Assembly (NCBI RefSeq): GCF_016859285.1
Contig: NC_053411.1
Location: forward strand, 6,696,001-6,760,000
Source of the DNA: Xiphias gladius
Taxonomy: Eukaryota > Chordata > Actinopteri > Istiophoriformes > Xiphiidae
DNA length: 64,000 bases
Direction of reading: 5' to 3'
A model generated the notes under the pieces. The model saw only the letters and a program-made list of their open reading frames with translations. It was not told the origin of the DNA and ran no database searches. How positions within the stretch are numbered: position 1 is the stretch's first letter; the number at the start of each line of letters is the position of its first letter. The position numbers and the translations under genes were made by a program. Positions 1-64,000 of the stretch are shown here, piece by piece.

Positions 1-172
1 CTAATAACCTCCCAGGGACACTGATTAATCCAAGTGTTATTGTTTAGGCAACACATACAGTTGATAGTAGATCAGTCTCCCCCGAAAACACAGGCTTTTC
101 TGTTTCCTAACCCACAATCTTATGGGACAGATGATCCGCCATATGAATTATGTTTTATCTCCATCCCTTCAG

Positions 173-1804
173 GACCATCGTGTCTCTGATCTACAACGTG
201 CTAAAGACCTTCATGGAGATGAACAGCAAGCTGTTTGATGACCTCACTGCCTCCTACAAAGTGGAGAAACAGAAGTGAGTATGACTCACACTCTTTGTGT
301 GTGTATTTGTGTCACTGGATACAACAGTGACAACAAGAGGGAGAAATAGAAGGCTCCTAAGTCATGCCTTAGATGGTATTTGTTCCATTGTCCATCACAT
401 TAAATTTCACATTGTAAGTATGGATCAATTACGTCATGTTTTGAACACAGACCACATCATGATTCCACTTATTCATTACCCTGTTTCAAACTCAAGATAG
501 CGGATACTATCGGGAATCGTTAAGCATTTCCAAAAAAGTTGCAGTTGCTTTTTTTTTCTAACAGGGAAATAAGGGGGTCAAATGTCAGACTTATATGTTT
601 GTAAAGTATGGAGCTGGAAACAGGATGTGTTTAGCCTAGCTTAGCATAAAGACGGGAGAAGCAGCTAGCCCCTGGTGCTGTGTATACTCAGGTATACAGC
701 ACATACCCACCTCTGGGCAGGGGGATTTACCCTATTCCTACCCCAAAATACACACATATATCGATCATTGTCTGTCTGCAGTCTACAGGCAAAGACGTTA
801 CAGTCCATGTAATCTGTGGTGTTTATTGTGCAACTGTGACTTTTTTTCCCTGACTCTAGACTTTCAGGCAGCGCATCCTCCCAGGAAACACAAGTACCCC
901 AGTAAATCTGCACCAAGTCTGTGGAGAAGAACTGTCTTAAGGACAAACGAGTGGAGAAATTTCCCTTCCCTTGTTGTTGCATAACCCACAGGCTTCATGG
1001 TGGGATATGCCAATAGACAGATGTAGTCACAACACTAGTAGTTAACTAATTAGGCACATACAGTATAACTACAAATGGGAAGCGAATATAGCAAAGCCAA
1101 ACTTTGTCAATACACAATAACCGTCTGCCAGTGATGGCAATGAAGACAGTTACGAGCTAGAGGCAGAAGCATCTCCAGAAAGAGACATCTTTCTTTGTCA
1201 TCTTTCTGTATAAGTTAGAAAGAGAGCAAAAAATTATGCCAAAATGTTGAACTATTCCTTTACAAGAAACATTTCAAGGAATTTAAAGGGCTTTTATAAG
1301 AATCATAGCATTTACATTATTTCACCTTCACCTTTCTTCTTTCATCAATCTCTCCTCCAGCAGTTCTCTTTCTCTCTTCTCCTTATCCTCCATTTCTCAC
1401 TTCAGCAGTCTTTACAACCGCTACGACCGCTGTTCGACAAGGGAGAAAAATACAAATGTGTTGCCTGCGAGTCATGGATGCATCATTAGCTTGTTCATCA
1501 GGTTCCCTCCCTCTTTCTTTCCTTTACTTTTTGTCCCTCTATTTTTCTCTTCTTTCTCTCAACCTGCCTTTCCAGGGAGCTGAAGCGAGAGAGGGAGCGT
1601 GCAGAGCTCTGGCGAGGCCTGGAGGAGCACCAGGAGCGCCGGATGCAGATGCTCACCGAGGCCGCCAGGAACCAGCGCAACCTCCAGGAGCGAGGCGAGA
1701 GAGGGGACCCGCCGACCCCTTCGTCCCCGCTGACGGCTCACTCTGACAAGCCCGAGCCCAAACCCAGCGGGGCCTCCTCTGGAGCTGGGGAGAGTGCCAC
1801 CTAG
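173..1804 (+). CDS. ppp2r5b: PP2A B56 regulatory subunit, C-terminal two exons (partial, 5' end outside window)
   Basis: Exons at 173-274 and 1576-1804 (TAG 1802-1804), joined in phase 2. The first has an acceptor ending ccttcag and donor gtgagt; the second follows tttccag. The translation begins [20 protein letters not shown] and continues [14 protein letters not shown], the end of the B56 HEAT-like repeat domain. A charged helix ([17 protein letters not shown]) and a low-complexity Pro/Ser tail ending GESAT follow. B56 subunits give the PP2A holoenzyme its substrate choice and location. ELWRGLEE resembles my memory of mammalian PPP2R5B (ELWQGLEE) more than PPP2R5A/C/D/E (ELWKKLE), and the neighbours gpha2 and majin also fit PPP2R5B. 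The family is certain; the B paralogue is likely. The 5' exons lie left of the window. Confidence 0.92.
608..669. repeat. Fragment of a teleost fold-back repeat inside ppp2r5b intron
   Basis: The motifs gagctggaaacagg, agcttagcataaagac and cagctagcc match the arms of the TTAA-flanked element that is nearly complete at 44373-44962. This is a relic in the last intron of ppp2r5b. The rest of the intron (275-1575) shows no other feature I can support. Confidence 0.5.
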
Positions 1805-2396
1805 GTGCTGCTCTACAGCGATTGGATAACACAGGGGTTAGGGGACAGGGAGAAGACATGAAGTTGATGGTGAAAGTGTTGGGAGACAGAGAAAGGTACA
1901 AAACAAATACAATGTTTTTCTATCTTGTATCATCGAGGGGGTAGCGTTTTTTAAAAAGTGCGCAAACTCAGTGATCCAAGGTAAGAAATGTACCTTTTTC
2001 CTGACAGAGTTGTGTGAAACTGGTTCACTTTTTGCTATACACACATTATGTTGCAGATCATAAGATGAATATTGTCCAAAAGTGCAGACTGTCATTTTAA
2101 GTAAAGGCTGGTTTATTAAACTGCAGGTCAGTGCCTAAAATCGGTAGCTGGCCTGCTTCGAACCTGCCTAAAAGTAAGAGATCAAATTTTTTCTTTTGGT
2201 GCAGCACTAACCAAGTTTAACATGTGTCTAACTTGTCTCAACATTTAACCAACTGAGTCTGTACTGTGGCCTCGTATTTATCTTTTGGTCACAGATGCTT
2301 ATTTCATGCGTGGACAGCACAATACATTGATAAACAAAAGAAGCAATTTCACACAAATGTCCTAAACCTATTGTCGCACAGACCAGACCCACAAAC

Positions 2397-2531
<135 letters not shown>

Positions 2532-2966
2532 AATGCAGGCACATATTTACTGTAAATATGAGAAGACAGAGCTTCAGAGAGTGTATCCAGGTCAAACAAA
2601 TCTCACACACCAACAACTGATTGATGCACCAAAATATTTCATACAAACAGCTACAGCTACATACTGGAGTACATACATATTCAATCACACAGCTACTTCT
2701 GGCGCTAACTCCTCTCCCATTCTGTCGGGTTCCACAAAAGGACGAGCCTAAAGTCCCTCAAGGTTAAATAACCACTGATTAAGTTAATAATGATATAAAG
2801 TACAATAACGTTCCTTCTTCTTACTTGTTACTCTACTACTACTACTCTACTCTACTCTAAGTACTACTGATGATGATGATGATGATAATGTTTTTATATA
2901 TATACATATGTCTCTGGATATTTCTGTAGTGTATTATGGGAGAAACACTAGTGTAGCAGATACCAT

Positions 2967-3062
2967 AAAGGGGAAGGCCGGCTTGAATTCTGAATTCACA
3001 TCACACGTTAACTGTATGAGGCCATAATGTGAGTGCTGAAATTCAGCGGAATTCCCCTTTAA
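2967..3062. mobile_element. Short fold-back element (MITE-like), about 96 bp
   Basis: The ends aaaggggaa and ttcccctttaa are inverted copies. The similarity continues inward for about 34 bp with mismatches (gaattctgaattcacat against atgtgagtgctgaaattc). A compact non-autonomous DNA transposon is the likeliest reading; the family is not recognised. Confidence 0.5.
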
Positions 3063-3227
3063 CAGACCTTAAGCAGGGGAGGAATGAACTGGTTTTGTGG
3101 TGGCTGTTTTTCTTTTATTTTGACATTTTGGATTTTGGCGGTGTGGTGGGTGGACTTTAAAAGGGGATACTGCATATAAATTGAACAACATTCCACATTT
3201 AAAGGTCATTACTATGTAATTTTTTGT

Positions 3228-3578
3228 TTAAAGGTGCACTGTGGAGTTTTCTTATAAACAACAAAGTTATGTTTACATTCAGCGTTACTCACCAAATCAC
3301 ATTGTGGGTATCATTGAGGCCTAACAATTGCATTGAATGCATTTCCTTACTCATAAAACACTTGCATAGCCAATTTTAAAAAATATTTTAACTCGTGCAT
3401 TGTTTACATCCATGTTTGCTAGCTAACAGTTCCCCCAACTGTCAATCAGAGGAAAAGGGTGATCCCAGTGGCATGATGTGAATCGCTGATGTGCGATACA
3501 AACAAAAGGAGGACCCGCTCATAAAAACACCACTCCATACCGCTACTGTTGGTCAAAAACTCCACAGGGTACCTTTAA
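3228..3578. mobile_element. TTAA-flanked MITE, 351 bp (piggyBac-type target site)
   Basis: TTAA at 3228-3231 and at 3575-3578 flanks inverted ends AGGTGCACTGTGGAG and CTCCACAGGGTACCT, with one mismatch plus one small gap. The interior has no coding frame. TTAA duplications at both ends are the hallmark of piggyBac-type insertion, so this is probably a non-autonomous piggyBac-like element. Confidence 0.65.
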
Positions 3579-4999
3579 TTTTGATGTTGCAGCACACAAT
3601 GATGCTTTTTTGAGAATGTTTTGGTTAAAAGTTTAACAAATTTACTTAAATTTGTCTTGGTCACATTTTATGAAGTTAAAGTTTAGAGCCCCCCAAGCAT
3701 AAACCCAGAAATGAATCCAAGCAGATCAGTATGCCCCACCCAACAAAGAGGTTACTAGAGGCTGAATGAAGTGCGCCACATGTGTCTCAAACCAAAAGAA
3801 AAACACCATAATCCAGTTGAATTTCTGAACCCAGACTGTCTGTTCCTTTAGGCTCAGCAGACCTGACGCTGCTAAATGGCGACCACGACGACGATAACTT
3901 TTTCGGTGTGAACCAACAAAAATCTGTTTATTCTTGTCTGATTATTATGATAGAGTGATGGGATAAAGAGAAGGTGAAAAAAAAACAGAAAAAAAAATAT
4001 TTTAGCAATATTTTCATTCTTTCAGGATAATCTGTATGTTTTTAGGGGGTTAAACAAGAAGTGGGTGTCACACTCAAATGTTTACCCCCCACTCTTGTTT
4101 TTACTCCTGTTGCGTCCTTGATATTCACATTGTCTTAAAGGTACTTTTTTGTGTACATTTATTTGATGAAAAATGATTTTGCTTTGTAATTATGTTGTTT
4201 ATTTTCTTGGTTTTTGTATGATCTTGTTCATTTTGTGGAAAACTGATAATGATGCTATTTATTTTCTATTTGATCAGGAAATGTAACCTTATTTGAAGAT
4301 GATGGTCAGGTTGTGTATGTGTGCGTGTGTGAGTGTGTGTGTTGGTGTGTAACCAGTGAGTGAATCAGTGAATAGGAGATGTGCGTAGATAGAGTGATAG
4401 AGAACGAGAGGAAACTGTTCTCTCTTTGCTTCTTTTTCTCTCTCTCTCCTTCTCTCCTTCCTGAAGGACAGGGTTTGAATCTGAATGTATCGTAAAACAA
4501 ATCGATTGATTGTTTTTTTGACGCTTGAGATGCTGTCGGCTGCTTCGTAACCAAACATTCAAAAACTATTCAGACCAGCAATTTTTCAGAACACTCACTT
4601 GAAATCATGCCTGAGTCAACAAGGTTTTGAAATCCATTTAACTTGCAACTCTCAGATTTGCATTTAAAGTTTTATTGAGTTGTTAATGAGTGATTTAGCA
4701 TTTCAAACAGAGTCAGGATTTATGTTTTAAGTTTGGTTTGAGTTTGGTTGACTTGCTGTGGTCACACCTAATTTGCCACTGCATCTTTGAACAAAAGAGG
4801 TTGCTTCTCTCAAACGCTGACACTGCATCTTTGCATATCATGTCATTTGCAGGTGCTGAATCCAACATCCAGGTTACAACTTCCAATAGATTTCTCAGTC
4901 ACACCAAATATTGCCAAATTTGTGCATGAAAGTTCATTCTTAAGCTTGACATAAAAAAAAACATTTAACTCCAGCTTCTCTTACTAGCTTTCTTTACAA

Positions 5000-5172
5000 T
5001 CACTTGTCATGGTCTTCATCAGCGGATGGAGTTGCTTGGTGGTCCCAGACATAGCTCAGTGGTCCTCATGTGACTTAAGTATTGAACTTCGGTTCAGAAT
5101 GTATCGTCACATGATGGCACCTGAGCCATCTCAATGACAATTGAGCAAACTCCATTTTCTGAAGAAGACTGA
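5000..5172. repeat. Inverted pair of a short dispersed motif
   Basis: The forward copy at 5000-5037 (cttgtcatggtcttcatc, cggatggagttgc) faces a reverse copy at 5141-5172 (gagcaaactccattttctga). The same motif recurs three times in the gphb5 intron at 9898-10128, so this is a local repeat family. Confidence 0.45.
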
Positions 5173-8079
5173 GTTCTGATTGAAAGCTCTGGAGAAAGCT
5201 AGAAATTGGAGCCTGAGTTAAGATTATTTACGCATATGCTACTGGTTCGCAGTCATTTGATCCCTTAGAACAAAAGGCAGCAAGTGTGCGTTCGAGTTGG
5301 GTAATCAAATTCAAAAAATACAAATCGGAGCAAAAACTTTTGAGGAAAATAATATTCTTTTGTGTAAAACAAAAATGTTTTGTTTTCTAGCTCTTTAATT
5401 AACTCGTGACCCCCTATTTTTTCTTAGTCTTTTTGTTTTCTTCACAGGTATATAGGTAGGTATACAGGTAGTATAGACGCAAAGCGCTCAAATTTGCATT
5501 GGGCAAGCACCTATGGATTAGGTTTCATGTAGGTTTGATGATTCAAGTCATACCAGTGAACACCTCAAAACCTGCTCCTGCAGACACCATGTGGCTGTCA
5601 CTCTGGGCAGACCAAAAAAACAAACCTTCCCATTTAGTTGGATTTCAAACATTGTTGTGATTCAGACAAAAAAAAAAATGTTCAAAAACACAACCGAAAA
5701 CAGACAAAACCTGACTTTGCTGTCATAAAGCTCAGCTTACTTTATGATTTTGTTTTGGCTAGCTTATTTACAAACCCTCTTGATTGTTATTGTCAGTCAG
5801 TCAGCTGACTCGGGGAAAACGGAACCCCAGCTCCCACTGCTCTAGAATTCTCAATGATACAGATCAATAATATTCTTCAGTTCTAGAGTCCTGTTGTCCA
5901 TTCTAGAACTGCTCCAGGACAGGAAGCGAGAGAAGAGAGAGTGTTCGCAGAGAGCTCTGGTATCGCCTCACAGACAGCCATAAAACGCTGCTTCCATTCA
6001 CTGTCACGTTTCCTCTCTTTGGCCATTTTTAGCCAAATTTAAAGAAATGCTTTAAGTCAGAGTGGAGGTGTGAATGGATTCGATGAAAGCAGCCAGTAAA
6101 GATAAAAACAGAGGAGGAGAATGACAGAGGAAAGAAAAGACATGGTGTTAGACATGATAGAATGGCAATAAGTAAGAGCAACAGTAACAGAATGAAAATA
6201 TAAAAACCTAAAATCGCATTACGTAGCAATCTCACTGAATTTCTAGATTTGCACTGTCTGCCCAATGGTCTGTGTTTGTTGTGTTGAAGAAAAACCTTAG
6301 AGAAGATGATAAAGACAATGCAGAAGAAGAAGATGTATATTTTGGGGACCAACACAGCGGTGGGGGGGGTTGAATGTAGAGAGGCTTACTACTGTACGTA
6401 ACATTACAGGGGGCTGTAGAATGGAGGGGAAAAAAAACTATGTGCTAAAAATGAAACTTCACTTTGAGAAAACACTCTGGGAGTCTGTGCTGTTTTTTTG
6501 TGTCACCCTGTTTGTCTCTGTGGCTGAGTATAACTCCAGCTCCACTCACTGATACTTGATCATGATGAGTCATGATGTGCATATCTTAAAGCTGCACCAA
6601 TATTTATAAATCAAATCACTTTGTGTAATTTGAAAGTTGTCACTGCAGTGAAAAACCCACAGCAACTCTGCAGTTCCCCTAAGCTCTACAGAGACTTTTT
6701 GCCTCTTTTAGATCCTTGTTTTATTATGTAACCCTCAAACTACAGTTATTACGCCTCATTTCCTGTCGCCGGCATGCAGCTTTTATCAGAAAAAAGGCTC
6801 TGATAACCCAACTTTAGAATGCCTGCCCAACACCAAGCTACAAGATGGACAAAATTAGCAAAAACTAGCTGCTGAATATAGTGAAGCATTTAGTGGCTAA
6901 GAGCCTGCTTTTTCTCCCAGGTTTTGGTGGAGACCAAAACAGAGCTAAATCAACCATGAATTTTGGAGTTACATTTGTTAGGTGCTCCTGGATGTGTAAA
7001 CGGTCAACTGTTTGCTATCATGTTAGCCATATCAACTTAATAAGGAAATGATAATTGAGTGTTGTGTTTTCATCTTGTTTTGCTTACACCGAGTGGTCGA
7101 AAGATTAATTAATGCAGGTTTAATCTCTCAGCACGTGTATTTAGAAGACTATACAAAATGGGAACAATAAATACAAAACTGCTTTACATTTTTGCAGACT
7201 GTCTTCAAATGCTACCTTTCATTTTGGATTTTTTTGAGAAGCCATTGATTTCAATTCATTTCCATATCAAAATCAACTGGCAACTCTTGAAACTTGCTTG
7301 AGTTGCACAATCCAACACAGTTAACATCAAATCTGCATTCAATTTGGTCAGAGTTACCTTATTGTTGTGTTGTGATGCATTTTTTTTTGCATATTTGGAA
7401 TAGTTCCACTGTATTACTATGCAACAATTAATGGAAAAAAAAACAATGACTGCTTGGAAAAGTAGCAAAAACACACCCAAAAATATAAAACACAACAGCA
7501 TAGTTTGCAAAATGGTTAGCTGTGATGTGAAAGTATAGGTTAGTCTTAGTAAGTGAGCAAAGAACATGCAAAAGCACTGGTATGGTGTGGGACTTTAAGA
7601 GCAAAAATGTCCATTAACAGCAGAGGCGACAACTCTGAAAAAGTTCACATCATTGTTTTTTCCCTTAGCTTTGAAATTGACAGCACTTTTTAAAGTCATA
7701 TACAATGCACAGTTTATGTAATGATGTAGTTTCAAGGGTTTTACATTGCTCAGTAAAAGTTTAAAAGGTTCTTTTTTTTATGTTAATACTACCAATCCTT
7801 TTGTCAGAATAAGTGTCAAGTTGTGTACTGACATCCCTGACATCATTGGGAGTAGACTAGTTGGATAAAGAACTGCACACACACACATGCTCACACAGAG
7901 AGATACGGGCTGAGGTTAAGAAAACATAGACAAGCATCTGTATTTTCCAGGGAGTATCCATTATTTCTGGCTTGGGTTCTCTAATGGTATTTCATTGTAA
8001 TTGCTATGATGTCAGAGTGTCCGTCCACCCTAATGGCCTTCTAAAAACAACAACAAGGACAGATTGGTTCCATTCACTG

Positions 8080-8148
8080 GTTGTTGTCTGGGCAGAGAGA
8101 CACAGGAGTCCAGCAGCTCAAATCTCTGCAAGAGCTTCAGCTGAAAAG
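8080..8148 (+). other. Candidate 5' non-coding exon of gphb5
   Basis: A segment ending cagctgaaaag is followed by a good donor (gtgagag) at 8149. It lies about 1 kb before the acceptor (catacccag) that precedes the gphb5 start codon. There is no open frame joined to gphb5, so it would be 5' UTR. The left edge is arbitrary and the support is only the donor and the position. Confidence 0.25.
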
Positions 8149-9132
8149 GTGAGAGGTGCTTTTTTAAACATTCATCAAGTAAGACTGTGCAAGTATGTAG
8201 CGTTAGACTTTGACTAAAATTCATTTTAAGAGACTTTGAAGTGAATTAGGGACAAAAAAAGTGTGCATTAATATGTTATTAGGCTATTTTACAATCACAA
8301 TTAGTGTAGTTTCATAGCCCATAGTCATTGTACTCACAGTCAACACAGTGTGGTGTTAGGTTAGCGGTTTCAGTGCTTATGTAAGTATTTTCCTCATCAT
8401 TTTGTTTGTGCAGAAAGTATTTTCATTTCAGTGTCATATTTCTTAGAACAAGTAAAAGATTCTGCAGTTTAGCTGAGCTGATGTGACACCAGATGTTTCA
8501 GTACAGTTTAAGTGGTTTGCTTGAAAATGTGCAGAATAATTGAGCAGATGTTTCCAAAAGCATTAGGGAAAAATTCAAACAAAAGGAGAAAAACTGCTGC
8601 TTTTCATTCAAGTGAAACTCCCATGTCAGATTTGCCAGTTATCACGGTTCTGCACTAAAATTCTTACCTTCTCTCTTTCCTTCTTTATTTTTTGTTTGAA
8701 AGTTTTTGCCTCTATTAAATTTTCTAAGGAATACTTTTGATAGGACAGTGGTGCTATTGGCAGCAGTAGCCAAAATAGACACTAGAGGGAGGTGTGAGTC
8801 ATGCTGAATGTCACACTGTATACTTTACACTGATCACTTTCTCCTACAGATGCAAACTATTGGCAATAAATTGCCTGTATGTAAACGTTTTTCTATTTTA
8901 ATAATTCACTGATGATAACATTAATTCTTTTTACTTAAGAAGATGTTTATGTCCTCACTAACAATGTAAACATATCAAAATAATGACACTCAATGACACT
9001 TTAGTGTATCACACTCAGGCAGGTCACCTGTAGCTGATGAATAGTGGACATAAAAACTTGAATAATAGTATTCCCCCATCAAAGTTACTTAACCCTCTTT
9101 CTTTATTTCACTCCCTATCCATCATACCCAGC

Positions 9133-9333
9133 ATGCATCTCCATCCTCTGTCACACTCTTTCTTCCTCCTCCTGGTTGCTGAGGCAGCCGTGGTGTGCGT
9201 TGCCGTGACGACCACGCTCCACGGTTTCCGAGGCTGTGCGGTGCGAGAGTTCTCCTTTGTGGCCCAGAAGCCCGGCTGCAAAGGACTACGCATCACCACG
9301 GAGGCCTGCTGGGGGCGCTGCCACACCTGGGAG

Positions 9334-9392
<59 letters not shown>

Positions 9393-11009
9393 ACATACAC
9401 GGTGAAGAAAGAGAACAGCTGTCACATTTAGCTGATGTAGGAGTCCCACTTTTTTCCATCGCTGTTTCTGAAAACTTCCATGATACTGGAATTAATCAAA
9501 TGAAGGATTAATGACCCAGGATGCAACTCAAATCATAAAAAGGCTGATTACTTACTCTCAGCTCTGACCCATATGTCATTGTAATAAAAGATGCTCAAAT
9601 CCCTCCAAATTGGGAGGGTTAATAAACTTATTCTGACCTTGTTCTAGTTTGCGCAGATTCAAAATTCACCTCAGAGTGGTTGAAAAACCAAATTTGGCGG
9701 GTCAAAAACTCAGTCAGTCTCAAAGTCTTTACAGGTGAAAGAGCTCTAATAAGCAACAGTAGAGGTGACTCAGTCACACGGCAGAAGGTCAGTATTAGAG
9801 TTTAATCAGCTTGCTTAACAAACAAAACAAAACGAGCAACCCCCCCCCACCCCCCCACCCACCCCTTCTCAAGGTTCACTTGCTACTTTTTTCATGGGCT
9901 TTCCACTGCATCTCATGGTCTTTCTCAGTGGATGGAGTTTGCTATTTTGACAAAGAAAATCTTAAGTCGCGGTCCACTCATTATCTTTTTTTTTTTTTCT
10001 CAGCTGTCAACTGCATCTCACAGTCTGCCGTGGTGGATAGAGCTTGCTAACAAAAAATGAAAACACTTGCTTGCTTCTCCTGGGGCTTTCAACCACATCT
10101 CACATTCTTCCTCAGAGGCTGGAGTTACAGAAAAAACAAAACAAAAAAAAACAACTCATCGCACTGAAATTTTTCAACACATACTCAAAAAATGTAGACA
10201 AATGTTCTAAAAAGGAACTTGGGTCTTTTATATTGCAAAGAGAAAGAGCGAGTAATGGTGAGTCCTAGAAGTGATTGATAAGAACGGTAAGTCAGAGTCA
10301 GATGTTGCACTGTTTCTGTCCCTAACAATTTCAGTGCAACCTGAATGGTGTGACTGAATGGTGACTAAGGTTTGTGAGGAGCACAAAGCTATTGAGAGTA
10401 TCACTTACACTCCGGTTCTACGCTGCATTACGTGTGCCATCAACTGCTGTGATCCCACAAATATCTTTTGGTTATTACCTCCAAATGCTTAAGTGTGATG
10501 TCAAGTAGGACAGAAAAAGTGGCATTATTCAAACTCATTCAGTCCATGACCTATGACTTTTGTTGTCTGAGTCCACTTGGTGTGTTTAAAGGAAGGCATG
10601 TAGCTTTTTCTTCTCTATTTCTTTTATTTTCTTTACTTAGTCTTAGACTTTCTGTGTATTGATCCTGTAACACAAATATCAGAAACATTGTTGCATTCAC
10701 CGATAATAGTTTTTGTCGGTAAATTGGAAAGAAGCTCTCATCAAAGGTCATACCCGTAATTGGTGTTCCACCAGGGTGTATCTGTGTGTGTGTGTGTGTG
10801 TGTGCGTGTGAACCCTGTAGAAACCAGTGCCGGATCCCCCCTACATCCAGCGACACCACCGTGTGTGTACGTACAGCCGTACCCGCTACATGACAGCCCG
10901 GCTGCCGGGCTGCCAGCCCAACGTCTCCCCTCTCTACCACTATCCCATGGCCCTGAACTGCCACTGTGCCGTCTGCTCCACACAGGACACAGAGTGTGAG
11001 ACCTTCTGA
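9133..11009 (+). CDS. gphb5: Thyrostimulin beta subunit (glycoprotein hormone beta 5)
   Basis: Two coding exons, 9133-9333 and 10821-11009 (TGA 11007-11009), meet in phase 0 (donor gaggtaaca, acceptor cctgtag) and give 129 residues. The ATG at 9133 opens a hydrophobic signal peptide (SHSFFLLLVAEAAVVCVAV). The mature cystine-knot domain has ten cysteines (35, 49, 59, 63, 83, 98, 114, 116, 119, 126). Hallmarks are GCAVREFSFVAQKPGC, GLRITTEACWGRC, the glycoprotein-hormone beta motif ACWGRC, and the end CETF. It lacks the extra C-terminal Cys of the seat-belt found in TSH/FSH/LH beta chains, as is usual for GPB5. The product should be secreted and pair with GPA2 (encoded just downstream) to activate a TSH-receptor-type GPCR. 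The usual sequon after VCTY is replaced (VCTYSRTRY); an NVS occurs at 101-103. A frame extends upstream to 9037, but an acceptor at 9131 makes 9133 the better start. Confidence 0.95.
9337..9390. repeat. (AC)n microsatellite at the gphb5 intron donor
   Basis: A pure AC tract starting only two bases after the donor hexamer gtaaca, inside the single coding intron of gphb5. Confidence 0.97.
9841..10160. repeat. C-rich run and three diverged tandem modules in gphb5 intron
   Basis: After a poly-C stretch (9841-9866), a module of about 48 bp recurs at 9898-9945, 10000-10050 and 10083-10128. Each reads roughly ctttcaactgcatctca, then cagtggatggagtttgcta. The spacing is about 102 and 83 bp. No coding frame continues through all copies. 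Confidence 0.55.
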
Positions 11010-11215
11010 GGGACAGAGCAGCACTTTCACTGTACAGTGCTATTAAGTGTTTCACTGATATGGATGACACAGATCAAAATGATGAAATCAAGATATCTCA
11101 GCCTTGAAGGAAGGATATTTGACACTGAGTAACATAAAAATGATCCCTCCTTTAGACTGAAGACCATGTGTGTATCAATATACAGTATATGTCTGTATGT
11201 AGGAAAGGAGAAACA

Positions 11216-11221
11216 AATAAA
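11216..11221 (+). terminator. Poly(A) signal AATAAA for gphb5
   Basis: A canonical AATAAA lies about 207 bp after the gphb5 stop codon and gives a short 3' UTR. It is the first such hexamer downstream on this strand. Confidence 0.6.
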
Positions 11222-11936
11222 CAAAATAAGAATAAGAATATTAGAATAAGAGTTCTGTAATTCTTCGCCATGATGTTACCAATACTGAATTTAAGAACAT
11301 ACAAATAAATGCACTTTTTTGATTATATGTTAATATATTAAATACTGTATATCAACTGTAGCGCTATTATAATCTAAAATAAGAAAGGTGAGCAGTACAT
11401 ATACATTCTTTGTTTTAACTACTGTACTGTATCTGTGTGGCAAGGCCAAATTACCAAGCGCTAAAGCGGGCAACTGGGGGCCCCAGACCCTCAGGAGCCC
11501 AGTGTTTTTGTGTGTGCATAGTTTATGGTAATAGGTAAAATGCAAATTTGTTTGGGATATTCACCATTACATTAATATTTCAACTGAATTTGTCATGACG
11601 TGGTCTTTTAATGGGGCCGTGTATTAATCCCCCAACAGTTTTACTGTAATACCAAATTAATACCGTAATTGCATATGTTTATATTGTACTCACATGCTGC
11701 AAATTCCTGCAAAAATCTTTGTCATTTGTTTACTTGAAGATGACACAGCTTATTTCTGGCCCAGGATCCCAGAAGGGTTTGTCTGGCCAGGCTGTGTTTC
11801 ATCTACTGTATGTTGACAATAACATACAGTATTTGACTTCGTCCATTCTCAATGGACTGTAAAACAGTAATAACTGATAACCGCATAACGATAATCAGGT
11901 AAGGATGCTCAAAAATCAACCACCAGCAGTATACAC

Positions 11937-11939
<3 letters not shown>

Positions 11940-12019
<80 letters not shown>
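11940..12019. repeat. (TG)n microsatellite between gphb5 and gpha2
   Basis: A pure TG tract of about 80 bp in the tail-to-tail gap. Next to it (12030-12235) is a degenerate block with gtccccacaatgtaaa and aacgtaatgtcccc, resembling a teleost repeat that often sits beside microsatellites. Confidence 0.95.
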
Positions 12020-12022
<3 letters not shown>

Positions 12023-12294
12023 CATGTTGTAGGTGAATCAGTGACATTGACTCACTTCCCTTTTTGGGACAAAATTCAAGTCCCCACAATGTAAATTATT
12101 AAATGATTAAATTTACTGTTACTGTCGGGATTTGACAAGTAGTGGTCACGGTGAAGGTTAGGCTAAGTCACCAGGGCATTAATCTAATTCAACGTAATGT
12201 CCCCTTAAGTAATGGAAACAAGTTTGTATGTGTGTGTAAAGTGGGAAGATAAAGCAAAGGTCTATGTCAACCACTAAAAGTTGCAGAATAGAAA

Positions 12295-12300
12295 TTTATT
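12295..12300 (-). terminator. Candidate poly(A) signal for gpha2
   Basis: TTTATT on the given strand (AATAAA on the minus strand), about 1.0 kb after the gpha2 stop. Other AT-rich hexamers lie closer, so the true site is uncertain. Confidence 0.4.
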
Positions 12301-13318
12301 GAAATCCAAGTTCATCACAAACTATACAGTGCATTCTTTCTCTTTTCATTTCATTGATATTTCAAACATTCATTGGTTTCATCAATAATTATTTACAAAA
12401 TCTCTTTCAGTTCAAATTCATAAATATAAATAAATTTGTACATTCTTTAGTCTCATCTGTGTTTAGTGGTTATTTGAAAGAATGGAACTATTTATTTCTA
12501 TGACCTTTATGATTCCAAATGTTGACAATATATTGACTTTTTTGTTTAATACGAGTCATGGAAGAGATTACTTTACTGTCTCAACTTATTGTTCTCATTC
12601 ATTTTGACATATTTCAAAATATAAAAGAGATATAAAAGACTTACACTTCCCACTGAATCACTAAGTATGAATGATAGTATGACTATTTTTTTTATTTCTA
12701 GCTGCTTACAGTAAATCAAGTCTTTGCCAAGCCTCAAAGCAAAATATAAAAAAGGTTGAGTTTGTGTGACAGAATGGCTTATACTGCCTTTAAAAAAAAT
12801 GTGTATCAATCAAGTTTTCTAGAAGAGCCACATTTTACACAAGCAAACACAAACAGAGGAACATGCAACACACACATACTACCTGCTCAAACAGCACATC
12901 TTTGTAAGCATACAAAAGTGTGAATTTTTCACACGTCAATATTAAAGTACCGGGTGACTGGTCCAGAGCAAATTTCACTCTGCCTGAAGGAAGTTCACTT
13001 GATTTTAGTAGAAAATTTGAGAGTCACATGGGCTAGGTAGTTTTGCAGAAAACCTCTCCATCTTTTAATCATTTTCTGTCAGCCTTCCTTCCATTCTTGA
13101 AGAAAAAAAAACGGAGGACACCCTGGTTTTGACAGTAACATGGTGGAAGGCCAATTTGTCTTCAATTAAATAGGTTAAAGTGAATTTTCTTCAACATTCA
13201 AAACAAGTCGACATACTGCAAATAGAAAAAGGATAGTTACTCTTGCATTTTGATCATTTAAACTGTTATTTGGATCTTATCCTGGTGTACGTCTGTGACA
13301 GCATACTGTCTGGATGTG

Positions 13319-13754
13319 TCAGTAGCGGGACTTGCGGCACATGTCGCAGCGACACGCCTTAGCTGTCAGGATCTCTATTTCGTCATGGTGACGACCACGA
13401 GGGCAGTCCAGGCGAACCCTGACCTGAGGGAATACAAGCCACAGGGCATGAACAAAAATAAGAGAAACATAATGATGTAGTCCACATCCAGTCAGCTCCC
13501 TCCACTCCTCACCTTGGCATCCTTGCTGATGGTGCAGCATTGTGAAGCGGAGGTGATGTTGTGGGTGAAGTTGGAGGCCACCAGTACGGAGTATCTGGAC
13601 GGGAAGGCGCTGGACTCGCAGTAGCCCACGCAGGCGTAGACCAGGTGGGTGCCTTTGCACGTGCTGCGACGGTCACTGCGGATGGTCACGTTGAAGGCTG
13701 GAGATGAGGTGAACGACAGGCGGTTGGGTGAGGGCGAATGAGCTTGTGTATGTG

Positions 13755-13805
<51 letters not shown>

Positions 13806-14163
13806 GGATGCAACAGTTAAAAAAAATCGCAACATCGCTGTCATCATTTGTTGTGATACTTTCATGTAAATAGTAGAATCTTGAAACAGACCATGAAGGT
13901 TATTTATCTCAACCAGAAGTACTGTTGAAGATAATGTTCTCAAGACCACATTACCCATACACCCTGTTGCTTCCTGTCAATAGACGCTGATTTGGGGACA
14001 CTGTGAGTCACATCTAGAACCTTGTGCTATATACGTGTAACTCACGGTAAAGGTGACAGCCAGGGGTGAGGGCATCATAGCTCCAACCAATAGGAGAGAA
14101 GAGCAGCAGTGACACCACTGGTAAGACCAGCAGGAAAAGGTGTGAGGCCATGCACAGCGACAT
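13319..14163 (-). CDS. gpha2: Thyrostimulin alpha subunit (glycoprotein hormone alpha 2)
   Basis: Three coding exons on the minus strand: 14163-14046, 13697-13513 and 13423-13319 (TGA 13321-13319), with phase 1 then phase 0 junctions, give 135 residues. Residues 1-28 form a signal peptide (MASHLFLLVLPVVSLLLFSP). The mature chain has ten cystine-knot cysteines (36, 53, 62, 66, 93, 94, 108, 125, 127, 130). Family hallmarks are PGCHLYPFNVTIRSD, ACVGYCESSAFPSRYSV, SQCCTIS and the end CRCDMCRKSRY. N-glycosylation sequons are NVT at 42, NFT at 82 and NIT at 86. CESSAFPSRYSVLVAS matches my memory of mammalian GPA2 and differs from the pituitary common alpha chain. The product is secreted and should pair with GPB5 from the convergent neighbour. 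Confidence 0.96.
13759..13801. repeat. (GT)n microsatellite in gpha2 intron 1
   Basis: A pure GT tract within the intron between the first and second coding exons of gpha2. Confidence 0.95.
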
Positions 14164-14204
14164 CTGGACGGCAGCCTGGAGGGTCCAAACAGAACAACAT
14201 AACT

Positions 14205-16398
14205 GTAAGACTCCAGAAAAGTCACACATTTAACTAAATAATTCCAACATTTTAATGAGAAAAGTAAGAAAACTGCAGTGCAAGTTTGACCTTGTTAGAC
14301 TTTATGGTTCTAAAAATGGTTCTAGTTCAAAAAATTAGAACCATTTTTGGTTGAACTGCTCACAGTTTATGGACATATACAAGCTTTGACGAGGGGTACA
14401 AGGTTGGGAACGAGAGATCCAGGCTACTTTAAAAAAGATCTTAATTTGGTTTCTATACTTAGGACACTAAAGAAGCCGTGAACTTCTCAAATGCTCAAGG
14501 CTCAACCTGGGATGATCTTCTGCTGCTGAACTTTGCCCTGAAAATCAAAGTGTTGCCCATCGTCCCCTCCTTTATCTACCCAAGGTGATTTCCCACCCTG
14601 CATGTCTGCTTGTGTATCACTCCGCTGATGAACAGCTAATGTGAATAAAAACAAGACTGTCTTTACCTTCTCAATCTGCCTCATTTAACAGCTACCTGCT
14701 GACACATGTATGCACTTAGCTCTCGCTGACTCGTAATGTACACATATAATCAGTAGATCACTATACATGGAAAAAAGTCTTTATTTAAAATAGAGAAAAG
14801 GTGAAGGATCCTGTGTGTGTCTGTGTCTTCCACAGTAACCCACATAAGCACGAACATGTACACACTGTATATCCTATGTGCACACATGCATGCGTGATCC
14901 TGAGTGTTCATGGATGCACGTGCTCACGCCCCCCTCACACACTCACACTCCAACACGTGTGTAAACAATAAAGTCATATTTTCCTGGGAATTTGGGGATC
15001 CTGACCCTTGCCCTCTAAACTGGCAGCCCTTTCCAGCTCCGTTTCCCTCCGACGGGGGCGTTGGGAATGGCCGCCGTGCTGAAGGGGGAACAGCCCTGGG
15101 GACGCCATTAACACTGCTGGTACCACCAAATTAATGGGTCAGGCCTGTGTGTGCGACTGTGTGCGTGTGAGGCCATTAACCCCATGTCAGCTAATGGGGC
15201 AGGGGAAATGCCCGGCTTTTTCCTCTTATGTGGGGTTTCCACGCCTGAAGGTTTGGTTTGTCTTTGAGGAAAGTGGGTTGTAATACACCACACAACACTT
15301 CGGGCTGACCACCAAAACAACCTACAGATTATATACACCCTGGAAAAGTTAAGATCCTTGAAGTGCCTGCAATAATAGTCCATACACACATAAACCTTCT
15401 CGAAATCCTCTTATCAGTGCTGCCTGTATAAATATGTTTAAAAGTGTGTCATATTCTGCTGCTCCATGATTTGGCATTATTCATCTTCTGAGGCACCCAA
15501 AACTGCTAAACAATGCTTCTTTAAAAGTCCTTCCCAACATGAAAAACTGTTATACACCCTTGGCAAAAGGAACAAAGTCTGAGCATAACTTTTAATTGCT
15601 GAGAATACACATTTGGCAAGTGAGAGTTGATAATATTTCGATTTTACCCACCCAAATGATCCTCTATTCTCTTAAATTTAAATTACATTGTATGACAAGT
15701 TCAGGTCTGAGTGGGTGCTGACCTGGAGGTTGCAGCAGGACCAGTTTATCTTATATGATACAAACAATAAAACTTAAAATTAAAAATATAAATGCTATTT
15801 GGACCATCTACATCATAACACACAATGTGCAATATACCTTTTTGCGTTAAATGTGTACAGCCTTACTAACAGAGAAAAATGCATTTTAAAAGACCAAAGA
15901 ATCAAAATCGAGACCTTTAGTCTTCTCTGATATTATTTTTTATCATATATTTTAATATAGTAATTAAGAATAAATTAGAACAATAATGCTTAGTTTTACA
16001 AAAATACTACATGAAAGTACAGGCCAGCTGAATTGTGAGGAACTTTAAAATGAAACCCGCCAAACCCTCAAGAGCTCTCTCCACAAACTGCAACGTTTTC
16101 TGTCAAGGAAACAATTCTGTTATCTTTGTGCAGCTAATAAAAATGCATGCAAAAGTCTGCAGAATTAGAAGGCGAAGACGTGGGAAATACTGGGAAAGAT
16201 GGATGAGTTTAAATGTGCGTTTCCCCCCAGATTTTACAACACTCCAACTTAATTCTGACTCGTACAATTTTTTATATGCAAAAGAGCCCCCCTTTAAATC
16301 TTAAAGAAGGCAACAATCACACAGACAAATCACAGAACTTTAAGGTCTGTTCCACCAATTTAAGTTCATTCCAGGTGTAAAAGTGAGCTGGGTCTTAC
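14205..16398. other. Probable 5' intron of gpha2, no coding exon seen
   Basis: AT-rich sequence between the first coding exon of gpha2 and a candidate upstream non-coding exon at 16399. Besides the GC-rich block at 14990-15205 I see no exon, RNA gene or clear transposon. Confidence 0.4.
14990..15205. promoter_or_regulatory. GC-rich block with homeodomain-like sites upstream of gpha2 (candidate enhancer)
   Basis: An island of higher GC in AT-rich sequence about 0.9 kb upstream of the gpha2 start. It carries paired ATTAA cores: cgccattaacactg, accaaattaatgggtc, ggccattaacccc and gctaatggggc. It has no open frame with splice sites. A regulatory role is inferred from composition and motif clustering only. 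Confidence 0.25.
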
Positions 16399-16495
16399 CT
16401 GAAGACGTAGAGTGGAGAGCGCAACTTCACGAGTGCAGGGCAGGTGTGTCAACGGCTAGGTGTGTGTGAGGTTGTCTCTTCTGAGCCTCATGCAG
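16399..16495 (-). other. Candidate 5' non-coding exon of gpha2
   Basis: On the minus strand the segment ends ctctacgtcttcag followed by a strong donor gtaagacc (16398 downward). A TATA-like box lies upstream at 16522-16527. The exon start is set by the TATA spacing, not seen directly. It would splice to an acceptor just before the gpha2 start codon (gccgtccag or ccctccag). Confidence 0.35.
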
Positions 16496-16521
16496 GGCTA
16501 TAAGTAATACAGGTGAGGCAC

Positions 16522-16527
16522 TTATAG
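16522..16527 (-). promoter_or_regulatory. TATA-like box for gpha2
   Basis: Minus strand reads gagctataagtgcc. It sits upstream of the candidate non-coding exon with a good donor. A single motif, so low weight. Confidence 0.3.
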
Positions 16528-17007
16528 CTCTGGACACACCCACAATTAGACAGCTGAGTGTGTCTAAATCCTTTTTTTTCCTTACACGTCCCTCTTTGTC
16601 TTTCTTCTCCGCACCTCCTACTGGAACAACAAAACACAAGAAATTCTCTAGAAATATTAAAATCTCCTAAAACTTCTCTTTGTCTTTCTCCTAGAGTCTG
16701 TTAACATCTCGGCGTCCCTCCACCCTCCCCATCCCTGCACTCCGTTTTAAACCTTTAGGGGGACCGCTGCTGTGACACAGAGGAAAACTAGATAGGTTTT
16801 CCATCAACGCACCACCACAATAGTAAGAACACACACGGCTTTACCTCACACACATACACATGCAAGGAGACACACACATGATCACATAAAAGCCCTCGTG
16901 CACATACGAAATAACACAAGAAATAATATTCTAGGCCTCAGCTGCCAATTGATACACACTACAAGTGACCTAATAAGCTAAATTGAATGGGAGACCTCTC
17001 TCTCTCA

Positions 17008-17009
<2 letters not shown>

Positions 17010-17062
<53 letters not shown>

Positions 17063-17163
17063 GCACACGCACACACAAAGTCCGCCTGGGTTTTCCATTT
17101 GTGGAGGAGGAAGAGCAGGGTCGGGTCAGAAGATATTGTGAGTTTGGGTCAACTGTGTGTGCG

Positions 17164-17209
<46 letters not shown>
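17010..17209. repeat. Paired (AC)n and (TG)n microsatellites
   Basis: An AC tract (17010-17076) and a TG tract (17157-17209) flank about 80 bp of unique sequence. The two tracts are inverted copies and could form a hairpin. Apparent open frames here are repeat-derived. Confidence 0.95.
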
Positions 17210-17210
<1 letters not shown>

Positions 17211-18478
17211 CACATGGTGGGTATATTTGGAGAATGCCTGGCTCCACTTCTCTTTTTCTTTGTCTTGAACAGAGGATGTCAGCTTAGCAACCACTCTCTC
17301 CAAACTCCAGCGGGTAAAGACATTCTTTTAATTCAATTCTTTGTTGGACCAGTGTCTGGAAGCTTCAGTGACTTGTCACAAAGGTCACAAACTGCCAGAT
17401 CAGACCACTGACGAGTGTCTCTTTCACTCCTCATATGTTTTAGTTCTTTAAAAGTGTGGCCAAAGACCCAAAATGGGTTTCCTTTGTCCTCTTTCTGGTG
17501 GGTCTCCACATGAAACTGGGTTTCAGGCTGAAGGAACAAATGTCTTAGTTGCTGGAACAGCAACCAAGACATCAGAGGAGGAGGGGGTGAGGGGGTGGGT
17601 CCTCTATTTAAAGTTCCTCTCCTGAGGTTACGTTTTGGTTTTTAGATGAAGTTTTCCTTGTCTTCCTGAAGAGTTGGGGCTAGGTTGGCAATTACTGCTG
17701 TTGTGGTCTTGCAAAGACCAATGAAACCATAAAGCCCACTGATACTGGGCCATAAAAATAAATGATTTGACTCTTTGGCTTTCACAGCACTTATCAATCT
17801 GCCAGTGGAATTGATTCAAGAAATTAAGAAAGTCACTAAACAATACGGTCACAATCAATAAAACAGCAGTTGGAGATTAACCGAGGCACATAATCCAAAC
17901 TCAAATTTTCTTTTAGCTTCAGCTACTTTGGACTGGACTCCAGATGCAGTGCTTGTCATTGCTTCAGTAGATTTTCTTCTCTACATCAGCAGCTCCATAT
18001 TTGTCCTCTATCCTGAATCAGACCCAGCAGGTCTTCATGGGACAGCACAAGACTAGTTCCTTGAGGAATCAAACCATTTCTTTCTATATGTGTCTTCAGA
18101 AATCTCATTTGGTTAAAAAGTAAGTGCTTTAAAATATGTGGAACTGTTTACAAAAGAAATCAACTTATTTCAAGAAGTTTCTAGAAATAAGTGCCTGTCT
18201 TTCCAAACAGGAAAAAAATAAGGCACTCTTTTAGAATCAAGAAAAAGACAATTAAAGACTTACTGTCAACAAATTCCAATAAAATAACAAAACATACGAT
18301 TAATTTCCCCTACCAATTAATATTGTCTGTGTAGTCGTTTGTGCCATTGGGCTCCAACGTTGTCCAACAATTATCAAAAACACAGTGAGCCACTCTGTTA
18401 CACTGGATGACATGTTTCTTCAATACCATGAACACACACACTAGAGTTCAATCCCACATACATCTCCTTGCTGGCATA

Positions 18479-18535
18479 CACCAAATGTGTATTAATCCAC
18501 AGCTGAAAATAGTCCCCAACAAATGGACTATTTAC
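18479..18535. repeat. Dispersed repeat core, copy 1
   Basis: The core caccaaatgtgtattaatcc, then agctgaaaatagtcccc, then acaaatg recurs with a few substitutions at 52397-52452. Flanks on the left (ctccaacgttgtccaacaat) suggest a longer element, but I cannot place its ends. Confidence 0.5.
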
Positions 18536-19389
18536 TTGTGTTTGAGTAACGTTTGCTAAACAAATACAGTGGCCAGCCATTTTAGGAAATTACCTAGCCT
18601 TTATTCAAACGTAAAACCATACATTTGTTTTTTTTTTCTTTTTTTAAAATTGTCTTCAGTAAGAAGTGGGTTTGAGGCTGAGTGCTGCAGACATGGAAGG
18701 GAAGTCAGAAAGTACCAAGAGATAGACTGACAAATAATTGATTTTGGTCGTTTCATGGGATATGTTGACAATAAGAAAAAAATAGAATGATGGAAACCTT
18801 ATCCTTTAAACCCTCTATCTGCACTGCATTAAGAACCGTAGTTGGAGAAGAATGACATCATTCCAATGCTGTTTACCTTTCAGATGCTAGAAGGGTGATG
18901 CACACATTTTTCTACACACCCATTTTATATGACAGTAGGTGATGTTAGAGCACACCATTTCTATTTCAAAGCTTTTTAAGAACAGGTTGCAGTGTTTGCT
19001 ACTAACGCAGGATAGGTGCTGACTGGGCTTCCAGTACCGCATGTTCACTCACACACACGCTCACTCTCACACGCACACACCTTCTAACGAAAACACAATT
19101 ATCATCTTATGGCCCCTCTACCCCAAACATTCCCAATCCAGTTATGTCAATGGAAAACGGAATGTGTGACATCATCACCTAAACCCCCCACCTACACACA
19201 CACAAACACGCAAAAACTATTAGTGTGTTGACCGTAAGTTGCATGGATGACCACAGTGTGTGTTTCTTCTGATTCCATGCCAACCAGAGAGAGAGAGGGG
19301 TAGAGAGACTATACATCTGAATGGGCCACAGCACCTCATCAGGAGAAAGGGACATGAATGAACTTTGTTCAACTGGAGACTAGTAGTTG

Positions 19390-19392
<3 letters not shown>

Positions 19393-19460
<68 letters not shown>
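19393..19460. repeat. (AC)n microsatellite
   Basis: A pure AC tract of about 68 bp. Confidence 0.97.
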
Positions 19461-19461
<1 letters not shown>

Positions 19462-20146
19462 TACTCCAGTGTGACTCAGTGGGGTGACTGATGTTTGTTG
19501 TATGTTTGTACTGGCCCCGTCGCTCTTGGCTGCCGTGGAAACTGTGGCGTCCTGAATAACTATAATATCATTAATGTGTCCGCTTCCACTTGTGCCCTGT
19601 TATTTTAATCCTAGTGTGTGCGTAAGTACATCTGCATGTGAGTGTGTCAGCGTGTCAATGAAAGTCTGTCTAGTATGCCTCTCTCTGTATAGCAGAGTAT
19701 GATGTGTGTATGTTTGAGCTGAAGTTAGGAATGGCAAAATTGTGTGTGTCTGTTTAAACACTATTTTAGTATCATTATGTCTGACAGGACATTGTGTGTG
19801 TGATTAAAGTGTGTAAGTAGATGTGAGTGTAAGATAAATTATGTGCGTGTTATGTTGGGCTCTATGACAATGTAAGGAGAGGATTAGGCAAAGTTTTCCT
19901 GGTTCTAAGATGATGTTTGCGTCCAGTTGACCCATTTACCCCCATAAACACACGCACGCAGGCATGGACACGTGCATGCAGGCACACATCTTTTTCTTAA
20001 AGTTAATTAACCACATTCGTTTATTTTTTGTTATGTTTTAAGTATGTTTTTTATTTGCGACAGGTAACAGACATCAGGTGTAAGTATTTTTGTTGGTGTG
20101 CATTTTTTTAATGTTTTTAAAATGTTTCAGTTCATAAGATTTGAGA

Positions 20147-20148
<2 letters not shown>

Positions 20149-20187
<39 letters not shown>

Positions 20188-20188
20188 A

Positions 20189-20258
<70 letters not shown>
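20149..20258. repeat. (CA)n microsatellite, interrupted
   Basis: A CA tract of about 110 bp with two tcacac interruptions near 20181-20190. Confidence 0.97.
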
Positions 20259-20261
<3 letters not shown>

Positions 20262-21416
20262 CACTTAGCTAATTTAGACTGACAGGCGGAAAGTGGAGTT
20301 TCCACAAGGTGATACTCACTGAAGCTCAAGGTGTGCACTTATGAGGACACACAACACATACACATTCCAAGACACACACTCAGACACACACGCACCCACA
20401 CTCACGTGCGCGAAGGAGTGGAAATATTAGGAAAGAGTAGGCATTGTCTACAACAATTACCAGAATGAAGCCTCGGGATGTGTTCTTTTGAACTCATCTT
20501 ACAGTCTGCACACTGAGCAAAGATGTCGACATTTCAATTTAACTGTACTTGCTTATTCACATTTACATGAAAATTCCATAAACTGCATTAAAACACATTT
20601 TCATTGGGTTCAAACAGAAAAACATGATTAATGCGCCGATTCTGGTGCGGCGTGATTATAGGACTAGTGTAGATATGGTCGGAGATGCACATGAGTAAGG
20701 AACCATCAATGAAGAGCATTTGCATGAATTCAACCATTAGAATAATGGACACCCGATAAAACTAGGGGACTTTCTGTAATGCCAGCATATTACCTGTCAC
20801 TCAAAACTGTTTTTTAAAAGGCTGACATGAAATTAGACAAAAGATTTGCTTAATAAAGGCCCAGTTAATTATACAGAAGGGAACTGAAGACAGAATTTTG
20901 AAAGGAAGTGTGAAGGAAAAGTGAGAGAAGAAGGGCACACAGATCATGGAAGTAACAAATTTTACAGTGAGAAAAATGTTGCAGCTGTTGAGGAAATAAA
21001 ACCAACATTTACGTCGTCATAGAAGATGCAGAGGGAAGACCAATCTCTGATTCTGTGGTAATACTAAAATATAAAAACCACGGACATCATCATTGATTTT
21101 AGAAGAACACCGACACTGACTTTTATTTTATTGGCATTTCTTTGGCTCTATATTTGGCATATGTCTTAACCTTCCTCTTTTTTATATACAGTACATAGGA
21201 AGGTAGTAGTGTTTCTATTTTTGGGTTGATCTGCTGCTGTTTTACATTTTTTGTAGGTATATGTATATCTAAAGGATAAAATCCAGTTATTTTATGGCAT
21301 GCTTTGCAAATATTAATGTGAAGCAACCCAACAGCAATCCATCATAGAACAATATAAATCAAAATTAAATTAAAAAAACAACCATGAAGGGAAAAGGAAA
21401 CAAAGGAGTAAGGACA

Positions 21417-21422
21417 TTTATT
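21417..21422 (-). terminator. Candidate poly(A) signal for majin
   Basis: AATAAA on the minus strand about 350 bp after the majin stop. Another pair lies at 21122-21131 (about 640 bp after). Either could be used. Confidence 0.4.
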
Positions 21423-21772
21423 TGCTTATATTAGTGAAAAGCTACAACAAAAAGATGGTGTAAAATAGACTCTCCATCACTGTAGCAATAGTTCATATTT
21501 TACAACAAATCAATTTAATGGAAATTATAAAATGTATGATAAGAGTACAAAAGCAGAAATCCCAGGGAAGTGGAGAAAACCCTGTACTTTCACATAACAA
21601 TATAAAAAGTAAGGAGGAGGATGAAAGAAGAACACTAACACATCGATAAAATTTAGTTCCTGAAGAAATCAAAACACAGTTTTGTGCTCAGAGCATAAGT
21701 TTAACCAAACAAACCCGAGTGAGGCTCTGCTACTGGAACCAGTAAGACCCTCCTGTCTCTTTGACATAGCTC

Positions 21773-24700
21773 TTAGGGGTCTCTGAAGAACAAGGAGAAA
21801 GGGAAGATACGGCTGCAAAGAGAAAGACAGAGAGACTTTAAAAGTCTGTTCCAGTCAAACAAATTGCACACATGATTACTGTAGCTCTATGCTCCTTGGT
21901 CTCAGTCCATAAAGCTGCTACTGTATATCATTATTGCCATAAAAAGACTACATTTGTAAGACTGTTCGACATTTTCCTTCAAGGTGGAGTTTCTTTTGTC
22001 AGTCTTTGTTTTGCCTAAGGACATCTAGTGTCTCTGCTTGTCTGAAGAGACATTTCACACGAATATTGTAATTTCTGCATCCATATTAGCTGGATTTCCC
22101 CAATCCATTTTACTCTTTGACAACTTTTTTTCTTTCAGATCTGCAGCACTAATCAGCTCTTGTTTCTCCTGTTGGTGCAAAAGTCAATCAAATCTGCAGA
22201 TAAGACGATGACATCACCATCACCTCCACGGGTCTGAGTCTTAAGCATGGATTTCTGCTGTGTGTGTCAACTTTCCTGCTTTTGTCTGTAGCATGCAATG
22301 AAGTACTATTTGCTGGTGATGTGGCTCCTCTAAACCTGGTTACTCAGGCTGAAGACTGCCCACTGCGCCCAGACACTAACCTGGCCAATCGAGTAAGGAT
22401 CCCTGACCTCACAGGTGACCCAGAGTCTGAATTTTCTCCCTCCTCCTCTCCCATGTCCTGTATTGTCCCAGGCTGCACTTCACCTGGGTTCCCACTTCCA
22501 CTGATGTCGTTGACACCGGATTTCAGCTGGGGTTGGTCAAACCCATTGGTCCCTTCCTTTTAGAGAGGATAAAAAGAAATGAAAATGATGGCAAAGCATG
22601 CCTGGCTACCTCGCTTACTAACTGTGGTAGTAACCAAGCCTTACCTTCAAGGCAAAGAGTTAGCACATCATGGGGTAACCACATTATTATGTGGGGCTGA
22701 AGGTTTCCTTGGAAAAAGCCATGTTCGGGTTTGACAAATCCACTTCATGGAAGCCAGTGTAGCACTAGTCCTGGATGCTACTATATCAGTTTAGGCTCAA
22801 ATTAGCAACTCTGTCCTGCACTGTCTTGGATTTGGGTTAAGTTTACCCAAAATAACCACTAAGCTTATCGATTTGTCCTCATCCTCAAAGTCTTGCATAT
22901 TGTTTGAAATATAATACTCACAATAAAACATAAATCTAACCTTTGTTTTGTTTATACAAGTAACTTTTTATGGAGTTCTAATCAATGATAAACATCTAAA
23001 TGAGATTTTGTTTAAAAAAAACATCTGATTATACATATTTCTTATTCTGTCCTAAAATAGCAGGGCTAACTATCCATACAGTGCAATACAAGAACAATGC
23101 TGCTCCTTTCCGGGTTCATCGTGGGTCATAAACTTGATGCTGACTTTTGCTTAGGACCATTTAGCTTTAGGGTTGCAGAAATCAAATGCATATTTAAGAC
23201 TCTTTGGTAGGTTTTTCATCATCATATGATGAAAACATGAAAAGCTCAGCTGGAGAAAGAGTTTTCATCCAATTCACGGAGTTAGCAATCTAGCTAGTCA
23301 GCCAGCTATAGCCAATAAAATCTGCTAATGAAAGTAGTCGTTTCAGCTGCTAAGATCAGTGGACACTGATTAAAAATGAAAAAGGCTGTTTATCTCTGCC
23401 TGAGGTCAAGCTCCCATGTAAAAAAAAAGACATTAGAGCAAATAGTAAATGAAGCAAATCTGCATTTTTACTATTCTTCTCTTGAACTTGTTTGCGCGAA
23501 AATGACGTACTCTTAAAAATCACCTTGAGATCCACACAATATTCAAACTTAATCCTTATTAAAGCTACTAAAGCAGTAGACATGTATTGGCACTTCCTTC
23601 TCAGTGTTAAGAAAAATAAATAACTCAATGGGCTGACATAATTAGTTTAAATCATTTTTTCCACTTGAAACAAATGTGTGTGTGGGGGGGAAATGTCAGA
23701 GTGGACGAGTGAAAAAAAAAAAGAATCAGATGGGATGAAGGGTCCTTGACAAGGAGAGAGCAGGGCGGAGGGTAGTTTTGAGACTCTGTTGCTTTACTGA
23801 AGCACATCACCAGAAAAACACACACCCTCTCACATACACACAATTACACAGAAACATGTACACTCTCTGTCTGACTCTTTGTCTGATGTAATGCTATTAT
23901 TAACCTTAATCACACTTGTTATCCTACCTGTCTGCGCTAATGTTAGCCTGGGGCTGCAATAAAGACAGAGATGCTACAAGTGTGTGTGTGTGTGTGCTAG
24001 TATATGTGATAGAGAGGAAACAAAAGGGTTTTATGAGATTGAAACTAGAAGATGAATTGTTGGATTCAATTAATTTGAAACAACTGTGAGCTGAAATGAT
24101 TGACTTCTTCATTTGACATTTAAGAGAGTGACAAATGAGTTAACCAGTTAAAGGTTTAGAGTAAAAGATTGAATTGAATGAATACATGAAAAGCATCACC
24201 TTGTCACCATGTCCTGGATCTTCTTTGACTGCCTCCTCTGCATGTGGATTGTCCATGTGCAGCCTGCTGAAAGTTGGACATGACCAAGTTACAATACATT
24301 GCATTAAAGGAACAATTACTTTTTTTGAAAAACTTTTTTGAAAGTGAGGTTTACTTATGATTGCCACATGAAACCCTACCTAAAGATTTTAAATATTTCC
24401 TTAAATATAAAGTTCTCTTTCCATTTTTATGTTTATGTAGTGGTCATCAGAGAACCAATATACTGTAAACAAAAATAACTGACATAAAGTCCTATTTATT
24501 CAGATTCTACAGACAAGTTTGCTTCATTAGAAATAAGGGGGGATGTGAGAAAGAAAGAGAGGATGATGCTTGAAATTCTTAGTTTCTGCAATTAGACTTT
24601 GTGTATAAATGTAGTTTACCTGGCATTTCATTTATATAACAGAATTTACACCGCTCTCTATATCAGAATTATAATATAAAAGATAATGTAAGGATAGGGT

Positions 24701-26324
24701 CTGTTGAAGAAAATTATGCCATGCAATGAAAATCAAAGCTTGTCGGTCAGTATCACTGTTTTATATTTAAATTGGTGGGTGTCTTTCCTCATGGTGCATG
24801 GCCTCCAAAGGCCTTTAGTTAGATGTTGGTAAATTAAAACGCCTGGTTTTGCAGCCAACAGCCACAATGCTCATTGCTGAAGTGTAACTGCATGATTGAT
24901 ACAACAGTTAAACTTTTTACTATACTACTTTTACTGATATTTCTACTCTACCAAATTTGAATACTATATTACATTACATTCATTTAGCAGACACTCTCCA
25001 AAGCGGCTTAAAAGACGTGCATTCAGCCTTCACAACAGCAGGAGCTAGACTACGTCAAAAAATATTTACAATCTGACAGTGCTGGCAGATAGAAGACATT
25101 TCTATATGCCATTTGCTCAAATATGATTGCATTCAACTGACTTGAATCTAATCATATACATCAGGTCAGTTTCTGAGATTAAGTGAACTGTTGACTTGTT
25201 AATAAATTGTGAAAAGGCCTTCAAGGGCGTTGAAACTACTTAGTTTTCTTGTGACAAAAGACAATCACAATTTTTTTTTTTTTTTACAGGACTCAGCTGT
25301 CCTTCAAGAACCCAAGACTGCTTAACATACAAGCGTTTACATGAGTTGGGGAAAAAAGAAATCAGGGTGACAATTCATCCTTCCAACAAAGAGCCCAAAA
25401 TGTTAAAGGGCCTAAACAGATCAACTGCAGTGTTTTGTCGAAACTGACCAAACCCCACCTCCCATGCCTGAGCTACAGCAGCAGAGAGCCATGAAAATTC
25501 AGCTACAGGCTCCAGCCCTCAGAGCTTCATCCCTATAAATCTAAAATTAATGGAGTGGCAGACCATCAGGCCAAAGGCCTGCGAAATGGAGAAGGAGGCC
25601 CTTTACACAACTGAACTAAAAACTCCACAGTAAAGGGGCCTGCCAAGGCTGCAGACATGAAAGAGACAGGAATCTGCAGCTTAGAAATCCTGCATTAAAG
25701 TAGGAAACGTTAGAGAAAACTCTCATAAAGGAGAAACGAAAAGCCTAGAAGTCAGTGAGGATGTTTTTGGCTTAGCAGGAGGCCAAAAGTGCAGACAAGC
25801 ACAGGGGCTGGCCGAAGGAGCACCCGTCTCCTCAGGGCTCTACATGAGAGCCAAGAGCAGGACTAACTTGTGGGCAAGATTTCTCTTCTGGAGAAGAAGC
25901 CCAAAAGACTGACTTTTGTTGAGAAGAATAATCAAAGCCCGGGTCCTGATCTGGGACAGAAAAAAAAAAAGTCTCCACTTCCACATTATCAAGCAAAGGA
26001 ACTGAGCATATAATAATTTTCCGCTGACCTCCATCTCGAGCCCCACCAGTCAACGACTTTGCAAAATCCCTTTCACTTGAAATTTCTATCAATAAAAAAT
26101 ATATGAAATATATTTAAAATAATGTATGACCTGTACATTTTATTATTTACTGCACAGTCAGTGACATAGAAAAGACAGCAGAACAGTGAAAGTTTTAAAG
26201 AACAAAACGCTGTCTCTTTTGTCCATTCTACGTGCACACTTGCTCTTTGTAACTTGTTCTTTTCTGTTCCCATTTTTCTAGCACGTTTAACACAAAAACA
26301 AACCATCTGTCTCTCCAGGGCATC

Positions 26325-26357
<33 letters not shown>

Positions 26358-27012
26358 CAGACAGACAGACAAACGCCATCAGTGATACAGCAGTATGTGG
26401 GAAGCCTCTGAGTAGAAGGAAAACACATAATGCTGAGAGTGTGTGTGTATGAGTTTATTCTATGAACATGAACAGTAATTGTGTTTGGACGGTGTGTGCG
26501 CTGTGCTTGGTTTTTGAACACGTACCTCTGCCTGTTAATGTGTAGCACCTTTGTAAGGACATGTAAATGTAATGGTCAATGTGGTGAATGTAATTCAATG
26601 AGAATTGTTCAATGAAACCTGATTTCCTGTGAAATGGTAATGGTGCTTGAGGCCCTGCTTTTTTTAGGATGTTTACACAGTTTGTGCATTTGAGTACGTG
26701 TACCTCAACTTTTAAAAAAAGGAGACAATTGTGTTTACATAAGTTAAATACAGACTAAGGGGAGGACAAAACCTCATTTGTGAGTGCGTGTAGGCCTGAG
26801 AGTGTGTGTGTGCATTTTAAATAATAATTTTCGCCCTACTGATCTGACTGTCAGAGTGATTGAGGTGGCGCCCGTTTGCCTCTTATCTGTTTCATAACTG
26901 CAAGAATCACTGGAGCGTGTGTGTGTGTGTGAATCAGGTTGGTTGTCACAACGGATGTCTTAGTGATTTTATGGACAAGAACACGTATTTTCATCTCTAC
27001 ACAATGTTTATG

Positions 27013-27050
<38 letters not shown>

Positions 27051-30000
27051 CGTGTATGATGCTAGTGTGAACAAGCTTCTTCTACGTGCTCTCATCACCT
27101 TAAGTGGCACATCAACGCCCTTACAACAATACACGTTGTTCACACTGAAGAAGAATAGAAAAAAATAAAAAGCAATGACAGCTGCCTACTTTTGTCAATA
27201 TACATTACACACTGTATCATCCATGGCGAAGCCAATAATGCCTGCTATAGTTCTGCTGTAACAAAAACTGACCTGTCACAGTCTTATCATTATGGCTAAA
27301 TTCTATCTTGGTACATGTAATACATCAACATGTATAATGCTATTACAAATTTTCAGGAAAATTAATACAGTAATTGACAAAATAGTCAGATGGGAACATC
27401 AGTTTTTGAAGTTTTTGATTTAAAAATGACAAAGAAATCCAAAATCGTCATAAAGCAGTCCTGCTCTGCGATTCGCAACGGTGCCCACGATGGCCTACCA
27501 CACCCAGAGACATAAAACGGACAGCTAACACAATTTATAGTATGGCAAAATCTCCAAAGGGTGACAAATTTGTATCATATACTCAACCCTAGTAGAGAGA
27601 TGGGTTTATTAACCGGTTAATTATCACAGGCATTTTAAGAAAATGCCCACTTGCGAACACAATCCCAAAGTCAATTCAAGGTGGATTTTTCTGAGCAAAT
27701 GTGAGAGCATTGCCACACTATAAAGCCCTGACACTGCAATAAGGCTTTTGGTGAAATATAAAACCTGTCACAGGAGGACTGAGATGGCTTTAAGGTTATT
27801 CAATATATTCATTTCCAGCTGAATGATACATATTAGATCTACAGTGGTAGAGACAGCACTCACCCCACCATAGAAACCTTGCTTTCAGCCTCCAAGTCCT
27901 TGATTAAGTCCTTTAGTATGGCCTCCTCTAGTGGTGAATCTCTCTTACAGCGCTTGGACTGGGGCTCAGAAACAGAGGGGAAGTGCTGCACTATTTCTTT
28001 CTCCTAGAAAACACACACTATGGTCATTTCTTGACTCCTAGCATGCGGTGGTATTATATTACACTGTATTATACTGTAAGGTATACATAGTATTTTGTGC
28101 CTCAATATACATACAAAAGGGGAGATAACAGCTGTACTAGCTGTCTTCTCTTGAACTTGAAGGATATACAGCTGTCATATTGAGTACACCATACGATATG
28201 ATGCGATACACTACAGCCTCTCTGACAACATATCAAGACACAACTGGACTTTTTTAGCTTAGCAAAGACTTAATTTATGTACCGACTTAAATGCCAAAAA
28301 AGCTGGCACGTTGTCCCTTCAATAACACCGGGGACATACAGAACTATATCAGACAAGACAGTTTTTTAGTAGAAGTTAAATCTCACAATCTGTACAATCT
28401 GTATTCTCACTTTTTTTTTTTTTTTTTTTTTACGAGAAACAGAACAAAAAACTCACTGGACTCAGCTTCTCCTCTGCTTGTTTTCCTGAAACAAAATGTA
28501 AATTATAGCACATGTGAGACATCATTATGTCTGAGGAGCATCTTGTGTGCCTGTTTGAGTCGTCTACCAAAGCTCAAACTATCTGTTCTGTATCACACGG
28601 GCTACACCTTCTGCCGGGGCTATTTATGCTTGACCATTCTTTTTTACATGGAGCAACACACTGAACCTCTGCATGTACATGCTCAGCTAACTAGGATGAG
28701 CTTATGCGTATGACCACTGGACCTGTATAAAGCCACCACTTCTCCAACCTACATCCACTCTGCCTATGCAATAGAAGACCAAGAGATGAGGGATAGGGGT
28801 CAAGGATGAACTTTTGAGTTCCCCTCTCAGATTTTTTCTTGCAGCGGTTTATTAAGCAAAGTGAACCACACATACATGCATAGTACTCCTGCTCTGCTCG
28901 TTGTAGGACAGTGGTTAGGCCTATTGTAAAGCACTTACAGAGCTCTGATACACTGTATGGCTTTGTCACTGTTCATAGATTTAAAGTTTCAATCTGTAAC
29001 CTTCAACATTACAGTATGTTTCAGTTATCACGCATGCCTGTGTCCACAACCACATCTTTTTCTGTGTGTTGACAAGGACGAGGAGTGCAATAATGACTAA
29101 GTTATGTGTGTCTTTGTGCTGATAAAATGTAACGCTTTGCAAGTACAGGACGTATTTTGGTGAGTACTGTGTGTCATCACGTCACCGGCTTAAGATGTGT
29201 GTTTTTCCTCACCATTCTGTGTGTTTTTCTCCAGGTAGAGGATAAGAATAAAAGGGTAGGCTCTCAGCTTCTTCTCGCCGTGTTTGCACATCACCTTAGA
29301 CAATCCCTCCCAGCGCTTCTTATCTGATAGCTACAGTCAACAAAATCGACCTTAAAAAAACATTTTTAACATAGCATTGTACAATTAATTGATCACTACA
29401 TGAAGCAGTATTCTTTTATCATTATTTTGCAGTATAGGGATTTTGAAGATATGGTAATACAAGTAGCTTCATCTACAATAGTGGTCTCAACACTGAATAT
29501 TGGTCGTTACCTTCATTCCACTGGGTCTCCATTTCATCTTATTCTGTTACTTTTCACAGTTTGCTACATAAAACACACACACGCAACCGAAACTTCACAT
29601 ATGATGTATGGTGTACTGTGGGTGAAAACTGGTGACAAACCTGCTAATCACCTCATTCCCATGTATCACAGTAATGCGGGCTCAGAGTGTGGTGGAGAGA
29701 CATACAGTATGGATATGGGAGTGAACAGTGGAATATGTAGAAAGCTGACAGACGAATTAATACACTGACGGATGAAAAAACTGGTGAAGTTACAGTGAGG
29801 GATACAAGGGAAGATATTGAAGTGGGTACTAGAGAAGGGCTGGAGACTGTCCAGGTTGCCAAGAACAGCTCTGACGATATCCTGAAAACAGAGAAGAAGA
29901 AAAAGAAACAGAGCGTTAAAGAGAGGGAAACAGAGGAACGAGCAATATGAATAATGAGAGGTTAGAATGAATCAATTTCCTGTGAAAATAGACAATCATT

Positions 30001-31358
30001 CTGACAAAGAACAGTGTGAATGACAATGAGTCAACACAACAAATGTGAATGCTGACAGAGTGATTAAGTAAGTGAGCAGTATTCATAATTACCTCCAGTT
30101 CCTGATTGAAGTAGTTTCCTCCCATCACCTCCTCTCCACTGATGAAAAATAGGAAACACATTATATTGTGGTCGCAGTTAAATCTTTTGTACCTTATCTC
30201 AAATGCTTTAAAGCTGATTATAGAATAAGCGACCGTATCCCTCAGTGAACGCCTTTTGCTGCTGCGCTGCATGCACTGAAAGGCCCTTACTGTTGAGCAC
30301 AAATATCAAGAAGTAGATAACGCTGGAATGCTGCTGAGCCTCGAGTGTCAAAAACATTAGATATAGTTAGATAAAAAGAGTCTTCTTCAGTCACAAGGAA
30401 AAAACGGCTTGAAGGCATTCACGGATCAGTCAGGACTCAGCCTTATCCCTGAATAAAGGCAGACAGATCCTGTGGGGCCTTGGATCCTCCTTTTTGCAGA
30501 TGAAACAAACTATCAAGACGAAGTTAGGTAACACATCAGATCATGTAGCCGTCGTAGGCAGTAGCATTAAAAGAGTGGAGTTAAAAAGGTGACAAAAGAT
30601 CAATGCTCCAACTAAAACCCCAGCTGCTGTTGAGACTGAAGAACGTTTTGCACTGCTTTAGCAATGGATCTTGAAGAGAAACATGAAGGGCAGAATTGAA
30701 GGAACCAGTGAGTGGATGCAACACTGATCAATAGTCTTTCTCTTGCTGGTATATATTTGGCTTTTGGATTTTGAGCTTTTGCTGTTTCAGTCTGCTTTCA
30801 AGAAAAGACAAAAAAATAGAATAAAATGGGAAAAAGGAGAGGAACTCCAGGAAATCAAGAATGCCAGAAAAAGAACGTCTTTAGTTGCTCTAATCCATCT
30901 CAAAATAGTTTCCCTTTTCCCTCAAGGTATTTTTGGTCTTGTAGGTTTTTCACTTGGTATTATGTCGGGCTTGGAGACAGGTGAAGAGCACCAGCAGTCA
31001 AATTATTTAATTTCTGGTTATTAACTATGCAACTACACATACAAAATTTAATTTCTAGGATTTAGTGTAAGTAGCCCACTACTTTAGTGGAAGTAGTGGG
31101 CTACTTACACTAAATCCTAGTTTGGTTAGTTTAATTTGTCAGCGGTCATGTCTTGCTTTCATATCATACAACGAGAGAATGAGAACAAAGGAAGAGTTGA
31201 TTTTAAGTACAAATAGGGAGTTGTGAAGTGAGATGTAATTAACTATTTCTGTCTTGCCTGTAGCTGCTGCCTCCTCTGATCTTGAACTTGTAGATGAAAC
31301 GACCAGCTCTGAAGAATCGAGTTTCAGGGAAAGGGAAGGAGAAGCTCTGCAGTGTCAT
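21773..31358 (-). CDS. majin: Membrane-anchored junction protein MAJIN (meiotic telomere attachment)
   Basis: Nine coding exons on the minus strand: 31358-31258, 30138-30093, 29881-29806, 29323-29213, 28485-28457, 28003-27864, 24266-24200, 22556-22381 and 21812-21773 (TAA 21775-21773). All phases agree, giving 261 residues; I recall about 254 in mammals. The start MTLQSFSFPFPETRFFRAG and the blocks VRAVLGNLDSLQPFSSTHF and FPYKKRWEGLSK match mammalian MAJIN as I remember it. The middle holds a basic cluster (KRCKR, 138-142), probably nuclear targeting, and an acidic stretch. The end, SGILTRL then RIFPFSLFFRDP, is the hydrophobic tail. MAJIN binds TERB1-TERB2 and fixes telomeres to the inner nuclear membrane in meiotic prophase. 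Intron 1 has a GC donor (cag|gcaaga); exon 5 is only 29 bp. The exon with the ATG follows an acceptor (cctttag), so a 5' non-coding exon lies upstream. Confidence 0.92.
24960..25060. repeat. Fragment of a common teleost repeat in majin intron 7 region
   Basis: The motif attacattcatttagcaga, followed by cactctccaaagcggctta, is a recognisable variant of a very widespread fish repeat (ttagcagac...tccaaagcgactta). Its borders are unclear. Confidence 0.5.
25425..26060. other. CpG-poor, unusually mixed-composition block in majin intron 6
   Basis: This stretch is less AT-rich than the rest of the intron and carries no microsatellite or recognised transposon. On the minus strand an 86-residue open frame crosses its right part, but no splice-site pair and no family similarity are visible. 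It may be a conserved non-coding element or an unrecognised repeat. Confidence 0.2.
26336..26371. repeat. (AC)n followed by (AGAC)n microsatellite
   Basis: A short AC tract passes into agacagacagac within majin intron 6. Confidence 0.9.
27012..27048. repeat. (GT)n microsatellite in majin intron 6
   Basis: A GT tract of about 37 bp inside the long intron between majin exons at 27864 and 24266. Confidence 0.9.
31055..31120. repeat. Perfect 30-bp inverted repeat with 6-nt loop
   Basis: The left arm 31055-31084 and right arm 31091-31120 are exact reverse complements over all 30 bases, separated by tagtgg. It lies in majin intron 1, about 140 bp from the first coding exon. Any transcript of either strand would fold into a 30-bp stem. 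Confidence 0.97.
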
Positions 31359-31583
31359 AGCTGACCTAAAGGTTTGGCCAAGAAAATCAGAAAATAAACA
31401 AATTGATCACTTGATGTGGTGGTGGATTGGTTGGTTTTGAAGGTAAGAATACAACATGTTAGCATACATGTCGACTTTACTAAGTAAAATGTTGAATTAG
31501 TTTAGCTAGCTGGCAATCAAGACAATTCAGACACAGTTTATCCTGAACCTGTACTGCTGTAATATCACCTGTCAGAGTTTGTG

Positions 31584-31628
31584 AAGCTCTCTCTCTCTCT
31601 CTTTCTCTCTGTATCTCTCTCGCTCGCT
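31584..31628. repeat. (CT)n-rich tract near the majin/reductase promoter
   Basis: Tandem ctctctct with a few substitutions, just left of the candidate shared promoter. Confidence 0.85.
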
Positions 31629-31639
31629 ATCAAAATTAC

Positions 31640-31930
31640 CGTAATGTCTATAGAGAATGGCGCGCGTGAATTTGCTGTGCTGTCCAGCAGGGTAACTTCA
31701 CCCACCAACAGGACGTCAACAGTTAAAACCATGTCAATCAAAATCTTGACTCGCCTCGCGATTCGCTGGACAAGGCCAATTCCCGCCTTCCGGCCGCTTG
31801 GGCTTCTTTGATTAGCCAGGTCTTCTTCCAATCAGCGGCGTCAGAGCAAGTGTCACTATGGTGACGGCGAAAACCGCCCAAACTGTCACATGACTGTCAG
31901 CTGACCATGTGTGGCAAGAACGAGTAGTTG
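31640..31930. promoter_or_regulatory. Candidate bidirectional promoter between majin (-) and the aldo-keto reductase (+)
   Basis: The two genes are head to head and this interval is CpG-richer than its flanks (gcgcgcg, cctcgcgattcgc, cttccggccgc). It holds two CCAAT boxes (31776-31780, 31828-31832), an E2F-like TTCCCGCC (31780-31787) and an E-box TCACATGAC (31886-31894). There is no TATA box. E2F-type sites are usual for meiotic genes, which would fit majin. Start sites are not visible in sequence. Confidence 0.5.
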
Positions 31931-32064
31931 CATACATTCATCTTTACACAACAGTTAAAGTTACTTCAGGTTTCGTTTAGTTTTGTTTTAAACTCATGAC
32001 GTTACCTTTCATTAACAGTTGTTTTCTTTATGTGTGTGAATAGGCGACAGGTCGTTGCGGTTTT

Positions 32065-32100
32065 ATGCACCTCTCCTTGAGAAGAATTCAACTCAAATGA
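32065..32100 (+). other. Upstream open reading frame, 11 codons, overlapping the reductase's extended start (ATGA)
   Basis: ATG at 32065 opens MHLSLRRIQLK and stops at TGA 32098-32100. The stop overlaps the ATG at 32097 that can begin the long form of the aldo-keto reductase. Such an overlap can allow termination followed by restart. Confidence 0.45.
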
Positions 32101-32580
32101 CCCAACAGGTGAGGTTAATGTCTTTATTTTTAACGATAGCATCCTTATTTAATTGTGCGTCTTCGTGAACACATTTTAATCTACTCACAGCTGTGCCATT
32201 CCAAGGTTCATTGCATGATTGTTGGTTCTCATCTATTGCGACGTGTACATTTTCGAAAACAGCAGCATTGTAACAATGTTTATACGACATCGTGACGTTA
32301 GGACGTTTCAACGCAGCAACATATTGAAGTCATTTATCGAGTACGATCCAAAGTTCTAAAACTGCGTCGCTGTAGGTTGTAATGTTCTAAAACTGAACTG
32401 TTGTAACAATTTTTGTGCTTCATTGTGACGGCCAACGTTCTACAATGTAACACGGTACTGTACAAGAAAACCTCTCATTTGTTTTTCACTCAACTCTCTC
32501 TCTCTCTCCCTCTTTAACAGGGTTGGATAGCCCAAAGAGTTCAAACAGGGTACAAAGAAAATAGGCGCCTTTCAGACCAG

Positions 32581-34394
32581 ATGTCCTCCTCATCCGCCGC
32601 CATCTCTTCTGTCCCTCTAAATACGGGGGTTCAAATGCCCCTTCTGGGTTTGGGGACATACAAGTTGTGGGGTCCCGAGGACGTCTACCGGGCTGTGGAT
32701 GCTGCCTTGGCTGCTGGGTACCGTGCCTTTGACAGTGCAGCCGTTTACAAGAATGAAGCTGACTTGGGTCGAGCACTGAGGGAGCTCCTGCCCAAATATG
32801 GATTGACGAGAGAGGATGTTTTCATAACCAGGTTATGTATATGGGCTTATATGCCTGCCGACACTTATGTCAGTAAATAAGAGACCTTTGGGGTATTACA
32901 GTACATAAGGCAGAATCTTTTCTTCCGGCACCTTTATGAATATGCATGTCATCTTGAATAAAGCTGGAAGATAAACATATCGATGGAATAATTATTTTTC
33001 GATGTGACACTAAATATCCCCTTTCGCAATATTGTAATGTACTTAAAATGTTTTCTTAATCTGACTGTTCTAGCTGAGTAAAATGAACAATGTATACCTC
33101 CAAGGGCTTGGGTGTCATACCCACATCACATGACCCCCCCCCCTAGAGATCAGATGGAGGCGCTGAAGCTCATGTTTCACACGCACAGTGCACATGCAAA
33201 TTCTTCCCCACGACAGTCTTACTTTGTTTTCTTTCTTTCTCAATGCAGTAAGCTGGGCCCGAAGGATCAGGGTGAGAAAGCCATGGAAGGAGCCCTCCGC
33301 AGCCTGTCGCAGCTGGACTTGGATTACATTGACCTCTACCTGATCCACTGGCCTGGCACACAGGGTCTGGTAGTGACTGATCAACGCAACTCGGGTAAAG
33401 AGTTCAGATGAAGTCAAGTTTTCCTTTGTGTACCAAAAATATCATCGGAAATGTAACTGTGCATGCATGGACTGTATGTACATTTATTTTAAAAAGAAAA
33501 GTATAGCATTTGAAGTAAATCTTTTGGCCAGGTGTTTTATAAATAAATGCTCCACTAATTAAGAGGTAAGATTCATGCTGCCTTCTCACATTCCTCCTCT
33601 ACAATGTAGTTGTATTTGAGTAGCCGCGATGATGAAGCTGTAATTAATATTTGATTCCAGGCAACCGAGCTCAGAGTTGGGCCACCCTGGAGGAACTGCA
33701 TGCCCAGGGGAAGCTGAAGGCCATAGGAGTGTCAAACTACACACCAGCACACATGAGAGAACTGATACAGAGCTGCAAAATCCCTCCTGCAGTGCTACAG
33801 GTATAATGCAGGAGAGTGAAAGAGGCTTAGATAATATATGATTTATAAAATTGTAAACAAATGCAAAAAAAATAAATAGTTTTGTGCACTCAGTTCTAAA
33901 TAATAAAGCCAATGCAGAGGGTGTGTATGTTTTTATTCTTCAGGTAGAGTTTCATCCACGGCTGTGCCAGACTGAGCTGAGGAAGGTGTGTGAGGAGTAT
34001 GGAGTGTGTTTCCAAGCCTACTCCTCTTTAGGGAAAGGAGAGCTGCTCACTGATACCACGGTTACAGAAGTGGCAAAGAACTGTGGACGCACACCTGCAC
34101 AGGTAAACACCTACTACACCCCTTTTTGGGCCAACCTCACTAACTCATTGTTCAATAAATACACATTTTTGCACAGGCACTTGGAAAACATTTAAATGTT
34201 TTGCTCACCTCCAGGTCCTGTTGTGCTGGGCGATGCAGCAGGGTGTCCCAGTGCTCCCCAAGTCCTCGAATCCGGACAGAATAAAGGAGAACGCCAGGCT
34301 TTTTGACTTCACACTGAGTGACACAGACATGGCCAGATTGTCAGCTTTAGACTGTGAGCATAAGTACTGCTGGGATCCTTCAGAAGTGGCTTGA
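32581..34394 (+). CDS. Aldo-keto reductase family protein (NADPH-dependent)
   Basis: Coding exons 32581-32831, 33249-33394, 33661-33800, 33944-34102 and 34215-34394 (TGA) join in consistent phases to 291 residues, close to the usual length of about 300 for a single (beta/alpha)8 barrel. The catalytic tetrad is intact: D51 and Y56 (AFDSAAVYKNEADLG), K85 (FITSKLGPK) and H117 (DLYLIHWPG). The cofactor signature VLPKSSNPDRIKEN is near the C-terminus. It should reduce carbonyls to alcohols with NADPH; the natural substrate cannot be told. It resembles the short prokaryote-like AKR group (diketogluconate reductase or prostaglandin F synthase type) found in fish. An upstream exon 32097-32108 plus 32521-32580 extends the frame by 24 residues from ATG 32097, so the start may be there (315 residues). 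ATG 32581 matches the conserved core and follows an in-frame stretch rich in Gln/Arg. Confidence 0.93.
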
Positions 34395-34652
34395 TAGACC
34401 ACTAGTTCCCTTCCATGGTGACTTTTTACTGCTGCTGTACTTCAGTTCTGACTGGCAGTCATGCAGTGGTGGAAAACCACTGCAGACAAAGTGGGAAATG
34501 GGAGTTTTGATACATGGAGATCAGTTAACTCAGTTTTTCTGGGTTTCCAGCAGATCTCACATACCAAATACACTTGGTTAATGTATTGAGGATTGAGGCA
34601 GGTGTATGTACTGAGATATCTGAAAGTTCAACTAACATTTTGAACATTGGCC

Positions 34653-34658
34653 AATAAA
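34653..34658 (+). terminator. Poly(A) signal AATAAA for the aldo-keto reductase
   Basis: AATAAA about 260 bp after the stop codon, the first canonical hexamer on this strand. Confidence 0.55.
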
Positions 34659-34699
34659 TTGCCTTGTTTACTGTGGCCCATATGGCATGAAACACTGAG

Positions 34700-37390
34700 A
34701 ACCTTTCCAGGCAGTACCTATAGGTTTGTTGCTTAATAACCAAATAATATTTTTCTGTTTAAAAATCTGTCAGTGCCCCATCATGTTAAGACTAGTTTCA
34801 TATTCTTCATAGTGTGTTGCTTCAGGCTATTATTATGCACAATATGTTTTTATGGCTTTTTTTATCCTGGCTTTTCCATTTGAAAAATGCTTCCTCTGCA
34901 CTGGAGAATTTAAAAGAACTACACAGGAGATTTCCTTTAAAACCACTCTTAAAATGATTTATTCGGGACAGCATATACCAGAAGTTTGACAGCTGTAGAG
35001 AAAATACATTTACAAAAGTCATTAAAAAAAATGAAAAAGAATCCAACAAAAAAGAAAATATTAAAATTCAATTTTCTCCACACACATCTCCAGATTCAAG
35101 TAATACTAAGGATGGTTGAAAAACTCCAGGTGCCCAGGCAGGTTTTCCTTTGGGGTGTGTTCACGGTCACAAAAGTTTAAAGTCAAAATCATTACTGGTC
35201 ACATGACTTCTGCTGAAAAGCAAGCAGAAAGCAAGCAGAAATCGGTTTTAGCTGTTTTAACGTTTTTCTGGAGTTGCAGTTGTGACAGTAAACACACCTC
35301 CACATTGTTGTGCTTTTTCTTGAGCGTAATCTGCGACAGCAAGCTGTACAGTTTAAGGCGGTAACAGGGTAAACAGACAGGGCTGACTATGCGGTGTCAC
35401 ATCACGGGTTACAGCATGTTCAAGGCAGGTCATAACAGTATTACACTCTTTTAAATTCCTGCTGAACTTTGTTTCAAGAGAGAGTAAAGCATTCATGTCT
35501 GATCCCAAGCTCACAACACCATGCACATATTCTCTGCCAGCTGACTCTACTGTACTTGTGTCAAAGTATGGGTGGATCTAGTAGGAGTGACATGTTAAAA
35601 TGTAAAGCAATATTATTTGTTATGACAGCACAATTACTTAAAAACTCATTCCTGATTTCCCTGTTTATCTGATATAAAGCAGTGGAGTCTCTCTTGAGCA
35701 TTATGTAGTTAACATTTATCAACATAGTCTAACTTTATTAATCATGTTGGGAGCTTTATACCAGATTCTAATTCATTGCCAAAATATTGCGGTCAATTCA
35801 TCATATGTTACGAAACACATGGTAGACTTGGAGGAATCTTAGAAAAGAGTGGTTTCATTAAGATTGTCTGGAATTCTCTGATTAAAAATTGTCCTTCACC
35901 AAGTTTAGCAAAAGCTATAAAAAAGATGGAATAAAGTTTAGTTTGATGACAATACAAATGCAGCCCTCGACCTGCACACCCGGGCACTTCACAACTCATC
36001 CCTCCAAGTCAAGAGGAAGAGAATAAGACACAAGTAGAACAAACCTATTAGCATTTTCAATAATCACATATTGATAAACATATCACAAATAGCCCAATCA
36101 TATTTACCAAACTGTGTAGAAGTGCTGATCTTAGTTTATAATGATGAATATGAATAATAATAACTTCCATAAAGGTCACATTGTGCGTAGTATGTGCCAA
36201 GCAATCTTCAAAAGGTTGAATATAACACAAATAGCAAATCTAGCGTTAGATCAGCACTCCTAGACCTACTTGATAGATTAAGATCCCATTTTATTCACAC
36301 CTCAATGCAGATCAAAGTGAAAAACACATTTAAACAAATGCATATATAAACTTGACAGGACTGGAAACTGATTTCCCCAAACAATCTCTGCAAGTTGTCT
36401 GGAAAAATCAAGCTTAATCCCTTTTAGTAGTTTACACCTGTGTTTAAATGGGACTAGATCCTAATTCCATCGTCTGTATGCACTGGGTGCTGAGTAAATG
36501 GGGCCAAAGGCTAGTTTGTTAGGCTCCTTGTACAGCATTTGGTCCATCCCCGCCCATATCTTTAAATATGCACATAACATATATCAGAACAGCCATGGAT
36601 TGTACAGTGCCTATTGCTAGATTGGCCACTTGTTAAATAGCATGGTAACCTTGTAAAATAGGAACTCGTAAAATTAAATTCTGGCTAAACCATGTTGCTT
36701 ATAACCCCCCTCCAATGCCATTTGATAAAATATTAATGACATATTTACACATAAAAATTACAAAGTCTGTTTTATTTTTTGCTCATCCAAAGCTTTAAAA
36801 AGATAGATTCATATTGGTTTGTGCTTTTTTTATATGTATGTTTAATGTCATTTTCTTCAGATATAATCTAACCCTGATGTTGTACAAAAGATATTATTTC
36901 TGCATCGTCGGAGATTGTCCTTGTACAAGATTGTTCTTTTGATAAATTGGAGATATAAAGCAGTTTGTGATAGTTGAGTACAGTGGTTTAAATGGTACTG
37001 GCTTATAGGTAGCAGAACAGGAAGCTGGATAAAGGCCCCAAGTTGAACACTTCAAAAAAAATCCTTCCTTTTTAATACTCTCTCCTCTTTTGCCTGAAGA
37101 TTATTTTGGCACACAGTACAGTGATCTCCATGAGCTTATGCGACTCAGGCACAAACATTTGGAGCAAAACAAGCATTAGTAACACACTGACATCTGTGTT
37201 TTTCTCAAGAAAATGATGAAGGAAGGAAAGAAGTTCTAACAGCATTCAAGGTGGCCTCAAATAGTCAGGTGTTTTTTTTTAGTTCATTTGCAGTATCTCT
37301 CCATCTACATTATATTGCATTGTGTTGATGTGAGAGACAACTGAAATGGTAAGCATCTGTTAACTAGGTGATCACCTTTCAAATCCCCTT
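34700..37390. other. Gap between the reductase and bad (convergent): probably 3' UTRs, no coding exon seen
   Basis: AT-rich, without transposon or microsatellite that I can name. Minus-strand AATAAA hexamers at 37396-37391, 36776-36771 and 35739-35734 are possible ends for the bad transcript. Confidence 0.5.
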
Positions 37391-37396
37391 TTTATT
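37391..37396 (-). terminator. Nearest candidate poly(A) signal for bad
   Basis: TTTATT on the given strand, about 435 bp after the bad stop. More distant copies exist, so alternative or longer 3' UTRs are possible. Confidence 0.35.
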
Positions 37397-37830
37397 ATAG
37401 TCTGTCATTGTGTTTTAAAGAGACCTTCTCTCCTCTCTTGGCCCATCCTTTTATCCATTGTATGGGTTTCAGATTCGGCCAACGTCTGTCCTCACACTTG
37501 TCTCACTTTTTACCATTTCACATTTTTACCATTTCACAGTGACTGCCCAACAGTGTTGTTTACATCACAATGACCAAAAATACAAAAAATGTATATAAAT
37601 GTACCAATGATGTGAAAAAATGACATGACTAGAAGCTTGGACCTCAGTGCTATTACTGCTTGTCCCATTTAGCCATGCCTTTGTGTTTTTGAGCTTTCTC
37701 TTTTTGATCAAACCAACCTTTCTTCTGTTCCTAGTCAGTGCAGATCTCATTGTTCTCATCACCATTGTTGTCTTGGCCTACCCGTTGCCTTCCTCTCATT
37801 ACCCTCGATCCCTCTTTCCACTCTCAGTGC

Positions 37831-38848
37831 CTACTCAGTGCGTTGAGAGTGGTTTTCATGGTGGTTGTTTTCTCCTTCGGTCTCCTGGTGACTAAAGAGG
37901 TAGCTCCACCAGCTTTTAGAGTGGTGCATCTGTCTGGCCGTCCCAGCGCTCTTCACCCTCCTCATCTCCTGCACAAAATATAGATAATATAGTTTCAATT
38001 CCGGTTTCCCCTATTGGATTAAGTCATTCTAGCACATAGAACATCCTGGCATAACCCGTTCCTTTTCCTTTGCCACCAGCATCTTATTATCACCACCTTT
38101 ATATAATTTTAATGCTACCATTCTTGCCTCTTTTGCCAACTATACTAAATATAACTAGACGGTCTATGATCTCTCTTTTTTAAAACCCTTTTAAACCCGT
38201 CATCCATCCTCTGACCCCTCTTTCTCACCCCTTTGTCGAGCAGGCTGTCAAACTCGTCACTCATCCTTCGGAGCTGCTGGCCGTATTTCTTGGCCGCCCA
38301 CAGGGCAGGGGGAGCTGACTTAGATCGTCCACGGAATGGAGCTCCATCAGTGGGCGTGCCAGCTTCCTCTTCCCCCCTGGCCTGGATCTCATCGTCTCTG
38401 TACACAGTGGAAGCGTGGGACTCTGAGTTCAGCCTGATTCGACCGGTTGCTACGTCAGGAGAGAGAAAGGTAACAGGGGTTAGGATTAGAACATAAAGCA
38501 CCTGGAAAGGGGTCAATAATGAAATAAACTAGGAATAGAGGAATTCCTTGTAATCACTTATCACCACTCGTCATTGGAATGAAAGATGGGGCAGTTTAGA
38601 TTACCCTGAATGCTCCCATTAACAGGCAGAAAAGTCCATGTAGTGATAAAGCAGTATGTACTTGGAGTCCCACTCAACTCATAATCCTTTGAGGTTTCCC
38701 TACCTGGCGTTCTGAGCTTAGGAAGGGTGAGGGTGTGGCGTTCAGGAGCCTGCTGCTCTTCTCCTGTTGATGATTGGTTCTTCTCTACTTCCTCTACCTC
38801 CTCCGACGTCTCTGACTCGCTGTCTGAAATAGTGAAGTTTGCAGCCAT
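37831..38848 (-). CDS. bad: BCL2-associated agonist of cell death (BAD), BH3-only protein
   Basis: Three coding exons on the minus strand, 38848-38704, 38449-38229 and 37968-37831 (TAG), with phase 1 and phase 0 junctions, give 167 residues. The BH3 helix is LWAAKKYGQQLRRMSDEF (98-115), with the invariant L108 and D113. The 14-3-3 site RGRSKSAPP includes S93 (mouse S136 equivalent), and S112 lies within BH3 (mouse S155 equivalent). After BH3 comes VKSAGTARQMHHSKSWWSYLF, as in other BAD proteins. BAD binds BCL-XL/BCL-2 at mitochondria to promote apoptosis; phosphorylation hands it to 14-3-3. The N-terminus is acidic and serine-rich (SDSESETSEEVEEVE). The start codon lies 9 bases after an acceptor (tctccag), so the first exon is non-coding. 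Reading through the second donor would give another tail ending PSSYI; this is probably only intron retention. Confidence 0.95.
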
Positions 38849-39890
38849 TGTGACATCTGGAGAGAGAAGATGCGAGGAAATTTAGAAACAGGGATTCACT
38901 AAAAACCCCAAAGGACTGCGTATTGCCGACAAGGACATGCCAAGACGTAGATGCACATACTGTACACAAGTCAATGTTACTAACTTTCGATGTTATAAAA
39001 ACCACAGTTGGTTAACAGTAGTCTAGACCTATCTGGGAGAACTAGAAAACAGACATAAAGCATGTTGTTCATACAAATGATGACCAAATAACATTTGCTC
39101 TTATGCATCTCAATTATAAGGAGCTACCACGGAAAGTAAGGTACAAAAAAGTGGCTACATGACAGTTACCGATTTACTGTCAAACAGCACACGAGCTTGA
39201 GGTGTATGGTCACATATGTAGAACTGTATTTATGTTTAAATAGAGGCCTAGGTCAAAGGTCCTCAGAGGGTGCCTTGCAGTTTGAATAGGAAATGCTTTG
39301 GACGACATAGACAACTGCCTTATTTAAGAGTCGGTGGTCAAGGCTGATTTTCAGAGTGGTTCATCGGCTTCACACCCTCTCACAAGCAGATCTGCAGATG
39401 CTTGACTTGACGCTGTACTTCTCTGTAATAAACCTTTATGTGCAAGCAAGACGGTGTCAGCGGAGTCTCCTTCATCCTCTTCACATCATCAACACCACCT
39501 AATAAACTACAAGCTAATTATTCGCGAATGATAAAATGGCATCATCCATTGTATCGCCGATGCTGCCCCTATGGAACACACCCAGCAGGCTATCTCCTAC
39601 ACTACGCTGCCCCTGATATTAGCCAGTCCAAAGGTATTCACGGTGGAACAACCCGCCAGATAACCAACTTGTTTCGACAACACAGACCCGAATTTAAAAT
39701 GACTAACGATTTGTTTTTACACCGCTCTGAAAACCAGCCAGCACACCTCCTTCTCCGGTCAACACAGTCGCTTGTTGTGTTGTTGTTGACTGAAGAGGAC
39801 AAAAGAAACTTCCTACAGGGCGGCAGCTGCTGCGGGGCTGTCTTGGCTCCGCTCGTAGTTGAAAAAACGACTATGAATATGTTTCCTTAC

Positions 39891-40150
39891 CCGAAGTCTT
39901 TATAGTGCGAGCCCGAAAAGTGCGAGTGTGTTTTTAGTTAGCCTCATGCGGCCGCAGCTGTTGTTGTTGTTATCGGTGTCTCGTCTATTTACTGTACATT
40001 ACACTTTAGCTCCGCGCTCACCCAATCGCCGCGCGTCACTGCACCGCCGCTGCGCGCTGACGTCACTGTTGCGAGCTAGGACTGGGCTGGGGCTTTGTTT
40101 GTCCTACCGGCTAACCGTAATGTGCGGCGTAGAGGCGCAGCAGGACTTAA
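39891..40150 (-). promoter_or_regulatory. bad promoter and non-coding first exon
   Basis: The minus strand has a good donor (ttcgg|gtaagg, exon edge 39891) about 1 kb upstream of the first coding exon. Upstream is a GC/CpG-rich block (gcggccgc, gccgcgcgtc, ccgccgctgcgcgc). It contains a perfect palindromic CRE, TGACGTCA, at 40058-40065 and a CCAAT box at 40022-40026. No TATA box is clear. The transcription start is not determined. Confidence 0.55.
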
Positions 40151-40329
40151 AGCCGGACAGAAGTAGCGCAAATCGTATTTTCTACCTGTCTATTTCCATT
40201 CCTATCGGTGTTGGGGCTCAGACACTATACTCAAGTAAAAGTAGGAATACCACAGTTTGGTAATACTCCATTAGAAGTAAATGTCATGCTTTCAAAACGT
40301 TACTTAGATAAGGGTACAATCACTCTATG

Positions 40330-40986
40330 CAGTGGTGGAATGTAAAGTACATTTACTCAAGTACTATATGTAAGTACACATTTGAAGTACTTGTACTTTA
40401 TCTGAGTGTTATCTTTTTTATACTGCCACTTCACTATATTTCAGAAGCAAATTTTTGCATTTTTTCATCCACTACATTTCTTTAACATCTTTAGTTACTA
40501 GTTACTTGATGCTTATTTATAAATTAAACTACCAGACAGTACATGCAAGTAGAGGTGAAATGATTAGTTAATTCAAAGAAATTAGCTGAGAATTTATTTT
40601 GACAATTGAGTCATTTTTCTTGTAAAAATGCTACACATTTCATGTTCTCTGAGTAACTGTAACTATTTTCTGAACTTTTACAAACCGAACAGTCAGTCGA
40701 GAAAATAATCGGTGGATTAATCAGATTGATGAAAATAATCCTAAATTGCAGTCCTAGATAAAATAGTTAAAAATGAGCTCCACCTCAACCATCTACAACA
40801 GTAAAATGCTGCTTACAAATAGATTCATCAGTAATAGTAATCTAATAATATAATATATGACACTGTATCACTCGCAAGGGACATTTTTCTTCATTACGAG
40901 GACTTGAACTTGTAAGTGGGTATTATAACAGTGTAGTATTAGTACTTTTACTTAAGTAAAGAATCTCAGTACTTTTTTCACCAGTG
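40330..40986 (+). mobile_element. hAT-like non-autonomous DNA transposon (teleost MITE)
   Basis: The left end cagtggtggaatgtaaagta and the right end acttttttcaccagtg are imperfect inverted copies with CAGTGGTG-type hAT termini. The interior has repeat hallmarks widespread in perch-like fish: acatttactcaagtact, gagctccacctcaacca, aaaatgctgcttacaaat and acttttacttaagtaaag. No transposase frame remains. A clear 8-bp target duplication is not visible. A smaller fragment of the same kind lies at 40224-40280. Confidence 0.65.
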
Positions 40987-41291
40987 ATTGTATCACTAAA
41001 ATATACTTGAATTATTTAAAGAAAAAGTACTTATACCGTAGAATGCCACCTGTGAGTGATACATTATTACATATTATATCGCTGGATTATTATAACTGCT
41101 TCATGAACATGTAAACAGAATTTGAATGGTGTGGCTGTTCCAATGGGAGCAAATTTAAACTACTATATAAAGGTTGGGTCTTTAATTTCTTCCAATGCAT
41201 CATATTTTATAAAGTGATCATATGTTTTGTATTTGTAAACTAAATCTGCATAATTGCAAATTTACAAGTATCTTTAGCTGTCAAATAAATA

Positions 41292-41440
41292 CAGTGGAGT
41301 AAAAAGTACTATATTTGCCTCCTTAAGTGTAGTGGAGTAGGAGTAAAAAGTAACATAAAATGGAAATATTTAAGTAAAGTACAAGTATCTCAAAATTGTA
41401 CTTGTACTCTAAAATCTAATTGTACTTGCACTTGTGCTTT
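41292..41440 (-). mobile_element. Inverted partial copy of the same hAT-like element
   Basis: Motifs agtggagtaggagtaaaaag, atggaaatatttaagtaaag and tacaagtatctcaaaattgt are the reverse complement of the left part of this repeat family. With the copy at 40330 it forms an inverted pair. Confidence 0.55.
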
Positions 41441-43315
41441 TGTTCTGAATTTTCATTATTCTGAACACTTTAAGGACTTCTTGTCCATGTTAACTTAAAA
41501 GTTGAGTTTCATTCGTGATTATTTTCCTTTAAAGAGCAGCTGACAAAAAATAAACAAATACACACATACATACAGACATACAGTGCAAGCTTGGCTCCTC
41601 ATTGCCTGCTGATATTAAATGAGTGTAATACTTCATAAGGACTGTTTTTATTCTTTTTGGAAGGAATTTACAAAAAGCATAGAAAATAATGGCCAAGGTG
41701 AATCAAAAGTAAATAGACAAGAAAGGCAGGGCCTGTGTTACACAACAGTTATGTGAGATTAGCTTCTGGCAGATGTTGAGCCTGATAGGAAGAGTATGGT
41801 GCACAAGGCAGTAGTCTTGCATGTGTAAACACACACAGATTATACCGTCTGTTGCTGAACATGACATGAAATAATCATCCAGTAAAGTAATTTTAAATGA
41901 TTTCTATTTGCGGTAAGACATATTAAACATCAGGGAAGAAGTGCATCAACACTGCGTTCTTGTCTTCTCTTCTTTCCTTCGTCCTGGGACATAAGGAAGG
42001 GGAGGAAAGAAAATCCCGCCATGCTGTTGGTCGTAGTACCTTGCACGAGCAGCAGGTGGAGAGGCCGTGCTACTTACTGAACTGCTGTGACTTTTGCTGA
42101 GCTCTGCTTCTCTTCGGTCATCCCCTGTCTCCTGTCACAGGTTGTGTGCTTGGGAAAAAACAGGGAAAAAACCTCCTAATGTGTAGTTTTGATTGAAGTT
42201 GCAACTGATTACTGTTACAACATCTTTTGCGACATGTGAAAATGTTTCACAATGTCAGGGTCAGATCCCCGGTAGAAATTGCATCGGGGAAATTACATCA
42301 GCTGGAAAAGGATTGGTTCTTGTTTCCTGAAAAGCTGATACTGCAGAAATAATGTTTTTGACAGAGTACAATTTGCGTGATAAACATGTCCCGTATCCCC
42401 TATTATTTATACAAAATTCTTACAATTGAGCAGCACTGTATAAAGGGTGTATATGGATCTTTATATCCTCTGCTGATTGTTTTATTACCTTGCTCTCTTG
42501 CACTTTCCTCACATCAACAAAGGGACTCAGCCATGTAATTATGTAACATTTATATCTAGAGCTGCCTCTGTTCCTCTTCCCCTCCTCTACATAATTCTTC
42601 TCTCTCCCCTCCCATGCAAGTGACACTTGCAGAGGAGAAACAGTTTTTTTTTTTTGTTTTTTTTTTTGAAACTGTGACGTATACGAGGCAATGACATGCA
42701 GCTTCTTCTAATTCAGTGCGTCCAAATAGAGCTAATGTGTGTTTCTAAGCTTAGACAAACATGCTAAGCAAAGTCCGCACAGTAGGCTTTTCATACACTG
42801 ATGTACGAAGGGAGCAGCTCCTGAAGATGACTGTTGAGACTCACTTCTTTTGAACTCTATTTTTGGAAGGATTATAGAAATAATACATTGGAGTGCTCCT
42901 TTTGGTTGGATTTGGGTGCAGTTTAAGAACCATACAATTATAATCCATTTTAATCCGTATGTGGTGTGTGTATGTGTGTGTCTGAGACAGAGTAAAGCCA
43001 TGTATGCACCCACTTTGTAGCATTTAAAAGCCATAAAACTACCATCCATTAGACGTGGAGAGTGTGTGAGTGAGAAAAACTGATCTTACACACTTTGGTG
43101 TACAACCAGGATAATTTTCACACACATACATGGACAGAGTGCGTGTTTTCGTATGAGTCTGCAAGATTTGAGTGTGATCTGAAGGAGCCATACAATTAGC
43201 ATCCATTTATATCTCCCTATACCAACCTCGCCCTGCCTCCCTGCCTCTCATCTGGTGGTTATTTTGGGATTCGGAGGCGAATGCACTCCCACACTGTCTC
43301 CAAACCACCACTCTG

Positions 43316-43334
43316 TGTCTGTGTGTGTCTGTGT

Positions 43335-43401
<67 letters not shown>
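43316..43401. repeat. (TG)n microsatellite
   Basis: A TG tract of about 85 bp with tctg interruptions at its left end. Confidence 0.97.
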
Positions 43402-43404
<3 letters not shown>

Positions 43405-44372
43405 GACTGTTTCCAAGCGGCTCCTGAAATGTTCTTTCCAATTCAATGCCAGGACACTGCTTGTCTGCCGCCACCGCCACTGCTTCACTCACTGTCCTTT
43501 CAAATACTTTCCCCTCTCTGTAGACCCAGATTCACTCAGTTTGCTCGATGTCGGAGCGGAGCAAGATTCAGAGCGGGTCTTGAATTATTTGAAGTGGGAG
43601 AGCTTAGTGAGAAGAAAGGAGGGATGGTGTGAAAAAGAAGATGACTTGGCTTCCCAATTCCAAAAAAGATGACAAGCACATCCGAAATACAGACAGTTTG
43701 TACCAGACCTGGAGAGAGGCGGAGATACAGTTAAAGAAAGTGAAAAAGTAACAGATGATGAAAAGTAAAGGCAGACCAAGCAACGAGAGAAGTGTTTCAG
43801 GGTGCAGAGAGAGAGAGAATTAAGGTAATAGAAAAGCAAAAATGGTGGCAGTAAATGTAAGACTTTTGGAGGATTGACTTAGAATAAAGAAGAGCCTGAG
43901 AGACAGAAGTCAGAGAAATGTCTCAGGTGAAAGACATAGGGACATGGAAAGATCAAACCTACATCAGAGTGAAACACTCCTCTAGCCTGCTCATTCAACT
44001 CCAGCCCTTTCATCATTGCTCTCAGTACATGCTCATTATATATAGACCGCTGCCTTAGTGTATAACTAAGTAACTCTGTGATCACAAGGCTGACATATGG
44101 CAGCTTTCTAATTCAATTCACTCCACCCCTGTGTAGCCTGCTGGTGGTATGACCCAACTCCTCTTAAACTTAAGTTTGGGAGTAAAAATGGGTTGCTGGC
44201 TTTTTCTCCAGTGGATAAAAATACATAAGTGTCCAGCCCAACAAGACATTTAATCTTCCTCTTACGACAAGTGAAACATCTGTCCGAGGACTGAAGAAAC
44301 TCCTTTTCCCTGTGCAAATAAAGTTGTTTTTCAAGAAGCTAACTCTTCTTTCTTGAAAACCCCCAAACAAAG

Positions 44373-44962
44373 TTAAAGGAACAGTTTGACATTTTGAGAA
44401 ATGTGCTCTCTTGCCATGAGTTAGATGAGAGTACTGATATCACTCTCATATCTGTGCAATAAATATGAAGCTACAGTCTGCAGCCAGGTAACTTAGCTTA
44501 GCATACAGACTGGAAACAGGGGGAAACCGCTAGCCTGACTCTATCCAAAGGTAAAAAACCCACCTACGAGCACCTCTGAAGCTCATTAACATATTATATC
44601 TTTTTTTGTTTGTTTGTACAGAAACCAAAGTGTAAAAATTACCAGTTACACAGAAGTCAATGCGCCAAAAAACAGTCCAGCACATAACTTCCTGTAAAAC
44701 CGCAACTTGCTGTTTTTACTCTTTGGTTTTTGAACAGATTAAAAAAAAACCAGATCTAATATTTTAATTACTGAACTTTAGAGGTGCTGGTATGTGAATG
44801 TTTTACCCTTGGACAGAGCCATGCTATCTGTTTCCTCGTCTCAAACTTTAAGCTAAGCTATAAGGTAAGATAACTGTATCCTGGCCACAGCCTCATATTT
44901 AGGGGACAGGTGTGAGATTGGTATCAATCGTCCCATCATATTTACTAAAGTTGTTCCTTTAA
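44373..44962. mobile_element. TTAA-flanked long fold-back element, 590 bp
   Basis: TTAA at 44373-44376 and 44959-44962 flanks ends TTAAAGGAACAGT and TTGTTCCTTTAA. The two halves are imperfect reverse complements over most of their length: aacttagcttagcata against taagctaagctataag, tctatccaaaggtaaa against tttacccttggacaga, and gagcacctctgaagct against actttagaggtgctgg. It is non-coding, probably a piggyBac-type non-autonomous element. Confidence 0.7.
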
Positions 44963-47270
44963 AACAATAGACTATGATAACATTATGAAGCTGAAAACAG
45001 CTCTGTCTTCCACTATGTGTCTGGATAGGCTAAAAGGTAAAAACCGGGATAAAAATCATTTACCTCTGCCTTGACTTTATGGGACACACACTCAATCCCA
45101 GCCAGCCCATGCCTGTTCTCACTCTCAGCATATACACACACTGTCATCCAGCCCTCTTTTAACCCTCTAATATCATCAATTATGGTTGGGCTGTTTTCAT
45201 GTGGTCGGGGTGGCACGCTTGTATGTTCAGAGAGCCACCGTAGACATGTATGCAGGCTGGTCTGGAACATATGTACTCCATATGTGAACTTTAAGGTGTA
45301 TACTTGTACATGTTTGTCATTATATGGTCTAATGATAGGTATTGAATAGTTTTATTTTGTAATCTCCCGTTTCTTACACCCCTCACCTTTAATACAGCAC
45401 AGCCTGAAATATAGATGTGCACAAGTTCAGGTTTTAAATTATTCACACTTTGCTGCAACTAAATAATAGATCATTAAGTAAGCGTTGGCTATCGCCCCAC
45501 TATAAGCCTTATCACAATGCTGCTTTAATTGTAAGCGGTAAATTTAGCTTTTGTTGACTAATCAGTTTATGTTCACTTGTATGGAGCTCTGCCTGCAGCA
45601 AAATATATTTTCATGCCTGACTTAGTTATCATGGTAAAGCCACCATAAAGTACAGTTCCACACATCACACAGCATTGCCAATGCTCGTGACCAATTAAAT
45701 CCTAATTTACTGTAATGCCTAATGTAAAGTCTTTTATCAACACGGTGAGATGCAAATTCATTTGTAAAAGGCACTCTGTGTGATCTGTTGCTTTTACTAA
45801 ACAACATGGATTAAAGGAGTTTATTTGGATCAAAGTGTAACAGTACAAAACAGTGTAGTAAACAAAGAAAATCATAGATTTTCTCTCTGCCTTAGCAGAA
45901 CCTTCTAATTTTTTAAAATAATATTTCAGTTTTGTATAATTAGAGTCCCCGTAGCTCACCTGTCAACCTGGTAGTCACAGTCATTGTAAGTGATGTTTAT
46001 ATTCTACATAGCAATTATTAGGTCAAATGACCTTGTGAGTGGCTCTGCTCCATGCCTCTGTTTTCCTTTCCATCTTTTCTAAAAGGAGTGGGTAATCCAT
46101 CCACCTTAAAGATTTTATTTGTTTTGTTTTGACACTGATGAGAGGCAGGAAATTGGATGGAGAGGTGCAACATGGTGCAAAACAAGCCGCATTTCCAACC
46201 CAGATGAAGATACATGGTATCTGCATCAGCAGATTTATCTTCCTCATTGCCTTAATCCTATCGCCCATCTCTCTCATTTCACCTACTCACTTTCCATACT
46301 TTATTCTTTCAGTCTTTCTTCTTCCATTTCTCTGTGCCTCCATCACTTTTTGTCCATCTGTGTCTTTCTCTGTTTTCTCTTCTCTCCCACCCTCTCTCTG
46401 TCCCGAAGCCCTTATCCCCATGCTCTCTTTTTCTCCCTGTCTCTTATTCCCTTTCTTGCAGTTTCAGTTCTGTCTCTGTTTTCTCTCTCCCCCATCCTTT
46501 CCTCCCCACTTGTGTGTCTGGGCTGCCGACTGAACTAGTTCATGTAGAGCTTGCTAGCTGATGGCGTCATTTCCCCTGTTTAATTGATGTTGTTTGATAG
46601 ACACAAGCTGCTTGTTGGAACTCAGGCAGGTGGTAACAAAATCGTAGGAGCCTAACCAGAAACAAGAACAAGCGGAAAATCAAGAGGTAAGTACATTTTT
46701 GGGATGAGTGCGATTTCACGTTTGGGGACACAAAATGGTTTAATTCATTAGTGATTGGCGTTTGGCATTTTCACAGTGTGTACAACTTTAGTTTCAGTCT
46801 GATTGAGTTTTTTAGCAAAGTTAGAAAAGTGCGGTAAAATACTGTAGAGGGAGCGGCACAATTACATTAACACACCATTGAACGCTGAGGAGAAATTAGA
46901 CTGACTGCTGGCTCCAGTAAGTCCCAGTCAGCAGAACAGAAATGGGACAAGTAACTGAAACATTAGCGTAACAATACAAATCTACGTTAAAAAATAATAA
47001 AATAAAGGCTGTGATAGATGTCCATCATTACAAGGAAAGGAGTGGGAACACATTGGCAATTACTCAATGTATTTTTCCTCCAACTTCTGTTCCTAAAAAC
47101 ACATTATATTATTCAACTCAGCTATATCATTGTGGGTCCAGTCCCCGCTGCAGGCTGCTGGACATCTCCATAAACTCAAAAAGAGGGATACATTTCAGTT
47201 TTACAAAATTATAAAGCACAAAGAACCAGATTGGGGTGTTAACATAAGACTTATATAAAAATGCAAGATG

Positions 47271-47275
47271 TGTGT

Positions 47276-47313
<38 letters not shown>
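47271..47313. repeat. (TG)n microsatellite
   Basis: A TG tract with one tctg interruption. Confidence 0.9.
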
Positions 47314-47317
<4 letters not shown>

Positions 47318-48322
47318 ATTTGTGCTCGTGCTTTTGTATAGTGATATTAATCACAGTGAAAGTATTGCTTAAAGGGAGAAAAAAGGAGGAAACAGTAGTG
47401 ATGAACTGCACTTGGGGACTATTTTCCTTGCAATACTCCGGGTAATTTTGGACTGCGTAAATGCATGTATGAGACACACTGATAGAAAGAACACAGGCGC
47501 ATATCTTTATATGAAAAGAAGATATCTATATACACATGTATGCATATTTCTAATTAATATTTGCGTGTTGGAGGTAATAGAATTTTTATAGTGGGTGTAC
47601 AATCAAATTACATCATACAGTAAATTAACATGGTGTGCATAGTGTGTGTGTGTTTGGGAGACATGTATGGTGTAATACAGGCAGAGATTGGGTTTGATTT
47701 GACTTTTTTTTTTTTAGGCTTTATTTTCAAAAATTCAATGTTTTCACAATTACACCAGATGGGAATCCACCGCTATGACTTGTTTCATTTGCAGCAACTT
47801 CTCCTTTCTAAATTATGCAACAAACTCCAGAGGTGCAGAAGAAGCGTAGACATGGTTAGACAAGAAATATTTCCATCATTGCTGTGGTGAAGATTTATGT
47901 CATAGGCAAGTGATTGATTATAAGAAACCACTTCTCATTTTGTTTTTGACATTCCATTTCAGATGAAAGCGCAGTGCCACCTTTGGTAATGCGGGCATCA
48001 TCTGGCCTACAGAGTGCATTTTCATTTTCACAATTCACTATGAGATCTGGCAGGATACACAGGGATTCTATATGTGTATGTGTATGTATGTTTGTGTATG
48101 TGTGTGTGTGTGTGTGTCTGTCTGTCATAGATCTGATTGTTTTTTTTGCCTCCTGATTAATCAGCAACTTCATTTCAACGTTGATCAATAACCCAGGGGG
48201 CAGATGGAGGTGGTCCACATCTCATCTGAAACTTTTGTGTGCATCTGTTTGAGTGTGTGTTCCTGTGTGTCATGTTGGAGAATCACCCAGTTTGAATGTA
48301 TGTATCTGTTAAAAAGCTTTGT

Positions 48323-48327
<5 letters not shown>

Positions 48328-48391
<64 letters not shown>
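48328..48391. repeat. (TG)n microsatellite
   Basis: A TG tract of about 64 bp; a shorter imperfect one lies at 48070-48120. Confidence 0.95.
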
Positions 48392-48395
<4 letters not shown>

Positions 48396-49291
48396 TAGTG
48401 AATGGACACAGTCTTGAATGCTACAGTATATTAGGTGCGTGTATTTGTGTACATAGCCTTCTGTCCCAAAGACACGAAAACACTTAGCAATCGACTTTTG
48501 TTGTGATTGACGACGTGCTTAACAGCCAGAACACTGCAGCGACAGATGCTTTGATGCACTTGTATGGCAGTTAGCGCTATAATAACCTCAAGTGACAAGC
48601 AGGAGAATGTGTGTTTCTGGGATTCGGAAACCATTCATGTGGTTTCATGTGTCTGGGCACGACTGTAAGTGTATGTACAAGCAGGCAAGAATGTATCATC
48701 CTGCATATTTCAGCGTGTGTCAGTGAGATATAGTGTACTGTGGCTGTGATGATCATCTTTTCCTTTTCAAATTATCAAGGCTCATTTGCTCACAATCCTT
48801 CTCATCATCATTTAGTTCTGTTTCACATCTCCCCTATGGACTATACTCAGCATGACTTACAATTGCTTCTGTGGCCTGACACAATGAGTCTGAGGCAGCT
48901 CATGAATAATCAGGAGCTAATGCTTTATAACGTTGGAGATAAAGCAGAATGGCTTGATTAGTGGGCTACTCTGTAATCATGTCCAATATTTGAACTGTCT
49001 TCCCGAGTATATGAGAGGATTCTGAAATGGGATTTGGCCTCCATTAACCTTTATTTACTAATGGTTGTTTCTCTAATTAGTTTCTCTGGCTCCTTTCCAA
49101 AAACATCCTGAAACAAACTAATATCAGTCTGCGCAAGTATTTGTGGATGAATTATTCTATTATGATACCTTTCCAAGAAGCGAAAGTGTTTGGATTGTAG
49201 ACTAAAATTAATAGCACACAAATAGAAATAGGGGTATGCTGTTATAAGAAAAACTAGTCACAAGATCAAAAGGTTATTGTTCCTCTTGGCT

Positions 49292-49714
49292 TTAAAGGAA
49301 CAGTTTGTTGTCTAGTCAGTTAGTAGTCTACTTTCTTGCCCTGAGCTAGATGAGAAGGTTGATGGTCACTCTCATGTCTGTCTGTTAAACGTCTATCCAG
49401 CTACAGCGAAAGAGCAGTCTGTAAAGTCACAACTTGTCGTTTTTACAATTCAATTTTTGTCCCGCTTAAAGAAATGACAAGTAACATGTTAACTAGTGAG
49501 CTTTGAAGGTGCTGATGATTTTGTTACCTTCGGACAGAGCCAGGCCAGCTGTTTCCACCTGTTTCCAGTTTTTATGCTAAGCTAAGCTCACTGGCTGCTG
49601 TCAGTAACTTTATATTTACCGTACAGACACTGTAGTGGAGGGGTATCAATCTTCTCATCTAACTCTTAGCAAGAAAGCAAATAAGCATTTTTTCCAAAAA
49701 GGGCAAACTATTAA
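49292..49714. mobile_element. Second, shortened copy of the TTAA fold-back element
   Basis: It opens TTAAAGGAACAGTTTG like the copy at 44373. Its right half keeps ttaccttcggacagagccag, cctgtttccagttttta, gctaagctaagctcactgg and tcttctcatctaactctta. Most of the left arm is deleted and the right terminus has decayed (aaactattaa). Confidence 0.65.
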
Positions 49715-51235
49715 CTGACAAACTTTAAGCACATTTACACTAGGGAGCTGCACAATACAGCCACAGGTTGCTGCTCTACTGGTTATCAAAGTATTGTTCA
49801 AATAATCCTACACACAATAGAGTAAATGAATGTTGATTAAGTAACACGTGTTAAATATTTGAATACAGTACAGCAGCAAGTGTGTTGCACTGGTGCTTAC
49901 AGTTAGGTACATTGAATGCAGCCGGATTGACTACAAAGGGAAACAGTATAGGGAACAGTAACATGAGCCAAATCAGCATGAAGATGAACTAGCCTAGTTT
50001 TGAACTGGCTTTTGTGTTGAGCCAACTGATTGTCTGCCAAAGTCTTTGAAATACTTGACAGAGAGCAGCATGTATTGTTCATCTAGGGAGTCAGACCAAA
50101 CGAGGCTTAAAAACTATGGTTATTAAGAAGTGTTTTGCCTCAAAAATGCAGTACAAGTGTCACACCCTGCTGCCTTGGTACTACAGGTAACCTTAATGTC
50201 CTACTTTTATTTTCCCAATCTTCCATTTCTCCATCGGGGCTTTGGGCGATATAATATTTGACTTCAGGCTTTATTTATTATATTCTTAGACCTTTGGAAG
50301 ACTTCTCTCAACTTGGTATCAACTAACAGGCATCAACTCAAAATTAGTCTGACCCTGGCTATATAAAATATGGTATTCTGAAGTAACATCTGTATTGCAC
50401 ATTCTCATTTCTCAAGAAAAGGGATTGGTCAAGAAAGATTGATATCATGATACCTATTCACACAAATTGGAGGGAAAAAAACTTATATTTTTTCATTTGC
50501 TTAAAGAGGCTCTTGTACCTGAGGCCAAGAGCAACAGTACCATATACCAGCTGGCTATTGTATGTATGCAATGTACCTCACTATGAAGTTGTGATCAGAT
50601 AAATGTTTTTTTTTTAGTCTCTGCTGAGATGCAAAGCTGGGCTGTGGGCATCAGCAGCAAGACAGCTTAAAGGGCAAAAGGAGTGATGCATTGTTCACGT
50701 TCAATGCATCTCTAATTAGAGCTAGTTTGCTTGCCTGGAGTAACAAGGATGGCAATATTATAGAAATATTAAAATGAGAATGGGCTCTAGAAAGTTTGCC
50801 TTTTCTGAAATAGAGTGTGTGGTTGTATATTGTATATATAGGTTTTTGCAGGACCAAGCTATTTATATTTGACATATTTTTTAAAAACCAAAGATCACAT
50901 GAAACATAAACAAGACTCATTCCAGTAATATATAACTAACAGAACTGTAACTAATGTTTTACAGTTTCTTGAGTGTGACGCTAAAGAACCAACTTAATAT
51001 TTCATGGAAAAAAGCAATTATCCTCCAGGCAGAAACGGTTCACACTGCTGCTTTCAAAGACGCCTGTGCACTATATATGCACTGCATATTCATAATTTTC
51101 AGCTACAGTATATCACAGTAGTAAGACGGTGGCTCCGTTTATTCTCTCATTGCCATAGAAACTGGGTAGACATGTAGCTTTCTCTGAAGATATCATTGTG
51201 ACTTTTTTTGGGAAATATATAGTAGTGAGGCAGGC

Positions 51236-51238
<3 letters not shown>

Positions 51239-51311
<73 letters not shown>
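51239..51311. repeat. (AC)n microsatellite
   Basis: A pure AC tract of about 73 bp. Confidence 0.97.
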
Positions 51312-51313
<2 letters not shown>

Positions 51314-52396
51314 TGAGGTGATGGGGGAGGGTTAGTAGGCACTGAATCTGTAATGCTGTGATGCTGAGCTGAGAGAGGAGGAATTACACAAGAGTTAGTT
51401 AGGGAGCAAGGAATGGCGTGTGGCAGAGACTAGTTCTGAAAAAATACTGGGATCTGGAATCTGGAACAGTGTATTGTTTAACTTTTTAGTTTAAAAGTAT
51501 TTGGATTATGTTAATTGACTTTGAAAAAATTACAGTGAGTTGAATTCCTTTATACATATACTTATTAAACAAGTTGTTAGAACTTTTTCCCATTTATAGC
51601 CAGTGTTCCCATTTCTCTTCTGACTCACTATCCAGATTAAAACGATGGCACGTTGAAATACAGTATTTCCAGCACACTTTTTTCTTTAGTAAAGTTTGAC
51701 GGCAGAAAGAAATTAAAAAAAAAACAAAACACAAGTTTCTTCCGAAATTTAAGAGCAAAACTTTTTTTTTTGTTGGAGAAATCACCAATTTGTGCACTGA
51801 ACATTAGTGCCAGCAAATGAAAGTGAACGTCCTGACAAACACAAATTAGTTTAGAGTATATGTTGTTAATTACACCACGGTTTGGTTGAAATCAACAAGA
51901 CCATGCATCCGACAGGTCAATAAAAAGGCATTCTGAGAAGGGAAAGAAAATCCTTAAAAGAATTTGACAAGGTAGGTTGACGATTAAGGCATCGAAACTA
52001 TGAAAAAACTAATAAAAATAAATAAATCTTGGGACACACCAAACATCATAGGTTGATAACTTCCAACACAGTAAGACTGTTAGAGGATCAGTTTTCTTTA
52101 CAGCAGTTTCTGCACCTTAAATGATAGGTCTAGTGATGTCTTATATTTTTCTTACAGTGAAAAAAATCTCATGGACAACCAAAACCCACAATTAGTTGAT
52201 TCTGCTAACAATTAGGCAAAGCCTGATAATGCTTATTACTGCTGTGTCATAGAGCTCCATTTTTGCTCAAAAACTATTACCGCACAACATTGCACTACCT
52301 GAACATTTTCCTTCGTTACTGTGATCACGGGCCCCATAGTTTATTTTGAGTCGGTCCCGCGTACAACTACACGCCGTCAGAAACACTCAGCAGAGC

Positions 52397-52452
52397 ACCA
52401 AATGTGCAGTAATCCGTGGCTGAAAATAGTCCCCGACAAATGCACAATTTAC
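52397..52452. repeat. Dispersed repeat core, copy 2
   Basis: Matches the core at 18479-18535: caccaaatgtgcagtaatcc, then ggctgaaaatagtcccc, then acaaatg. A few substitutions separate the copies. Confidence 0.5.
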
Positions 52453-52865
52453 AGTCAAAAGTAACAAAAATACAGAATACTGACAGCGGTATCCTTTAAA
52501 TAACAGAGGAGATGAAAGAGAATGTGGTACTTTTGCCTTTGTAATTATTCTGAAGGAGAATATATCTCCATGTTCAAACACAACCCAGCATCTTGTTCAT
52601 TAACAAAGTAATGTAATATTACATGCACAGCCATTCACAGAATCCTCAGTTCTATTCATTGCTGGACTTTACTCTTCTGAACAGTTATCACAGAAATCTG
52701 TGTAGAGACATGGTGGATGTGTTTGGCATCTGTATGTCCGCTTATGTGCTTATGTGTCTTATTCAATCATGCATATTCTGTCATGTAGTGTGTCAAGTCT
52801 GCTTGTTTGTCCAGCTATGAATTTGCACTTATGCATTTAACTGGAATGCATTTGGATATGGATGG

Positions 52866-52868
<3 letters not shown>

Positions 52869-52954
<86 letters not shown>
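52869..52954. repeat. (TG)n microsatellite passing into (GA)n
   Basis: A TG tract of about 86 bp followed by gagagagtgagagtgagaga. Confidence 0.97.
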
Positions 52955-52960
<6 letters not shown>

Positions 52961-53083
52961 TGAGAGTGAGAGAGGGAAAGATGTTCCCTCAGGGTGTGAA
53001 TTAGCTTGCAGTGTAAAGGCCATGCTTCATGCTGAGACAGAACTCTGATCAACTGTGTTGAAAAGACAAATAATGTACACTCC

Positions 53084-53330
53084 TCTTCTCCTCTCACTCA
53101 TTATTTACACTGACTCCAGCACTCCTCTCCCTCCTCCTGCTCCTTTTGCCATCTTCACAGCACCCATCCCAACCATCTCTCTTGTCGCCTTCCATTCTCC
53201 CTCCTCCCTTTCTCATTCCTCCTCGCTGGCCTCCATCCTCTCCTCCTCGTCTCTGCTGTTTCATCTCTCCTTGTCGCCTCCTCACCCGCTCATCTCATCT
53301 CATTGGAAGATATCTTTCTTGGCCACCTCC
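53084..53330. repeat. Pyrimidine-rich (CT) block
   Basis: A strong C+T bias on the plus strand (ctcctcctgctcc, ccctcctccctttctc). Long frames on both strands reflect composition, not a gene. Confidence 0.7.
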
Positions 53331-54651
53331 TGTGTAGAGAGGGGAAGCAAGGCGAAACAGCACTTAATGAATCAACAAAGAAATTGCATACACTATATTT
53401 TTGGGTCTCTGGTATAACACACTCACAGTTCAAATGATACAGTAATCTCTTTGTGTATTTAGAATTTTGACCCTTTCATACTGATCTTTGACCTTTTTCG
53501 TCATCAACAAAAAATCCAAACAATTTTGGTTCCAGTTTCTCAGATGAGAGAATTTTCTGATTCTCTTTCTTTTTTTAAAAAACTTGATTGTAAATTTAAT
53601 ATGTTTGGGTTTCAGACCTGTCATTGGACAAAACTGGCAATTTAAAGACATCTTCACAGTTTTTTTTTTTACATTTCAATAATGTAATAATGAAAATAAT
53701 CATTGGTTGCAGCCCTGAACTTGTAAAAGGCAAAAACTTTCACTTGCCTCCATCCATTTTCCATCTTCATCTTACTTCTTTTTGGCAGGACCTCAACAGC
53801 ATGGCCAGCCCTATAAACTCAAATGCTAGTGACTGACTGAGTGAGTGATAAAGTTACACCACTGGTCAGCCGGCCGAGTGTTGGTGTTTCCCCATTTGTT
53901 GTTGCTGTTTCAAAACGAATTGGTTTCATCAGGTGGGGGTTTAGAGGTAGTGTTGCCAATTTAGCGCATTTATCACTAGATTTTCCGACTTTTCACAACC
54001 CTTCAGCGACTTTTCTTCAAAATAGCACCTGGTGGCAAATCAGATCCGACTTTTTGGACAAACCACAGCTACTTTCTGTAGAAGAGGGTCGCCGGTATTG
54101 CCCCGCGAGGGAGAGCTCAGGCTTTTCCCCTCCGCCACCTTCTCTATGTGTCTCATTCAGTTGACCGCACGGCAGCTGACACCGACGTGAATGAGCTTCT
54201 AACTTTCTCTCTGAGGCATCATTTTACAAGTAAATCTAGCCGAAATCACAGCACAGCCGTCGTCTTTAACTAGTGTCTGCGGAGATTTTTATTTATTGAT
54301 TTATTTATTTTACAGACGACGTTACGGTTATAAAATCAGGATTTAGCAATGCAGAGCAGCAGCTTGGAAATGGCTTGGGAGTGACTGCTGGTTAACGTGT
54401 CGTCTCAATGGGCCGCGTTTCGGTCACTATTTCACACTTGTTCCGTTGTCTGACAACAGAAACAGAAAAACATGTAAATGAGAACAACTTTATTGCTAAT
54501 TCAGATGTATTAAATTACTGTAAATGTGAGCACAGAGAGTAGGAGAGAAGAAGACGGATAAAGGGCGATCCAGCCGTAATTAGGTTTTGACCTAGTCTTG
54601 TTTACCTCTGCTGCTTTTCAGCTCAGCAATGTTCCTTCTATTGCTGTTGCT

Positions 54652-54773
54652 TCTCTTCTCTTCTCTTCTCTTCTCTTCTCCAGTGCTCTGCGTAGGGGTG
54701 ATGCTGCTGGGAGTGCATGCTCCTTTGGTTCACATTCATCCTGTGTCCCCCAACACACACTTACACACAGGCA

Positions 54774-54834
<61 letters not shown>
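54652..54834. repeat. (CTTCT)n and (CA)n microsatellites
   Basis: A pentamer repeat tctcttctcttctcttc (54652-54680) is followed by a CA tract at 54777-54834 that ends in gcgcgcg. Confidence 0.9.
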
Positions 54835-54836
<2 letters not shown>

Positions 54837-54949
54837 GCGCGGTAATAGCCACTGTCTAGCCCTGTGCTTACCCCCCCCACTCCTGCTCACATTAGCTCAT
54901 CCTTCCTCAGCCTCCATCTCTTTTTTTTCTTTTCTCAGTTTCACATCTT

Positions 54950-55018
54950 TCTCCCCCTCTCTCCGTCTCGTTGTTTTGCACAAGAAAGAGAGAGAGAAAG
55001 AGGAAGAGATGCTCCATG

Positions 55019-55055
<37 letters not shown>

Positions 55056-55744
55056 CAGCGGGTGAAGTGCGCGTGCTCTGTCGCCGCCGCCGCCGCTTCA
55101 GAGGAGGAGAGACGTTTATTCAGTTGCTGAATGAGGGACGAAACGGAGGGAAGGGTGAACAGATAGAGGGATGAGTGAATGAATGAATGAACGGATCCCG
55201 ACCTGGGCTTCTTCTAGAGTACCGAACCGGTGAGAGGACACAAACACCGTGTGTAGCCTATTACCATTGTTATAAATACGAATGTACTTGCATTTATCAC
55301 AATTGTATTAGTTGCTGTGGTTGTCATATTTGAGCCGTGTGTGTGACACAAAGTGTACAGATATGTGGAGCGCGTGGTGCATTCACTTTGACAGTTCCGT
55401 TAGTGTCCCGCAGTGTAATTTGCACAGATCGGTGCATGCGTGCGTAAAGAGGGAGCACAAAACCTGTCAGGGCGAGATCAGGCGGAGGGTGAGCGGGAGA
55501 GAAACGGGAAGCTGATGGAGAAACCGCCGAGGAATCCGTTGGACATGCGTGACCGTGGGTCTCTCCCAGGTGTGCACGACACCGCAGAGCCGTTCCCCTG
55601 TCCGAGAGACGCCTTCAGCACAGATCCAATTAAGCATTTATCCAGCGCGCAGTCTTCTCAGCTGAGAAAGAGCGTACGTGCGTAAACCGGGGGTCTCTGA
55701 CCGGCGCCTCTCTCTGCTGGGGGGGAGAGCGTCGGTGGAAAACG
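54950..55744 (+). promoter_or_regulatory. GC/CpG-rich promoter with candidate 5' non-coding exon(s) of a gene running right
   Basis: This is the most CpG-rich block in the right half (gtcgccgccgccgccgc, ccagcgcgcag, accgaaccgg). It contains a (GA)n tract at 55019-55050. Two plus-strand donors lie downstream: ccgaaccg|gtgagagg (exon edge 55229) and gaaaacg|gtgagtgac (exon edge 55744). A 56-codon frame at 55515-55685 has no recognised similarity and may be an upstream ORF. The gene's coding exons would lie beyond the right edge; its identity cannot be told. Confidence 0.45.
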
Positions 55745-55935
55745 GTGAGTGACATTTCCCCAAAGCTGCCGGGGTATATCCTCGTTGGACCGGGTTGTGG
55801 ACCGCCCAGGCCGGTGAGGGAGGATGAGGTCAGGGTTAAGGATGGCGAACACACCCAGGTCTAGAGGGACCGCGCGCACCGGGTCAGGGTGCACGGAAGG
55901 AATGGATAGGCAGTGATGGTGGTGTTGGTAGCGTG

Positions 55936-56360
55936 CCGGTGATGATGATGATGATGATGATTATGATTATGGTGATGGTCATGATGATGGTGCTGTTCTT
56001 GATGAGGAAAAAGGTTGTGGTGGGAGTTTTGATGATGATGATGATGATGATGATAACTGAGATAGGGGCAGCATGATGATGATGAAGATGAAAATGGTGC
56101 CAGTAAAAAAACAATAAAAATACTGGTGATGATGATAGTTGTGATGAAGATGATGACGGCTATGGTTCTTGTTGAAAATAGTTGAGGTGGCGGTAGTTTT
56201 ATGATAACGGCTGAGATAATGATACTATGATGGTGGTGTTGAAGATGACGATGATGTTGATGATAATGGTGCTGGTGATGATGACATGGTGGACGTTTTG
56301 ATGATGATGATGATGGTGGTAGTTTTATGATTATAGCTGAGCTTATGGCAGCATGATGAT
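55936..56360. repeat. Cryptically simple (GAT/ATG)n region
   Basis: Many runs of gatgatgat, interrupted by ttatgattatgg and ggtggtg, spread over about 420 bp. It lies just downstream of the candidate 5' exon, in what would be its first intron. Confidence 0.9.
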
Positions 56361-57120
56361 GGTTATGGGGACTTTTTTAATAATGATAAATAGTTAATGA
56401 AAGATATGTCACCCTCTCAATAATTCAAGGACCCAAGCTGTCTAAGGAAATGTAGGCTAAAAATTAATTTGCGTATCTGGAGCCATGTTTCAGCTTACAT
56501 CAGCAACAATAAGTCTTTGTGTTAAGCGGCTTTGATGCCGTCTAGCTGTTACTGTCCAGTGGGCATTTAATGACTGCAAGAGCCGACGTGGGCCACGTCT
56601 GCAGGGTGGCAATACGGGAGGCAATTCACACGTGCACAGGGTCAGAAATTTATTTCAGTGTTTTTTGGCAGCAAGATTAAACGATGTAATGATTAAAATA
56701 AAATAAAATGGGACAATCTTTAGTTTAGCTGTTAGAAAAGTTGTTATGTTTTACAGGCCAGGCATAGAAACACCTATGCGATTACATCCTACCCTTTATA
56801 TTTGTGCTCTCAACTAACTCGGACAAAGCAATAGTATGTTTTGGGCTTCCTGACATGCTTTTCATCTGTTCAGTTATTCTTCCTGGGTGATCTGTGACTG
56901 TAAATGACTGCAAGCCCAGAGAAACCAGGTGTCTGGAAGTAAAAACACATGCATTTATTCATTATATTTGTCAGCGGCCTAATCCTAGAAATGTCAATAT
57001 TGACATTGATTTGGTCAGGCCGTCACATTTATAGTCTGCCTCCAGTCATTTGTTTTTTTTGTGTATGCACATATTACATGCTGCCTCTCTTCCTGACTTT
57101 CTCTCTTTCCGTCTGCGTCT

Positions 57121-57160
57121 TCCTTTCCTTTCCTTTCCTTTTCTTTCCTTTCCTTTCCTG
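57121..57160. repeat. (CCTTT)n microsatellite
   Basis: A tandem pentamer tcctttcctttcctttcctt with one slip to ttcttt. Confidence 0.9.
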
Positions 57161-60100
57161 TGACTATATCCTCCACTAATCCATTAATGACTTAAACAAC
57201 ACACTCACTTCCCAGCTGGAGAACGTGGTTACCCACATCTCGGCTTCTATTCTTGTCCATGTTAATCTGGTTATGGGTTTCTCTGTCTCGGGTTACTTGT
57301 GTTGTTACCGGTTACTGAACCCAGGGATTCCGCTACTGTCTTGATAGCATGTCCGTCCAATGGCAGGGAGGGACAGGAAAGTCCCTGTGGTCATAATCCT
57401 CTTCTCTCCTGTGTGTGTATGTTGTGTGAGTCTTTTAAATGCTGTTAGTAGTGTCAATGGGGGGAGTTGTTAGCCCTGGAGATACGTAAATGCCTCGTGT
57501 TGTGAACGGTGTGGCAGGGGGGAGACAATGTTGTCAATGACAGGAAAGCAGAAAAAGAAGAAATAAAGAAGAAGAACAGGAGCAGGGCTTCTATAAAGGC
57601 TACCAGAAGATAAAAATGTCATTTTACAATCATTTATATTATCTTTTTGTTTTTTTAATTAAACAGTTGATTTTATTGACACAGCAGACTGTCATGGGTG
57701 TTTGCTGTCACAGTTAGAAATGGTGGACGGTCCATTGAGGTGACGCATAACATTCAAATCTTTAAAATACTGACCAATTATTTTTTATGGCCAGTCTAAG
57801 GCCATCAGGGCTAAAACAGGTCCTGATGGTGGTGTCCTTATTGATTCTGAAAGTCATAATTTTAAAATTGCCGATATTGGCCACTCCTAGTATCCCTAAG
57901 TCCCAAAGTGTTCAATATTAAATACATAAAAAAGACATTATTAAATAAAAATTAAATTAATAAATTGTATAAAATAAATCAATGAACCTTATAAGTTGTG
58001 AAATAATTGAGGTAGTAATTTACACCCAACCTTGATGATATTTTAGCATTCTTAGCTTGGCAGGGATGCAAGCTTGGTTTATTACTCAGCATCAAAGTGA
58101 AGTGACGATGTTAATGGTGTTAGCTAGCCCCTGTTGAGCTACCACAGAGAAATTTTGTGTTTTTGCTCATTTGAGAGTTTTATAGCTTTCCCTGAAGAAC
58201 ATTTTCAGATTCAAAATGCTTTCAGGGTAACACTTAATAAACCAGTTAGGTGCTGCTTGTAACACCGGCTGATTCAGAATTAATTTGACATTGCTGTTGT
58301 TGTTCTAGCCAACAGCAGCAAACTAACACTGCTAACACTTTCATACGGAATAATATTCCAAGCTCACAACCCAATAAAAAGATAGGTTAGTTAAAATGTC
58401 TGTGTTCTGTGTTTATTTACATCAGCAGCCTCTATTTGGTTGATTCAGAATAGTGTTGGCATTGTAGCTGCTCTAGCTAACAGAAGCTAACTGGCTCAGT
58501 TTGATAGCAGTTGTTGAGCTAGCTTGATTAAGAGAAGCAATAGGTCTACATTACAGAAAAGCTTCACTGGGAAAAAAACTATTAAAAAAAGACTGCTGAA
58601 AAAGCACATTTTAAAACATAATTCTCATAATGAATTCCATTAAAACTATTATTATTAGCCTAAAAATAAAAGTCATGAAAAATAACGAGGTGTTTTAATA
58701 TTTCATTAAATTATTAATTTGTGGGTTAATTTACGCAATTCTTTAGTGTTAGACTATTATTTACATCACAAGTACTTTTTAAAATTTAATTTAATATTGA
58801 ACACTTTCGGGCTCCATGTTTGTATTCCCATGCATTTTCCCTACAGGAATCATTAAACTTTCAGCTCCCTGATGATGCTTTCTAACCAACTCGCCCACAT
58901 CATTTTAATTTAGTTTATTTTGAGTTGGAAGAGTGGCTTGATTTGAAATTTTAAAAAAGTCCACTCCATCTCCTTCATCAATTTAGACTATCATTCAATA
59001 AGGATAATTTCAGGAGGCATTTTAATCTTATTGCAGCCTAACTGTGAGTTCCCCCTGGAGGTTCAATCCATCGCATCCTGCCTACAGGTTGATTAATTAA
59101 GTCACTATAACAACAGAATGTGAGGACAGTGATATATCATAATGTTCATCGCTTCTCTAGCTGTTGCACAAAGTCATTGGCCTATCTTGTTCTATTTATG
59201 CACGTGTTACATTCATGGAAATTGCCAACACACTGTCTGCTCTGCCCAAACACCACATCACATATTGGCACCTCAACGCTTGCTCGACTGGTAGAGTGTA
59301 CTGTGAATGAATGCAAAGGATTCGTGCTTATATTATCAAACTATAGTCTATCAAACCCAAAACGTTCAGTGCCAGTGCAGGAGTTTGTTAAATTCAGCTA
59401 TGCAATTGGAAAATATAGTATGACGCCTGATATAGTGGAAGACTGTTGGGAAATAGACGAAAAATTAAAAATGTGCATAACATAATGTGACTAATGCCGA
59501 GAAGAATTTAAGATCAAAGAAATATACCACTATCAAATATCAAAGGAAACTAAATACTCTGTTAAACTATCAATAATCACTTACACAGATGGTTGGAATA
59601 ATATAGGTTCCAAATATATTCTGGATGAAACACCCTCCGAGTTTAAAAAAACAATTAAGATGAGTAGTGCCGACCTAATATCACCCTGATTTCCCTAACG
59701 GGGCCAAACCGGTTGGCCAGGCCCATCACATCATTCATTCCACTCAGTTTCCAATCACTCCCAAAGCATCACTTCAGGGATTCATTTGACACGTTTATTG
59801 CCAAATGGTGTGATTTCCAAGCTGGACAGCAGTTTCCAACGTACCAACAGTGATCTAACTTGCACGGCAGACTGATTTGGCCCTCACGCTTGTTTACCTC
59901 ACTTACTCCTTCAGAGGGAAAGTGGCTAATGATGAACCGAGCTGTTAATAGCCTGTAGCACTGAATGCAGCATGCAGCATTTTTCTTAGTTTTGATATTG
60001 ACCAAACCAGGGAGCTTGATCAAAGACAAGACAGTGGGATCTTGCAGTATTAATGTCATCCCAACAATAGTTAGTGTTATATCACTTAGAAGCGGTAAAT

Positions 60101-60284
60101 CCATTGTTTGAACTCATGCATTTACCACATCCAATACATAATGCAATCCTTATGTAAAATATATTTAAACATATTTATTGAAGGTTGAAGTTATTTTCCC
60201 TATAAAGCCATACACACAGCCATAAAGACACCTTGTTCCTAACACCTTCTTGAATTGTGAATACATAAATCTCCAGATATTATT

Positions 60285-60292
<8 letters not shown>

Positions 60293-60360
<68 letters not shown>
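60293..60360. repeat. (TG)n microsatellite
   Basis: A pure TG tract of about 68 bp. Confidence 0.97.
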
Positions 60361-60362
<2 letters not shown>

Positions 60363-62769
60363 AGGGCAGGCAAGGTGAAGTTACAGAGAGTGGTCTGTTA
60401 AAGGAGAAATCCACTTTAATATCTTTATTACTTTGGTGTTAGACCTTGCCCAGATGTAAGTGGCAAATGTAGATAACATGTTTGCAGAAACATCAATTTC
60501 CACTTATTCGTCACAGTTCAGCCAGATCTAGCAAGTTCTCCAATGACAGTTACCTCAGTAGATCAAAATTAAAAGCAGCAAAGGCCTGTATGGGTTTAAC
60601 AGGACTTTCTTAAGCAGAAGTGACCAACTAAGTACCTCATATATGTGAAGGGATCAATGAGTGTACCACAAAGAAAACTACAACACTCAATCACAATATA
60701 ATTCCCTTAGAGGTTCAATATGTAACATTCAGAAAACCCTTGGTATTAATGACCCTGGTGGTCGTTAAGTGAACTGCAGTCAGCATCCTGGTGCTTGCGC
60801 ATGAGTACATACTCCATAGGTAAGCACGAGTGAGCAGCCTGGGCATTGGCCAAAACAGTGATGTAATGGTCAGACTGGGAAAGAAATTCAGCCCTGTATG
60901 GCACGTGGATAGAGGCAATTTAAGGATTACCAGAAGAAGGAGAAGGAGCAGTCTACCCTTCTGTCGCCACCAGACGATGTGGAGTTTTGAGAAGAGAGAC
61001 CAGCGGCGACGTAATGGCTAGTGCATGGAAGGAACATCTACTGGCAGTGGTGTGATGCTCCTGGACCTATCTGCAGGAACATGCACGTGGCACACTCCCC
61101 ACCCCCAATGACAGGCACACAGAGAGAGCTGGTAAAGTGACTGAAAGGGATGGTAAAAACTTGATTTTTTGACAGTCCTGGATTTGTCCTGGTAGGCCCA
61201 ATGTCCGACTACACAAGACTGAATGTGATTGACTTGCTTATGTTGATAGATGATAGATGTTATTATACTTTGACTTTGACTATAAACTATATTTGACTCT
61301 CCAGTGCTGGCCCAGGGCTAAAACGAAGTGTGGAGTAACCTCAGCATATCACACACACTTGAACTGCTGACATTGTGTGCGAGACACAGTGACCGTTTCT
61401 GTGAATCTGTCTTATGTGTCTGTCTTATGTCCTATGTGTCTATAGCTGTCTATGTGTCGGTCTTTGTGCGCGCGCCATGATTTAAAAGGTAGACTGTCCC
61501 GGAGATGTTATTATGGCTGTCGGCGATGTTGTTGTTGCTTTAAATTACATTTCAAGGATGGCTTGATGCTTGGCAGCATGAGACTGCGCTAAGTGGAGAA
61601 AAGTGACTAAGGTAGTTATGATTTGTGAAAGATAGAGGAAGAGACAGAGAGGAGGAAAAAAAAATCCAGCTTCCTTTTCTCAGTCGCTCCCTGAGGCCAG
61701 ATTCATCACAGTCTGATCTTTTGAATTCATGAATTGCAAGCAAGATATGAAATGGACAATCACAGATGTATCCAATCAACTGTGAAAATGGGCACAGATG
61801 AAGAATACATTGACCTTTACAGCTTTTCTGAATGGACAGGCTTGAATAGGCATCATGTGACACGGACAGTTGCAGAAAGAATTGTGTGTGTGTTTTTTTT
61901 TTTTTTTTTTTTTAGGAGAAATCACAAGAAATAAGCAAAACTGAGGAGAGTCCGAGCCTCTTTGGTGTCACTACTGGTTGTCGAACAGATGAAGCACTTG
62001 TTTCTCAAACACAGATTTACATTTACATCTACATTTCCCCTCCCTTCCCTGTGCTGTTATTTCTCTTTCTCTTTGCAATTCCACCCTGTTTGTACTGCTT
62101 TTACTCTTAAATTTTCTCCATATCTCCTGTCTCCATGTCTGTCTCACTCCCTCTCTGTCCTCCCGAAGTTCAGCTCTCGTATGTCCCTCTCTCTAAATGT
62201 TTCATCTGCTCTCTTCCAGTTAGTTTTCATGCTAAAATGTCAGGCTATAGTCTTGTTGTGTGGCAAAATACTTTTTACAGTGTTAATCTGTAAATGAAAA
62301 CTATCCAAGCACATTGGCCTACTCAGACATACATGCCTTCATCACCAAACTAGAAATCAGAGCCACAATCAACAGGTGGAGCATCAAGTGCATCAGACAG
62401 CCCTTATATTACGACTAAACAGTTTGAGACAGAAACAAAATATTCAAATTGCAGGCCTTAAAGCCAAAACAATAAGGTGAAAGATACTAAAATGCTCTGT
62501 TGAGCTGAAGGGAACTCTGTGGGTTCATCATTGTGAGCAGCTTCTTTCATTTTACACAATCATTTCACGCATTGTTGATGTAGAAATATTATAAAATCAG
62601 ACTTCCTACATAATGTAAAATCCCTGTTTTTCTGATATAAGAATGGTAATCATTTTAAAAACCTTCAACCCTAGTAACAATTTAGTCGTCACATAAATTC
62701 TATACAGAAATGATCAAGCTTACAGTGTTATTAGATTTATCATGAAAGTGGAACAAGAATAGTTACATT

Positions 62770-63310
62770 TTCTGTATTTCCCTTTGTCTCCTTTCTCCTC
62801 TTTTGCTGTCACTTTCATTTCCTTCCCTCTCTTTCCTCTCTTTTCCTTCCCTCCTCTATAGTCTCTGCCGCATCTTTTTTCTGATCACCTCCACTCTTGT
62901 CATTTCACTCATCAGGTTCACTCCCATCTGTCATCCTCTGTCAGTCTCTCTCTTGTTCTATCCTCTCACATCCCCAAATTCCCACTCTTTCTGTCTCTCT
63001 GCCTCTCCCCTCTCTCTCTCACCTTTGTTTCCCAGCTTGCCCTATTACTCTCTTCTCACCTTGTGCACTTCTCCATCTTTTGTCTGTCACTCCGATCTTG
63101 GGTTGTTTACTACCTTCATCCCTATGCCTCACCTCTCCCCTGTCTTCTCCCCCATCACTCCCATATGTCATTATACTGTCATTTCCTGCCTGGCTCAACA
63201 TCCTTTTCAATCATTAGAAATCTTACCCTGTCCTGCTCTATAACACTTTATCTTACATTATATTTTCTAATTACGTATCCATTTTGTCTTTTCTCTCCTG
63301 GTTGTTTCAA
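62770..63310. repeat. Polypyrimidine (C+T) block
   Basis: About 540 bp with strong C+T bias on the plus strand (tcctctcttttccttccctc, ctctccccgcctctccc-type runs). It produces long spurious frames rich in Ser, Leu and Pro. Confidence 0.75.
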
Positions 63311-63567
63311 TCCTTCTCTTGCCTGGCCTCTTCTTCTTTTCATTTGTGTGTAATCTGTCACAGCAGCATAAACCCAAACCTTGCTTATATAATCTGATAA
63401 GAGTCCACACACACATATAAGCTGTCCAGCCACGTTGCATGCATGGCTGCAGGTTGTTTCGGCATGCAATGTGTGTGTGTGAGACGGTGTGTTCACAAGT
63501 GCATGCATGTGTGATTGTGAAATCTTGCAAGTGTCACCTTCATTGGACCGTGTGGTTTGTATGTCTG

Positions 63568-63826
63568 TACTTGTACTTCTATCTTTGTGAGGACTAGATT
63601 GAATTTTAGACCTTAGAAGTGGGGACATTTTGGCTGGTCCTCACAGCTTTAAGGGGCTGTTTTAGGTGCAAGACTTAGTTTTTTGGTTCAGGTTAGAATC
63701 AGGTTTAGGTCAGGGTGAGGGTAAGGGTTGGGGCTAGGCATTTGGTTGTGATGGTTGAGGTTAGGGTAAGGGAATAGGGAATGCATTATGTCAATGAGTG
63801 TCCTCACAAAGGTGGAAGTACAAGTA
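63568..63826. mobile_element. Teleost inverted-repeat element with G-rich interior, 259 bp
   Basis: The left end 63568-63594 and right end 63800-63826 are inverted copies matching at 25 of 27 bases (tacttgtacttc, tttgtgaggac). The interior has ggggacattttggctggtcc and several ggttagggtaaggg units. It belongs to a widely dispersed fish family often found beside microsatellites. It is non-coding. Confidence 0.65.
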
Positions 63827-64000
63827 TGAGTGTGTGGAGGAAGCATCCTTGTGTCTGGTGATATTCTAATTGGATTAAAGAAGGGATGAGGATCGTAAGA
63901 GCGATAGATGGGAAAACAATAAAAAATAAAATGTTGCAGCAGTGGACAACAGGCGCTCTTAAATACCCATAATCCACTCCATTGTCATGCTACTGCATCT

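Follow-up and report, generated by a model that had tools for sequence, protein, structure and literature searches.

Adjacency of the gpa and gpb genes is considered ancestral, and the pair adjoins in most invertebrates (PMC3280201) as well as in amphioxus (PMC8522476). In teleosts and coelacanth, one GPB5 copy has been reported to have remained next to GPA2 (PMC3280201, PMC6752823, PMC8522476). According to the synteny described in PMC6752823, this copy, GpB5a, is "always immediately adjacent to GpA2" and GpB5b lies elsewhere, with the linked copy reported as lost in tetrapods, cartilaginous fishes, gar and sturgeon. That the genes adjoin, and that they do so by ancestry, is therefore already published (PMC3280201, PMC6752823, PMC8522476). 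Two salmonid gphb5 papers (PMC10853659, PMC5158070), whose available text does not state the paralogue concerned, were set aside. Here, a 64,000-nucleotide stretch of Xiphias gladius (NC_053411.1, 6,696,001 to 6,760,000; hereafter the window) was analysed, and the small additions to the published picture are a reedfish protein that groups with GpB5a, motif and cysteine counts, and complementary repeats at the ends of intron 1.

The beta gene (gphb5) lies on the + strand and consists of two exons (9133-11009) encoding 129 aa in an open frame. Coding exon 1 (9133..9333) runs from ATG to a terminal GAG followed by the donor GTAACA, and is separated by a GT..AG intron (9334..10820) from coding exon 2 with the stop (10821..11009), where a published tilapia primer also matches. 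On the - strand, gpha2 consists of three coding exons (14163..14046, 13697..13513 and, with the stop, 13423..13319) encoding 135 aa in an open frame with GT..AG introns. Together the genes span 5031 bp from one start codon to the other, exactly the ends given in the initial annotation (9133 and 14163), and they converge. Each predicted chain shows a hydrophobic leader, and of its 11 cysteines a single one falls within the first 30 residues and the other ten lie downstream; the beta chain is of the cystine-knot type with ten cysteines, without the two extra seat-belt cysteines. Pfam matches above cut-off were Cys_knot (PF00007, E 2.7e-18) for the beta chain and Hormone_6 (PF00236, E 5.7e-6) for the alpha chain. 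A protein search with both translated chains, as the initial annotation had proposed, gave as the nearest homologues fish proteins named "glycoprotein hormone beta-5-like" for the beta chain (E 1.2e-77) and "glycoprotein hormone alpha-2" for the alpha chain (E 2.1e-79). Among solved structures, the beta chain matched the LH, FSH, CG and TSH beta chains best, no thyrostimulin entry appearing at E values of 1 or below, and the alpha chain gave one weak match (E 0.41), again with no thyrostimulin entry. The gene models and cysteine counts thus bear out the earlier description of two intact chains with ten cysteines each, and the stop codons, described as tail to tail and 2.3 kb apart, were measured at a distance of 2309 bp.

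Trees and primer matches identify the beta gene as GpB5a, a paralogue retained next to gpha2 in teleosts and lost in tetrapods. Two trees, both unrooted, built on 99 columns and not by themselves establishing GpB5a as a clade, placed it there. Of the 120 listed homologues, all but the fragment P0082 entered the larger one, which with the window comprised 120 rows; the window and 57 teleost rows formed one side of a branch with support 100/100, and these 58 together with coelacanth GpB5a formed one side with support 98/91. The second, a chosen set of 39 rows, separated 14 teleost rows (window included), coelacanth GpB5a and the reedfish protein P0241 from 23 other GPB5 rows (98/87), with gar GPB5 on the GpB5b side. 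The published tilapia GpB5a reverse primer matched the window at 22/22 bases (10988-11009) and the forward primer at 13/19, whereas the tilapia GpB5b primers at the same ends matched at 6/26 and 8/22. That the beta gene is instead the orthologue of human GPHB5, linked in fish and relocated in the human line, would fit the name "beta-5" and the Pfam family, but this is extremely improbable: the window groups with teleost GpB5a while the second teleost gene groups with tetrapod GPHB5, the primer matches favour GpB5a, and the synteny in PMC6752823 concurs. Orthology to GPHB5 was consequently rejected on both trees and the primer matches. Human GPHB5 is the counterpart of fish GpB5b; it did not move away, and it was the linked copy that was lost. 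The human-to-fish comparison in the initial annotation was therefore right about linkage in fish but mixed two paralogues in treating human GPHB5 as the same gene, and the positions of the two genes are not directly comparable. Nor would an unlinked GPB5 in gar refute ancestral linkage, as had been suggested, because gar GPB5 groups with GpB5b. As reedfish, a bichir relative, appears to keep GpB5a, the basal ray-finned fishes may not all have lost it.

To place the linkage in other species, the contigs of both genes were compared. Among the matches listed, eleven species had contig entries for the two genes, and in six of them the longest contig was of the same size for both; these tables are without positions, so that matching sizes indicate linkage and not adjacency. 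Three species gave no reading, with a cluster spanning several contigs, and two differed (Anguilla and Oncorhynchus), possibly through entries from different assemblies. The GpB5a-gpha2 linkage is no peculiarity of this assembly. For Hoplias, contig size was equal for GpB5a and GPA2 and different for GpB5b. In Amia, Lepisosteus and Latimeria, GPA2 and the GpB5b-type gene were on different contigs; for Erpetoichthys, whose GPA2 cluster is spread over two contigs, this comparison gave no reading. The separate contigs in gar, bowfin and coelacanth could be taken to mean that the two genes were secondarily re-joined in teleosts and that their linkage is not ancestral. However, those genes are the other paralogue, coelacanth GpB5a adjoins GpA2 (PMC6752823, PMC8522476), and gpa and gpb are adjacent in most invertebrates (PMC3280201), which makes re-joining very improbable. 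The two genes are very probably the vertebrate GPA2-GpB5a pair as it occurs in percomorphs, adjacent by descent from the gpa-gpb locus of early animals. Close linkage in invertebrates, which the initial annotation had mentioned, agrees with PMC3280201 and PMC8522476; its proposal of an ancestral arrangement holds for the adjacency (PMC3280201, PMC6752823, PMC8522476) and fails for the beta gene as the human GPHB5 orthologue. The course of events would have started from a single gpa-gpb locus in early animals. Once the genome had been duplicated early in vertebrate history, GpB5a would have been the GPB5 copy that stayed beside GPA2, and another copy (GpB5b, human GPHB5) lies elsewhere. Judging from the protein families, the product is likely a non-covalent GPA2/GpB5a dimer of the thyrostimulin type, which would act on a TSHR-like receptor near its site of production. 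GpB5b, encoded on a different chromosome, may be a further partner of GPA2.

GpB5a directly adjoins gpha2, with the 2309 bp between the stops (11010..13318) containing a (TG)40 repeat at 11939-12019. The coding-score scan found no coding-like segment lying wholly between both stops. On the + strand, the first AATAAA of GpB5a is at 11216 and is followed by seven further signals; the - strand has AATAAA at 12696, 12496 and 12300 and ATTAAA at 13069, 12550 and 11612. From the signals at 11216 (+) and 13069-12300 (-), 3' overlap of the transcripts is not predicted, and the later signals may still allow it. Genes arranged tail to tail have their promoters on the outer sides, here approximately 5 kb apart, and a shared bidirectional promoter was ruled out by this orientation, in which the 5' ends are not head to head. 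The initial annotation had suggested that adjacency allows shared regulation and production of both chains in equal amounts. In favour of adjacency being kept in this way, linkage has remained tight over very long times, which a review reads as evolutionary constraint, and GPA2 and GPB5 are co-expressed in the same cells of the mammalian pituitary (PMC8522476). Against it, the tail-to-tail genes have separate promoters and differ in intron type; in tilapia, gpb5a was cloned yet gpa2 transcript was not found (PMC6752823). Moreover, the pituitary is described as the only tissue with single-cell co-expression observed, the distribution over tissues differs in human and rat (where the gene is of GpB5b type), and amphioxus and Aplysia subunits are expressed distinctly in works cited there (PMC8522476). 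With separate promoters and published expression data that mostly disagree, the suggestion is unsupported, and retention through co-regulation appears unlikely. Given the separate promoters and the possible GPA2/GpB5b pairing, the adjacency is best read as inheritance and is no proof of matched dosage.

Among the matches listed, the motif of other GPB5 chains (CTYNxT) was found in 60/61 rows of GpB5b type and kept in only 3 of the 58 teleost GpB5a rows, a set that does not include the window. All ten cysteines were kept in 52/58 of these rows, and the other six include the fragment P0082. The window GpB5a is also without the ancestral motif, its sole N-x-S/T being NVSP at residue 101. An N-x-S at this residue occurred in 17/58 teleost rows, 12 of them with proline at +3, which may weaken glycosylation, and 27/58 had no glycan motif whatsoever; on these counts, the idea that a relocated motif had cleanly taken the place of the lost one was set aside. 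Mean net charge was +4.0 in teleost GpB5a and about 0 in other GPB5. The window GPHA2 has two conserved N-glycan motifs, NVT at residue 42 and NIT at residue 86, found at these positions in 107/120 and 118/120 listed rows, and a third N-glycan motif is present in the GPA2 of all neopterygians within this listing. Human GPB5 requires its conserved N-glycan motif for expression (PMC12691860), and Hausken and Levavi-Sivan suggest that motif-less GpB5a is not translated or secreted (PMC6752823). GpB5a could accordingly be a relic, with the linkage a passive leftover, and the likely pseudogene of zebrafish (PMC6752823) points the same way. This is quite improbable, as the ten cysteines are intact in most teleost rows and the mature core of the window is 83% identical to that of the osteoglossomorph Paramormyrops over 93 columns; cysteine retention and core identity suggest long purifying selection on GpB5a. 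Because the glycan motif, which human GPB5 on its own requires for production and release, is lost and the charge more basic, yet the chain intact beside gpha2 with its third motif, teleost GpB5a might be a partner-dependent isoform that is released only after folding together with GPA2, a tentative reading that we regard as doubtful. If true, partner dependence would offer a reason why fish have maintained the ancient linkage. Motif loss combined with chain conservation makes the obligate-dimer question for vertebrate thyrostimulin testable.

The surrounding region contains the 3' end of a gene for a B56 regulatory subunit of PP2A (165..1801, +), with coding-like pieces at about 165-275 and 1571-1801 in the coding-score scan. 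The piece at 147-275 matched B56 chains in the PDB, the alpha isoform giving the best match (E 2.8e-12), with no beta isoform among the 9 matches; its Pfam match (E 2.6e-5, 23.8 bits) was below the cut-off of 25, and Pfam gave no B56 match on the putative C-terminal piece. We take the gene to be most likely ppp2r5b, reading isoform B from the C-terminus. Further along are an aldo-keto reductase gene (32566..34334, +; PF00248, E 4.6e-8 on 32584-32817) and BAD, a pro-apoptotic BCL2 family member (38196..38824, -; PF10514 Bcl-2_BAD, E 6.2e-19 on 38196-38465), the remainder of both coming from the coding-score list. With B56 and BAD as neighbours, the corresponding human region is presumably 11q13 around GPHA2. 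Across the whole window, no Rfam match at the gathering threshold and no tRNA were found.

Intron 1 of GpB5a carries (AC)27 at 9337-9390, beginning at the fourth intron base, and a complementary 22-nt TG run ending at 10804, 16 nt before exon 2. The end-to-end duplex reached -61.5 kcal/mol versus a best of -20.6 among 62 internal windows; the lowest-energy fold holds 26 pairs between the intron ends and the centroid structure is without them. With complementary dinucleotide arrays at both ends, the intron fits the AC/GT-bridged introns of fish, which have pairable (AC)n after the 5' and (TG)n before the 3' splice site (Lin et al. 2016, via PMC6093180, PMC9198270), and no difference was evident in this comparison of sequence and fold.

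The invertebrate gpa-gpb genes of Ciona, amphioxus and oyster are likewise neighbouring alpha and beta genes (PMC3280201, PMC4200219, PMC8522476). Their likeness to the window is one of adjacency, as no statement on the orientation of gpa/gpb pairs was found in the available text of PMC8522476, PMC4341566, PMC3280201, PMC4200219, PMC5996578 and PMC8398477. Human GPHB5 and vertebrate GpB5b are also cystine-knot beta chains with ten cysteines, but they differ from the window chain in lying on the other side of the tree, in their near-neutral charge, in the glycan motif (60/61 rows) and in their location on a different chromosome from GPA2 (PMC6752823). Among the closest counterparts is the teleost GpB5a-GpA2 locus (Hausken and Levavi-Sivan 2019, PMC6752823; Dos Santos 2011, PMC3280201), in which the same two genes are immediate neighbours; GpB5a of tilapia and coelacanth is reported with the ancestral glycan motif, whereas that of the window, from a different species, is without it.

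The two thyrostimulin subunit genes in the window were intact and lay tail to tail. The beta-type gene (plus strand, exons 9133-9333 and 10821-11009) and the alpha-type gene gpha2 (minus strand, exons 14163-14046, 13697-13513 and 13423-13319) had open frames of 129 and 135 residues, all three introns began with GT and ended with AG, and 2309 bp separated the facing stop codons. Each chain contained eleven cysteines, one within the leader and ten past residue 30. A Pfam search placed the beta chain in PF00007 (E 2.7e-18) and the alpha chain in PF00236 (E 5.7e-6), both above the cut-off. The beta chain came nearest to a 'beta-5-like' protein from Scomber (95% across 78% of its length; best 120 of 212 proteins used), and the alpha chain was nearest to fish 'alpha-2' proteins (top 93% across the whole query; best 120 of 273), which points to a percomorph fish as the source. 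The initial annotation had described such a pair, with ten cysteines in each chain, and this observation was correct; the arrangement itself is already known.

The beta gene belongs to the paralogue GpB5a, which in teleosts lies beside gpha2, and the label gphb5 given initially referred to the wrong paralogue, since human GPHB5 corresponds to the other one, GpB5b. Homologues were handled as 90%-identity clusters (rows), each named by one member, and a second search with coelacanth GpB5a as query (best 120 of 234) added gar, bowfin, further teleost GpB5b and two reedfish proteins. A tree of 120 rows (the window and 119 of the best 120, leaving out the fragment P0082) placed the window and 57 teleost rows on one side of a branch with 100/100 support, and the same 58 rows plus coelacanth GpB5a on one side with 98/91. 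A tree of 39 chosen rows separated 14 teleost GpB5a rows (window included), together with coelacanth GpB5a and the reedfish protein P0241, from the 23 other GPB5 rows (98/87). Both trees were unrooted and built on 99 columns, so that the split is visible and the root is not placed. The tilapia GpB5a reverse primer of PMC6752823 matched exactly at 10988-11009 and the forward primer at 13 of 19 bases, and the GpB5b primers from the same source matched at 6 of 26 and 8 of 22 bases. Judged by these primer matches, the window gene and the teleost rows beside it in the tree are GpB5a. In the consulted sections of PMC6752823, coelacanth GpB5a falls among GpB5b in the authors' own tree, and GpB5a is described as lost in basal actinopterygians. 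Against that reported loss, the second GPB5 of Erpetoichthys, P0241, a protein entry without a contig entry, grouped with coelacanth and teleost GpB5a. This protein suggests that a polypterid has retained GpB5a; in the literature covered by a text search, no paper named GPB5 alongside polypterids, or thyrostimulin alongside Erpetoichthys. Catfishes and electric knifefishes were represented among GPA2 rows (P0171, P0174, P0181, P0166 and P0193), and their names were absent from the GpB5a rows among the matches listed (best 120 of 212), which hints at a loss of GpB5a there, although cluster naming may hide members.

Downstream of the pair were an aldo-keto reductase gene (plus strand) and BAD (minus strand). 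A B56 phosphatase subunit gene, which from its C-terminus we take to be ppp2r5b, ended upstream of GpB5a on the plus strand; its top PDB match was the alpha isoform, with no beta isoform chain among the PDB matches. Human 11q13.1 presumably holds PPP2R5B, GPHA2 and BAD, and PPP2R5E presumably adjoins GPHB5 at 14q23. In the portion examined of PMC3280201, four paralogous sets are distinguished, one being the human GPA2 set on chromosome 11 and another the GPB5 set. On that basis the window would fit the GPA2 set, and human GPHB5 would belong to the GPB5 set. Farther along, 52001-56000 was the most G+C-rich 4-kb stretch (0.453). Long open reading frames occur around 55 kb, of which 55425-55682 was compared with Pfam and had no match.

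Linkage elsewhere was judged by whether GpB5a and GPA2 had a longest contig of the same size, in the 11 species with contig entries for both among the matches listed. This was so in six (Etheostoma, Umbra, Festucalex, Stigmatopora, Cirrhinus and Hoplias), with consecutive locus tags in Umbra and Cirrhinus; in three (Trematomus, Chanodichthys and Arapaima) a cluster covered several contigs, and in two (Anguilla and Oncorhynchus) the longest contigs were unequal. Among the four non-teleost fishes with contig entries for GPA2 and the GpB5b-type gene, the two were on different contigs in Amia, Lepisosteus and Latimeria, and the GPA2 cluster of Erpetoichthys spanned two contigs. This pattern is what the published scenario predicts: GpB5a always adjoins GpA2 according to the accessible text of PMC6752823, and the ancestral adjacency proposed initially is borne out by PMC3280201 and PMC8522476, as far as these were covered.

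The further suggestion of shared regulation in equal amounts was unsupported. Because the two genes face each other, each promoter is on the outer side of the pair, which makes a shared promoter impossible; no overlap of the 3' ends was predicted with the first polyadenylation signals, and later signals were present. As far as PMC6752823 was consulted, tilapia GpB5a and GpB5b were cloned and the GpA2 transcript was not found. The sections used of PMC8522476 cite distinct subunit expression patterns in amphioxus and Aplysia, a distribution across tissues that is unequal in both human and rat, and same-cell co-expression in the mammalian pituitary as the sole tissue where it was observed.

Human GPB5 depends on its single N-glycan for expression, according to the part of PMC12691860 consulted. 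Among the matches listed, the corresponding N-x-S/T at window residue 86 was conserved in 60 of 61 rows outside GpB5a and retained in only 3 of 58 teleost GpB5a rows (window left out, P0082 included); coelacanth GpB5a and P0241 had it. In the same 58 rows, 27 were without any N-x-S/T, 52 had all ten cysteines, and 17 carried a motif at residue 101, followed in 12 of them, as in the window, by proline. The net charge of the mature core averaged +3.96 over the 52 teleost GpB5a rows with all ten cysteines (six others dropped), compared with +0.17 over 12 GpB5b rows from percomorphs and -0.12 over 49 other rows. The window had +4, P0241 +3 and coelacanth GpB5a 0, so the basic shift is not common to all GpB5a. 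Besides being more basic, teleost GpB5a (in the window at 9133-11009, plus strand) was richer in histidine than the other GPB5 rows. On the alpha side, a third motif, NFT at residue 82 (exon 2, 13513-13697, minus strand), lay four residues ahead of the conserved one. It occurred in 79 of the best 120 of 273 GPA2 rows, all neopterygian where named (10 unnamed; P0133 has a ferret label as well); by name, the 41 rows that lacked the motif were all non-neopterygian. The consulted text of PMC6752823 had earlier noted the lost GpB5a motif, with tilapia and coelacanth as exceptions, and fewer acidic residues; the portions covered of the literature on GpB5a and glycosylation mentioned neither the 58-row counts nor the motif at residue 101 nor the third one in GPA2.

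Intron 1 of GpB5a (9334-10820, plus strand, 1487 nt) started with GTA(AC)27, and a 22-nt TG run stopped 16 nt short of exon 2, allowing AC/TG pairing over about 1.4 kb. Perfect CA/TG arrays of at least 30 bp numbered 16 across the 64 kb. The lowest-energy fold of the whole intron joined its ends by 26 pairs (ensemble expectation 29.0), and the end-to-end duplex reached -61.5 kcal/mol versus a best of -20.6 among 62 internal windows. End-to-end pairs were missing from the centroid structure, probably because the repeats pair in many registers. The pyrimidine tract was weak (0.55 of 40 nt) compared with 0.75 and 0.775 in the gpha2 introns, neither of which is of the AC/TG-bracketed type. According to the portion seen of PMC6093180, citing Lin et al. 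2016, the AC/TG-paired type accounts for about 10% of introns in zebrafish and does not depend on U2AF; GpB5a intron 1 is thus an ordinary representative of a known fish intron class.
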